DNA from: Planctomycetota bacterium | Lineage (GTDB): Bacteria > Planctomycetota > Planctomycetia > Pirellulales > Pirellulaceae | Assembly (NCBI GenBank): GCA_018970165.1 | Contig: JAGWWZ010000006.1 | Coordinates: 1 to 51,966 of the forward strand | Length of the DNA: 51,966 bases | Direction: 5' to 3' | Notes under the pieces: generated by a model | Databases searched by the model: none | Seen by the model: only the letters and a program-made list of their open reading frames with translations | What the model was told of the DNA's origin: nothing | Shown: positions 1 through 51,966 of the stretch, in pieces | Layout: each line of letters begins with the position of its first letter | Position numbering within the stretch: the stretch's first letter is position 1 | Made by a program: the position numbers and the translations under genes

Positions 1-202
1 TTGACGCACTGGCTGGCTCGCCAACCGATGTAGGGCAACTGGTCATAGACACTCGGATACGAGGTCCACACTCGGCAGCGATGTCCGCGTTGCCGAAGAG
101 GTTGCACATAAGGTAAGAAACGAAATCTCGTCGAGGGAACATTCGCGCCCAAGGTGATGAAGGCGATCTTGCGGTTAGAGACACTCGATGTCACCGCAGG
201 AC
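1..202. other. left edge, no gene assigned
   Basis: Downstream of the miaE-like gene I see no convincing coding sequence. One plus-strand frame is open from the left edge to a stop near 113, but its 37 residues resemble nothing I recognise. It could be the last codons of a gene outside the window, or noncoding DNA. Confidence 0.4.
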
Positions 203-778
203 TCAACTGTGCATGCGAGGAAGAGGGTTCCCCTCGGCGATGATCGCCGCCTCGGCCGACGACAATTCCTCAAGCCGATTCCGGACCAGATCATGATCCT
301 GAAACAAACGAGCCAAACGAACGTACGTCGTATGATGCCTGGCTTCCGACTCAAAGAGTGAACCATAGAAATCACGAAGCTCTGCATCCGCCACATGATC
401 CCTCAGTAACTTGAAACGTTCGCACGAACGAGCCTCGATCAATCCTGCGATCAGCAACCGGTCGACCGCGCGGTCGGGTTCATGGGGACGAATCAATTGA
501 TTGAGACGCCGGCCATAGTCTCCCGGCCTCAGTTTGCGAAACGGGATACCCCGACGCTCGAGAAGATCCAAGACCATGTGAAAGTGCTCCAGTTCCTCCT
601 GAACGATCACGGTCATTTCGCGAGTCAACTCGCGGGAATCGACGTAGGAACCAAACAAACTCATAGCGGTGGCTGCCGCCTTGTGTTCGCAATGCGCATG
701 GTCGATCAAAATCTCGGGCAAATTCTCGTCGACTTGACGCAACCAACGGGCTTGCGATTCGCTCTGCAGATGCAACAT
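203..778 (-). CDS. miaE: MiaE-like tRNA hydroxylase (diiron ferritin-like)
   Basis: The 191-residue product resembles MiaE, the oxygen-dependent diiron enzyme that hydroxylates the isopentenyl side chain of ms2i6A37 in tRNA. Visible iron-ligand motifs are HCEHKAAA near residue 30, EELEHFH near 82, EARSCERF near 115 and ESEARHH near 143, in the four-helix ferritin-like order. Length fits the family (about 190-260). The ATG at 778 lies 7 nt after the stop of the methyltransferase gene, so it is probably the last gene of a ruvX - methyltransferase - miaE operon. The family is clear; the tRNA substrate is inferred from homology. Confidence 0.85.
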   Translation of the reverse strand: MLHLQSESQARWLRQVDENLPEILIDHAHCEHKAAATAMSLFGSYVDSRELTREMTVIVQEELEHFHMVLDLLERRGIPFRKLRPGDYGRRLNQLIRPHEPDRAVDRLLIAGLIEARSCERFKLLRDHVADAELRDFYGSLFESEARHHTTYVRLARLFQDHDLVRNRLEELSSAEAAIIAEGNPLPRMHS

Positions 779-785
779 GATCGAT

Positions 786-1544
786 CTACTCCGACTCAGT
801 ACCCGGGCTGAGAAACATCAAGTGCTGCCAGGGAAGTTTGTCGTACTGCGAAACGAGCTTGAAACCGTTGGCCTTGTACTCCTTGAGAATCTGCTTCTTG
901 GTCATCTTATGCTCCGGCTTGATCGGAACCGTTGGATCTTCACCCCGAAATTCAACCAGCGCGATACGCCCACCCGGCTTGAGCGAACGACGCATGGCAT
1001 CCAGCATCTCCACCGGGTTGGAGAACTCATGATACACGTCGACCATGAGAATCAAATCGACCTTTCCATCCGGAAGCTTCGGATCGTGCGGCAACCCAAG
1101 GACCATATCGACGTTTTTAATATCGAGCCGTTCGCAACGACGAGATAACTCCTGCAGCATCTCGGGCTGGATATCGACAGCGAGTACCTTCCCTTCGGGC
1201 CCGACCCGACGAGCTAGCTCCACCGTGTAATAGCCATCGCCGCAACCCATGTCGCAAACCGTCATGTTGGGCTCGACTTTCAATTGCTCCAGCATCTCCT
1301 GCGGATTTTCTTCTTGCAACCGTTCCGGTCGATTGAGCCATGGAATGCCATGATAACTCATCGGCTGCGCGATGCGGCGACCAAGGTATTTGGTCAACGG
1401 CTCGGGTGCGGTTTCCTGTTGAGCCCCCGCATGCAGAACCGTCATCATCACAGCCAGGGCTGAAATCAGAGCGACACGAACCTGTCGATTGATTTTCCAA
1501 CGACCAGTTTTCCAAAAACTAGTTCTCCAAAGGCACGTAGGCAT
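786..1544 (-). CDS. exported SAM-dependent methyltransferase
   Basis: This is a class I SAM-dependent methyltransferase. After an N-terminal hydrophobic stretch (residues about 23-40, ending in AGA) comes a short linker, then the Rossmann fold: motif I VCDMGCGDGYYTVELA near residue 96, acidic strand-2 end VLAVDIQ near 120, and DLILMVDVYHEF near 163. The signal-like N terminus suggests export or membrane anchoring, a common pattern among planctomycete methyltransferases of this type. The ATG at 1544 overlaps the 3' end of ruvX by 26 bp. A start nearer the hydrophobic segment would remove the overlap. The substrate is unknown. Confidence 0.8.
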   Translation of the reverse strand: MPTCLWRTSFWKTGRWKINRQVRVALISALAVMMTVLHAGAQQETAPEPLTKYLGRRIAQPMSYHGIPWLNRPERLQEENPQEMLEQLKVEPNMTVCDMGCGDGYYTVELARRVGPEGKVLAVDIQPEMLQELSRRCERLDIKNVDMVLGLPHDPKLPDGKVDLILMVDVYHEFSNPVEMLDAMRRSLKPGGRIALVEFRGEDPTVPIKPEHKMTKKQILKEYKANGFKLVSQYDKLPWQHLMFLSPGTESE

Positions 1545-2034
1545 CGCCGTTGTTCTCCAATGTGATAGGGCGATAATCGGGATGCTTGGATGATTCCAAG
1601 TACGCTTCCAATATCACCAGTGCTGCTATTTTATCGATTTGCTTCTTGCGCTGCTTGTGGGTCAACTCGGCTTCGCGCAGCAATCGGGTCGCCATCGCAG
1701 TCGAATAGCGTTCGTCAACGAAGCGGATAGGTAGTCCAGTCGCCTCGGCCAACCATCTGGCGAACTCCCTGGCTTCCTTCGCCTTGGAGCTATCCCGTCC
1801 ATCGCAGTGAATGGGCAAGCCGACCACCCAGCCGACGATCTGGTTGTCAGTCGCCATTTTTTGAAATTGGGAAGCCTCTAACGTGGGCGATTGCCGATGA
1901 ACCGTAAACAGGGGGTTGGTCCACGTGCGACTCGGATCGCAAATCGAGACCCCGATCCGAACCGTGCCGTAATCGATCCCAGCCAGTCGTCCGCTGTCGG
2001 GCCATGGCTTTTCTTGATTATCGATTTGCCCCAC
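1519..2034 (-). CDS. ruvX: RuvX/YqgF-type RNase H-fold nuclease
   Basis: The 171-residue product belongs to the YqgF/RuvX family of RNase H-fold proteins, implicated in Holliday-junction resolution and in pre-16S rRNA 5' processing. Key motifs are GIDYGTVRIGVSICD near residue 20 (first catalytic Asp), WVVGLPIHCDGRDSSKA near 70, and FVDERYSTAMA near 105 with the DER catalytic acid, followed by the basic HKQRKKQIDKIAA segment. The start is a GTG at 2034, since no in-frame ATG precedes the conserved core. It heads a minus-strand cluster and is divergent from the small secreted protein at 2150. Confidence 0.9.
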   Translation of the reverse strand: MGQIDNQEKPWPDSGRLAGIDYGTVRIGVSICDPSRTWTNPLFTVHRQSPTLEASQFQKMATDNQIVGWVVGLPIHCDGRDSSKAKEAREFARWLAEATGLPIRFVDERYSTAMATRLLREAELTHKQRKKQIDKIAALVILEAYLESSKHPDYRPITLENNGDAYVPLEN

Positions 2035-2149
2035 CCTTCGTCACCTTCGCAGTTTACCTTGATTCGATTTCCGCGTTCGTCGTAACTCTATCTGTTGAGA
2101 GCCCTTTGGCAATCGCCACCCTTAAAGACATCCACGGAATGCACGCAAA

Positions 2150-2509
2150 ATGACAATTCGAATCCTTCGATGGTTACCTCTCTCGCTTCTGTTGCTTGTC
2201 TGCTGGACTCCGACTGCCCAAGCCCAAGACAGTATCGACTTCAATGAAGCCGAGAACATGTTCTCGTATAATGTGGTCGAACTGAGAGATCAGCTAAAAT
2301 TCGGGCTGCGAGTCGCGTTTCCAGAACAGGAAGCCTTCGTCAATGAAGTGGTTGCCAAAGTCGACAGCGGCGAGTTATCGCGAGCAATGGTCAATGTTGT
2401 CTTTGTATGGGCTCGGAAAAGGAACCCTCGCATTCCGTTCCCTTATTTCGAAACGGTCATGCGATTGCTCGCCGAGAAGCGAGGAGTCACGTTTACTTCG
2501 GGGGCATAA
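2150..2509 (+). CDS. small secreted protein of unknown function
   Basis: This 119-residue protein has a clear signal peptide (basic RILRW, then about 12 hydrophobic residues, cleavage likely after AQA near residue 26). The mature 90-residue domain is mixed and has no cysteines or known motif. I do not recognise a family. It starts 116 nt from divergent ruvX, and its 3' end overlaps the M20 amidohydrolase tail-to-tail by 17 bp. Coding is supported by the signal peptide and codon usage like its neighbours. Confidence 0.7.
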   Translation: MTIRILRWLPLSLLLLVCWTPTAQAQDSIDFNEAENMFSYNVVELRDQLKFGLRVAFPEQEAFVNEVVAKVDSGELSRAMVNVVFVWARKRNPRIPFPYFETVMRLLAEKRGVTFTSGA

Positions 2510-3821
2510 CCTCTAAAGCCGCGGCAATCAGAGTCTTGGCTCCCGTTTCTAGTGTCTCTGCCGGGTCGGGGTAAAAGAATGGCGAGTGAAGCGACGGGAG
2601 CGATTGCTCCTTCTGTTGAAAAGCCTTAATCCGCTCCGAGCTTTGCGTTCCTAATCGAAACATCGCGATCGGAACGCCCGCCAAACCGAACTGCGAAAAG
2701 TCTTCGCCCCCCATCACCGGCTGAACCTCGATCACTTTCTCCTCGCCTAGCGTTTGCTGAAAGACCGGTACCAACCTCTCTACCAACGCTGTGTCATTGA
2801 TCGTTGCGGGGGTATCGTCAGAGAATTCGATCTTCGGTTCGGGAGCCCCGGCGCTCAGTGCCGCCGCCTTGGCCTTGCGAACAATGCCTTCCTTGAGACG
2901 CTCTCGCACAGCAGGGGAGTAGGCGCGAACGGTGAGCTGCAATTTGCAAGTGTTGTCAATGATGTTGTGTTTGGTTCCGGCATGAATCGAACCCACGGTT
3001 ATCACCGCAGGCTCAAGTGGGTTGTTCTCCCGACTCACCAGGGTTTGCAAGTCGACAATCAAATGAGCGGCCTGTACCACGGGATCGATGGCGCTCTGCG
3101 GAAAGGCGCCATGACCTCCCTTGCCCTGTACCACGATGTCCACACTATCCACACTTGCGTACATATTTCCGGCCCGATAACCAACCGTCCCAGCCTCCAT
3201 CTCCGGATCGACGTGCAGAGCGACCGCTGCATCCGGGCGAGGAAAACGGACAAACAATCCATCAGCCAACATCGCTTTCGCACCGCCACCGATCTCTTCC
3301 GCCGGTTGACCAATCAACACCAGCGTACCACACCATTGATCGCGATGCTCCGCAAGATACTCGGCCGCCGCGATTTGGCAGGCCATGTGCATATCGTGGG
3401 CGCATGCATGCATGACTCCGACATCCACTCCCCGCGCATCGCGGGCCCTCGTCTTCGAGGCGTAATCCAAACCGGTCTGCTCGACGACAGGCAGCCCGTC
3501 GAGATCCGCTCGCAACATCAGCGTCGCTCCAGGGCCATTCTTCAAAACCGCAACATATCCTGTCTTCCCCACCCCCGTCACGACTTCGTACCCAAAGGTT
3601 CTCAGCTTCGCAGCAAGTTTCTCCGCAGTCTTCGTTTCTTGAAACGACAATTCGGGCGATGCATGCAATTCGCGATAGAGTTCCACCCAAGCCGCGTTCC
3701 TCTTCGTAACGTACTCCGTTCGAATCGGCTCCATCGCAATGCCAATGCTGCCCCAGGGAGCACAACCAAATAGGCCGATAAATAAAGCGACGACCTGGTT
3801 TCTAGATGCATGCATTCCCAT
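2493..3821 (-). CDS. exported M20 family amidohydrolase
   Basis: A metal-dependent M20D-type amidohydrolase, the family of N-acyl amino acid, hippurate and IAA-amino acid hydrolases. Visible motifs are LMLRADLDGLPV, the zinc-binding MHACAHDMHMA, the catalytic-Glu segment GQPAEEIGGGAKAM, the dimerisation-domain GSIHAGTKHNIID and the C-terminal VMGGEDFSQF. I place the start at the ATG at 3821, about 13 nt after a GAGGAG ribosome site; an upstream TTG at 3845 is less likely. The N terminus has a hydrophobic signal-like segment (VVALFIGLFGCAP), so the enzyme is probably periplasmic. The substrate is not predictable. Confidence 0.88.
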   Translation of the reverse strand: MGMHASRNQVVALFIGLFGCAPWGSIGIAMEPIRTEYVTKRNAAWVELYRELHASPELSFQETKTAEKLAAKLRTFGYEVVTGVGKTGYVAVLKNGPGATLMLRADLDGLPVVEQTGLDYASKTRARDARGVDVGVMHACAHDMHMACQIAAAEYLAEHRDQWCGTLVLIGQPAEEIGGGAKAMLADGLFVRFPRPDAAVALHVDPEMEAGTVGYRAGNMYASVDSVDIVVQGKGGHGAFPQSAIDPVVQAAHLIVDLQTLVSRENNPLEPAVITVGSIHAGTKHNIIDNTCKLQLTVRAYSPAVRERLKEGIVRKAKAAALSAGAPEPKIEFSDDTPATINDTALVERLVPVFQQTLGEEKVIEVQPVMGGEDFSQFGLAGVPIAMFRLGTQSSERIKAFQQKEQSLPSLHSPFFYPDPAETLETGAKTLIAAALEVMPPK

Positions 3822-4334
3822 TTTTGATTCAAAACTCCTCGGCAACTTGAGTTTTACCTACCATCCTCTTTTAGCGAGGATCGGTGCTTACTTCGGCGCA
3901 GTGTCTTGTTAATTTTCCAACTCGAGGATACGACCTTTAATCGACTCCCCTTGGGTCCCTGCAGTATAGGCTCCATCTCAACCCCCAAGCAGAGCGATCC
4001 GCACGATCACTCCTTGGACTCCTTGGGATCGCACTTCCTCGGCACCCGAAATCTACATAAGCTAGACTTATTGCAATCGTCTTGTGGTTCATTTGGGATT
4101 TCTGCGGAGCGGGATGCCTTTGGAACAAATTCCGTCTGTCCTGTGGGTTTGGTGTCAAGATTTTCCGTTTATGCGGTCGAAACTAGTCTTAGCGATTCTC
4201 TGGAATGTCTCCGTTGGTAGGTCTGTCGCGTGCGACTACCTTGACGGGCAGCCCGAGCTATCCTAGACTTCGATGCAATAAAGTGAATTGCACAAACGAC
4301 TTAGGTCGATTTCGAAGTTTCTAGGAGTTCGGTC
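3822..4334. other. 513-bp intergenic region upstream of the HU gene
   Basis: The region separates the divergent M20 amidohydrolase and HU-like genes. The short open frames here have no recognisable protein. A sigma70-like promoter candidate for the HU gene lies at 4241-4269. I see no strong repeat, tRNA or attachment site. Confidence 0.5.
4241..4269 (+). promoter_or_regulatory. candidate sigma70 promoter of the HU gene
   Basis: TTGACG (4241-4246) and TAGACT (4264-4269) are 17 bp apart, matching 5/6 and 4/6 of the sigma70 consensus. Initiation would fall near 4276, giving a leader of about 60 nt before the GTG at 4335. This is a match by eye only. Confidence 0.4.
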
Positions 4335-4721
4335 GTGACAAAGAAAGAGATCGTGAAAACGATTTCCGACGAGACGGGACTCAATCAGCAGCAGATCAAG
4401 CAAATCGTCCAGTTGACGTTTGACTCGATCATTGCAACGCTGATCGAGGAGGGCCGGATCGAGTTACGGAATTTTGGTGTTTTCCAGGTTCGCCCGCGTG
4501 CGGCCCGGAAGGCCCGAAATCCGCGAACCGGCAGACAGGTGGAAGTGCCCGAGAAATTCGTGGTCAGCTTCAAGCCTGGCAAGATTATGGAGGAGCGTGT
4601 GAACTCGATTGAGGGAACGCCGCTCGCCGAGCAGATTCGAATCGATGTTGCGTCAGGGGACTCTGACATAGCAGACGACGATTCGGATTCCGTCGCGGAG
4701 GGAGACGAGACGAAAGATTAA
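4335..4721 (+). CDS. HU/IHF family DNA-binding protein with acidic tail
   Basis: A nucleoid-associated HU-type protein. Residues 1-90 carry the fold: an alpha-helical [19 protein letters not shown] start, the [18 protein letters not shown] beta arm with the conserved RNP-like tip, and the VSFKPGK end. The start is GTG, supported by an AGGAG at 4323-4327. Unlike standard 90-residue HU it has about 35 extra residues, nearly all acidic or serine ([20 protein letters not shown]). Bacterial HU extensions are more often basic, so this tail is odd. The lipoprotein gene follows after 23 nt. Confidence 0.92.
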
Positions 4722-4744
4722 TCCTGTTCATGGAGTGAGAACCG

Positions 4745-4966
4745 ATGCGTCGCCGAGTCATGATGACTGTTTTGCTCGTTGTTTCCACACTGCCTACCAT
4801 CGGCTGTGCACTCCCGATTTATTCCGCGATCCCATCGCGACGGGCGGAGCAACTGATTTACACATCAGAAGATTTACGGGCCTTGGTTCAAGAGTGGGAG
4901 CGTTTCTGGTTTCTCGATATGCCCAGTCACATGACGCCATACCGCACCCATGGCGGTGTCATCTAG
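4745..4966 (+). CDS. small putative lipoprotein
   Basis: A 73-residue protein with a basic n-region (MRRR), a hydrophobic stretch and a Cys at residue 21 preceded by TIG. This is an imperfect lipobox, since position -3 is Thr. The mature part is only about 50 residues and has no known domain. A GGAG site lies about 9 nt before the ATG. It follows the HU gene closely and may be cotranscribed. Its stop codon overlaps that of the convergent DUF2256 gene within a shared CTAG. Confidence 0.65.
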
Positions 4967-5139
4967 GGTTTAGAGTTCGGCTTTCGATTCTCTTCGCCGC
5001 GGACTGACTTGTCCTGGCGGCATCGCTGGCTACAGTATCGGACTGAATCCCAGTCCCGAGCCCATTTCTTGCGCCATGCGAAAGATTTGCCACATCGGGC
5101 ACACCGTTTCTCGGGAAGTGTCGTTTTCTTGTGACTCAA
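4963..5139 (-). CDS. DUF2256 zinc-ribbon-like small protein
   Basis: A 58-residue protein matching the DUF2256 pattern. CARCGKSF is followed by [20 protein letters not shown], giving a CxxC...CxxxC arrangement (here CARC and CSQRC) around a WRKKW core that probably binds zinc. The frame is open much further upstream, but homology begins just after a TTG at 5139-5137, which I take as start; it could be slightly different. It is divergent from the helicase and overlaps its GTG start by 9 bp. At the other end its stop shares CTAG with the lipoprotein stop. The function of the family is unknown. Confidence 0.75.
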
Positions 5140-7731
5140 TCTCTTGTTCCCAAGACCATGTCGCTGGATTTGACCGGGGAGGGACCGACAGGCCAACCTG
5201 TTCAACCCGGTCAGTATGCAGGTTTGGCAAGCGTTGAGGAGTGGATGCGGAAAACCGGCCAGGAGCCTTTTGACTGGCAACGCCGGGCATGGAGTGATTA
5301 CTGCGATGGTTTCGACGGACTGATCCTGGCCAGTACCGGGACGGGAAAGACCAAGGGGGCGTGGCTCGGCCCATTGGCTCAATGGTTGGATCAGCCCGTG
5401 GCCGAGTCGCATTGGAGTCGAGGTCCGCGTCGGCGTGCAGCACCACCACTCTTGGCCCTTTGGATTACGCCTCTCCGAGCGTTGGCTGCCGACACATGCC
5501 AGGCCCTTCAAGAATGCATCGAAGGTCTTTCACTTCCCTGGTCCCTTGAGCAACGGACGGGAGATACTTCTTCATCGACCAAGTCTCGGCAGCGTCATTC
5601 GCCCCCGACGTCGATGGTGATCACCCCTGAGAGTCTGACGCTGCTGCTGTCTTATCCAGAGTCGCTCCAGACGTTTTCACATCTACGATGTGTTGTGGTC
5701 GACGAGTGGCACGAGTTGATGGGTACCAAGCGGGGTATTCAAACGGAACTGGCTTTAGCGAGGCTTCGCGAACTAGCGCCGAACCACCAGCGTTGGGGGC
5801 TCTCGGCAACCATTGGGAATCCGGAATTTGCATTATCTTCGTTGATTGGTAATGATTCAGCGCGTCGGTCGACCATCCTTCGTTCCCCTTCGACCAAGGC
5901 GTTTGAGTTTGAGTTGCTTGCCCCTTCATCGGTGGAGCGGTTTCCTTGGGCTGGGCATCTTGGTTTGGCGATGTTGCAGCAGGTGATCGATACGATTGAG
6001 AAGGCGCGAACGACACTGGTCTTTGCGAACACACGCAATCAAGCCGAGTTGTGGTATCAATCGATTTTAAAAGCGAGGCCCGACTGGGCTGGTCGGATCG
6101 CGGTCCACCACGGCTCTCTGTCCAACGAGATCCGTTCCTGGGTTGAGCAGGCATTGCGCCAGGAGCGACTGATTGCGGTGGTTTGCACAAGCAGTCTCGA
6201 TCTGGGGGTGGATTTCGCACCGGTGGATCAGGTCATTCAAATCGGCTCTCCGAAAGGGGTTGCTCGCGTCATGCAGCGCGCCGGGCGATCCGGCCATCGA
6301 CCTGGTTTACCAAGCCGCATGACGTTCGTACCATCGCATGCCTTAGAACTTATCGAGTGGGAGGCGGCTCGCCGCGCGATATCTCGGTCTGCTGTGGAAG
6401 CTCGCACGGAACTCGCCAAGCCACTGGATTGTTTGGTGCAACATGCAGTGACGATGGCGTTGGCAGCCCCCTACACGCGAAGCATGTTGGCCAATCAAGT
6501 CCGACAGGCATTTGCGTATCGCGAACTCTCTGACGAGGAACTCGATTGGGTCTTGGAGTTTGTGACCACGGGGGGCAGTTTGCATGCCTACCCGGACTAC
6601 CATCGAGTCGCCCTCGATAAAGAACAGTATCAAGTATGCGATGCTCGCATTGCCAAGCGTCATCGCATCGCCATCGGCACCATCGCTTCGGATCTATCCA
6701 TTCAGGTCAAGACGATGAATGGCCGGGCTATAGGCACTGTCGAAGAATCGTTTGCGTCTAAGCTAAAGACCGGAGATCGGTTCTTGCTCGGTGGAAAGCT
6801 CTTAGAACTTGTCATCCTGCGCGATGGAACGGCATGGGTACGTCGAAGCAAAGGGGCTCCCACAGCCGTGCCGCGTTGGATGGGTGGCCGCATGCCTCTC
6901 TCCTCTGAATTGGCATCTGGAGTGAGGGCGTTGTTGAGCGAAGTAGCTAGCGGCACTCGCTCGGTGGACGGATTGAGGGCAATCTCGGATTTGGTTCGCA
7001 TTCAGCAGCGTTGGAGTCACATACCCAGCATGGGCGAGGTGCTCGTGGAGACCTGCACGAATCGGGATGGGCATTCTTGTATGGTCTATCCGTTTGAGGG
7101 ACGATCGGTGAGCGAAGGTTTGGCTGCGTTGTTTGCGCATCGAGTTTCGAGAAACGAAGGGATTTCGTTTTCTATCGCTGTGAACGATTATGGATTCATG
7201 ATTCACAGCGACCGCGCACCGAGCGTCGATTGGGAGAACATCCGCGATTGGTTTTCGACGGCGAGGCTCGAGGAGGATCTTCATGAGAGCCTCAACGCGA
7301 GTGAGATGCGTCGCCGCGTATTTCGTGATATAGCCCGCGTCTCTGGGTTGATACATCAGGGTGCGCCGGGGCAGGCCAAGAGTTCTCGCCATTTGCAGGC
7401 ATCATCGAGTATGGTGTTTGATGCGCTTCAACAATATGATCCAGAAAATCGCCTCTTGCTACAAGCGAGCGACGAGGTGGCTCGCGACCAGTTGGAATTG
7501 GAACGCATGCGGGGCGCATTGCAACGCATGCAAGAGAGCGCCTGGGTCGTGCGGCACCTGACTCGTTGGACACCCTTCTCATTTCCTTTGTATGTCGAAC
7601 GCATCCGCGATCGCATCAGTTCCGAGTCCTTAGCCGATCGAGTCCGCAAGGCTCAGGCTCCCCTCGAACGAGCAGCGATGAAGGAGATGGGGACCGAATT
7701 GAGTCTTGGAGTTGCGTCCGATGGAGGTTGA
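5131..7731 (+). CDS. ligase-associated Lhr-like DEXH-box helicase
   Basis: An SF2 DNA helicase of 866 residues resembling the ligase-associated DNA damage response DEXH helicase (Lhr-like, short form). Motifs in order: [12 protein letters not shown] (Q-like), LASTGTGKT (I), [10 protein letters not shown] (Ia), ITPESL, DEWHEL (II; DEWH instead of DEAH, typical of this group), LSATIGNP (III), VFANTRNQ (IV), [10 protein letters not shown] (V) and [11 protein letters not shown] (VI), followed by the winged-helix and Lhr C-terminal regions. The start is GTG 5131 or ATG 5158. The PdeM-like gene overlaps its end, the usual partner. The DNA ligase and exonuclease of the system are not in this window. 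Confidence 0.9.
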
Positions 7732-8374
7732 TCTTCAAGGGAACGCCTTCTGTTTTCATCCCAGCGGCGCATTGTATTGGCGGAAAACCAGAAGCCTCTT
7801 GCTGGCCGACCTTCACTTGGGAAAGGAATCGGTTTTCCAGCAATCTGGTGTGGCTATCCCAAGTGGAGCTACGAATGCTACGCTTCGAGTCCTCAGAACT
7901 CTCGTCCAAGCATGGAAGCCTGATCGCGTCATTGTTTTAGGAGATCTCCTTCACGCAAAGATTGGCTTGACCTCTGCACTCGAGCAGGAAATCGTTGCGT
8001 TGGTAGGAGAAGGAATTTGCCGAGAATGGATGTTGATTCCCGGAAATCACGACCGCGGAGGAATCAATGCTTTACAGCAATGCGGTTGGCAGATCGCTGA
8101 CGAGTTCGTGGAATACCACGGGGTCGAGATGACGCATGCACCGGATTCCGAGAGAAACAAATCGTCTTTGTTGATCTCTGGCCATCTCCATCCGTCGGTG
8201 CGTATCTCGCTGAGCGTCAGAGAGAAGACATTGCTGAGATGCTTTTGGCTCCATGCGTCGCAGTTGATCCTCCCGGCTTTTGGAGGATGGACGGGGACCA
8301 AGCCGATTTCTCCTGCGTCGGGAGACCGGGTCTTTGCGTGTGCTGATGATGAAGTGATCGAACTGGCAACCTAG
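7721..8374 (+). CDS. pdeM: ligase-associated PdeM-like metallophosphoesterase
   Basis: A calcineurin-like phosphoesterase of 217 residues. The metal-binding motifs are LLLADLHLGK (DxH), VIVLGDLLHAK (GDxxH-like), IPGNHDRGG (GNHD) and SGHLHPSVRI (GHxH). This matches the ligase-associated DNA damage response endonuclease PdeM. I choose the ATG at 7721, with GGAG about 9 nt upstream, over a TTG at 7706. The gene overlaps the helicase by 11 bp, so translational coupling is likely. It ends 16 nt from the convergent FHA-EAL gene. Confidence 0.88.
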   Translation: MEVDLQGNAFCFHPSGALYWRKTRSLLLADLHLGKESVFQQSGVAIPSGATNATLRVLRTLVQAWKPDRVIVLGDLLHAKIGLTSALEQEIVALVGEGICREWMLIPGNHDRGGINALQQCGWQIADEFVEYHGVEMTHAPDSERNKSSLLISGHLHPSVRISLSVREKTLLRCFWLHASQLILPAFGGWTGTKPISPASGDRVFACADDEVIELAT

Positions 8375-8390
8375 CGAACTAGCAGCGTTC

Positions 8391-9539
8391 TCAATTCGCT
8401 GAGTTGAAGTTTGTGACGGGAGCAGGTCGTCCATAATAGTAGCCCTGTCCGAGCACGAAACCGATCTCAGCGCACATCTCGGCTTCGATTTGTGTTTCGA
8501 TCCCTTCGGCCAGCGGCACGATTCCGATGTCTCGACAAATGCGAACGAGGTTGCTCAGGAACTGAATCCGATCGAGCGAATTGCGATCGAGACCTTTGAT
8601 TAGGCTCATGTCGAACTTCAAAACATCAGGAGGAACGGAACAGAGTTCCGGCAACCGGTTCTGACCTGCGCCGAAGTCGTCGTAGGCCAATTGCACCTTG
8701 AGTTCATCGAGTACATCGCGAAGCCGGTTCATGTCTCGCAGGTTGGTGATCGCGCTTTCGTGGATTTCGAGAGTGATCGCCGATTCGGGAGCAAATTCCC
8801 GCAATTGTTGCATCGACTCGATCAGTCCTGGCCGGGTCATTTCGAGCGGGTGTGTATTGAGGTAGATACTGGCGGACTTGGGGAGTTTCGCTCCTTCGCG
8901 AACACCTTCCCAGCGGAGCATTTGGCTCAATTCGACTTCCATGTTCAGTTTGGCTGCCGCACCGAACAGGGCTTTTGGCGTTTCTAGGCCGTACACGGTA
9001 CTGCGAGCAAGAACTTCATATCCGACGGTCTTGAGATCTTCAATTTGCACAATCGGCTGATAGTGCGGAGTGACGAGCCGCTGCTCCATCAGGCGATCGA
9101 ATTGGACGAGTGCGAGCGCTTGATCGCAAACATCCTCGCACTGAGTGTTCATAGGGATCGCACCTTGAACGTCCTGTTTCAAGCGGAACGCGAAATCCGC
9201 GAACTGTAGCATATCTCCGTCCGCAACTGGGGTTTCCTCCGTGGTGCGACGACCATTGACATACGTTCCGTTAGTACTTTCGCGATCGATCACAAACAGC
9301 TCGCCTTCTTTAAGGATCAAATCAGCATGATGTCCGGAGATGGTCTTCGAGGGTATCTGAAGACAGCAACCTACTTTCCTGCCGATCGAAAAGGGAAATG
9401 GATGGATAACAGTGAGTTCTTCTGTTGGCTGTTCCCCAAGGCTAGCGAGAATCCACACCGAATGCGAATTCCCGACGCCGAATCGGCGAGGCAGTGATGC
9501 CCTAGGACTGGAGTTAAACAAAACATTCTGACTATTCAT
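8391..9539 (-). CDS. FHA-EAL protein, predicted c-di-GMP phosphodiesterase
   Basis: Residues about 45-122 form an FHA domain (FSIGR at 50-54, a KTISGHHA segment, STNGTYVNGR at 88-97), which binds phosphothreonine peptides. Residues about 155-378 form an EAL domain. It keeps EVLAR (175-179), the Asn in YLNTHP, the Glu in LEIHES, YDDFGAG, the Lys in LKFDMSL, AEGIET and QGYYYGRP, so it is likely an active c-di-GMP phosphodiesterase. It has no signal peptide or membrane segment and is probably cytoplasmic. It is divergent from the AAA ATPase/kinase-tubulin operon, whose kinase could supply the phosphothreonine ligand; that link is inference. Confidence 0.9.
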   Translation of the reverse strand: MNSQNVLFNSSPRASLPRRFGVGNSHSVWILASLGEQPTEELTVIHPFPFSIGRKVGCCLQIPSKTISGHHADLILKEGELFVIDRESTNGTYVNGRRTTEETPVADGDMLQFADFAFRLKQDVQGAIPMNTQCEDVCDQALALVQFDRLMEQRLVTPHYQPIVQIEDLKTVGYEVLARSTVYGLETPKALFGAAAKLNMEVELSQMLRWEGVREGAKLPKSASIYLNTHPLEMTRPGLIESMQQLREFAPESAITLEIHESAITNLRDMNRLRDVLDELKVQLAYDDFGAGQNRLPELCSVPPDVLKFDMSLIKGLDRNSLDRIQFLSNLVRICRDIGIVPLAEGIETQIEAEMCAEIGFVLGQGYYYGRPAPVTNFNSAN

Positions 9540-9826
9540 TGTCTATCACAAACGATGGACGTGTTCCCATGAAAAGATTTTGACGATTGCTTCAAGGGAC
9601 CCCTGGCCGAAGCCAAGTCAACGGAATTCTAGGCCATGTTTTGGGCGAGGAGAAAAGATTAGGATTTTTCCGGCAATCAATTCCCGTTATTGAAGCAAGT
9701 CCGGGGAACACATCCAGAGATCACCTTCGCTCGCCGATGAACTTCCACAGCGCACGCGCTGGTAACTCGATCAGCTTGTACCGGTTGTATCGAATACATC
9801 GACCATACATGGGATTGCCCGATATC
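9540..9826. other. divergent intergenic region between FHA-EAL and AAA genes
   Basis: These 287 bp carry whatever promoters drive the two divergent transcription units. The plus-strand frame of the AAA gene stays open back to a TTG at 9587, but that 80-residue segment does not look conserved. I see no obvious -35/-10 pair or inverted repeat. Confidence 0.4.
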
Positions 9827-11389
9827 ATGGACTCACTTCTCAAACCTCAAGAAACGCAACGCTTGAGTATGCCGGCTTTGCCGGCCGTACTCAACGATGA
9901 TTCCTTTTGGCCGTTCGAACCCAAAACGATCGAGGACTGCGGGGTTCCCGAGTCATTTGTCGAATCTATCGTTCTGCAGATATTTCTTAGTGTTGGAACC
10001 ATGACGGGCCGCGGTCTGGGAGATCGGATCAAGCTTCCGTTCCCGATCATTGAGCAGCAGCTATCGCAGTTGCGGATGCGGCAACTCGTTGCGCATGCAC
10101 GCCCTGCAGCGTTGAACGACTTCTATTACAGCATCACGGAGAAAGGTCTTCAGAGAGCTCTGAACTGTCAAAAAACAATGTCCTACACTGGGCCGTTGCC
10201 GGTACCGCTCATGGACTATGTTTTGAGCGTCGAGGCCCAGGCAGGCAATTTTTCGCCAGTTACAGAATCACACCTTCGGGCAGCCCTGAACAAAGTGACC
10301 TTCGATGCCAGTCTGCTCGATTTCCTCGGGCCTGCCGTCAATAGCAACTCGGGTATCTTCCTCTATGGACCCCCGGGCAATGGCAAATCGACGATCGCCA
10401 GGTGCCTTGCCACGTGTCGTGGCGATGACATTTGGATCCCCTACGCGATCATCGATGACGGCATGATCATCAAGTTCTTCGACCAGACATATCATACGCC
10501 AACGGGAATGCGATCCGAAACCGACAACTTCATCGCGACTCAGGAACACGACCAGAGGTGGATTCGCGTACGGCGGCCATCGGTGATCGTAGGTGGAGAG
10601 TTGACGATGGACAGCCTGGAAATCCGGCACGATACACGAAGCAATGTTTGCGAGGCCCCGCTGCAACTGAAAAGCAATTGCGGGTGCCTCCAGATCGACG
10701 ACTTCGGCCGACAACAGATCGCGCCAGCCGAATTGCTCAATCGCTGGATCGTTCCACTGGAGAGCCGTCAAGATTACCTGATGCTCCCTACTGGCAAAAA
10801 GATCTGCGTGCCATTTGAACAAATCACTCTCTTCTCGACCAACCTCGAACCGGATCAGTTGGTGGATGAAGCATTCATGCGACGTGTTCCCTTCAAGATC
10901 CAAGTTGGTGACCCGAGCCAAGAGGAATTCATCGAACTTTTCAGGCGAGTTTGTGAGAGCTCCGAGATACCCTGGAGTCTCGCCGCGATTGAACGTCTGA
11001 TTGAGAAGCATTATCGACAGGCAAATCGCCCGTTCCGGCGCTGCCATGCGAGAGACCTAGTCCATCAAATCGAGTGCTTGTGCGCCTACCGAGGTGAACC
11101 AATGGAATTACGGAACGATCTGGTGGATAAAGCGGTCCAGAACTACTTCGGTTCAAGCGGACAAAATACAAAGTTTGGAGTTGGCAACTCAAGCAATCGG
11201 ACCCAAAGCACGCAAGGAACAGCGCAACCGACGTTCGAGCGGCACGACAAAACCATCGTACTCCCCTCGCTGGAAACCAACCGTCCGGAAATTCGCATGA
11301 AACCCTCGCCAACCAGCCAACGTTCGAGTATCCCGCAGGTCCCAACGGATGCTGAAACGAACTCCCCGCGAAGACCCTCCACGACGTAA
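9827..11389 (+). CDS. AAA ATPase with N-terminal winged-helix-like region
   Basis: A 520-residue P-loop ATPase. Residues about 45-115 (LPFPIIEQQLSQLRMRQL, then a FYYSITEKGLQRA wing) resemble a winged helix. Walker A is GPPGNGKST at 181-189, Walker B LQIDDF with Asp 291-292, sensor 1 LFSTN near 338, and an arginine-finger candidate AFMRRVPF near 350. An insertion of about 90 residues lies between the Walker motifs. The C-terminal 70 residues are polar and probably disordered. ATG 9809 and TTG 9587 are alternative starts. The kinase-tubulin gene begins 9 nt after its stop, so the two are almost certainly cotranscribed. Its role is unknown; it may remodel the partner protein. Confidence 0.85.
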   Translation: MDSLLKPQETQRLSMPALPAVLNDDSFWPFEPKTIEDCGVPESFVESIVLQIFLSVGTMTGRGLGDRIKLPFPIIEQQLSQLRMRQLVAHARPAALNDFYYSITEKGLQRALNCQKTMSYTGPLPVPLMDYVLSVEAQAGNFSPVTESHLRAALNKVTFDASLLDFLGPAVNSNSGIFLYGPPGNGKSTIARCLATCRGDDIWIPYAIIDDGMIIKFFDQTYHTPTGMRSETDNFIATQEHDQRWIRVRRPSVIVGGELTMDSLEIRHDTRSNVCEAPLQLKSNCGCLQIDDFGRQQIAPAELLNRWIVPLESRQDYLMLPTGKKICVPFEQITLFSTNLEPDQLVDEAFMRRVPFKIQVGDPSQEEFIELFRRVCESSEIPWSLAAIERLIEKHYRQANRPFRRCHARDLVHQIECLCAYRGEPMELRNDLVDKAVQNYFGSSGQNTKFGVGNSSNRTQSTQGTAQPTFERHDKTIVLPSLETNRPEIRMKPSPTSQRSSIPQVPTDAETNSPRRPSTT

Positions 11390-11398
11390 GCTCAATCG

Positions 11399-14300
11399 AT
11401 GACGTGTCTCGTACTTCAACCAGGATTCGAACCCTTCCCAGGCTATGTGCTCAAGGACAAGCTTGGCTCGGGAGGATATGGAGAAGTATGGTCCGCCGAC
11501 GCCCCTGGGGGACTGACCAAGGCGATCAAGTTCGTCTTCGGAAGCATCGATGACCAACGGGGATCAACCGAACTGCGCAGTTTGAACCGAATGCGCAAGC
11601 TGAACCATCCTTTTCTACTTTCTATCGAACGTGTCGAGGTCGTCGACTCGCAATTGGTTATCGTAACCGAACTAGCGCAAGGCTCTCTCTACGACCGTTT
11701 CTTAGAGTACCGCGAGAAAGGCTACATCGGGATCCCGCAAGAACGATTACTGCGCTACCTCGCCGACGCGGCCGATGGCTTAGACTATCTCTGTCAGGAA
11801 CACGGTCTTCAACATTTGGATGTTAAGCCGGGCAATCTGCTGCTCGTCGCTGATCGGGTGAAGGTCGCTGATTTCGGACTGATTAAAAATCTACAAACAG
11901 TCAGCCAGTCCGCAAAGAATGGCTTGACTCCTATGTACGCGGCACCTGAAATGTTCGACGGTCGCCCAAGCCCAAGTAGCGATCAGTACTCGCTCGCTGT
12001 TGCCTACATTGAACTCCTTTCGGGCAATCTACCATTCCGTGGTAGAACCTGCGCGCAACTCGCCAACGAACATTTGAACAAAGCTCCTAACCTCGATTCG
12101 ATTCCTGTCATCGAACGGCCCGTTTTGGCCAAAGCGCTCGCCAAAAAACCGATCATGCGATTCGGTTCCTGCCGTGAATTCGTACGTGCTCTCGAGGATT
12201 GCCGAACGGAAAAGAAGTCACCCGGCCCCAAGTTGAAATCACGATTTGCACCGGGTGAATCACGAAACGCCGGTGACATCCAAGGTGGTAAACGCCCCGA
12301 TCAAGGAGACAACGCGAACCCATCGCCCGAAAGTGTTCAACAAAGCGATGGCATTCGAGCAAAGAACGCAAAGCCCCTTCGACTCCTCTCACCCTTGTCG
12401 CCCCTAGCATCCAATGACAAGACGAAAGATGAGAAGGTTCTGTTCATCGGACTCGGCGGCACGGGCGGTTCAGCGATTCAACTGCTCCGCATGCGCTACG
12501 AACAGAGCAATCCTACCGCACCCGCCAATCGCAAACCGAGAACGCTGTATATCGATACCGATGGGGAATCGATTGAGCAATTGACATCCATGAGAAATCT
12601 TCAAGCGATACCTCATGAGGATACTCTAACAATTCGACTGCAGTCGGCGCAGTATTTTCGGCATTGCAAATCTCCCGATGTGAATCGGATCTCTCGCAGA
12701 TGGATCTACAACATCCCGCGATCCCAAAAGACCGAGGGTGTTCGCCCGCTCGGACTACTCGCTTTCCTGGACAACGCCCGCCAGTGTTACGAGACCCTCG
12801 TTAGGTCGATAGAAGGCCTTTTCGAAGACAGTACCGAAAGCATCGCGCTCAAGGTTTACTTGATGACATCGGCGCATGGCGGTACCGGCGGCTCAATCCT
12901 TTGCGAAATCGGTTACTTGCTCCGACACATCGCTCTGTCCCTGGAACTACCGATCGAAATCCAAGCCATGCTACTGTGCGCGTCGAGTCCTGAAAAAGGC
13001 CCCGCAGGCTTGGAAGTAGCATCCGCCGTAGCATGCCTGGAGGAAATCGAAAAACACTTCAGTGTCGGAGGGCTCCACGAACCTCTTCAAAGCATCCCGC
13101 ACTATCAGTCGTTCAATCAAGTTCCATTCGATCAGGTGACCCTGCTGTATGGTGGAGTCCTTGGTCAAAAAAGGGATTGGCTCACTTCCATCGAAAATCT
13201 CGTCGACTACGTTCGCTCCCAAGAGCAAACCGATTTGGGGAAGCGACTCTTGCAGGCACGCGAGGGAGTGAAAGAATCAGCGAGCGACGAAGAACAGCAG
13301 CATGATCATCACTGGTTGAGCGCCGTCGGCTTCAGACGCTTGAATCTCCCTTCCCACAGCGACAGTATCGGATTGGCAAACCGAGGTTGCTTGGATGCTC
13401 TGAACAACTGGACCACCCTCATCAAAAAACAAATCGGCGATACCCAAGCGCTGGAGCATCATCGCAAGATCGTAAAGAACGCACCCTCAGATCTCGCTTG
13501 GACAAACGACTTGTTTCGTGGGCAACAGCTATCACCCACTCCTTGGATTCGTCGAGTGATCGCTGCGCTCGCACCTCTTGAAAACAAGCCTCTATTGACC
13601 GTTCCTGATCCACCATCTACGCGAGTCACGGATCAACCTCCCGCCATGGAGTGGGGCCTGAGCGATGATGAAATTGAAGATATCGAAGCCATTGCCTCGC
13701 AATTGAATTACGACCCCGAAAAAGCAAAGCAAGCGATTCTGTACTTGCTTTCCTCATCCACGCTTCAGCTTTGGGCTTGGATCGAACAGAGCGTGCTGAG
13801 TACACTTTCGGGCTGGAAGCATTTCGGAAAAATCATGGGGGGAATCGAGCAACGTTTCGATCTCAATATCGAGAGGATCACGACAGTTGCACGACAGATC
13901 AAAGAGAAACGGGAAGCCATCTTGGAGGACGTCTACTACTCCGACCAGGCTCGCATCCCCGATGTCGATCTCACGCTCGATACCATGCTGCTCGAGATCC
14001 GATTCCATGTGCTAGCCGCCAACCTTCAGAGCAAGCTCGAAACGAATCTAAACGAGATTGCCGCGCGTTGGCTCAGACAATCGCTCCGAATGCTCGGTGA
14101 AATGACGGAGGTCACGGCCCAGCTGATGACCGAGCTGGGAATTCAGCAAACTGGATTCGAAGACGAGGAAGAAATCACCGGGTTGATTCTCAATCCGTTT
14201 TACTGCGAGGCGATCAAGTTCCTGCGAGATTCCTCGTATTCCAGACTTTCGGACTGCTGGAATCTGCCTCCGGATTCCCGACGTCGTGTTGCTCCCGAGT

Positions 14301-14824
14301 GCAAAGAGATTCGAGGATTGGTTCGACACGTTGCTTGCACTCAGCCTCCGGATGAGACCAATTCCGATTCCACGATCTTGAATGGGCCGAGCAGAGCGAA
14401 AGGGACTGCTGGCGACATGAATTTCTTTCAGGATCGCTTTGGCTGGAATGCGATCTTCCGGTCTAGAAGCGAAGGGGACAACACGGAGGATGGAGCGGAA
14501 AATAGCGAGGCCTCCCAATCGATCAATTCCAACCTGACCGACGAATTCCGCCGTGCTCTGCCAAAGTTGATGAAGAGTGGAGGTGCGGTGCGAAACATTC
14601 TGATGATTGGAAGCCGAATTGAATCGATCTTGGAGCCAACCCACTTCCAGCAAATCAAAAACTGTCGGGCGACGACCATCTCGGACCCAATCCCTACTCG
14701 CTGTTCGATTTTCTCAATCGGCGAACAGATCAACTTGTCCGAGTTGATTCAATGTACTTGGACCCCGAATCCAGCCCTCGACGAATTAGTTCGAAGGCTG
14801 AAAACAAGTCAGGTATCCGAATAG
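11399..14824 (+). CDS. Ser/Thr kinase fused to a tubulin/FtsZ-like domain
   Basis: A 1141-residue fusion. Residues 16-268 are a Hanks-type kinase: glycine loop GSGGYGEVW (23-31), Lys44, Glu58 as C-helix candidate, HLDVKPGN (139-146; HLD replaces HRD but Asp141 remains), DFG (158-160) and APE (182-184). A polar linker (270-343) leads to a domain starting KVLFIGLGGTGGSAIQLLR (346-364), with TLYIDTDGES near 382 and a tubulin-signature-like SAHGGTGGSI (491-500). This matches the tubulin-like family Pfam calls Tubulin_2. The remaining 450 residues are largely helical and unassigned. No signal or membrane segment is present. The gene sits 9 nt after the AAA ATPase and 7 nt before convergent clpC. 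Confidence 0.85.
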   Translation: MTCLVLQPGFEPFPGYVLKDKLGSGGYGEVWSADAPGGLTKAIKFVFGSIDDQRGSTELRSLNRMRKLNHPFLLSIERVEVVDSQLVIVTELAQGSLYDRFLEYREKGYIGIPQERLLRYLADAADGLDYLCQEHGLQHLDVKPGNLLLVADRVKVADFGLIKNLQTVSQSAKNGLTPMYAAPEMFDGRPSPSSDQYSLAVAYIELLSGNLPFRGRTCAQLANEHLNKAPNLDSIPVIERPVLAKALAKKPIMRFGSCREFVRALEDCRTEKKSPGPKLKSRFAPGESRNAGDIQGGKRPDQGDNANPSPESVQQSDGIRAKNAKPLRLLSPLSPLASNDKTKDEKVLFIGLGGTGGSAIQLLRMRYEQSNPTAPANRKPRTLYIDTDGESIEQLTSMRNLQAIPHEDTLTIRLQSAQYFRHCKSPDVNRISRRWIYNIPRSQKTEGVRPLGLLAFLDNARQCYETLVRSIEGLFEDSTESIALKVYLMTSAHGGTGGSILCEIGYLLRHIALSLELPIEIQAMLLCASSPEKGPAGLEVASAVACLEEIEKHFSVGGLHEPLQSIPHYQSFNQVPFDQVTLLYGGVLGQKRDWLTSIENLVDYVRSQEQTDLGKRLLQAREGVKESASDEEQQHDHHWLSAVGFRRLNLPSHSDSIGLANRGCLDALNNWTTLIKKQIGDTQALEHHRKIVKNAPSDLAWTNDLFRGQQLSPTPWIRRVIAALAPLENKPLLTVPDPPSTRVTDQPPAMEWGLSDDEIEDIEAIASQLNYDPEKAKQAILYLLSSSTLQLWAWIEQSVLSTLSGWKHFGKIMGGIEQRFDLNIERITTVARQIKEKREAILEDVYYSDQARIPDVDLTLDTMLLEIRFHVLAANLQSKLETNLNEIAARWLRQSLRMLGEMTEVTAQLMTELGIQQTGFEDEEEITGLILNPFYCEAIKFLRDSSYSRLSDCWNLPPDSRRRVAPECKEIRGLVRHVACTQPPDETNSDSTILNGPSRAKGTAGDMNFFQDRFGWNAIFRSRSEGDNTEDGAENSEASQSINSNLTDEFRRALPKLMKSGGAVRNILMIGSRIESILEPTHFQQIKNCRATTISDPIPTRCSIFSIGEQINLSELIQCTWTPNPALDELVRRLKTSQVSE

Positions 14825-14831
14825 ATTTGTT

Positions 14832-17375
14832 TCAGGACGCGCTGGCGGCCATCGGTTCGGTGGCCTGATTGTTCTCGCGATTCTCGCCGCGGAACTCTAA
14901 GCGAACGACCTTGCCATCGGTATCCTTGAAGGCATCGATCACAATGGTGTTCTTTCCTTCGAAAGCACCCCGTAGCAATTCCTCCGCAAGAGGATCCTCA
15001 ATTCGCTGCTCGATGGCACGTCGCAACGGCCGGGCACCGTAATCCAAGTTCGATCCTTGCTTGATGATGAATTCCTTGGCTTCCTCCGTGAGATCAATTT
15101 CATAACCGCGTTCTCGCAATCGCTCGCGAACTTTGTGCAATTCAAAATCGATGACTTTCTTCAAGTCTTCCTTGTTGAGGTGACGGAAGATGATCACATC
15201 ATCCAATCGGTTTAGGAATTCAGGTCGGAACACTCGCTCGATCTGATCCATGACCCGCGTCTTCATGCTTTCATAGGAAGCATCATCGTTCGGCTTCTGA
15301 AAACCGAAGGCCGATTCGTTCTTGATCGCTTCGGCACCCGCGTTGGTGGTCAAGATCAAGATAGTGTTACGAAAATCGACGTTTCGTCCAAAGCTGTCGG
15401 TCAAACGACCTTCTTCCATCACCTGCAACAGCATGTTGAAAACATCGGGGTGGGCTTTCTCGATTTCATCGAGCAGCACAACCGCGTAGGGGCGGCGACG
15501 AATCTTCTCGGTCAACTGTCCCCCTTCTTCGTAACCTACGTAGCCCGGAGGGGCACCAATCAATCGGCTGACGTTGTGCTTCTCCATGTATTCGCTCATG
15601 TCGATGTGGATCAACGCATCCGAGTCTCCGAAGAGCGATTCGGCCAAAGCTTTGGCGAGCAACGTTTTACCCACACCGGTTGGGCCGGCGAAGACGAAGC
15701 ATCCGGTGGGGCGCTTGGGATCCTTCAGTCCGCTTCGGCTCCGTCGCACTGCCTTAGCAACTGCCGACACGGCTTGGTCTTGACTGACCACTCGCTTGTG
15801 GAGTTCATCTTCCATGCTCATCAGACGTAGCGAGTCTTCAGTAGAGAGTCGTGTGAGGGGAATGCCGGTCATTTTGGACACAACCTCAGCGATCACTTCT
15901 TCATCGACTACTCCATCCGCTTCGCGACTCTTTTCACGCCATTCTCGGGTGATCTGTTCCTTCTTGCGACGCAACTTATCTGCTTGGTCGCGCAGAGCCG
16001 CCGCTTTTTCAAAGTCTTGGTTTGCGACGGCTTCTTCCTTTTCCTTGTTCAAACGTTCGACATCCTCGTCGATTTCCTTGAGATCGGGTGGCTTGGCCAT
16101 CGTTCGCAAGCGAACACGTGCACCGGACTCGTCGATCACATCGATGGCCTTATCAGGCAGGCAGCGAGCGGTGATATATCGCTCGCTCATCTCAACCGCT
16201 GCGACAATCGCATCGTCGGTAATCTGGACACGGTGATGCTCCTCGTAGCGTTCTTTGAGCCCTTTGAGGATCTGGATCGTTTCATTTTTCGAGGTTGGCT
16301 CGACAATGATTTCCTGGAATCGTCGTGCGAGTGCATTATCCTTTTCGATGTACTTTCGGTATTCATCGAGAGTCGTCGCACCGATGCATTGGATTTCTCC
16401 GCGGGCGAGTGCGGGTTTGAGAACATTGGCAGCGTCGATCGCTCCCTCTGCTCCACCGGCACCCACCAACGTATGCAGTTCGTCGATGAACAGGATCGTG
16501 TTGCGTGCGCGTCGAACCTCGTTCATCACCGCCTTGATACGCTCTTCGAATTGACCTCGATATTTCGTACCCGCAACCATCATCGCCAAGTCGAGAACGA
16601 CGATCCTCTTCTCGGCGAGAATCTCGGGGACTTCACCGTTGACCACGCGTTGTGCGAATCCCTCTACAATCGCGGTCTTTCCTACGCCAGCTTCACCGAG
16701 AAGAACGGGGTTGTTCTTGGTTCGGCGACACAGGACTTGTGTTGCTCGTTCGATTTCGCGTTCGCGACCGATAACAGGGTCGAGTTTACCTTGACGGGCT
16801 AGTTCCGTCAGGTCGCGGCCAAAGCTGTCCAAGGCCGGAGTCTTGCTCTTGCCACCCTTGGTCGAAGTTCCTCCCTCGCTTTGCGAACCGCTGCTTGCCG
16901 GTTCCCGTCCCCCTCGCTCAACGTCCGAACTTTCCATGCCATGTCCGAGCAGGTTCAAAACTTCCTCGCGCACGTCTTCGAGCTTCATTCCCAGATTCAT
17001 CAATACCTGGGCGGCGACACCTTCTTGCTCGCGGAGCAGTCCAAGGAGGATGTGCTCGGTGCCGACATAGTTGTGATTTAGATTTCGCGCTTCCTCCATC
17101 GAGTACTCGATGACCTTCTTGGCTCGAGGAGTTTGAGGCAGCTTTCCGATGGTGACCATCTCAGGTCCGCTCTGCACCAACTTTTCAACTTCGAGTCGGA
17201 TCTTGCGCAGGTCGACATCTAGGTTTTTGAGAACGTTCGCGGCGACACCGCTACCCTCTTTCACGAGCCCCAACAAAATGTGCTCGGTGCCGATGTATTC
17301 GTGGTTGAACCGCTGCGCCTCTTGATTGGCTAGCTGCATTACTTTTCGAGCGCGGTCAGTAAATCGTTCGTACAT
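14832..17375 (-). CDS. clpC: ATP-dependent Clp protease ATPase subunit ClpC
   Basis: An 847-residue HSP100 unfoldase of the ClpC type. In order: two Clp N-repeats (residues 1-145), a Ser/Gly-rich linker, D1 with Walker A GEAGVGKT (227-234), a UVR-type middle segment ([18 protein letters not shown]), D2 with Walker A GPTGVGKT and a C-terminal D2 small domain. AFGFQKPN in D2 is the FGF-type loop that docks onto ClpP, so it should feed a ClpP protease. The start is the ATG at 17375, with an AGGA site in GGAAAGGAAC just upstream, rather than the TTG at 17393. An 18-bp perfect palindrome lies about 27 bp upstream of the start. Confidence 0.95.
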
Positions 17376-17401
17376 GTTTTTGTTCCTTTCCAATTGGGCT
17401 C

Positions 17402-17419
17402 ACGATACGATCGTATCGT
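17402..17419. promoter_or_regulatory. 18-bp perfect palindrome upstream of clpC
   Basis: ACGATACGATCGTATCGT is a perfect inverted repeat with no spacer, centred between 17410 and 17411, about 27-44 bp upstream of the clpC ATG. It is not the CIRCE element nor the CtsR direct repeat. It is a candidate operator for an unidentified dimeric regulator of clpC, or a short hairpin in the leader. Confidence 0.5.
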
Positions 17420-17610
17420 ATTCGCCAACGCAGACTAGGTCTGTCTCAGGGCAGGGTTGACGTTTCCAAGCTTTGCACATGCACAACACCGCTTAAGCGA
17501 TCCGACTATGTACACCCTCATTTCGATGGAGGTTTGCCTGGCAATCGAACCCAAGCCTACGAATTATAGGATTTCTCCAAAGATATCAAATGGGAGGATT
17601 GTATGGGATT

Positions 17611-18159
17611 TTATACCCCTTCGGTCTGCGATCGCACTTTTTGCTGCCGGGACAATTTCTTTTCCCACTCGATTTCCTCTACCCACAGCAACCCGCAATC
17701 GCGCAGCGACAATTCGTCCAAGATAGACAATGCCTGGGAATACCGACCGGTCCGACGGAATATACTCGCCATCAAAATAGCCGCTTCAGCATCGAAACCA
17801 CCCGGTCGGCAGTAGGGGGCTATCAACTGCTCCGCCTCGAAATAACTGGCCTGCAAATAGAGCGATTGGGCTTCAACGAGCGCGGCGTCAGGACAACCGC
17901 TTCGCAACGTGGGCGCTCGAAGCAATCCGCGGGCGGCATTGTGCACAACCGACAGTCCCGCCACGATAACAGCAATCGACCACAACAATCCCAGTCGCCA
18001 TGGGGATAACCACAACGGCCAAATCGTGGTCGCAGTCCAACCGATCGAAAGAAGCAACCCAAACGAGATCGCAATCAATACCGAGCGTATGTCGCCGTGC
18101 CTCCACGCGCCCAAAGCCCCTGGCCACATGGAGAACAAAATTCGAAACGACACCACCAT
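17611..18159 (-). CDS. membrane protein with TPR-like C-terminal region
   Basis: This 182-residue protein has two predicted transmembrane segments (about residues 25-50 and 54-75: SVLIAISFGLLLSIGWTATT and LGLLWSIAVIVAGLSVVH). A soluble domain follows with helix pairs such as AQSLYLQASYFEAEQLIAPY and AAILMASIFRRTGRYSQALS, which look like tetratricopeptide repeats. It may scaffold interactions at the cytoplasmic membrane. No known partner is nearby; clpC lies downstream on the same strand after about 235 bp. I do not recognise a named family. Confidence 0.7.
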   Translation of the reverse strand: MVVSFRILFSMWPGALGAWRHGDIRSVLIAISFGLLLSIGWTATTIWPLWLSPWRLGLLWSIAVIVAGLSVVHNAARGLLRAPTLRSGCPDAALVEAQSLYLQASYFEAEQLIAPYCRPGGFDAEAAILMASIFRRTGRYSQALSILDELSLRDCGLLWVEEIEWEKKLSRQQKVRSQTEGV

Positions 18160-18374
18160 CCGGCCACCTTATTTTTTTCTCCGGTCATCTCGTTGTTTAT
18201 GTTTCGACCAGCACGTTGGGGATACCAGATTTCCCTCCGATTTCGCAAGGTCACTCGGGAATTGGCATGGACTCAGGAGGATGAAATCACGAATATCCCT
18301 GAGTTGATCCGCATGTCAAAAAGCCGGAAATGTCCGGCGCTGTGCGAATCCCATCCATGCGAGGAAGAACAACG

Positions 18375-18746
18375 ATGAGAACTCAACAACCACTGCTTGA
18401 AACCAGCATGGCATGCAACCCAGGGTCGATACAGTGCCAAGCCCTGCGATATGGCATATTGCTGTTTGCTCTCGGAATGGTCGGCTCTCTTGGAGGCTGC
18501 ACTAGTCCGCAGAATTGCCAGCCGTACCCAAACTACCCGTCTTATCCTGGCTATCCTACTGCGTACACTCTGCCTTCGGGTACCACTGTGCCAACGGTCG
18601 GTGCTCCAACGGTCGGTGCTCCCCCGGTCGGTTCCACTATGGCACAGCCACCTATCATGGGACAACCGATAGGGGGTGCTCCCGCGTATCCTGCATTCGC
18701 TCCTGGCCAACCCGTACCTCCAGGCTACACAACAGGCCCGAGGTAG
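18375..18746 (+). CDS. Pro/Gly/Tyr-rich lipoprotein
   Basis: A 123-residue lipoprotein. The hydrophobic YGILLFALGMVGSLGGC ends in a good lipobox (LGGC, Cys near 47). The mature part is low-complexity: YPNYPSYPGYP, then tandem TVGAPTVGAPPVG, then Pro-rich PAYPAFAPGQPVPPGY. No folded domain is expected. I start at the ATG at 18375, preceded by GAGGAAG; an upstream in-frame start at 18330 adds 15 residues without support. It converges on the cytochrome-module gene with a 6-nt gap. It is probably an envelope surface or matrix component; function unknown. Confidence 0.7.
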   Translation: MRTQQPLLETSMACNPGSIQCQALRYGILLFALGMVGSLGGCTSPQNCQPYPNYPSYPGYPTAYTLPSGTTVPTVGAPTVGAPPVGSTMAQPPIMGQPIGGAPAYPAFAPGQPVPPGYTTGPR

Positions 18747-18752
18747 TGTGGC

Positions 18753-20732
18753 TTAGGGTTTTTTCAAGGCTTGCTTCAGGAAGATGTCGACTGGGCCAAA
18801 GTGGCGTTTGAACGCCTCGTCGAACGATGGCGATGCAACTAGTTGCTTGATCGTCATCTCGTACTTGTTTTTGAGAGGGCCGGTTTGCACCTGACGAATC
18901 ACGCCAAAACCGAGAATGGCTTCGTCTTCGTCGTTCATCTTCCCTTCCATAATGGGTTGAACGTTTTTCAGTTCGCTGATCACCGTTGGCAAGCGTCGCA
19001 CCCAAGGTTGCACCCGAGCATCATTCATACCGACCGAGTTCGCCAGTGCACTTCGTCCCGCTCCCTCGGCAAACCATCGCGGCACTCCATCGCGCGATGC
19101 CACCCACACACTGGTCAGTTGGTGCAGGAGCGTTGATTCATTGAGTTTTGGGTCGCTGGTATCGTTCACCATAGCGACATACAAATCCGGAGCCTCCTTT
19201 CGCCAGTGTGCCGACCATTCCGCTGGCAAACTTCGCTTCTCGAGCATCTTGCCCATTTCGCTGTAATCGTAGCGCGACTTCATGGCGAAGATGGTGACCC
19301 CACCCTTGACGAACGGATCCTTGGCATTCATTTTCCAGTTGCGTTTCAACGTCTTGGATACTTGCTGCACCTGAGCAAGCAATTTTTTGGCGTTGGCGTT
19401 GCCGATGTTTCCGATAACATGGAACTCGGAATCGAACGCTTCATCGGGTTGCGATTTGGGAGCCACAATTTGCCAGTTCGCTCGCGCTCGCTCCATCCGT
19501 CGCGCTGATAGTTCTTCATGGTTCGCATTCGCCATGAAACTTCGTGCGATCACCGAATCCAATCGGCCATCGCGATTGTCGCCATCGAACGTCGCTCCCT
19601 CATCGATCCACTTTTTAAAGAGGCTGATCTGAGCCTCGCTCAACGGAGGACGCCCGCCCGCTGGCATGCGCTGCCCCGATGTCCCGAGGAGTTTCTTGAC
19701 CAACAAGCTATCGTCCCCTTTACCGGGCTCAATCATCGCACCGGAGTCGCCACCCTTGAGAATCTCGCTGAAGTTGTTCATCCGGAGGCCACCCCGCACG
19801 TTGTTGGCGGAGTAATGACACCCGTTGCAGTTGGCGACCAAGAGGGGCGCGATGTCACTCGCGAAACTGACAGTCTCCTTACCCGTCCGTTCCTTTACCT
19901 CGACCGGCTTGTCCATCGCTGCAACACCATTACCCCCCTGGAACGACTTGATGGAGGCCTTTGGGTCCGCGGCATCGAACTTTGCACCCTGCTGAACCCA
20001 TGCTTTGATCAATGCCAATTTTTCCGCAGGCACCCGATTTCCATTCGGCGGCATCTGACCGGATTCAATGACGGATACCAGCGGACTGCTCACCGGATCC
20101 CCTGGAAACAAGACCACTCCTGCCTTGGACCCCTTCATCAATTGTTCATAGGTACCCATCGTGAATTCGCCGCTCGCTTTGTCGACGTGGCATCGTCCGC
20201 AATGCTCCACCAAAATCGGAGCAACCTGCTTGCTGAATAGAACTCCATCTCCGCTGGGCTTGGCCGATTCCGAAGGCATCTTATCTTTCTTGGCCTTGCT
20301 CCCCGCCTTGATCTTTTCCTGGATCTCTTTCCATTCGGGAATCGGCTCGAATTCCGCACCTTGGATCGCCAAAGCATCCGCAGCGGAACGAAGTTGGCGA
20401 TGGACTCGCTCCCACTCAGAAAACTGCTTGCGGTCGCTTTCGAGAACCAGGTCTTCGAAGACTTTCAAGACCGAGGAGATGCGAGTCGCGCTGGCATCGT
20501 AATTCTCTGCTTTGAATTCTTCCCCCGCTCGCTTGATCTGGTCGCGCACTTCGTCCAAGTTCGTGGGAGAGGCAGTATCCTCTTGAGCGAATGCCTGCCG
20601 AGGGGACAACACGATTGCAAAGCATCCGCTTAACAACGCAACGAGAGCAAACCACGCGAGGAAACGCTTTATCCCAACGGTTTGCTGCGAGGGGTCAGTT
20701 CCCGTCATGCCAATTTTTCGTGTACTAGACAT
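18753..20732 (-). CDS. secreted protein with two cytochrome c-like modules
   Basis: A 659-residue exported protein (membrane segment at residues 23-40, AFA cleavage near 49). Two planctomycete cytochrome c-like modules follow: CGRCH (178-182) with GQMPPNG downstream, and CNGCH (302-306) with QRMPAGG downstream. Each gives a heme c site and a Met that could be the axial ligand. The C-terminal 270 residues (LLHQLTSVWV, then VPRWFAEGAGRSA) resemble a peptidase MA-like fold but lack a clear HExxH motif, so it may be inactive. Probably an anchored periplasmic protein; no sulfatase or PSD1-type partner adjoins it. Confidence 0.8.
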   Translation of the reverse strand: MSSTRKIGMTGTDPSQQTVGIKRFLAWFALVALLSGCFAIVLSPRQAFAQEDTASPTNLDEVRDQIKRAGEEFKAENYDASATRISSVLKVFEDLVLESDRKQFSEWERVHRQLRSAADALAIQGAEFEPIPEWKEIQEKIKAGSKAKKDKMPSESAKPSGDGVLFSKQVAPILVEHCGRCHVDKASGEFTMGTYEQLMKGSKAGVVLFPGDPVSSPLVSVIESGQMPPNGNRVPAEKLALIKAWVQQGAKFDAADPKASIKSFQGGNGVAAMDKPVEVKERTGKETVSFASDIAPLLVANCNGCHYSANNVRGGLRMNNFSEILKGGDSGAMIEPGKGDDSLLVKKLLGTSGQRMPAGGRPPLSEAQISLFKKWIDEGATFDGDNRDGRLDSVIARSFMANANHEELSARRMERARANWQIVAPKSQPDEAFDSEFHVIGNIGNANAKKLLAQVQQVSKTLKRNWKMNAKDPFVKGGVTIFAMKSRYDYSEMGKMLEKRSLPAEWSAHWRKEAPDLYVAMVNDTSDPKLNESTLLHQLTSVWVASRDGVPRWFAEGAGRSALANSVGMNDARVQPWVRRLPTVISELKNVQPIMEGKMNDEDEAILGFGVIRQVQTGPLKNKYEMTIKQLVASPSFDEAFKRHFGPVDIFLKQALKKP

Positions 20733-20871
20733 GAAATCTCTCGTTTGATTTTTGTGGTTCGACTCTATTGTCTTTAACGCACAGAAGTCTGGAAAGTGCC
20801 CTTGGTCAAACTATTTTCAACATGAAAAGTCCAATTCCTCTTGGCCCGACATGCATTTGCTTCTGATTTGA

Positions 20872-21471
20872 CTAGAGTTTCTGTCGGCCATTTAACGCAT
20901 CGGCTAGGATCTCTTTGTTGGTGAATTCCAGCACGCTCCCGCTGGTCACTCCCCGCGCCAGGCGGGTTAATCGGACCGGAAACTCCGCCAGCCTATTGGA
21001 GATGAACAGCGCGGTGCCGTCCCCCTCCACGTTCGGATTGGTGGCCATAATGATCTCAGAGAAATTTCCGGTCCTCACCCGATCCACCAAAGGCTCTATC
21101 GTCAACTGGTCGGGGCCGACCCCATCCAGCGGAGCGATTCTCCCCAGCAAAACGTGATACATCCCCTTAAATACCGCCGCCTGCTCAAGGGCCATCAAAT
21201 CCCGGGGTTGCTCGACAATGCACAAGAGGACGGGATCCCGCTTGGGATCCTGGCAAATCCCGCACAGTTCCCCCTCGGCCAAATTGAAGCAAACCGAACA
21301 GTAGCGAACGTTTTCACGAACCCGGCGAATCGCATCCGATAGTGCCATCGCCTCGGAAACATGAACTCGCAATAAATGATAGGCCAATCTCTCGGCGGTC
21401 TTCTTGCCTATGCCCGGCAGACGCCCCAGTTGGTCAATCAATTCCGTCACGGATTGGGAGATCTCTGGCAT
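20872..21471 (-). CDS. recR: recombination mediator RecR
   Basis: A 199-residue RecR. The N-terminal helix-hairpin-helix LGRLPGIGKKTAERLAYHLL (residues 12-31) is followed by a zinc finger formed by CSVCFNLAEGELCGIC (near 57-72), then the Toprim domain with CIVEQPRDLMALE and EIIMATNPNVEGDGTA, and the GVTSGSVLEFTNKEILADAL C terminus. RecR acts with RecF/RecO to load RecA at gaps. Length matches the family. An AAGGAG lies about 14 nt before the ATG. It is divergent from the ABC-F gene. Confidence 0.96.
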   Translation of the reverse strand: MPEISQSVTELIDQLGRLPGIGKKTAERLAYHLLRVHVSEAMALSDAIRRVRENVRYCSVCFNLAEGELCGICQDPKRDPVLLCIVEQPRDLMALEQAAVFKGMYHVLLGRIAPLDGVGPDQLTIEPLVDRVRTGNFSEIIMATNPNVEGDGTALFISNRLAEFPVRLTRLARGVTSGSVLEFTNKEILADALNGRQKL

Positions 21472-21605
21472 GGATGGATCCGTTTCTCCTTACGATTTTT
21501 AGGACTCACTGATAACATACCAGAGTTAGCGTCCGATGTTACGAGCGCCCGATCCTTCGTCCACTGTTCAACCTCGGTTAATCAACGTTCTTGAAATTCG
21601 ACTCC

Positions 21606-23393
21606 ATGTCCGTCTTGCTCCAAATCCGCAACGCACACAAACGCTACGGCGACCAAGTCCTGCTCGATGGAGCGGAGTGCACGCTGACGGCCGATACCAA
21701 GGTCGGCTTCATCGGACGCAACGGTGCTGGCAAGTCGACATTGTTGCGATGCATCCTCGGTGATGATGAACTCGATTCGGGTGAAATCATCCGTCATCCA
21801 AGATTGAAGATCGGGTACCTCAAACAGCACGACCCGTTCTTGCCCGGCGAGTCCGCCTTAGAATTCCTGATGCGAGACAGCGGCCAACCGGACTGGAAAT
21901 GCGGCGAAGTCGCGGGCGAATTCGAGATCAAAGGAAATTATCTGACGTGCCCGTTGCAATCACTCTCCGGAGGATGGCAAACGCGAGTCAAGCTGTCGGC
22001 GTTGTTGCTCCATGAACCCAATCTCCTACTCCTCGACGAACCGACGAACTTTCTCGACCTTCGTACCCAGATCCTGCTCGAACACTTCTTGCGATCCTTC
22101 CAAGAAGCATGCTTGATCGTCTCCCACGATCGCGCCTTCCTCAATGCGACCTGCGACTACACTCTCGACCTGTCGATGGGTGAGTTGACGCTCTACCCAG
22201 GGAAGGTCGATGCGTTCTTGGAATACCAGCAAGAACTCAACGATCACGATCAACGCGTCAACGCAACCATCGCCGCCAAACGAAAACAACTGCAGGAGTT
22301 CATCGATCGCAATCGCGCGCGGGCCAGCACCGCGACGCGAGCCAAGTCCAAAAGCAAAATGCTCGACCGACTGGAACTCAAAGAACTCTCGAGCGAACAA
22401 GCTCGCGCAGTGATCCGGGCTCCGCAAGTGGAACGCCGCCAAGGACCCGCCGTCCGATGCCGCGATCTGGCGATCGGCTACGGCGAACGAGTCGTTGCCA
22501 AGGATATCTCACTGGAGATCGATCACGGTATGCGAGCCGCCATCGTCGGAGACAACGGGCAAGGTAAGACGACACTCCTTCGAACACTCGTTCAATCCTT
22601 GCAACCTCTCCACGGCGACGCCAAATGGGGACACGGCATCGAGATCGCGACCTACGCACAACACGTCTATTCCAGCTTGCCCGAAAACAAAACGGTCCTC
22701 GATTATTTAGAATACGAAGCCATCCCAGGTACCAAAAACCAAACCATCCTCGATGTCGCTGGGGCGATGCTGTTTCGTGGTTCGGCGGTCAACAAGAGGA
22801 TTCCGGTCCTCAGCGGAGGTGAACGCGCTCGATTGTGCATGGCCGCCATCCTGCTCGGAAAAGCTAACGTGCTGATCCTCGACGAACCTGGCAATCACCT
22901 CGATGTCGAAACCGTCGAAGCCTTGGCCGACGCCCTTATCGCCTACGAAGGGACCGTCATCTTCACATCTCACGATCGACATTTTCTTAAGCGAGTCGCA
23001 ACCGCCTTCGTGGAAGTGCGAGATGGAACCGTCGTTCATTATCGCGGCGACTACGATGCCTACCTGTACATGGTCAGCAAGGAAATCGATGACGAAGAAT
23101 CACGTCGCAGAGCAGAAAAACCCAATCCCTCCAAACAAACGACGAAAAGTTCCGCGAAGCCAGTATCCGCCCCCATCCTCGATGAACGACAAGTCCGAAA
23201 ACAAATCGGTCAACTGGAAAAACAAATCGCTAAGCTCGATGCTCAGAAGAAATCGGTTCACGAACGTTGGATGCAGGCCTCCGATCCCTCCGAGTCGATG
23301 AAACTACACGAAGAACTGACCGCTATCCAAAACGAACTGCAAACCGCCGAAACACGATGGACAGAACTTCAGGAACAACTCGAGTCTCCCTGA
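21606..23393 (+). CDS. ABC-F family ATPase (Uup-like)
   Basis: A 595-residue duplicated ABC ATPase without membrane domains. Cassette 1 has Walker A GRNGAGKST, signature LSGGWQTRV and Walker B LLLLDEPTNFLDL. Cassette 2 has GDNGQGKTT, LSGGERARL and VLILDEPGNHLDV. The linker is rich in Arg/Lys, and the C terminus (about residues 520-595, QIGQLEKQIAKLDAQKKS) is a coiled coil as in Uup. The family acts on ribosomes, and Uup also binds branched DNA. The ATG at 21606 is better than the TTG at 21591. Note the Gly in the second DEPGNHLDV. tsaE follows after 40 nt. Confidence 0.9.
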   Translation: MSVLLQIRNAHKRYGDQVLLDGAECTLTADTKVGFIGRNGAGKSTLLRCILGDDELDSGEIIRHPRLKIGYLKQHDPFLPGESALEFLMRDSGQPDWKCGEVAGEFEIKGNYLTCPLQSLSGGWQTRVKLSALLLHEPNLLLLDEPTNFLDLRTQILLEHFLRSFQEACLIVSHDRAFLNATCDYTLDLSMGELTLYPGKVDAFLEYQQELNDHDQRVNATIAAKRKQLQEFIDRNRARASTATRAKSKSKMLDRLELKELSSEQARAVIRAPQVERRQGPAVRCRDLAIGYGERVVAKDISLEIDHGMRAAIVGDNGQGKTTLLRTLVQSLQPLHGDAKWGHGIEIATYAQHVYSSLPENKTVLDYLEYEAIPGTKNQTILDVAGAMLFRGSAVNKRIPVLSGGERARLCMAAILLGKANVLILDEPGNHLDVETVEALADALIAYEGTVIFTSHDRHFLKRVATAFVEVRDGTVVHYRGDYDAYLYMVSKEIDDEESRRRAEKPNPSKQTTKSSAKPVSAPILDERQVRKQIGQLEKQIAKLDAQKKSVHERWMQASDPSESMKLHEELTAIQNELQTAETRWTELQEQLESP

Positions 23394-23433
23394 AATCCAC
23401 CAACCCAACGAGTGCTGCAAAAGAAGCATCGCC

Positions 23434-23901
23434 ATGAACGTATCGCGAGAGCTACACAACCTCGACGATTGTCGAGATCTGGCTCGCCAACTGGCTCGCC
23501 AAATTGCCCGCCAATCGAAATCTGTTTTACCGATCACGATCGGCTTGGTCGGTACGCTCGGGGCTGGCAAAACGCAGTGGACAAAATTCTTCGCCGAATC
23601 GCTCGGTGCACAAGCAGAAGAGATCTCCAGCCCGACCTACGTCCTGATCCATCGCTACCATTCCGAACCCATCATTCATCATGTGGACGCCTACCGCGTG
23701 AAGGATGACGACGAATTCCTAGAGCTTGGTATCGAAGAGTTGTTCGATGCCCAACAGATCACGATTGTGGAATGGGCCGATCGCTTCCGAGATCTCATGC
23801 CGAAGCAAACGATCTGGATCACCTTGGAACTCGATTCCAACGATCCATCCTGCCGACATGTCACCATCGAGAATCTGCCGCCAACGCTATCGTCGGTCTA
23901 G
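23434..23901 (+). CDS. tsaE: tRNA t6A biosynthesis ATPase TsaE
   Basis: A 155-residue TsaE, the ATPase that with TsaB and TsaD makes N6-threonylcarbamoyladenosine at tRNA position 37. Motifs: Walker A LVGTLGAGKTQW near residue 38, ISSPTYVLIHRY, IHHVDAYRV near 87, and TIVEWADRF near 112. Length is typical. It follows the ABC-F gene on the same strand and is probably cotranscribed. tsaB and tsaD are not in this window. Confidence 0.94.
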   Translation: MNVSRELHNLDDCRDLARQLARQIARQSKSVLPITIGLVGTLGAGKTQWTKFFAESLGAQAEEISSPTYVLIHRYHSEPIIHHVDAYRVKDDDEFLELGIEELFDAQQITIVEWADRFRDLMPKQTIWITLELDSNDPSCRHVTIENLPPTLSSV

Positions 23902-23948
23902 CAACGAGCCGCCGCTACTCCATAGGACCCTGCTACTAGCCTTCACTG

Positions 23949-24905
23949 CTAGTCAATCGATTGATTAATCTCTCCGCCTCGCCGCGTCGCGAGTGCTTGA
24001 TAGACCGCGAGATCGATACTGTTGGACAGGAGCCGCGTCGAGCAGTCCGCGAAGATGAAGTGAGCACCCGTAGAGTGGAAACTCGAGAAATCGTCAAAGT
24101 GTCCCACCGGACTGTTCGGGGTATGATCGGTCGATCCCAAAAAACGAGCCGAGGCCTCGGCCGCTCCATGGATCCAACCATGCCAGACCGAACCACCCAG
24201 CTTGCTCCCCCGCTCCCCGACAATCATGGTGTTGCTCAAACCGTCGACGATGTCCTGCGTTCGGATCATGGAGTTCCCAAAAAATACGCCATCGCCGTTG
24301 TAAGGATGCTCTTCGATTTCCAGTGTCCCGAAGACACCGACATAATTCGACTTGGCGATGCGAAAAAGCTTATGCCCTTCGTCGACGTTGTGCACGCCTT
24401 CATCATGGTCGTGATCGTCACCCTCTTCCTCTTCCCCAATCTCGAACGTGGGTCCACCGGGATCGGATGGACATTGGAAAGTTGGGATAACTGCGGTCAA
24501 GAACGGTTGTGTTGTGATGGACGTAGTGTCAAAGCGATGATCGATTTGTTGGTAGAGCGAATTCTGCTCAATGAACGGCAACAACGCATGCCCCCAAGCC
24601 CACCCGGGGCGCGTCGACGCATTGTTGTCGACCCATCCTCGCTGGAATCTTCGGAAACCACTCTCGTAATTCGACAATCCTAAACCGATCTGCCGAAGAT
24701 TGTTCGAGCACTGGGCCCGTCGAGCTGCTTCTCGAGCGGCTTGCACTGCTGGCAAGAGAAGCCCTACCAAAACGCCGATGATCGCGATCACGACCAGCAG
24801 TTCCACCAACGTGAAACCGGCCATCGACCGCTTGTTCGCAACTCCGTTTCGATGCACGCTGAACGGAAGCATGTTACGAGAGAAAGAACGATATTCGCGA
24901 CTCAT
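23949..24905 (-). CDS. DUF1559 prepilin-like protein
   Basis: A member of the large planctomycete DUF1559 family. The N terminus has a type IV prepilin signal, [20 protein letters not shown], with cleavage expected after the Gly before FTLVE, followed by [20 protein letters not shown]. The C terminus has [24 protein letters not shown], the family end motif (HxGG..F.F.DGS). I start at ATG 24905 (318 residues), as the segment back to 24992 is not typical. Unusual is an acidic/His run ([21 protein letters not shown]) that could bind metal. Role: pseudopilin-like surface or secretion component, unproven. Confidence 0.9.
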
Positions 24906-25450
24906 GGCTCGCCAACTCTTAATCGGTTGATGGCAACAAATAGAAAATTCCGAATGCGCAAGTCCATGTCTTGCATAAACGGACTGCACCACCTGATCCT
25001 ATCTTTATGCAGTCGAATTGCAAGTGGCTTTTTCTCCTTTTGTGATATTCCTGTGTGTGACTCACGGACCTTTCTGGTATTTAATCTCTCGCTGTTCCTG
25101 CAGTGGCTTGTGCGTCGGTCCGAGTGCAGGGTCATGGGTGAGATAGATTCGTCACGCATGGCAGGCTGCCAGCCGGAAAGTTGTTGTCGTTGGGGCGTTA
25201 TCGTTGGGATGTTATCGACGAGCACTTTCGTACAACGCAATTCCAGTCCGTTGACTGCCACGACGACCGACTAGGAAGTCCGTCGTACGGGTAAAACCCA
25301 TCGATTTCATCAACGGTTCATCGTTTCTTTCGGGTTTTTGCTGGCTCTGTCTCTGAGCCCTTGATTGGCATCTGCTGTTCCATGCTAGACAATGCGATTC
25401 TGTCTCGCTTCAGCCTACTCCATGTCGCCTCGCGATAGAAAGTATCTGCC
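24906..25450. other. 545-bp intergenic region with a dispersed hairpin repeat
   Basis: No coding gene is convincing here. The region separates the divergent DUF1559 and ABM genes. It holds one copy of a hairpin repeat at 25264-25291 that recurs at 49823-49850. Confidence 0.5.
25264..25291. repeat. dispersed hairpin repeat, copy 1
   Basis: The arms CGACCGACT and AGTCCGTCG (one mismatch) flank an AGGA loop, followed by TACGGG. The 19-nt core GGAAGTCCGTCGTACGGG plus flanks is nearly identical to 49823-49850, 24.5 kb away. Both copies lie between genes. Confidence 0.65.
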
Positions 25451-25741
25451 ATGAAAGTTGATGTTGTCGCTCACTTGCACGCCAAGCCTGGAAAGGAAGC
25501 TGAATTGCGAAAAATCCTCGAAGGCTTCGTTGCCCCAACTAGGCAAGAAGATGGATGCATCCGATACGATCTGTTTCTCGACCTCGATCATCCTGGCCGC
25601 TTCACGTTCATTGAGGAATGGGCCAGTCGCGAAGCACTCGAGAAGCATGGTCAGACATCGCACATCACCGAAGGCCGGAAACACTTTCCGGAACTGCTCG
25701 GTGACCCAGCTTGGGTCCAAGTCGCTACCCAAATTCTTTGA
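25451..25741 (+). CDS. antibiotic biosynthesis monooxygenase domain protein
   Basis: A 96-residue dimeric ferredoxin-like ABM-fold protein of the YgiN type. It begins VDVVAHLHAKPGKEAELRKIL, with EDGCIRYDLFLDLDHPGRFTFIEEWASREALEKH in the middle; the Glu-Trp and His positions are usual for the family. Members oxidise quinols or act as small oxygenases; the substrate cannot be told. Its stop is 8 nt before the acyl-CoA synthetase start, so the two are probably cotranscribed. Confidence 0.9.
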   Translation: MKVDVVAHLHAKPGKEAELRKILEGFVAPTRQEDGCIRYDLFLDLDHPGRFTFIEEWASREALEKHGQTSHITEGRKHFPELLGDPAWVQVATQIL

Positions 25742-25749
25742 GTCCTACC

Positions 25750-28476
25750 ATGTCCATTCGCAATATCGATCGTATGCTCGCCCCTCGCTCGGTGGCCGTT
25801 ATCGGCGCCAGCGACACACCCGGTAAAGTTGGCCATGCCGCCCTCAAGAACATCATCACTAACGGCTACACCGGAGCGGTATACCCGGTCAATAGTCGAT
25901 CTGATACCGTTCAAGGTCAACAAGCATTTCCCAATGTCAGTGCGATCGATCAAGTGATCGATTTGGCGGTCGTGTGTACTCCATCACATACGGTTCCATC
26001 GATCGTTCGCGAATGCGGTGAGCGGGGTGTAGGAGCTTTGGCAGTATTGACCGCCGGCTTTCGCGAATTGGGTGAAGAGGGAAAACAGCTCGAGTATCAA
26101 GTCAAGGAGGAACAGCGTCGGTACCCGGGCCTTCGCATTCTCGGTCCTAATTGTGTGGGATTAATCAATCCGGGGATCCAACTGAGCGCGAGCTTTGCGG
26201 TTGGGATGCCTCGGGCAGGCCACGTGGCGTTCTTGTCGCAATCGGGTGCACTGTGTACCTCGGTGCTCGATTGGTCCCTATCGCAAGGGATCGGATTCTC
26301 TCACTTCCTATCGCTCGGTAATCAACTCGATGTCGGGTTCGGCGATCTGCTCGATTACCTTGCAGAGGATCCGAATACCGCTTCGGCGATTCTCTACATC
26401 GAGTCGATCGCGGATGCGAGGTACTTCATGTCGGCGGCCCGCGCATTCTCGCGCCGCAAACCGCTGGTGGCATACAAGGCCGGACGATTCGCCGAGTCGG
26501 CCATGGCGGCCGCATCGCATACCGGAGCGATGGCAGGTGTCGATGCGGTGTATCAAGCGGCACTCGAGCGAGCGGGGATCGTACGACTGTTCGAGATGCA
26601 GTCTCTGTTTCAATGCGCGGAGTTGCTGACTCAGCATCCCAATCCGATTGGATCGCGACTGGCGATTGTTACCAATGCGGGTGGCCCTGGGGTGATGGCT
26701 ACCGATGCGTTGCTCGAACAACGGGGCAAGCTGGCCAAACTCGCGCCCGAGACAATGGAACGTTTGAGTGCGTTCCTGCCTCCGAATTGGTCGCGAGGCA
26801 ACCCGATCGATGTGATCGGAGATGCCGATGCCGAACGCTTTTCCAAAGCGGTCGACGTCACGCTGCAAGATCCCAATGTCGATACGGTCTTGGCGATCCT
26901 CAGCCCACAAGCGATGACCCATCCCAGTGATACGGCTCGTCGCGTATCGCAACTCACCATCCCGACTGGCAAGGCATTGATGGGGGCATGGATGGGAGGC
27001 GCACTCATGGCGGAAGGAAGCGAGATTCTGCAAAACGCAGGGATCGCGACCTTCACGACACCCGAGCAAGCGATCCATGGGATGATGCAGTTAGCGGCCT
27101 ACTCACGCACGCGGGAAGTTCTCTACGAAACCCCCAAGACCATCGTGCCCGATTTTGCTGCCTCAACCAACGAGCGTCAGTCGTTCTTGAACGCCTTGTC
27201 GCTGGATTACACTTCCGAGCATCACAGCTCTAGCGCGATCCTCACCGAAGTCGACTCGAAACGTCTGCTGACCTTGTATGGCATCCCCACCACACCGATC
27301 GAGGTTGCACCCACCGCAGATGCTGCAGTCGCGATCTCATCGCGCATGGGTTATCCAGTTGTACTGAAGATCTACTCGCAGCAGATCACACACAAGACCG
27401 ATGTCGGTGGCGTGGTGCTCAATCTCCAATCGGAGAGTCAAGTGCGAACCGCGTTTGAGCAGATGATGGCAAGGGCTGCTCGCGAGCGGCCCGATGCAGT
27501 GCTGCTGGGAGCGACCGTTCAACCGATGATCACGGCCGTGCATGGTGCTGAATTGATTCTCGGTTCGAAACAGGATCCGATCTTCGGCTCGGTGTTAATG
27601 GTGGGATTGGGCGGCATTACGGCCGAGTTGTTCCAAGACCGAGCGTTGGAGTTACCGCCGATTCAACATCGACTCGCGCTGCGCATGCTCGAGTCCTTGC
27701 GTTCGTGGCCTCTGCTGAACGGTTATCGAGGGCGGCCCAAGGCAAATATCGATCAGATCATCGAGATCATGCTCCGCTTCTCGACGATGATCACGGAACA
27801 GCCGCGCATCCTCGAGGCTGATATCAATCCGCTTCTCATCGCGGAGAATCAGTTGCTGGCCTTGGACGCGAGGTTCGTCATTGCACCGCCATCCAATGCT
27901 GCTACTCGCCCCTACTCGCATCTCGCGATCCGTCCCTACCCGAGTGAATTTGAGACCCGTTTTCGGCTTGAAGATGGTGCGGAGATCTCTTTGCGTCCGA
28001 TACGGCCCGAGGATGAGACGTCGTGGCGAGCGATGCTGCAGCGTTGTTCGCCCGAATCGCTGCAGTCCCGTTTTCGGACGGTCTTCAAGGAAGCCACCCA
28101 CGAGATGGCGACGCGATTTTGTTTCCTCGATTACGATCGGGAACTTGCGTTCGTTGCTCAGGAGACGGTGGGAGAGAAGATGCCTGATGTGGATGCTCCG
28201 ATCCTCGGAGTGGGACGACTGGTTACCGATGCAGATCGCCATGTAGCCGAGTTCGCGATTCTGGTTGAAGACGCTTGGCAAGGCCGCGGTTTAGGACTCG
28301 AGATCGCAACGCATTGCATGAATGTAGCAAGGGATTGGGGTGTTCAGCGGATTGTTGCGGAGACTCGTTTCGACGAGCCTCGCATGCGAGGCATTCTCAA
28401 TGCACTCGGGTTCGCAATGCATGAACCAGATCACGAGGGAACGTTGCTTGCAGAAAAAGAAATCGCCGAGCGTTGA
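25750..28476 (+). CDS. acyl-CoA synthetase (ADP-forming)-GNAT fusion, Pat-like
   Basis: This 908-residue protein has the Pat/ACD layout. A CoA-binding Rossmann domain (VAVIGASDTPGKVGHA, residues 13-28) leads to the succinyl-CoA synthetase-like flavodoxin domains with AAASHTGAMAG (His near 257, the phospho-His position of ADP-forming acetyl-CoA synthetases). An ATP-grasp domain (about 490-720; YPVVLKIYSQQITHKTDVGGV) and a C-terminal GNAT domain (735-905; DAWQGRGLGLEIA acetyl-CoA loop) follow. In characterised Pat lysine acetyltransferases the synthetase half is regulatory. Here the retained His leaves open real synthetase activity. Starts ATG 25750. Confidence 0.88.
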   Translation: MSIRNIDRMLAPRSVAVIGASDTPGKVGHAALKNIITNGYTGAVYPVNSRSDTVQGQQAFPNVSAIDQVIDLAVVCTPSHTVPSIVRECGERGVGALAVLTAGFRELGEEGKQLEYQVKEEQRRYPGLRILGPNCVGLINPGIQLSASFAVGMPRAGHVAFLSQSGALCTSVLDWSLSQGIGFSHFLSLGNQLDVGFGDLLDYLAEDPNTASAILYIESIADARYFMSAARAFSRRKPLVAYKAGRFAESAMAAASHTGAMAGVDAVYQAALERAGIVRLFEMQSLFQCAELLTQHPNPIGSRLAIVTNAGGPGVMATDALLEQRGKLAKLAPETMERLSAFLPPNWSRGNPIDVIGDADAERFSKAVDVTLQDPNVDTVLAILSPQAMTHPSDTARRVSQLTIPTGKALMGAWMGGALMAEGSEILQNAGIATFTTPEQAIHGMMQLAAYSRTREVLYETPKTIVPDFAASTNERQSFLNALSLDYTSEHHSSSAILTEVDSKRLLTLYGIPTTPIEVAPTADAAVAISSRMGYPVVLKIYSQQITHKTDVGGVVLNLQSESQVRTAFEQMMARAARERPDAVLLGATVQPMITAVHGAELILGSKQDPIFGSVLMVGLGGITAELFQDRALELPPIQHRLALRMLESLRSWPLLNGYRGRPKANIDQIIEIMLRFSTMITEQPRILEADINPLLIAENQLLALDARFVIAPPSNAATRPYSHLAIRPYPSEFETRFRLEDGAEISLRPIRPEDETSWRAMLQRCSPESLQSRFRTVFKEATHEMATRFCFLDYDRELAFVAQETVGEKMPDVDAPILGVGRLVTDADRHVAEFAILVEDAWQGRGLGLEIATHCMNVARDWGVQRIVAETRFDEPRMRGILNALGFAMHEPDHEGTLLAEKEIAER

Positions 28477-28542
28477 TAGAAGCGGTAGGGTGCGAGCCCA
28501 ACGGCGATGATTATCGGGTGCCCCAAAGCACCCGCAATCTAG

Positions 28543-28607
28543 TAGCCGAGATGCGCAAGCATCCGGGTTGAAGCGAGCAACACATTGCGATGTTTGCCAC
28601 AGTTCCC
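28543..28607. repeat. dispersed GCAA-hairpin repeat, copy 1
   Basis: About 65 nt that align without gaps to 49526-49590. The conserved core ATGCGCAAGCATCCGGG can fold with GATGC and GCATC arms around a GCAA tetraloop. A second conserved part is CGATGTTYGCYACAGTTCCC. Both copies lie in non-coding DNA, 21 kb apart. Confidence 0.75.
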
Positions 28608-28609
28608 GG

Positions 28610-28639
28610 CCTACGGATCGCGCCGGCGCGATCCGTAGG
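28610..28639. terminator. 30-bp perfect palindrome, possible bidirectional terminator
   Basis: Two 15-nt arms, CCTACGGATCGCGCC and its exact complement, adjoin with no spacer. On the plus strand the stem is followed by GTGTTTT. It lies between the convergent synthetase-GNAT and thiL genes, where a shared terminator would be expected. A role as a repeat or protein-binding site is equally possible. Confidence 0.5.
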
Positions 28640-28721
28640 GTGTTTTAGAAGTGCCGTCTAGGTGACACCAAGCCCTTCGCAAAGCCTCAGGAACGTGCCA
28701 CCCGGGTGATTGAGGACCGGT

Positions 28722-29627
28722 TCAACCATGCACATAGCCGCGAGGGGGCAACTGCTCTACGCCGCGCTTGGTCTTCGACCACAAGCCAGTACGCGAGACA
28801 AACGTACCGATACGAGTCAGCGGAACACCATCGATTTGTTTTGGGACTCGATCCACGCTATCGGCGGCAATAGCCAACAACAATTCGAAATCCTCGCCGT
28901 CTCCGAGTGCGTGCTCGATCGAGGGGCGTCCCGTTTGTGTCGATCGTTCGTGAGCTGCTTGACTTATAGGTACGCGGTCCAGTTCGATTTCGGCACCGCA
29001 TCGGCTAGCCACGGTCACGTTCAAGAGATCGATCCCCAGACCATCGCTGATATCTGTCGCTGCCCGCACGATCCCGAGCGGATGCAACTGGCGAGCGAGG
29101 GAAAGCCGAGGTTGAAAGTCGAGATGCTTACCGAGGATGCTCCCTCCCAGTGAACCAGTGACAAAGATCGCATCACCGGGCTGAGCCCCTTGGCGTAGCC
29201 ATGCGCCACCTGCGGGTGCAGAGCCGATCGCGGTCATATGGACCACGAGTGGACCATCCCAGACATTCGTGTCACCGCCACCGATAGCGACCGAGTATCT
29301 TTCGCATGATGCGCAGACCCCTTCGAAGATCTCGGAAGCAATTTCACCAGAAGATTGTCGAGGCAAGCATAACGATAGAAAAACTGCGATCGGCTCGGCC
29401 GCCATGCTGGCTAGATCGCTCAGGTTGACCGAGACGAGTTTGTGCCCCACTGCGCGAGGACCGCATTCTGAGAGAATGAAGTGCGTTCCATCGCACAACG
29501 AATCGGTGGTCACTACCGAATCGGTTTGTGAGGGTGCGATGAGTGCACAGTCATCGCCGATACCCAGGCGAATTTGTGGTAATCGCGCTGCACGAGCTTT
29601 CGCCCATGCGATAAAACCATGTTCCAT
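28722..29627 (-). CDS. thiL: thiamine-monophosphate kinase ThiL
   Basis: A 301-residue PurM/AIR-synthase-fold kinase that phosphorylates thiamine monophosphate to the diphosphate cofactor. Motifs: LGIGDDCALI near residue 21, VVTTDSLCDGTHF near 38, HKLVSVNLSDLASMAAEP near 62, AIGGGDTNVWDGP near 112, and DISDGLGIDL near 192. Length is near the usual 310-330. It lies downstream of dxs on the same strand (gap about 137 bp). DXS needs thiamine diphosphate, so the proximity is functionally sensible, though coregulation is not shown. Confidence 0.93.
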   Translation of the reverse strand: MEHGFIAWAKARAARLPQIRLGIGDDCALIAPSQTDSVVTTDSLCDGTHFILSECGPRAVGHKLVSVNLSDLASMAAEPIAVFLSLCLPRQSSGEIASEIFEGVCASCERYSVAIGGGDTNVWDGPLVVHMTAIGSAPAGGAWLRQGAQPGDAIFVTGSLGGSILGKHLDFQPRLSLARQLHPLGIVRAATDISDGLGIDLLNVTVASRCGAEIELDRVPISQAAHERSTQTGRPSIEHALGDGEDFELLLAIAADSVDRVPKQIDGVPLTRIGTFVSRTGLWSKTKRGVEQLPPRGYVHG

Positions 29628-29764
29628 CGCTGTCCTATTTCTAAGAGCTATTCATCAGGTCGGAGTTTGACGTTCCAGCCTAGTTTGGTTAGGAGCAGCC
29701 AGAACCACCACTCGCGGCCGCGATCTTCCTTCGACGATCCATCGCGGGGGTGCGATTGTCACTA

Positions 29765-31675
29765 TCAGACTCCCGTCGCCTGAACGTGCGAGAAGTTTTC
29801 CGAGAGTTGTCGGCACGTTCGAGCGATCCCTGCAGGGTCCAATCCAAGTTCCTGCAGCAATTCATTGCGATCGCCATGTTCGATGAAACGATCGGGGAGA
29901 CCGAGTGTTCGCAGGATGCGGGTATCCCAACCGTGTTGGCATGCGGCTTCGAGTACGGCTGACCCGAAACCTCCCGCCAGTGCGCCTTCTTCCACCGTGA
30001 CGATGAATCGCGACTCATCAAACAAACGGCCCAACAGATCGACATCGAGAGGCTTGATAAAGCGAGCGTTGACCACGGTGACATGGATGCCGTCCTGCTT
30101 CAGGAGATCAGCGGCCGCGATCGCTTGTTGCAACATGGCTCCGATTGCGACGATTGCGCCATCGGTACCCTTGCGAAGAATCTCAGCCTTGCCCAGTTCG
30201 ATGGGTTGATGTGGCCGCTCATAGGTTGGTGCGCTGGTTTTCGGATAACGAATCGAGCTTGGGCCATCTTGCTTGAGTGCAAACTCAAGCATCGGCTCCA
30301 TTTCGGATGCATCCCCGGGAGCCATCATCACAATGTTCGGAAACACACGCATGTATCCGATATCGAACACGCCGTGGTGCGTGGGACCATCTGGTCCGGT
30401 TAGCCCTGCGCGATCGAGCATCATGGTGACCGGCAAGTTTTGCAAGGCGACCTCTTGGAAGATCTGATCGTAGGATCGTTGTAGGAAGGTGCTGTAGATC
30501 GTGACGATCGGGCGCAAGCCGACCTTGGCTTGTCCTGCGGCGAAGGCGACTGCATGCGATTCGCAGATTCCGACATCGAAGAATCGATCCGGAAACTCAT
30601 CCCGGACCGGTTCGAGTTTGTTCCCTTGGCACATGGCTGCGGTCATGACCGTCACTCGTGGATCGCGTCGCATTTGGCTGGCGATCGCGTCGCGAGCGTA
30701 ATTGGTGAAGGCAGGTTTCTCGCCGAGCGTCAGAACACGCGGGCTACCGTCTTCGTCTTCGAAGGCAGGTGGGGTGTGGAAGTAGACCGGATCTTGTTCT
30801 GCGGGTTTGTAGCCACGACCTTTCTCCGTGACCACATGCAAGAGCGTCGGGCCTTTTTGGTCGCGAACCATCTCGAGATACTTGCGAAGCAGACGGATGT
30901 CATGGCCGTCGATCGGACCGATATATCGGAAGCCAAACTCTTCAAAGAGCATGCCCCCGACCATGCCGGCTTTGACACCCTCCTTGATCTGAGCCAAGAG
31001 TCTCTCGGTGGGATCGCCGAAGACGGGCAAACGGTTCAGAACCTTGACCACTTCGCTCTTGAGACCGGTATAAAACGGGTTGGTGCGGAGTTTATCGAGG
31101 TAGCTGGCCACTGCGCCCACACGAGGACAGATCGACATCTTATTGTCATTGAGAATGACGATGAGATCCTTATTGAGTTCGCCTGCGTTGTTCATCGCTT
31201 CAAAGACGATGCCCGACGGGAATGCGCCGTCTCCGATGACTGCGATACTCTTGCGATCGCGAGCTTCGAGTAGATCATCCCCCGACTTTAATCCAAGTGC
31301 AGTCGACACGCTGCAACCCGCGTGGCCGGTCATGAACAGGTCGTATTCGCTTTCGTGGGGATTGGGGTATCCCATCAATCCGCCGCGCAGGCGAATGGTC
31401 TTGAACTCGTGGTAACGCCCGGTGATCAATTTATGAGGATAGATCTGGTGGCCGGTGTCCCAAATCAGTCGATGTTTTCGGAAGTCGAATACGCTGTGAA
31501 GAGCCAAGCACAATTCGACGACTCCAAGATTGGAGGCGAAGTGCGCTGTGCGTGTTGCTAGGAGATTGCACAATACATCCCGGATTTCACTGGCGAGGCT
31601 GTCGAGTTCTTCGACAGACATCGAGAGCAACGGCTCCGCCGAATCGAGCTTGGATAGCAGCTTATGCTCTTCCAT
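29765..31675 (-). CDS. dxs: 1-deoxy-D-xylulose-5-phosphate synthase
   Basis: This 636-residue thiamine-diphosphate enzyme condenses pyruvate and glyceraldehyde 3-phosphate, the first step of the MEP isoprenoid pathway. Seen: WDTGHQIYPHKLITGR, the ThDP motif GDGAFPSGIVFEAMNNAG..ILNDN, the ICESHAVAFAAGQAK catalytic-Glu segment, and HHGVFDIGYMR. The start is ATG 31675, whose A is the last base of the ispA stop (TGATG), so translation is probably coupled; TTG codons just upstream are unlikely starts. ThDP links it to thiL downstream. Confidence 0.96.
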   Translation of the reverse strand: MEEHKLLSKLDSAEPLLSMSVEELDSLASEIRDVLCNLLATRTAHFASNLGVVELCLALHSVFDFRKHRLIWDTGHQIYPHKLITGRYHEFKTIRLRGGLMGYPNPHESEYDLFMTGHAGCSVSTALGLKSGDDLLEARDRKSIAVIGDGAFPSGIVFEAMNNAGELNKDLIVILNDNKMSICPRVGAVASYLDKLRTNPFYTGLKSEVVKVLNRLPVFGDPTERLLAQIKEGVKAGMVGGMLFEEFGFRYIGPIDGHDIRLLRKYLEMVRDQKGPTLLHVVTEKGRGYKPAEQDPVYFHTPPAFEDEDGSPRVLTLGEKPAFTNYARDAIASQMRRDPRVTVMTAAMCQGNKLEPVRDEFPDRFFDVGICESHAVAFAAGQAKVGLRPIVTIYSTFLQRSYDQIFQEVALQNLPVTMMLDRAGLTGPDGPTHHGVFDIGYMRVFPNIVMMAPGDASEMEPMLEFALKQDGPSSIRYPKTSAPTYERPHQPIELGKAEILRKGTDGAIVAIGAMLQQAIAAADLLKQDGIHVTVVNARFIKPLDVDLLGRLFDESRFIVTVEEGALAGGFGSAVLEAACQHGWDTRILRTLGLPDRFIEHGDRNELLQELGLDPAGIARTCRQLSENFSHVQATGV

Positions 31676-32571
31676 CAACAACTCCTCTCAAGGATGTAAT
31701 GCGCCAGCCCGACTAAGGGCTCATTCCTATTTCCCAGGCATGCAATTGAGTTTACAGCATCTGCGATCCATGCGCGGGCTTGTTCGCGGCTTGCTTCGAT
31801 ACCAAACAGGGAGGGATACGTCAGCTTGCCACGTGCTGAGTCTTTACCCGTCATCTTCCCAGTGTTCTCACACGTGCTTTCCACGTCCAGTAGGTCATCC
31901 ACGATTTGGAAAGAGATGCCGATTGCGCGGCCGTATTCCACCAAAGCGTGCCGAATTCCGGGCGACGCCCCACCGGCAATGCCCCCCAATTCTACCGATG
32001 CCTGGATCAGCGCACCTGTTTTTCGGCGGTGGATAGCCCGTAGCCATTCGGCATTTTGGTCCGAAGAGAGAGCGGAAGGCTCCCGTTTCTCTGCCAATAA
32101 GTCGTCCATTTGCCCACCAACCATCCCTTCGGCTCCTACCGCTCGGGCTAAAACGAGCGAACTTTCGCAGATTGCGTCGGCGGGCAACTGGCTTTCCAGC
32201 AGGGTTTGAAAGGCCAGCGGCTGGAGGGCATCCCCAGCCAAAATCGCAGTCGCCTCGTCAAATTGCACGTGGCAGGTCGGCCGTCCCCGACGCAAATCGT
32301 CGTCGTCCATGGCGGGCAAATCGTCGTGGATCAGTGAATAACAGTGCATCATTTCTAAGGCGATAGAACTGGCCAAAGCTTCCTCGCGCGCCCCTCCCAC
32401 CGCTTCGCATGCCATTAGGCAAAGGACCGGTCTCAATCTTTTTCCAGGGGCTAGCAAGGAATACTTGATGGCCTCCCGAAGGTTGTCCGGACAGTCCCGC
32501 CCGATCGCATCGAGACGCTCAGCTAACCGGGCATCGAACCATTCTGCTTGTGCACGCCAACGGTCTAACAT
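31675..32571 (-). CDS. ispA: polyprenyl (farnesyl/geranylgeranyl) diphosphate synthase
   Basis: A 298-residue trans-isoprenyl diphosphate synthase. It shows the first Asp-rich motif DDLPAMDDDDLRRG with upstream YSLIHDD, GKRLRPVLCLMA near residue 46, the substrate-binding KTGALI, and the second Asp-rich motif FQIVDDLLDVE near 230. Short-chain length (farnesyl or geranylgeranyl) is likely from size and the FARM insertion, but chain length cannot be fixed by eye. It overlaps dxs by one base in TGATG and heads the ispA-dxs unit. Confidence 0.93.
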   Translation of the reverse strand: MLDRWRAQAEWFDARLAERLDAIGRDCPDNLREAIKYSLLAPGKRLRPVLCLMACEAVGGAREEALASSIALEMMHCYSLIHDDLPAMDDDDLRRGRPTCHVQFDEATAILAGDALQPLAFQTLLESQLPADAICESSLVLARAVGAEGMVGGQMDDLLAEKREPSALSSDQNAEWLRAIHRRKTGALIQASVELGGIAGGASPGIRHALVEYGRAIGISFQIVDDLLDVESTCENTGKMTGKDSARGKLTYPSLFGIEASREQARAWIADAVNSIACLGNRNEPLVGLAHYILERSC

Positions 32572-32957
32572 TGCGAGACGAGGAACCCTTTGTGGCAGTT
32601 ACTGTAGGAAAAGATCGAAACTTACCGCACCGGATGCGGGTTAAGAACTCGCGGGATTATAACAATGGATCTAGGGGGCGAAAGGATCGAGGCTCCAAAG
32701 GCTCCAATCCAGCGAGATCCGATCAAGCGATACGATCGGCAAACCCTGGATGCGTGAGATCATTCGGTTCAAGGGTCACAATCCGAAGCCTGACGAAGTG
32801 GGTGCAGGGTTGTGATGCCAACACTCGATAGACCTAGAGATGTCGGCAAAATCGATACAAAAACCATCGGTTCATCGATTGCTCGGCGGTATCGAGCGGG
32901 ACCATAATACTCACTGAAATACTCACTGGGGTTTTCCAACCAACCGGAATGAACATT
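32572..32957. other. 386-bp divergent intergenic region
   Basis: Between ispA and the BON-domain gene I find no gene. Near 32906-32930 the unit AATACTCACTG occurs twice in direct repeat, just ahead of the BON gene. This may be a regulator site or chance. Confidence 0.4.
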
Positions 32958-33899
32958 ATGCGATTTCGATCTTGCTCGCGTCTGATGGTTGCATCCATGG
33001 CGGCGGCACTCACACTTGTTTCCGCTGTTTACCAACCTGCATGTGCACAGTTCGGCGGCACGGGTTTTGGCGGGTCCGGTTTTGGCGGGTCCGGTTTTGG
33101 AAATACCGGTTTCGGCGGTTCCGGTTTTGGAAATACTGGCTTCGGAGGCACCGGTTTCGGAAACACCGGCTTTGGACAGTCGGGGTTCGGCCAAAGCGGC
33201 CTCGGCCAGCAGGGCTTCGGCCAGCAAGGGTTTGGCCAGCAGGGCTTTGGTCAACAGGGCTTTGGTCAACAGGGAGGTTTCGGTGGAGGTCAGGGGGGAG
33301 CGGGTGGCCGAACCATTCCTGGCCAGTTTGGTGGTTTGGGAGTCAGCGGTGCTGGCATCCTTCCGAACTACCTCACCCAACCGTTGCCGGGAGGCATCGG
33401 TGGACCAACAGTGTTTGGCATCGGTCCTTCCTCGAATGCCGGTGGTGGAGTCGGAGGTAGCACGGGTGGAATTGGTGGTTTAGGTGGCGGGCTAGGTGGA
33501 TTGGGCCTGGGTGGTATCGGCGGGCTTGGTGGTCTTGGTGGCGGGCTCGGCAGAAACCAATTCGGTCGCGGCGCACAGGGACAAGGCCAAGGGCAGGGCA
33601 AAGGAACGTTTCGAGCAGCTGTTCGTCCCGACATACCGATGAATCGGGCGCGGACTGCAAACATCTCCACTCAACTGCAAACGCGACTCTCGCGAGTGCC
33701 GCTGCCCGAAAGACTCAAGGGAACGCAAGTCGCGATCGAAGGTGGCGAGGTCGTTCTTCGCGGGACGGTGGCTAACGAGGCGGATAAGCGGATGATGGAG
33801 CGGCTGATCCAGTTGGAGCCTGGAGTGAATTCGGTCCGGAATGAACTGGCCGTTGCCCAGCCGACACTTGAGCAAATCCCGGGCTCTTCGAGTCGCTGA
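32958..33899 (+). CDS. secreted Gly/Phe-repeat protein with C-terminal BON domain
   Basis: A 313-residue exported protein (signal peptide to about residue 33, cleavage after ACA). Residues 34-115 are tandem units GFGGSGFGNTG and then GFGQQ, followed by a Gly/Leu-rich stretch (GGIGGLGGGLGGLGLGG). The C-terminal 70 residues form a BON domain (LQTRLSRVPLPERLKGTQVA, EVVLRGTVANEADKRMMERL, GVNSVRNELAV), a fold linked to membranes and lipids. The repeat part is a low-complexity candidate for self-assembly. A GGAA supports ATG 32958 over 32949. Its last 128 bp overlap the convergent lipoprotein gene. Confidence 0.85.
   Translation: MRFRSCSRLMVASMAAALTLVSAVYQPACAQFGGTGFGGSGFGGSGFGNTGFGGSGFGNTGFGGTGFGNTGFGQSGFGQSGLGQQGFGQQGFGQQGFGQQGFGQQGGFGGGQGGAGGRTIPGQFGGLGVSGAGILPNYLTQPLPGGIGGPTVFGIGPSSNAGGGVGGSTGGIGGLGGGLGGLGLGGIGGLGGLGGGLGRNQFGRGAQGQGQGQGKGTFRAAVRPDIPMNRARTANISTQLQTRLSRVPLPERLKGTQVAIEGGEVVLRGTVANEADKRMMERLIQLEPGVNSVRNELAVAQPTLEQIPGSSSR
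33052..33292 (+). repeat. degenerate tandem repeats in the BON gene
   Basis: Units of 15 nt encode GFG[GNQ][ST/Q]; early copies read GGTTTTGGCGGGTCC almost exactly, later ones GGCTTTGGTCAACAG. Copy number could vary by slippage. It is coding DNA, not a CRISPR array. Confidence 0.8.
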
Positions 33900-34830
33900 G
33901 AAGCGATGGCTTGTTGATCGCTCCTATTTGGTTTCCCAGAGGGATATGGAAGCTTGGGGTCGGCGAAGCGACCTCATTGGCGGGCATTATGGTGTGCGTC
34001 ACGGAAGTCTCGGAAATGGGTTGATTGATCGAGGGCGGAACCATCATTGGCCCCGGCTGGACTTGCGATTCTTGGATTTGCTGCAGCAACGCCGCTGCTT
34101 GTTCGGGAGACAGCACCGGCTTGGCCGAATACCCGCGGGGTGGGAGCTGAATCGTTGTGGTGCGGTGTGCTGTATTGCCTGACCCTTGCGAAACGCTTGA
34201 GTGGTTGGCTGAACCATTGTGAGAAGCACGTTGCACTCCTCCCGGCGCCGACGCTTGGATTACCTGCTCACGATCTTGCTGTGGAGTCATCCCCGGTAAC
34301 AGAACTGTTGCTGCGTTGCCTCGAATGACAGGGCCATCCTTCGTCTTGAAAGTTGGGATGAGCATGATCTTCTTTTGCATGCCTGGAGCCGCATCCCACG
34401 GAATCCAGATGCTGTAGGAAGCCCCCAATTCGCTCTCGGAAAAGTGTGTTGTGAACTGTTCTGGCGTGAATCGGAACCGTTTGTCGGCCGATTCGATCGA
34501 CGCGCCGTCATGGCTTCGTTCGGTATCATCGAAACCGTAGACGGTCAGTTCCCCTTCGACAGGAATCGCCTGGCTCTTCTCGTTGTAGAAATAGAGACGA
34601 CCACCGAATCCCCGAGTCGGAGGCTTGCCTTCCTTGGTGTAGATGTCATACGTCCATGTGACATTGATGCTCTGAGGACTTTGGTAGGGTTTCTTCTTGA
34701 AGAAAGACCAGCTGGAATCCTTTTTGCCACTCTTGCTTTTCGCCGTTGTGAGCGATGAGCATCCAGTGCATGCAAGCGTGAGTATGCAGCATAGGACTGC
34801 GCACCCATGAAACCATGCGGCCTTTGTCAT
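33772..34830 (-). CDS. putative lipoprotein downstream of the secretin
   Basis: A 352-residue exported protein with a hydrophobic N terminus ending in LTLACTGCSSL, giving two possible lipidated cysteines. A folded domain follows (WTYDIYTKEGKPPTRGFGGR..FYNEKSQAIPVEGELTVYGFDD, immunoglobulin-like in pattern), then a low-complexity Gln/Pro/Ser-rich tail. The start at ATG 34830 has GGAAG upstream; ATG 34845 is possible. It follows the secretin gene after 67 nt on the same strand, so it may serve that secretin, for example as pilotin or accessory protein (inference). Its 3' end overlaps the BON gene by 128 bp. Confidence 0.75.
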   Translation of the reverse strand: MTKAAWFHGCAVLCCILTLACTGCSSLTTAKSKSGKKDSSWSFFKKKPYQSPQSINVTWTYDIYTKEGKPPTRGFGGRLYFYNEKSQAIPVEGELTVYGFDDTERSHDGASIESADKRFRFTPEQFTTHFSESELGASYSIWIPWDAAPGMQKKIMLIPTFKTKDGPVIRGNAATVLLPGMTPQQDREQVIQASAPGGVQRASHNGSANHSSVSQGSGNTAHRTTTIQLPPRGYSAKPVLSPEQAAALLQQIQESQVQPGPMMVPPSINQPISETSVTHTIMPANEVASPTPSFHIPLGNQIGAINKPSLLSDSKSPGFAQVSAGQRPVHSGPNSLQAPTGSAAPSSAYPPR

Positions 34831-34897
34831 GTTCGTTGCTTCCATGTTGCGTCGTAGAGATGTGAGATCCAGTGGGTGTTGTTAGTACACGAGGGTC

Positions 34898-37800
34898 TTA
34901 ACGACGAATCGTTGTCGTCGTCCCAGAAGTTGTGGGTACTGGCGTGCTAGGTGTCGCTAACGGACGATAGCCGACCGGCGCGACATTGTTAGGCATCGCT
35001 CCCATCGGCACATAGGACGAATTGTTGATCGTTGCAGGGTTGTTTCCCGGTGGCGCGGTGTAGCTGCTTCCTTGGATCAAACTCCGACGAGGGTTTCGCG
35101 ACGAAGTAGGCTCACTCGGGAAGAGAGCCGAGGGCGCACTATTATTGCTTGGGTCACCGAAGTAGAGTTGCCCATCGACCGGTTCCTGCATAGGAGATTC
35201 CTGCAGAGGTTGCCCCTCGACCGGATAGCTTCCCGAGTTAACCGCGGGTTGATTGGAATCGTACTCGACTGTCGGTGTCTCATCGGGATAGATGACTGGC
35301 GAGGAAGCAGGTCCCCAAAGACCATTGCCAGGTGACAGCCCCTTGTCGCCATGGATGTTCAGCACGTCAGCCAGACACCAACTCATGCGAGAGGACTCGA
35401 CCATCTTGATCATGTCGAGCTTGTTCGCATCATTGAAATTGATCACGCGTGGGGTCATGACAACCAGTAATTCCGTTCGGTTCTCGACTTCTTTGTCGTA
35501 TCGGAACAAGGCGCCTGCAATCGGAATATCGGCCAGCCACGGAACGCGGCGCGAAGTGGAAGACCGCGACTTGCTGATTAGCCCACCGATAACTACGGTC
35601 TGTCCGTCATAAGCGGTGACACGAGTCTGCGCGATTGTCTGGTTGAACGCCGGTGTCAAGGTGGTGCCACCACCGACAGCACCGTTCGCTACCTCCAGAC
35701 CGTTGGCACGATCGATCGTCGCGCGACTGATCGCGACAATCATGTTGACTAATCCATCCTCGTTGGTGCGAGGCTGAATCTGCAGGGTCAGGCCCGCATT
35801 TACATAATTCACATTCTGTTGAATTCCGTTGACACTAGCGACCGTTCCTCCGAGAACAGGGATAGACTGGCCCACGTTAATCACCGACACATTGTTATCG
35901 ATGGTAGTGAGAGTCGGCCGAGCGAGAATCTGAGCGCGATTCGCATCTTGCAGCATGCGGAATAAGAGTCCTACCGATTCGCTGCTAGCGGCGAGAACCA
36001 ATCCTCCATAACCCAAGTCGCTCGTTCTGCCCAAAGCGAACCCGGATGACCCCTGGCCAGCGACATTTTGAGGACGGCGCTGAGTACTTGCGGAATTGAA
36101 CGCCGGTGTAAGGATGTTGAATACCGGGCTTCCCAACGTTCCACCCGATGCGCTGTTGCGGTCGAACAACAAGGAATCTTGCAGACCTAGCTCCGTGCCG
36201 AATTCGAATTGGTCGTCCAATGTCACCTCAGCGATCAGCATTTCGACAAAGATCATCGGCTGCTGGCGATCGAGTCGCTCGATCACATCGCGAATCTGTT
36301 GCAAGTAGCGAGGTGTAGCGCTGATAACAATACTGTTGGTCGACGGTTCGGCAATCACAAACACTTCGCGATCGACCCGTTCGAACAAGCTAATCGCTTG
36401 TCCCGAAATCAATTGCTGCGTGATGACCTGACGCTGCGTGTTGAGCAAGTTATTGAGGGCCGTGAAGATATCCGACGCATTCGCGTTTCTTAGCCAGATC
36501 ACCTCATTGGTGCGTTGTTGGCCACCTGTTTCATCCAATCGATACAGGAGCACTTCGATTACCTCTAAATCCGAGCCTGCACCCGATACGATGATCGAGT
36601 TGGTTCGAGTGTCGGCGGAGATTCGAAGAGGCACCAGCGAGCTTTCTCCACCTCCGGTCAACGCGGCCAAGTTCTGCAAACCGATCGTCGCTGCACTCGT
36701 GGCGGATGCACCCGCAGTCGCTGGAAGGCCAAAGACCTGTTGCAGGGTCAACGCCAAGCTAGTCGCATCACCGTTGACCACTGGAAAAACTTTGATGCGA
36801 GCATCGGCCGAAGGCAACTGGTCCAATTGCTCGATCAACGAAGCGATCAACGGCATGCTCTTCGATGGTGCTCGCACCACCAACGCATTGATGCTCGGGT
36901 TGGTCGTGATGACGACACCCGTGAGGATACCGGAGTTTACCTCCATGCCATCTCGAGGCGAAAACGATAGCCTGCTACTCGGGGTGCTTGCTCGCGACGA
37001 TCCCGTGCCACCCTGCGTTTGTTGCTGCTGGCCCCCTTGTTGGCCAGTGGTCGTTCCTGTCGATGTTCCTGTAATCGCGGATTGGAGAACGGGTTGCAAC
37101 TCGGACGCAACAGCATTCTTGATCGGGAAGACCCGTATCTCACTCTCGGCAGGTGTCGACTCGACATCGATTTCTAGCAGCAGTCTCGCCACTTCGGCGA
37201 TGTCGCGAGGAGACGCCTGTACGATCAACGAGTTGGTGCGGTAATCCGCGATCACCTTGACCCGAGTCGTCAATTGCGTATTGGGAGTTGCCCCCGTCGT
37301 ACCGGTCGTTCCCGTCCCTGTCCCTGGATCGTTGAAGAAGTTTTTAATGATCGTTTCTGCATCGTTCGCAGAGGAATTGACCAATCGGAAGACGCGAAGC
37401 TGATTGTTCGGATCGAGCGGTTGATCGAGTTTGGCGATCAGTTCCTTGATACCGGTAAGCGCTTCCGGCCGGCCAATCAGCAAGAGCACATTGGGCTGGC
37501 CCAATGCATACAGGCTGATTTGTCCCTGCCGAGGCGAAAAGACTTTGTCATTGAGGTCTTTGAGAACTGGCTCAATGGCTACGCCGTTCACATGCTTGAG
37601 CGGATAGAGTTCGATTTCCGGTTGGGTCTCGGCGCTCTGCTTCTTGATCTGCTCGATCACCTCGAGAACGCGCTGCACATCCCGCTTGCCCCCTTTGACA
37701 ATCACCAATCCCATTTCAGGAACGAACGAGATATCGACATCGCCGATCAAACCGGTGCCGCTGCTGAGCGCTTCCGGAGAGCCGACGGCCATCCCCGGAG

Positions 37801-38671
37801 CGTTGTCGTCTTGAGGGTTTTGTGGATTGCCAACGCGTGCGCTGCCGGTGGCTTGTTCGTCTTGCGGAGGTTGCTGAAACGATGCCAATCGGACCAGGCT
37901 GATCGCTTTCTCAATCCGCTCAGGAGTTGCTGGCGTGATGGGAACGATCTGGGTAGGGCGCTGCGGATCGCTGGTTGCCAAGTCGATCGCCGAAACGACT
38001 TGAGTCCATGACAGCACTTCCTGCGGCGTTCCTTGGAGTCGCACTTCGTCGTTGCGACGATCGATTTGAAGCAGTTCGCGTGCGCCCTCTTGGGTCATCA
38101 TGTGAAGTTGAGCGATCTCGCCATTGTTCGTTGTCGAGAGTGTCATGCGCGATCCAGCGATTCGCATGATCGCGTCTTCCAATTCTCGCCAGGTTACCCG
38201 CTGCAACTTGTATTGCCGGGACTGGACCGTGTTGGTCATCACGCGACCAGTCTGCGCATCGCGGACGACGTTCGGAACCTGACGACGCCAACCCTCGACG
38301 GTCGCGTCGATCTGAGTCAATGTTGCTTCGGGAGCCATGACCATCAGCCGCCCCGAGGTGGATTCCGTCGTGATGCGCACGCGGGAGTCTTTGCCGTACT
38401 GGACTGTTAGCTCGGCCACGGCATTGGCCACCATTTCCGTCGGCAAATCATAGACTCGCAACCGAGCCTCACTCGATCGCGCCGGAGCATTGGCTGGCCT
38501 CTGACCATTTTGTTGAGGCTGTGCGCGCGATGACTGCCCCAGTGAGTCGGAAGCAAAACCACCTAGCGACATTAGGCACAACGCACCCACCACTTGACGG
38601 CGACCCCACCCAAGACACCAAACTCGGATGAGGCTCCCCTTCGTTTTCGCTTGCTTGTTCACGACTTTCAT
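34898..38671 (-). CDS. giant secretin (type II/III secretion or pilus family)
   Basis: An outer-membrane secretin of about 1257 residues, roughly twice the usual length. It has a signal peptide ([20 protein letters not shown]), then a series of secretin N-type modules recognisable by starts such as [50 protein letters not shown] and [13 protein letters not shown], separated by polar inserts. The C-terminal secretin domain reads [28 protein letters not shown] and [27 protein letters not shown], and a Pro/Ser-rich tail ends the protein. The start is ATG 38671 or GTG 38701. No inner-membrane secretion genes are nearby. Confidence 0.9.
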
Positions 38672-38895
38672 GCCTCGTTGTAAACGATTGCGGGAGCCCA
38701 CAGCGCAGGGATCCCCTCACTCGTTTCATCGGTATTGCCGGCAACATCACTCCAGGTAAACAACTCAACGTTGTTGGCAAAGTTTCACATTTTCGAGAGC
38801 TCGAAGGGCTCGGGGTGGCGTTGCGAAAGCTAGCGATTCTGCGACAATCTGGCGGTTTCCAGGATGGTTTTAACCAGCTTTCAGGAAACAAAACG

Positions 38896-40374
38896 ATGAT
38901 TGATAAGCTTGCTTATGAGGGGATCACCTTCGACGACGTGCTCGTCGAGCCCCGGTTCAGCGAGATTCTTCCCTCGCAAGTGGATGTCAGCACGCAACTG
39001 ACGAAGAAAATTCGGCTCGAAGTTCCCCTCCTCTCCTCACCTATGGATACGGTGACCGAAAGCGAGATGGCTATTGCTCTGGCGAAAGTGGGTGGGCTGG
39101 GGATTATCCACAAGAACATGGATGTCCAATCCCAAGCCGCCGAGGTCACGAAGGTCAAGCGGTCAGCCAATGGCATCATTCCCGACCCCGTTACTCTGCT
39201 TCCCACAGATAATGTAGCAACGGCCCAGGACGTCATGCGCAAGCAAAACGTCTCAGGCATTCCGATCGTCGAATCCAATGGGAAATTGGTTGGTATTCTC
39301 ACCCGCCGCGATATGCGGTTCCTGGAATCAAGCGACCGGCCGATCTCTTCCGTGATGACCCGCGAGAATTTGGTGACGGCGCAGGGGAATGTAACGCTTG
39401 CGGAAGCTGAGAAAATTTTAACGGATAAAAAGGTGGAGAAACTTTTACTGGTTGACGATCAATACAAACTAACGGGCTTGATCACCATCAAAGACATCGA
39501 CCAGATGAAAAGCTATCCCTCGGCTTGCAAGGACGAGTTGGGGCGGCTTCGGGCCGGTGCAGCGATTGGTGTACACGATTACGAACGAGCCGAGCAGTTG
39601 ATTCGTCGTGGTGTTGACATCCTTGTGGTGGACAGTGCCCACGGACACTCTTCGAACGTGATCGAGACAGTTCGCAACCTGAAACGCCAGTGGTCGATCG
39701 ACGTCATCGCCGGGAATGTTGCGACATTCGAAGGTGGCAAGGCGCTCGCGGACGCTGGTGCAGACGCAGTGAAGGTAGGAATCGGTCCAGGTTCTATCTG
39801 TACAACACGCGTCATTTCAGGAGTCGGTGTCCCGCAAATCACCGCGATTTACGAAACCACAAAGGCTTGTTCGCAAGCTGGCATTCCAACCATTGCCGAT
39901 GGCGGTATCCGCTACTCGGGCGACATCGTCAAGGCGATCGTTGCCGGAGCTCAAACGGTGATGATTGGAAGCTTGTTTGCCGGACTGGCCGAGAGTCCCG
40001 GTCGAACCATCCTGTATCAAGGCCGCACGTTTAAGGCCTATCGCGGGATGGGGTCGCTTGGGGCGATGGTCAAAGGATCGAGCGAGCGGTATCGCCAAGG
40101 GACACAAGACCAATTGTCAAAATTGGTTCCTGAAGGTGTGGAAGGGCGAGTGCCGTTCAAGGGTCCGTTGGCCGACTACGTGTACCAATTGGTTGGTGGA
40201 CTCCGTGCGGGCATGGGTTACTGCGGTACCCGGACGATTTCGGAGCTCCGATCGTCCGCTCGTTTCATCAAGGTCTCGGCCGCAACGGTTCGGGAGAACC
40301 ATCCACATGACATCGCCATCACGCAGGAAGCACCCAACTACAGCCCAGAGGTCTCGAGTTCAGGCGATTCTTAG
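38896..40374 (+). CDS. guaB: inosine-5'-monophosphate dehydrogenase
   Basis: A 492-residue IMPDH, the NAD-dependent first committed step of GMP synthesis. It has [13 protein letters not shown] near the N terminus, [12 protein letters not shown], a two-CBS insert (about residues 95-205: [29 protein letters not shown]), the active-site GPGSICTTR with Cys 302, [14 protein letters not shown] and the flap [15 protein letters not shown]. The ATG at 38896 has AGGA upstream; the open frame to 38815 is probably untranslated. It is divergent from the secretin. A secreted-protein gene starts inside its 3' end. Confidence 0.97.
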
Positions 40375-41698
40375 GAATCGGCTCGCGACTTGCCTTGCCG
40401 TCGGGTTGGCCGGAAGCCTGATTGCATCTACTTCCGAGACTCAAGGCCAGGATCCGAAGTGGTCACCGCATCCCTATCAGCAACCCGAAGATCAAGTGAA
40501 GCCTGCCTCGCAATTCACGTCTTCGGTAACACAAAGCAAGGCTGCAATCAGCGACAGCGATCCGGCGATTGCTCCGGTTCAGAGATGGCGGAAAACGGAA
40601 ATGATTTCGCGTCAAGCGAAAACTCAACCGACACGCAAATCGATCACTCCGATTGCTGCGGCGGACCATCGTGAAACAACCCCGATCGCGGCCGCATTGC
40701 CTGTTCGCTTTGACAACCAATCATCGAGCAATCGCAAGTCGGTTGTCGCGGCCAAGTGGTCTGCACAGGAAGATCCAACCCAAGAAGCATCGGTCCCACT
40801 GGAACCGGTTCGTTTGAAAGCGTTGTCTTCGGAAAAGCAGTCGCTGATTTATCAGGACCCCCAACCAATCACTGCGGATCCCCCTGCTATTCCGAACCCG
40901 TTTCCAAAACCGAATCTACCCGGCGAGTCACCTTCCGACCGAGTCGCACCGCCGAACTCCATCATTGATCCGTTGGATTTACCACCAACACCGCCGCGCG
41001 GTGTCCAGCGTTCCACGCCCAATTGCGGAGCCGCTCGGGATTTCATCGAGAATCTCGACATCAAGAGGATTGTAGTCGACTCTTCGCCAGAGTTCGTCGA
41101 AGGGTATCCCTCCAAAGATCGAGTCAACACGAACACCAAAGAGAACTTTATCGCAGCAGCAGAGGTTCGTGCATGGTACTCGATCGCAGGCGAGGAAATC
41201 GCTCGCGGTAAATTGATCGACTTAGTCTTTGACAGCGTAGTGATTGAAAAGCAAGACGGAAGCAAGATGACTTATCTGCTCCGTCGGTTGAGCGATCAGG
41301 ATCAAGTGTACGTGTCTGAAGCCTGGGGAGTTCCCGTGACTTGTGCACTGGGTGACCAAGGTGTGGCGGAACGCATGTTCGCCGATTCGATCCTAACATG
41401 GAAAGCAAGCGGGACATGCCACAAGCCTCTTTACTTCGAGGACGTGCAGTTGGAACGCTACGGTCATGAGTGGGGGCCTGTGGTGCAACCAGCCCTGTCG
41501 ACCGTCCGATTCTTCGGAGATCTAGCCTTCTTGCCTTACAAGATGGGAATCCATCCCCCGAACGAGTGCCAGCATCCGCTCGGCTATTATCGGCCTGGCG
41601 AGTGTGCCCCTTGGACGCGAGGGCCGGTTCCTATCAGTCTTCGCGGCGCAATGTCTCAAGCGGCATTCGTGACCGGAACTGCATGGGCCCTCCCGTAA
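40307..41698 (+). CDS. secreted protein starting inside guaB
   Basis: The frame opens with ATG 40307 inside guaB (68-bp overlap, different frame). It gives 463 residues: a long basic n-region ([17 protein letters not shown]), a hydrophobic segment ([16 protein letters not shown]) and a low-complexity Ser/Pro-rich spacer. From about residue 240 comes a compact domain with [71 protein letters not shown] and [24 protein letters not shown]. The cysteines and His could form a metal or disulfide site. I know no family. Coupling to guaB translation is likely. Confidence 0.7.
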
Positions 41699-41877
41699 CG
41701 TCACAAGCTGAAACGCGGGAAACTCGAACGGGCGCGAGCCATCGGGTTGAAAGTGTGGTAAACGTAGCATCGTTTCGCGCCCAACGTTTTTCAACAGGCT
41801 TCTAGCGATCGATCGCGTTATTGGTTACATTCGAACAGCGGTTCGGACTCCGCGTGAGCAGGAGAATGCATTTCTTG

Positions 41878-41898
41878 AACAACTCAATGCTCCGAAGT
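41878..41898. repeat. 21-nt dispersed repeat, copy 1
   Basis: AACAACTCAATGCTCCGAAGT matches 49970-49990 at 19 of 21 positions. It lies in the gap ahead of xseB. The match is short and could be chance, but both copies are in non-coding DNA. Confidence 0.45.
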
Positions 41899-41949
41899 TG
41901 TCGGACCTTGCGGGCATCATGGTATGGATAAGGATCCGTCGAGGACTCA

Positions 41950-42255
41950 ATGACGCGTAGCAAAGGGATTCCCGAGGACGAAACCCCTTCGTTCGAGAAG
42001 GCGATGGGCGATCTGGAGGTTATCGTACGCAAACTCGAGAGCGGTACACAACCGCTCGATCAAATGCTCGAAGAGTACGCGCGAGCGGTAGAGTTGGTCC
42101 AGTTTTGCCACAAGCATCTCGATACCGCGCGTCGGCGGATCGCCCAACTCGAGAGTGTTCGAAGCGATGGGACTGCGGTCGTTCAGGAGTGGGACGACCA
42201 AGCGCCCGTGGTGCGAGAGTCGTCCGAGGCACCCTCGCGGCGACGTAAATCGTAA
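41950..42255 (+). CDS. xseB: exodeoxyribonuclease VII small subunit
   Basis: A 101-residue XseB. It has the helical-hairpin signature FEKAMGDLEVIVRKLESG (residues 15-32), then QPLDQMLEEYARAVELVQFCHKHLDTARRRIAQLE, plus a charged tail ending in RRRKS. The small subunit partners XseA to degrade single-stranded DNA. No xseA is adjacent, so the large subunit must be elsewhere. It converges with the 605-residue lipoprotein gene; the gap is about 90 bp. Confidence 0.88.
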   Translation: MTRSKGIPEDETPSFEKAMGDLEVIVRKLESGTQPLDQMLEEYARAVELVQFCHKHLDTARRRIAQLESVRSDGTAVVQEWDDQAPVVRESSEAPSRRRKS

Positions 42256-42346
42256 GAGCCAATCCGAACTCCCAAAGCTCCCCCTGCCCGTCGTAGATAC
42301 GCCCGTGCAGGATCAACCGCAGTTTCCGAGGTCTTCGGATAAACTT

Positions 42347-44164
42347 CTACTTGCGGATCTCGAACGCAGCGCTCGAGTGTCCGTACTTGCCACCCTTCTT
42401 GTCGTGGATGGTCAAACGGAGTTCGTAGTTCCCGGGGGCAAGCTGCGATGGCATGTAGATGCGATACACGATGAAGTAATCGCGGCGATGGTTGGAGCAG
42501 ATCTCTGGCTCCATCGGTAGATCCTGATCCGCGACCAAGCGTCCTTGGTTGTCTCGAATCTCATAGCTTCCCTGCAACTGAGTTTCATACCCGAGCTTGA
42601 CCTTATCGGCGGCCACGTTATCGATCTCGCAATACAGCAATACATCTTGATCAGAAGCGAATTGATTCTTCGCGAATTTTTGGAACGTACCATAGCCATC
42701 AACCTGCGTGCAGAACGCGACCGAGCGGACTTCGAGATTGCTGACCGCTGCCAAATGCGCAGTAGCTTCTCGTTGGCTCATCATTACCGAACTCCAATGT
42801 CGTGCCTTGGCCGGATTGGCATCGGGGTTGCTCGCTTCATACAGGGCTTGCATCTGATGACGAACGTACTCTTGTTCATGAGCCTCCAGTCGTTCGATTG
42901 GACGGAGCGCATCGTCCAATCGCCGCTGGGCAACATAAAGCATTCTGAGAGTGATCTCTTGGCTGCGACGAAGCGATTCATCGGCTGTTGGCTTCGATTC
43001 CAAATCGGTCTCGAGTTTTTCGATCGCTTCACTGATTACGCCATGCCATGTACTCGACTTGATGGAAGCCTCCGCTGTCGAGGAGGAATTTGCAGGTGTC
43101 ACTGCGCTGGTCGTCATAACCTGGCCGATACTTTTCGCGTCAGCCACGGCGGGGCTAATGAAGCTCGAGTTGCCAGTTGCCGAGTTGGCAACCGCAGGAT
43201 TTACAGCGTTGGACGGCGGTAGTGCGGATTTGTCGACAGCTAGACTGCTAGGCATCGGGATCGGCACGCTGGAATTCGTATTGCTCGCAACGGCGTTGTT
43301 GGCAGCGATGCTGGAAGGTGGAGAAGGCATCGCAGATTCCGGTGCAGCGAAGGAAGTCACGGAGCCTTCTGACAACCGTACGGAAACGGGCTTCGAAGGT
43401 GTCGAGGTAGCCGCAACGGTTGCCGCTGTTGCCGGAACCGGAGCCGAGGCATTAGATGGAGGTGTCGGAGCCGGTTCTGCGGTGGCCGTCGATTCGATTT
43501 TCTCGATTGGCTTCCCTTCCTTGACAGCTTGGAGCGTTCGTTGAACGACTTCGCGGAATTGGGGCGGCAGACTCTGCAGTGAAGCTTCCAAATCAGCGTC
43601 CTGAACTCCGGTGTCAATCATGCGAGCCTGCGAATTTGTGTTGCTCGTTGAATCGTGTGTTGACGCCGTTACTTCACCGGGCCAGCCCGCCGGATTCGCT
43701 CCGAAGGCGACGAGTTCTCCCTTGCTCTTGGCCGTATTGTTTTCGACTGCGGATTTGTTCTGCGGGGATGCTGGTGGCGAAAACACTGTTCTCGTGGCAG
43801 CCGAACGCGATTGTTCGGACAGTTGGGCTGCAGGTAGCTTAGGCAGACTGTTCGTCGATTCGGATGCATACTTCGAAGCCGCGGCTGCACGATCCCTTGG
43901 AAGCACCACGCGCTGCACCCCACTCCCCTTGCGCTTGCTCCACCAAGGACGATTCATGTCATTAACTGCTTGAGCTTCCGGATCAGCTTCCTCACGCGAC
44001 GAGTTGACAGGCGGCTCCCAGTCATCCTTGGGTTCGCCACCAAAGAACGCACCCATGTTTTTTCGCAGCGACCATTGCTGACAGCCGCTCGATAAGCCGA
44101 GCGTTGAACCGATCGCAATCCAAGCCATAGCCGACAACCGCAACCGCAATGAAAAGGGACGCAT
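42347..44164 (-). CDS. large putative lipoprotein with low-complexity middle
   Basis: A 605-residue protein with a signal peptide ending in a lipobox LSSGC (Cys near 28). Residues about 40-370 are Ser/Ala/Pro/Asn-rich with no folded look. The C-terminal 230 residues are ordered: WHGVISEAIEKLETDLESKP (helical), RMLYVAQRRLDDALRPIERLE, then a beta-rich part (LLYCEIDNVAADKVKLGYET, YFIVYRIYMPSQLAPGNYEL). That end may be an Ig-like envelope domain. It follows the ParA-like gene after 36 nt on the same strand. No family is recognised. Confidence 0.72.
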   Translation of the reverse strand: MRPFSLRLRLSAMAWIAIGSTLGLSSGCQQWSLRKNMGAFFGGEPKDDWEPPVNSSREEADPEAQAVNDMNRPWWSKRKGSGVQRVVLPRDRAAAASKYASESTNSLPKLPAAQLSEQSRSAATRTVFSPPASPQNKSAVENNTAKSKGELVAFGANPAGWPGEVTASTHDSTSNTNSQARMIDTGVQDADLEASLQSLPPQFREVVQRTLQAVKEGKPIEKIESTATAEPAPTPPSNASAPVPATAATVAATSTPSKPVSVRLSEGSVTSFAAPESAMPSPPSSIAANNAVASNTNSSVPIPMPSSLAVDKSALPPSNAVNPAVANSATGNSSFISPAVADAKSIGQVMTTSAVTPANSSSTAEASIKSSTWHGVISEAIEKLETDLESKPTADESLRRSQEITLRMLYVAQRRLDDALRPIERLEAHEQEYVRHQMQALYEASNPDANPAKARHWSSVMMSQREATAHLAAVSNLEVRSVAFCTQVDGYGTFQKFAKNQFASDQDVLLYCEIDNVAADKVKLGYETQLQGSYEIRDNQGRLVADQDLPMEPEICSNHRRDYFIVYRIYMPSQLAPGNYELRLTIHDKKGGKYGHSSAAFEIRK

Positions 44165-44200
44165 AGCGAACGACTCCGCAAATCTCGATAAGTTAGTGAA

Positions 44201-45037
44201 TCAATTGCGCGAAAAAGCGGCCGTATCGTTGCCGGAGCACGCGACACTGGAACTGGTCTCGAGAATCTCTCGGGCCAGTGAAAGGTAATCCTCCGCACCA
44301 TGACTATTGGGTGCGTAATCGAAAATAGACTGGCCAAAACTGGGGGCTTCGGCCAATCGAATGTTGCGGCGTATTTTTGTCTGAAAGAAGCGGGCGGAGG
44401 ACCAAACGGAACTCTGCGAAGTATTGGAAACCAAGAACTCTTCCACATCGCGCGATACCTCTGCAGCCAATCGCGTACTGGCTTCGTACATGCACAAGAC
44501 GATCCCCTCGAGTCTCAGTCCTGGATTCAATCGCTTGGATACGATGTCGATGGTTCGCAACAGTTTGCTCAATCCGTGCAACGCGAGGAAATGAGGTTGC
44601 AGCGGTAGGAAAACCTCATCGACTGCGGTCAAGGCGTTTAGGGTCAACACCCCGAGCGATGGAGGACAATCGATAATCATGAAATCGTGATTGGAGTCTT
44701 CGGCTTCAAAGCGATCTCGCAGGATCACTTCACGACCAACCTCGCCTGCCAGTTCCAACTCCGCGGCTGCCAAGTCGAGATTCGCGGGAACGATATCGAG
44801 ATGAGGTGTAATCTGTCGTCGAACGTCCGATACCGTGGACTCACCACACAGGAGATCGTAGATGCTGGTTTCGCCACCACCCAAGGTGACCCCGAGATGA
44901 AGCGACGCATGAGATTGCGGGTCGAGATCGACCAAGCAAACTTTCTTTTGAAGCAGGGCCAACCCCGAGGCTAGGTTCACCGCAGTGGTTGTCTTGCCTA
45001 CCCCACCTTTTTGATTGATTACGGCGATCTTGCGCAT
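44201..45037 (-). CDS. ParA/Soj-type partitioning ATPase
   Basis: A 278-residue deviant Walker-A ATPase. The P-loop is INQKGGVGKTTTAVNLASGL (residues 7-26), Walker A' is VCLVDLDPQSHAS near 34, and Walker B is HDFMIIDCPPSLGVLTLNAL near 118. It aligns with chromosomal Soj/ParA along its length. ParB and a parS-like site were not seen in the window. It is divergent from tpiA (170 bp) and upstream of the large lipoprotein. It could be a chromosome-segregation or a positioning ATPase; without ParB the chromosomal role is inference. Confidence 0.9.
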   Translation of the reverse strand: MRKIAVINQKGGVGKTTTAVNLASGLALLQKKVCLVDLDPQSHASLHLGVTLGGGETSIYDLLCGESTVSDVRRQITPHLDIVPANLDLAAAELELAGEVGREVILRDRFEAEDSNHDFMIIDCPPSLGVLTLNALTAVDEVFLPLQPHFLALHGLSKLLRTIDIVSKRLNPGLRLEGIVLCMYEASTRLAAEVSRDVEEFLVSNTSQSSVWSSARFFQTKIRRNIRLAEAPSFGQSIFDYAPNSHGAEDYLSLAREILETSSSVACSGNDTAAFSRN

Positions 45038-45207
45038 CGAAACTTCCAGTGCGATTCTTAAAAAAATATCGGTTTTCGCTCATGGAATCTAGCAATCGCT
45101 CACTCCTGGAATCCATACCAATCTTGACAATCCACGCAATTCCGACATCCTGAGTTCGTTATATTCATTGGGGCAAAATAGTGACTCTAGAGAAACAGGA
45201 ACAAGTC

Positions 45208-45975
45208 GTGCGAAAGCTTTTCATTGCTGGCAATTGGAAGATGAACCTACTGCGAAGCTCGTCGCAGGAGTTGCTGGCTAAGTTGAAGGGATCCCTTGCA
45301 GCCATTGACCAAGTAGATATCGCGGTTTGCCCGCCTGCGGTCTATCTGAGCGATATCGCTCAGGTACTCGCTGGAAGCAACATCGGGCTCGGGGCGCAAA
45401 ATGTATACAGTCAGCCCGAAGGAGCGTTCACAGGGGAGGTGAGCTGCGCGATGCTGCTGGATGTGGGTTGCCGTTATGTGATCCTCGGCCACAGCGAACG
45501 CCGCGCGATCTTCGGCGAAACCGATGCGTTGGTGAACGAGAAACTCAAGGCTGTGCTGGCCGCGGGGCTGACACCTATCGTGTGTGTCGGAGAAACGCTC
45601 CAGGAACGCGAAGCGGCCCGCACGTTGGAGGTGGTCGGTTCGCAGTGCAGGGGCTCTTTGGCCGGTCTTTCCCTCGATCACATGGAGCAAACCGTCCTGG
45701 CCTATGAACCGGTTTGGGCTATCGGCACGGGAAAAACCGCTACACCCGCCCAAGCGGAGGAAGTTCATGCGGAAATCCGCAATCTCCTGGCCACGATGTT
45801 TTCCCCTGCCGTCGCGCAAAAAGTTATCATTCAATACGGTGGAAGTGTGAAACCGGATGGTGTTGCAGATATTCTCTCTCAACCCAATATCGATGGCGGG
45901 TTGGTCGGAGGTGCCTCACTCAAAGCGGATCAATTCATCTCCATCATCGAGCAAGCTGCGAAAATCAAAAAGTAA
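45208..45975 (+). CDS. tpiA: triosephosphate isomerase
   Basis: A 255-residue TIM-barrel enzyme interconverting dihydroxyacetone phosphate and glyceraldehyde 3-phosphate. It has GNWKMN near the start, CPPAVYLSDIAQVL, VILGHSERRAIFGE with the catalytic His near 96, AYEPVWAIGTGKTATP with catalytic Glu near 167, IQYGGSVKPDGVAD and DGGLVGGASL. The start is GTG at 45208, 7 nt after AGGA (45197-45200); a GTG at 45181 adds nine doubtful residues. The glutamate dehydrogenase gene follows 31 nt later. Confidence 0.97.
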   Translation: MRKLFIAGNWKMNLLRSSSQELLAKLKGSLAAIDQVDIAVCPPAVYLSDIAQVLAGSNIGLGAQNVYSQPEGAFTGEVSCAMLLDVGCRYVILGHSERRAIFGETDALVNEKLKAVLAAGLTPIVCVGETLQEREAARTLEVVGSQCRGSLAGLSLDHMEQTVLAYEPVWAIGTGKTATPAQAEEVHAEIRNLLATMFSPAVAQKVIIQYGGSVKPDGVADILSQPNIDGGLVGGASLKADQFISIIEQAAKIKK

Positions 45976-46006
45976 GATCCTCTCCCTATTACGAATCGGT
46001 TTGATC

Positions 46007-47245
46007 ATGCGTGCTAGCGAAGCGACTACCTACTACTTCAATAAAGCAGCCGACCAATTGCAGCTACCTGAATGGGTTCGCAAGCTGCTCGTGACCAACA
46101 AACGTGAAGTCACCGTCCAGGTCGCCTTCGAACGCGATGATGGTCGTATCGAAACCGTCCTCGGCTATCGAGTCCAGCATGACAACGCCCGCGGGCCGAT
46201 GAAGGGTGGGCTTCGTTATCACCCCGCCGTCGATCTCGACGAGGTACGAGCATTGGCAGCCTTGATGACCTGGAAGACCGCAGTCGTCGAACTCCCGTAC
46301 GGCGGTGCCAAGGGTGGGATCGGTATCGATCCTAAGACATTGACCAAACGCGAAATGGAACGCATGACGCGATCTTTCGTGGATCAGATCCATGAGATCG
46401 TCGGGCCCGATTCGGATATCCCTGCCCCAGACATGGGAACCAACCACGAAGTCATGGCCTGGTTCCGCAGTCAATGGGAGAAATACCACGGCTTCAATCC
46501 TGCTGTGATCACTGGCAAGCCGGTCGAGGAATACGGAGCCCGCGGTCGCGAAGAAGCGACCGGTCGAGGTGTCGGTACCATGGCCGTGAAGATGATGAAG
46601 CGACTCAATATTCGACCCGACCAATGCCGCACTGCGATTCAAGGCTTCGGTAACGTCGGCTCGCACGCTGGCAAGTATCTGCATGAGGCCGCATTTCCAG
46701 TCGTTGCGGTTAGCGATTTGAGCGGCACCTATTTCAAGCCCAAAGGACTCAACATTCCCGAACTCTTCTCTCACGTGATCAAGAATAAGGGGAGCCTCGA
46801 AGGATACTCGGGCGCGGAAAAACTACCTGCGGAGGATCTACTCGGGCTCGATGTGGATCTGCTCATCCCAGCGGCTCTCGGCGACGTCATCACCAAAAGC
46901 AACGCCGACCGAATACGGGCCAAGACGATCATCGAAGCTGCCAATGGCCCGATCGACCCCGAAGCCGACGAGATTCTCGAAGCTCGAAACGTCACAATAC
47001 TACCGGACATTCTCGCCAACGCAGGCGGGGTAACCGTAAGCTATTTTGAATGGGTCCAAAACCGGCAACATTATCGCTGGAGCCTCGATCGTGTCCGTCA
47101 GGAACTCGATCGCACGCTCACCGACGCCTTTGAACAGGTTTGGCAAGAAGCAGTGACACGCAAAGTCTCTTTGCGCACCGCTGCATTCATGCTGGCGATC
47201 ACCCGAGTACAACGAGCATCGGAACTCGCCGGTTGGTTGATCTGA
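46007..47245 (+). CDS. gdhA: glutamate dehydrogenase family enzyme
   Basis: A 412-residue Glu/Leu/Phe/Val dehydrogenase. It has RGPMKGGLRYHPAVDLDEV with the substrate-binding Lys, ELPYGGAKGGIGIDPK with the catalytic Lys, PAPDMGTNHEVMAWF, ATGRGV, and the NAD(P)-fold AIQGFGNVGSHAGKYL. The short hexameric-class length and no insertion suggest a glutamate dehydrogenase, but leucine or other specificity cannot be excluded. The ATG at 46007 is used; the open frame back into tpiA is a shadow. It probably forms an operon with tpiA. Confidence 0.9.
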   Translation: MRASEATTYYFNKAADQLQLPEWVRKLLVTNKREVTVQVAFERDDGRIETVLGYRVQHDNARGPMKGGLRYHPAVDLDEVRALAALMTWKTAVVELPYGGAKGGIGIDPKTLTKREMERMTRSFVDQIHEIVGPDSDIPAPDMGTNHEVMAWFRSQWEKYHGFNPAVITGKPVEEYGARGREEATGRGVGTMAVKMMKRLNIRPDQCRTAIQGFGNVGSHAGKYLHEAAFPVVAVSDLSGTYFKPKGLNIPELFSHVIKNKGSLEGYSGAEKLPAEDLLGLDVDLLIPAALGDVITKSNADRIRAKTIIEAANGPIDPEADEILEARNVTILPDILANAGGVTVSYFEWVQNRQHYRWSLDRVRQELDRTLTDAFEQVWQEAVTRKVSLRTAAFMLAITRVQRASELAGWLI

Positions 47246-47267
47246 TCTCTTTCTCCATCGAAGTCCT

Positions 47268-49379
47268 ATGAAATCGACCTGTTGTTTGCGAGCCAGTGGG
47301 TTGCTGCGCTTGTTCCGTCTGCTGCTATGCTTCGGTCTTTTATTTCTTGTTGATATGGACCGCACCTTGGGTGATGGACCAGCCGACAATCAAGCGCAGA
47401 GTGTCCGCCCTATTCCGCCTCCTGGAATCGCCATTCCCGCTGAGAGTCGCATGGCTCTCGAATCAAGCTTGAAGGAACTCGAAACCAAGATCGAGGCATT
47501 GCGGGCATCGAAGGATCCCTTGATCAACAAGTATCTTCCCGACGTGGAGATCTTTCAGCGAGCGGTCTCGATCGCTCTTACCGAAGATGGCTTCTTTGAT
47601 GCTGCCGATGTCGATCGAGCTTCTGCGGTATTGAAAGAGGGTTTGGCTCGAGCCGAGGCCCTCGCTTTCAAGAATCCGGTCTGGAGGCAAACACGATCCG
47701 CAACCGTACGCGGATTCCGTTCCAAACTCGATGGCACCGTGCAACCCTATGGGGTGGTCATGAATGAGTTCCCCTACGACGGTGCAAATCGCGCGGATGT
47801 GTGGTGCCGAGGTCGAAGCGAAAAAGGACTTGAACTGCAGTTCCTCGCAACGCGATTGACTCAGTTCGAACCGTTCCCGGAACCCGGTGTCATCATGATT
47901 CATCCCTTCGGCCGATATTGCAACGCGAACAAGCTCGCTGGCGAAATCGATACGCTCGAAGCGATCGAACATGCGATGAGCGAATATGCGATCGATCCAA
48001 ACCGCATCGCTATCCGTGGATTCTCGATGGGAGGCGCGGCCGCTTGGCATCTCGCCGTCCACTATCCGGATCGCTGGTTCGCCGCGAACCCCGGTGCCGG
48101 TTTCTCAGAAACCCCCGAATTCCTGAAAGTCTTTCAGTCCGAGACGCTGGAGCCCTACTGGTTTGAACAGAAGCTCTGGCAACTCTATGACTGCCCGGTC
48201 TGGGTTCGCAATCTTCGCATGCTCCCCACGATCGCCTACAGCGGAGCCCTGGACAAACAAAAACAAGCTGCCGATATCATGGCCCAGGCTGCATGGAATC
48301 TGCCGGGAGAGGCTCGCTTCGAATTAACGCACATTGTCGCTCCCAATACCGGGCATCAAGTCGCACCGGAATCGAGACGTGAAATCGAACGGCGATTGAC
48401 ATTGATCGATCAGTTGAAACTCAATCGCAAACCTGAAGGGTATTCCTTCACCACTTGTAGCCTGCGCTACAATCGCGCTCACCATATCACCATCGACGCT
48501 CTGACCGAGCACTGGGTCCCGACCACGATCCGCGAGTACCATACCGAGAACGTCATATCCGCATTCGCAGATAGCGGCGTTCAGCAATTCACGTTGTCCT
48601 ACGACGTCGGGGAGATATCGGATAGCTCTGTGTTGGTTGTGATTTTTGATTCCACGCAAGCTAGCGGAGTCGCCACTCCAAAACGTTATGAATGGAATCT
48701 CCCTCTGCGGTCCGACCGATCATTCTCCGCTACCTTTCGTAGAACCGCCGATAGCTGGGAACATGTTTCTCCGTTGGAACCCCCATCCGAAGAGATTCGC
48801 AAGCGGCACGGATTGCAGGGCCCGATCGACGATGCGTTCCTCGATGCATTCCTATTCGTGCCTCCTGCAAGCGATGGCCTTCATCCCGAAACGCAGCGTT
48901 GGGTGCAGTCCGAGTTCGATCGGGCCGTGCGCGAATGGCATCGGCAGATGCGCGGCGAGGTGCGAATCAAGAAAGCAGCGGACGTCACGCCAGACGATAT
49001 GAAGAAATACCATTTGATCCTGTGGGGTGACCCGCAGAGCAATCCACTGATCGCTCAGTTCTTACCCAAGTTGCCGCTGCGATGGTCCGCAGTATCGCTC
49101 GATATCGGAGGCAAGTCGTGGGATACCAAGTCGCATATGCCCGTGATGATTTATCCTAACCCGGCGTCTCCTAATAAATACATCGTCCTGAACAGTAGCT
49201 TCACCTATCGTGAATACGACTATCTCAACAACGCGAGGCAAGTTCCCAAGCTACCCGACTGGGCAGTGATTGATCTGAGCGAACCGCCCGGAACTCGATG
49301 GCCGGGAAAGATTGCTGACGCCAATTTCTTCGATGAACAGTGGCAAGTGAAGCCTAGCGGCCCCAATTCATCGCGGTGA
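47268..49379 (+). CDS. secreted alpha/beta hydrolase (esterase/peptidase-like)
   Basis: A 703-residue exported protein. A signal segment (LLRLFRLLLCFGLLFLV) is followed by a helical region (30-130) and an alpha/beta hydrolase domain with the nucleophile elbow AIRGFSMGGAAAWHLAVHYPDRW (Ser near 247). A His follows in NTGHQVAPESRREIERR (near 364), a plausible catalytic His. The C-terminal 250 residues carry no recognised motif and include KYHLILWGDPQSNPLIAQFLPKLPLRW. It fits planctomycete prolyl-oligopeptidase-like or esterase proteins; the substrate is unknown. It starts 22 nt after the dehydrogenase gene. Confidence 0.85.
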   Translation: MKSTCCLRASGLLRLFRLLLCFGLLFLVDMDRTLGDGPADNQAQSVRPIPPPGIAIPAESRMALESSLKELETKIEALRASKDPLINKYLPDVEIFQRAVSIALTEDGFFDAADVDRASAVLKEGLARAEALAFKNPVWRQTRSATVRGFRSKLDGTVQPYGVVMNEFPYDGANRADVWCRGRSEKGLELQFLATRLTQFEPFPEPGVIMIHPFGRYCNANKLAGEIDTLEAIEHAMSEYAIDPNRIAIRGFSMGGAAAWHLAVHYPDRWFAANPGAGFSETPEFLKVFQSETLEPYWFEQKLWQLYDCPVWVRNLRMLPTIAYSGALDKQKQAADIMAQAAWNLPGEARFELTHIVAPNTGHQVAPESRREIERRLTLIDQLKLNRKPEGYSFTTCSLRYNRAHHITIDALTEHWVPTTIREYHTENVISAFADSGVQQFTLSYDVGEISDSSVLVVIFDSTQASGVATPKRYEWNLPLRSDRSFSATFRRTADSWEHVSPLEPPSEEIRKRHGLQGPIDDAFLDAFLFVPPASDGLHPETQRWVQSEFDRAVREWHRQMRGEVRIKKAADVTPDDMKKYHLILWGDPQSNPLIAQFLPKLPLRWSAVSLDIGGKSWDTKSHMPVMIYPNPASPNKYIVLNSSFTYREYDYLNNARQVPKLPDWAVIDLSEPPGTRWPGKIADANFFDEQWQVKPSGPNSSR

Positions 49380-49413
49380 TTGAATAACTCTCGCGATGGC
49401 TCATTAGTTGGGT

Positions 49414-49438
49414 GGCACGCCCAGAGGCTTTGCGATGG
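49414..49438. repeat. 25-nt local repeat, copy 1
   Basis: The 25-nt unit here matches 50047-50071 at 23 of 25 positions, sharing the core CCAGAGGCTTTGCGATGG. Both copies are in the same intergenic region, 630 bp apart. Confidence 0.6.
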
Positions 49439-49525
49439 CCGTGGGGTTGGATCGAGCGCGCCACCCTCAGATCCTCCTCCGACGGGGACTCTCGCCCGAC
49501 TATTCAAACGCCTTCGCAGGCGCAT

Positions 49526-49590
49526 TAGCCGGGATGCGCAAGCATCCGGGTTGAACCGCACTACGCAACGCGATGTTCGCTACAGTTCCC
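49526..49590. repeat. dispersed GCAA-hairpin repeat, copy 2
   Basis: Gapless match to 28543-28607. The core GGATGCGCAAGCATCC forms a 6-bp stem with a GCAA loop. It includes the shared CGATGTTCGCTACAGTTCCC. Confidence 0.75.
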
Positions 49591-49822
49591 ATCCGGGCAC
49601 TTCACGCAGTCGGTTTGGCGAAAGATGAGAAACCCAAGCCGATCTATCCCTGGGCTTGCTTTCCCCTTTGCCTCTCCTTTCGGAATCCCCTTCCCATAAG
49701 TTTCCATCAGCGTTCATCAGTGGTTCCTGTTCCCAGGCTGTTATCTTTCTGCCCGAACATTATTTTGCCCATCCGGTTTTCGACCGAGGCTCTTCTGCAT
49801 GCGTCGACCGTTGCGGTGACAT

Positions 49823-49850
49823 CGACGGACTGGGAAGTCCGTCGTACGGG
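49823..49850. repeat. dispersed hairpin repeat, copy 2
   Basis: Perfect 9-bp arms CGACGGACT and AGTCCGTCG around a GGGA loop, followed by TACGGG. The copy at 25264-25291 has one arm mismatch. The hairpin is therefore better preserved here. Confidence 0.7.
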
Positions 49851-49969
49851 CTTGTCCAAACGCGAGGGCAAAAAATGGTGTGGCAACAAGATTTTTGGGA
49901 GATGATGAGATCGAACCGCTGATGAACGCTCATAGGACGCTGATCGAGAGAAGCCCTGCTAAAGTCCTA

Positions 49970-49990
49970 AACAACTCGATGCGCCGAAGT
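49970..49990. repeat. 21-nt dispersed repeat, copy 2
   Basis: AACAACTCGATGCGCCGAAGT matches 41878-41898 at 19 of 21 positions. Both lie between genes. Confidence 0.45.
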
Positions 49991-50046
49991 ACGATTAGGC
50001 CACCATTCGATCGTCCACCGTCTGGCGAACGTAGCTACGGTAGGTT

Positions 50047-50071
50047 GGCATGTCCAGAGGCTTTGCGATGG
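50047..50071. repeat. 25-nt local repeat, copy 2
   Basis: Partner of 49414-49438; differences are in the first 8 bases (ACG against ATG, and C against T). Confidence 0.6.
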
Positions 50072-50205
50072 GCCTGAACCTTGGGCCGGGTGCGTCGCCA
50101 AAGACACTCGGAGCCGCCATGAACAAAAACCTTTGTCATCGCCTCCAAGTTTACTGCCGCGGAGCTACTTGCGAACAATGAGTGGTGAAAGATGCGTTTT
50201 TCGGA

Positions 50206-51675
50206 CTACTTTTTCGCGCCCAACTTCCGTTTGACTTCAGAGTAATCCTTGAAGTCTTTCGGTTTGACGGATACCAGTGCGTTTTTCAAAGCATTGCGCA
50301 CCATTTCTATGCTTGTCAGGTCGTTGTTCTCCAAAACGATTGGCACAGCCATGGACGTTAACTCAGCGAGTATCTTCTCAAATCCCGGCTTTAGATTCGC
50401 TGTGATGATATCGTTTGATTCCGGAGTCGACTTAGTAACCGAGGTAATCCTTCCAATGATCAGCGTCTGCCTGTCGGTCCTTAATCCTGCTTCAAAACTC
50501 ATTTCGGCGGCAATGAAGCCCTTGCTTTCAAAAACCGTCACGATTTCTAAATCCATCTCTGCTGTATTCGCTCCCGTGACAGCGCTCGCCGCGATATGTT
50601 TTGATTTCAAAGAACCCATAGCGAGCTTGGCTAGTTGTTTATTTCCGATTTCATAGGGCCCCGACAAACTAGACCAATCCACTTCGAAAACTTTAGGTGT
50701 TGTAACGGTCTTTGCGGGAGGGGGATCATCTGGAACCGGCGTATTCGCTTGGTTATTGCGTTTGAACTTTGCACGCGTCAGAAGCTCGATTTGTTCAGCC
50801 TGCCACGCTTCGCGTAGATCAGGTGGCATCTGATCAAGAATGCTCTGCAATTCGAATGCCGCTGATCGAGCACTTTCTAACAAGCTGACTTCTGAAGACG
50901 AGGGACTACGTAGATTACGATCGCCGTTTCTTGCGAGTTTCTCTAATCGCTGTTTCTCTAAAATCTCAGCGAGTCTCATCGAATTCACCATTGTACTCAG
51001 AGCATCATTTGCTGCCCATCTCAGTTTCAGTGGCTTGCTCAAAACGAAAGCACCATAAGAACCAAAGATCCCAAGCAGAACTGCGCAACAGCCGATGGTA
51101 ATGTGCATTCGATAATCACTGGCGGTCTGCGTCCTTTGCTTCTGTTCGGATTCTCTTTGCTCCCGATCCACTTTCTCAAGCAAGCTATTTGCACTGAGTG
51201 AGCTATGACCGCTCAAAGAGTCCTTCGATTTTTTCGTCGACTCTGCTCGGGCATTCGATGCGTTGCTATTACCTGCAAGAGATTGGGCTGCCGACACCCA
51301 GTAGTCGGTGGTCGCGGGCATACCATGCGAAGGAGCGGGTGCAGAAGCCGTCCAGTTCGGGATATCACTAGGTAGGTTTAGGCTTGCCAAGTCAACGGAT
51401 GGAGAACCACCTAGTCCAACACTCGGAAAATCAGACGGGGGATTCGGTATGTCCGTTCTCGGAAGATTATTGCCTGCCCTTCCTTCCAGAATTTTGGCTA
51501 CTCCTGGAATCTTGGTCGCACTTACCCATGCACCTTTGGTGCGTGTCGCGTTCCTCAGTTCGTGCAAGGCGCTAACCGAGCCATTTTTCAGCAGTTGTAA
51601 AATTTGCGCATCGGTGAAAGGCCCCTGCACTTCACCGTTCGGGCTCTTCACCTGCCATGTCTTGTCGGTATTCAT
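50206..51675 (-). CDS. GYF-domain membrane protein
   Basis: This 489-residue protein opens with a GYF-like domain (DUF4339/GYF_2): TWQVKSPNGEVQGPFTDAQ followed by ILQLLKNGSVSALHELRNA (residues 5-60), a fold that binds proline-rich ligands. A low-complexity linker leads to a charged helix (EKVDREQRESEQKQRTQ) and a single transmembrane segment (IGCCAVLLGIFGSYGAFVL, near residues 195-215). A 270-residue extracytoplasmic region follows, ending GAKK. The start is ATG 51675; the frame extends to 51693. The C-terminal part is unrecognised. Confidence 0.78.
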   Translation of the reverse strand: MNTDKTWQVKSPNGEVQGPFTDAQILQLLKNGSVSALHELRNATRTKGAWVSATKIPGVAKILEGRAGNNLPRTDIPNPPSDFPSVGLGGSPSVDLASLNLPSDIPNWTASAPAPSHGMPATTDYWVSAAQSLAGNSNASNARAESTKKSKDSLSGHSSLSANSLLEKVDREQRESEQKQRTQTASDYRMHITIGCCAVLLGIFGSYGAFVLSKPLKLRWAANDALSTMVNSMRLAEILEKQRLEKLARNGDRNLRSPSSSEVSLLESARSAAFELQSILDQMPPDLREAWQAEQIELLTRAKFKRNNQANTPVPDDPPPAKTVTTPKVFEVDWSSLSGPYEIGNKQLAKLAMGSLKSKHIAASAVTGANTAEMDLEIVTVFESKGFIAAEMSFEAGLRTDRQTLIIGRITSVTKSTPESNDIITANLKPGFEKILAELTSMAVPIVLENNDLTSIEMVRNALKNALVSVKPKDFKDYSEVKRKLGAKK

Positions 51676-51966
51676 TGTATTTCGCAATCTCAAAATGCTA
51701 GGTTTGGAAGTTGGAACTAGCCCCTCGGTTGGAACAGGAAGCGTATGGGTGTAGGGTTCTGTGCCAAAATTAGAGAGAGAAATCAGAAAAAATTACCCCT
51801 CTCTTGGAGGAACTCAGAGTCCGCTCTTTTCTGGCGTTGAACCTGTTCCTAGAGTCTGCTTTGATGGGCTTAGGGTGGATGCGAGCCCCGGTGCCGTCAC
51901 CGACGGTGTTGCCGGATGGCACTGCACGATTCGATCTATCATGACTGCTAAGCAAAGAAATCGCTT
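51676..51966. other. right edge, no gene assigned
   Basis: Upstream of the GYF-domain gene I see no convincing gene. A 61-codon minus-strand frame (51770-51955) is Arg/Ser-rich with no motif and is probably spurious. The promoter of the GYF-domain gene presumably lies here. Confidence 0.4.

Follow-up and report, generated by a model that had tools for sequence, protein, structure and literature searches.

Background

The closest described relatives of the locus studied here belong to the FtsZl1 (Tubulin_2) family. Makarova and Koonin (2010, PMC2875224) already recorded an N-terminal kinase in four of its planctomycete members, the fusion appears again in PMC9871819, and, for the planctomycetes studied in PMC11032199, the text of that paper names a tubulin-like domain as the commonest of the partner domains that only cytoplasmic kinases have. 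According to the text of PMC2875224, the usual C-terminal elements could not be identified in the FtsZl1 family, and polymerisation is doubtful. The locus shares with that family the GTPase domain and, going by a low-confidence model, may share a helical C-terminus, but the partners named in the same text are vWA proteins, GTPases, OmpA and separate kinases, whereas here they are an AAA ATPase and an FHA-EAL protein. Literature searches returned no experimental work on the function of planctomycete FtsZ-like kinase fusions.

Three other systems invite comparison. In the mycobacterial and corynebacterial GarA/OdhI switches a Ser/Thr kinase acts with an FHA reader; the locus also has a kinase and an FHA reader, but the reader is fused to an EAL domain and the kinase to a GTPase-like domain. 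The FHA-EAL protein resembles EAL-type c-di-GMP phosphodiesterases in the eight presumed catalytic residues, and differs from them by its fused FHA domain and by the loss of the site in a second form of the module. The AAA ATPase has a homologue in Tad/Flp (type IVc) pilus loci, but in the window it instead adjoins the other two genes, outside any Tad locus.

Locus organisation

The window (the whole stretch of 51,966 nucleotides that was analysed) contains, between positions 8391 and 14824, three open reading frames, which encode an FHA-EAL protein on the minus strand and, on the plus strand, a winged-helix AAA ATPase and a Ser/Thr kinase-Tubulin_2 (FtsZl1) fusion. Their parts are as follows.

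8391..9539, minus strand: FHA-EAL protein, 382 aa (Pfam)
9201-9389 (residues 51-113), minus strand: FHA domain (Pfam 2e-16)
8424-9098 (residues 148-372), minus strand: EAL domain (Pfam 1.2e-37)
9540..9826, no strand: divergent spacer between the FHA-EAL and AAA genes, presumed promoter region (sequence)
9827..11389, plus strand: winged-helix AAA+ ATPase, homologue of a Tad/Flp-locus ATPase (Pfam, alignment, predicted structure)
near 10367-10393, plus strand: Walker A of the AAA ATPase (sequence)
from about 11165, plus strand: C-terminal tail of the AAA ATPase, disordered and Ser/Thr-rich (tail pLDDT about 31-42)
11399..14824, plus strand: whole kinase-FtsZl1 (Tubulin_2) fusion gene, 1141 aa (ORF call, Pfam)
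11444..12082 (residues 16-228), plus strand: Ser/Thr kinase domain (Pkinase 1.7e-29)
12440..13144 (residues 348-582), plus strand: Tubulin_2/FtsZl1 GTPase-like domain (Pfam PF13809 3e-14; predicted structure)
13664..14335 (residues about 756-979), plus strand: mostly helical region (DSSP on a low-confidence model)

As an earlier note on this DNA had described, the three genes are adjacent, with the first divergent and the other two only 9 nt apart, and the Pfam matches to FHA, EAL, Pkinase and Tubulin_2 agree with the domain make-up that it assigned to the first and third proteins. The ORF finder placed the start of the AAA gene at a TTG at 9587 (9587-11389, plus strand, 600 aa); the ATG at 9827, just upstream of the conserved part, is likelier. 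The scanned genes that flank the module in the window (Lhr helicase, phosphoesterase, ClpC) are of housekeeping type by Pfam.

Conservation of the gene neighbourhood

The main support for treating these genes as a unit comes from their neighbourhood. Among 40 kinase-tubulin regions (39 genomes), which were picked for high score or long contigs and not at random, tblastn found the AAA gene in 38, the FHA-EAL gene in 36 and all three genes in 36, where presence meant a bit score above 150 for the AAA protein and above 60 for the FHA-EAL and REC-GGDEF-CBS proteins. These regions and the set of 80 AAA loci show at least two overlaps: L056 and L090 lie on one contig, and L083 and L092 are near copies. 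The AAA gene also served to fetch 22 kinase-tubulin loci; FHA-EAL is present in 20 of them, and no further flanking family recurs in more than 4, although the families were not all named. The place-level adjacency counts were at least 110, at least 95 and at least 80 of 147 tubulin-part places in 140 genomes, with the window, the weak match in G250 and a second piece in G381 excluded; they also used 144 of 150 listed AAA places (the window and five others being excluded) and 149 of 150 listed FHA-EAL places. Three different gene orders occur, adjacency extends to other families of the host planctomycete order, and the parts lie apart in a few genomes (L060, L073, L083). Conservation beyond close relatives thus bears out the proposal of one candidate system strongly, and on this comparative evidence the kinase-FtsZl1, AAA and FHA-EAL genes are judged to be a widespread module of the order.

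The order was covered by 396 genomes, and the tubulin part was found in 142 of them, one of these matches (G250) being weak (E 2.8e-5, with stops). Among the 253 genomes with a completeness of 90% or more and a contamination of 5% or less, 123 have it. In the phylum at large, an HMM search matched FtsZl1 in 9 of 199 genomes, including the window's own and G121 of the same family. Among the seven other genomes, the three tubulin proteins scanned (L189, L192 and L193) showed no kinase domain, and L193 has a separate kinase-like ORF about 4 kb from its tubulin gene.

Properties of the three proteins

In alignments, the kinase, the AAA ATPase, the FHA domain and, in the window's form, the EAL domain are shown to retain the catalytic or binding residues expected of them. 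Across 23 aligned sequences the G-loop glycines, K44, E58, H139-L140-D141, K143, N146, D158 and G160 of the kinase are invariant, with HLD where HRD is usual. A kinase-tubulin alignment drew on the window and 20 of 22 loci, two fragments being dropped. The FHA domain, which has partial NCBIfam matches to FhaB and OdhI, keeps R54, S68, H71, N90 and N95, and these five residues, which we take to be the ligand residues, are present in all 56 FHA-EAL proteins aligned. The eight EAL positions, which we likewise take to be catalytic, are all filled in the window (E175, N228, E258, D287, D288, K308, E345 and Q365) and in 45 of the 56 proteins; 11 were counted degenerate, among them L109, which runs off the end of a contig, leaving gaps at its last three positions. 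The window protein, one of two EAL matches in its genome, is therefore a predicted c-di-GMP phosphodiesterase with its catalytic residues intact.

In the tubulin part of the fusion PF13809 matches at 53.5 bits against a curated cut-off of 27, and the domain has a T1-like GLGGTGG and a T4-like HGGTGGS loop. In a structure predicted for residues 336-1141, about residues 345-614 have a mean pLDDT of 83 (blocks 64-94), while confidence over the full model is lower (mean pLDDT 66.4, pTM 0.55). All 50 matches listed by Foldseek belong to the tubulin/FtsZ superfamily or its complexes, the best being CetZ (3zid_B, E 5.7e-6). The GTPase-like part is thus predicted to have a tubulin-type fold, and the presence of such a fold in residues 346-700, on which the earlier note had staked its reading beforehand, is seen in the model. 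The mostly helical residues of about 756-979 in the low-confidence part would fit the coiled-coil or helical C-terminus described for FtsZl1 in the text of PMC2875224. The tubulin-like part may polymerise, which would be in line with the filament assembly that the earlier note suggested. When the fusion was searched against plasmids, none of 381 matching records was covered to 80%, and the best 10 of the 381 fall within query residues 1-362, at the kinase end.

Pfam gives the AAA reading frame only weak matches around Walker A, all under the cut-off (best 0.0012). Its model (519 aa) contains the winged-helix-type N-terminus that had been suggested from the sequence, at residues about 41-102 and mostly at pLDDT 94-98, followed by an AAA fold. 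Across 31 aligned sequences (the window and 30 of the 80 AAA loci) Walker A, DDFGRQ, FSTN and R351-R352 are invariant or nearly so. Alignment shows this protein to be a homologue of an ATPase whose gene lies within Tad/Flp pilus loci: relatives lie inside Tad loci in L156, L124 and L131, and a plasmid search matched 75 records, of which the four loci opened are Tad loci with 30-35% identity to the window AAA, one of them in Rhizobium sophoriradicis (NZ_CP104153). RcpC, a Tad-type marker, occurs in 139 of 142 tubulin-part genomes, 225 of 233 AAA genomes and 270 of 396 overall, and an AAA match in 142 of 142 tubulin-part genomes with paralogues counted; these are raw counts that ignore kinship and genome size. 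From this we tentatively infer a link of the module to a pilus. However, nine query proteins from the Tad-bearing L156 and L124 found Tad genes in none of the 40 kinase-tubulin regions, while finding them in control loci; among the other 80 loci the same queries match L124, L131 and L156, and weakly L093 through an unscanned gene. The genome's second AAA gene (L182) lies about 670 bases from a contig end, and the side of it that is covered shows neither a Tad locus nor an informative context.

A second form of the module carries an additional REC-GGDEF-CBS gene, and its EAL and GGDEF motifs are degenerate; c-di-GMP turnover therefore cannot be the universal output. The link to c-di-GMP suggested by the earlier note thus holds for the window, but not as a constant trait. 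On a tree of 61 of 63 kinase-tubulin rows (label A covers all rows not labelled B or C, including the partnerless L060 and L073) the degenerate form needs three label changes, but the starred branches force only one, and we do not claim repeated loss of the EAL site.

Possible roles of the module

Our preferred reading, put forward tentatively and at somewhat less than even confidence, is that a phosphorylated scaffold read by the FHA-EAL protein, together with the Tad-type AAA ATPase, adjusts the local c-di-GMP level, with pili or attachment as a possible purpose. The tubulin-like part would bind GTP and oligomerise into a scaffold that clusters the kinase, and the clustered kinase could then phosphorylate linker or tail threonines of the kinase-tubulin protein or of the AAA ATPase. 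Docking of the FHA domain on these phosphothreonines would bring the phosphodiesterase to one place, while the AAA ATPase would remodel a complex that most likely belongs to a Tad/Flp-type pilus, with its genes elsewhere in the genome, or else to a related appendage used in attachment. Overall, c-di-GMP would fall locally, and pilus assembly or attachment would switch; where the second form is present, the enzyme domains may serve instead as docking or ligand-sensing parts. A pilus as the output is possible but rather doubtful, and the absence of Tad genes from the 40 regions has lowered our trust both in it and in the preferred reading. Bolder still, and on balance unlikely, is a kinase-tubulin filament or cluster that recruits a dedicated c-di-GMP phosphodiesterase through phosphothreonine-FHA binding and commands a Tad-derived AAA motor, as a cytoskeletal hub for pilus or stalk behaviour. 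Phosphorylation control, as first suggested, is conjectural but fits the intact kinase motifs and the constant FHA residues. A weak lead comes from T-x-[VI]-[FLVMI], which we take to be an FHA-type motif, a pattern chosen after looking whose enrichment is post hoc. It exceeds shuffled counts in kinase-tubulin linkers (10 vs 5.4) and C-tails (6 vs 2.2) and in AAA tails (8 vs 2.1), as also in the folded tubulin (39 vs 26.8) and AAA core (68 vs 41.2); it is not enriched in FHA-EAL N-termini (9 vs 8.1) or linkers (3 vs 3.4) and falls under the shuffles in the kinase (1 vs 16.7) and EAL domains (9 vs 19.5).

The module could instead shape the planctomycete membrane rather than pili, with the kinase and AAA ATPase replacing the vWA protein and GTPase beside FtsZl1, much as Makarova and Koonin proposed at the family level in the text of PMC2875224. 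The absence of Tad genes beside the module is in keeping with this and has made us trust it slightly more, and since a vWA-PKD gene adjoins the FtsZl1 gene elsewhere in the phylum (L189, L190), a remodelling role could be ancestral. However, no vWA, GTPase or OmpA context was seen among the scanned neighbours in the window, and only the module's three families recur in more than 4 of the 22 kinase-fused loci, partners unlike those in the text of PMC2875224, so we consider this role unlikely, if only slightly more so than the hub. The winged helix, and sigma-54-activator-type chains at ranks 19, 32 and 33 of the fold list, including FleQ with c-di-GMP, would suit an AAA protein that regulates transcription, the module being a gene-expression switch and the tubulin domain a GTP-sensing scaffold; but an uncharacterised Pyrococcus protein and Lon head that list and relatives sit in Tad pilus loci, which makes this quite improbable.

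A conflict or anti-phage system, triggered by the kinase, amplified by the tubulin and AAA parts and carried out by the second-messenger enzyme as effector, has a precedent in the tubulin-bearing conflict systems described in the text of PMC7159879, and in PADLOC the kinase domain matched mad6 and PD-T4-6 and the AAA protein, weakly, IetA. Yet the listed kinase matches stop by about residue 315, short of the tubulin part, the best stretches on the AAA protein span only 20 to 53 residues, the scanned neighbours are of housekeeping type and the same partner set occurs in 36 of 40 regions. With no whole-protein match, we rejected the assignment to a defence system and hold such a role to be very unlikely. 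The window's genome has no match to the FtsZ/tubulin family PF00091, although the control matched in 13 of 14, and division without FtsZ is called an open problem in the text of PMC5147048, so the kinase-tubulin protein might be a cytoskeletal stand-in in division or budding. Only the 142 genomes of this FtsZ-less order carry it, however; the others must divide without it, which rules out a general FtsZ substitute, and its partners are of signalling and pilus type, leaving a division role the faintest prospect of all.

Significance

The earlier note overlooked that the kinase-tubulin fusion has been in print since 2010, and also that the AAA ATPase is kin to Tad-pilus loci; what we found here are the conserved partners of the fusion, the kinship of the AAA ATPase to Tad loci and the second form of the module. 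A cytoskeletal hub joining a tubulin-like protein, Ser/Thr phosphorylation and c-di-GMP would be new as far as we could find. The second form, with its degenerate enzyme motifs, offers a natural control for telling docking and enzymology apart. The questions opened concern the substrate of the kinase, its recognition by the FHA domain, a local drop in c-di-GMP, and the target, be it a Tad-type pilus or the stalk. Planctomycetes manage without FtsZ when they divide, bud, attach and form rosettes, and the fixed partner set makes the role of the fusion testable; its conservation across distantly related FtsZ-less budding bacteria points to an unstudied signalling machine.

Genes of the module and their surroundings

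An earlier note described three adjacent genes, joining a phosphothreonine reader with a c-di-GMP phosphodiesterase, a AAA ATPase and a kinase-tubulin fusion, and this description was borne out, with the open reading frames where it had placed them and Pfam domains in agreement:

8391-9539, minus strand, FHA-EAL gene; Pfam FHA (2e-16) and EAL (1.2e-37)
9587-11389, plus strand, AAA open reading frame; Pfam AAA matches around Walker A only, all below threshold
11399-14824, plus strand, kinase-tubulin gene; Pfam Pkinase (1.7e-29) and Tubulin_2 (3e-14)

Sequence and alignment place an ATG at 9827 ahead of the conserved part of the AAA protein. The neighbours scanned with Pfam, a Lhr-type helicase, a calcineurin-like phosphoesterase and ClpC, are all unrelated to the module, and clpC is convergent with the kinase-tubulin gene, with 7 nt between the ends (14824-14832). 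The large helicase and the overlapping phosphoesterase gene directly after it occupy 5131-8374, and we take this pair to be similar to known Lhr-phosphoesterase DNA repair pairs. A secretin gene at 34898-38701, with Secretin_N repeats and a Secretin domain, possibly encodes a component of a type II/IV pilus or secretion system.

Conservation of the three-gene set

The earlier note had proposed the three genes as one candidate system, and their adjacency proved to be conserved in planctomycete genomes. In 40 kinase-tubulin regions, picked among the listed places for high scores or long contigs, tblastn found the AAA gene in 38, FHA-EAL in 36 and all three genes in 36. FHA-EAL is missing from L056 (a contig end), L060, L073 and L083, and the AAA gene is also missing from L060 and L073. 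In L060 (genome G463) the kinase-tubulin gene stands separately, and the same contig has FHA-EAL and AAA as a divergent pair some 28 kb away. Among 80 loci fetched by AAA alignment from named genomes, which partly overlap with the 40 regions, 22 contained the kinase-tubulin gene and 20 of these FHA-EAL too; the exceptions, both without FHA-EAL, are L090, where the AAA gene begins at the contig end, and L092. In all-against-all clustering of the loci the three families recurred, and every other family in the flanks was limited to at most four of these 22.

Of 147 places listed for the tubulin part, at least 108 have the AAA gene no more than 10 kb upstream in the same orientation and at least 110 have it nearby on either strand, FHA-EAL lies within 10 kb in at least 95, and both neighbours are present in at least 80. 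In these 80 places FHA-EAL is upstream and divergent in 53, downstream on the same strand in 17 and upstream on the same strand in 10. All three genes occur in Pirellula sp., Rhodopirellula sp. SM50, Laterigemmans baculatus, Mariniblastus sp. and Bythopirellula sp., among others; FHA-EAL was not found within the fetched stretch of the R. europaea 6C locus. The three-gene module is almost certainly real.

The kinase-FtsZl1 fusion of planctomycetes has already been published (PMC2875224 and PMC9871819), and searches of the main text of open-access papers yielded none on AAA or FHA-EAL beside it. The module falls among FtsZl1-centred systems and is not a separate category. The window's genome gave no PF00091 match, in agreement with the description of planctomycetes as FtsZ-less in PMC5147048. 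A general replacement of FtsZ is ruled out, because the tubulin part was matched in only 142 of the 396 genomes of the order, including one weak match (G250), and in 123 of the 253 better ones. The AAA protein was matched in 233 of the 396, paralogues counted.

Predicted folds and conserved residues

The tubulin-part model (residues 336-1141, 21-row alignment) had a mean pLDDT of 66.4 and a pTM of 0.55. Because good confidence was confined to about residues 345-614 (mean pLDDT 83), the tubulin fold anticipated in the earlier note is predicted for the GTPase half only, the C-terminal half being modelled with low confidence. All of the best 50 matches listed belong to the tubulin/FtsZ superfamily or its complexes, with CetZ at the top (E 5.7e-6). 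The AAA model, built on a 31-row alignment (mean pLDDT 77.6), has a winged-helix-like N-terminus of three helices and two strands (with one short strand), mostly at pLDDT 94-98; the AAA core comes next, and the last 70 or so residues form a disordered tail. In the PDB the model best matched 8p49, an AAA protein of Pyrococcus that is itself uncharacterised (E 3.7e-11), and Lon ATPases. In the window the disordered, Ser/Thr-rich tail (11165-11389), which is even longer in some same-genus relatives, contains a T-I-V-L stretch that we take to resemble FHA-type phosphothreonine motifs. The tails of 58 paralogous AAAs sum to 91 residues.

The G-loop glycines, K44, E58, HLD (in place of the usual HRD), K143, N146, D158 and G160 of the kinase are invariant in 23 aligned sequences, while Walker A, DDFGRQ, FSTN and the paired arginines of the AAA are invariant or nearly so in 31, DDFGRQ standing at the position expected for Walker B. 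The window's EAL has 8 of 8 catalytic-type residues, and its genome has two EAL and seven GGDEF matches, both types occurring in one 608-codon frame.

A second form of the module

In 10 of the 40 regions AAA and FHA-EAL are separated by an additional gene in divergent orientation; a domain scan identified it as REC-GGDEF-CBS in L061 and L087, and the remaining eight match these by tblastn. The five FHA ligand residues are kept in all 56 aligned FHA-EALs, whereas all eight EAL residues are found in 45, the other 11 (the 10 extra-gene regions and L109, truncated at a contig end) having just 0 to 5. The GG[DE]EF motif is absent from 11 of 11 extra proteins, and the aspartate at the REC site is kept in 11 of 11. 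Some genomes have both forms, G220 (L076 and L077) being one of them. Two kinase-tubulin modules per genome, one with an intact and one with a degenerate EAL, were seen there and in G315 (L185), and in the degenerate module of each the extra gene occupies the REC-GGDEF-CBS position. The kinase-tubulin tree has a branch (100/100) that sets the codirectional form apart on one side; the degenerate form requires three label changes, of which the starred branches force just one.

Since the FHA residues are kept throughout and the EAL residues are not, the FHA reader is the constant part of the module and phosphodiesterase activity is optional. The link to c-di-GMP suggested in the earlier note is supported for the window, with its intact EAL, but is not constant, the EAL being degenerate in 11 of 56.

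Kinship with Tad/Flp pili

Tad/Flp pilus loci contain more distant relatives of the module's AAA. In L156 (a Vampirovibrionales record) such a relative precedes TadZ-like, CpaF and TadB-type genes; in L124 (a Phycisphaerae record) it comes after CpaF and TadC-type genes, and in L131 after a TadC-type gene. A plasmid collection held 75 records with an AAA match, 57 of them Rhizobium, and in all four stretches inspected, two without annotation, CpaF-, TadB- and TadC-like genes were near the match. Tad context is rare among planctomycete loci, with Tad queries matching 3 of the 80 AAA loci, plus a weak match in L093. Whereas Tad genes adjoin the AAA in pilus loci, the module's AAA is without such neighbours: the same queries, whose positive controls gave matches, found Tad genes in none of the 40 kinase-tubulin regions.

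Every one of the 142 genomes with the tubulin part has an AAA match. RcpC (PF16976), which we take to be of the Tad CpaB type, was found in 139 of these 142, in 225 of the 233 AAA genomes and in 270 of the 396 overall; the Fisher values for co-occurrence are tiny, with phylogeny and genome size ignored. Kinship and co-occurrence therefore point to Tad pili, and gene position does not.

Possible function

In the most economical model the tubulin-like part would be a scaffold for the kinase, FHA-EAL would read phosphothreonines of this kinase scaffold, and the AAA, with its pilus kinship, would be the effector motor, the local output in the window's form being c-di-GMP hydrolysis. It is fairly probable that the FHA domain reads the kinase product; formation of a polymer is somewhat doubtful, and an output in pili or attachment is a still more tentative suggestion. 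A polar stalk and crateriform structures that carry pili-like fibres are described for planctomycetes (PMC5394234), and we speculate that the fibres or the stalk may be the targets of the module.
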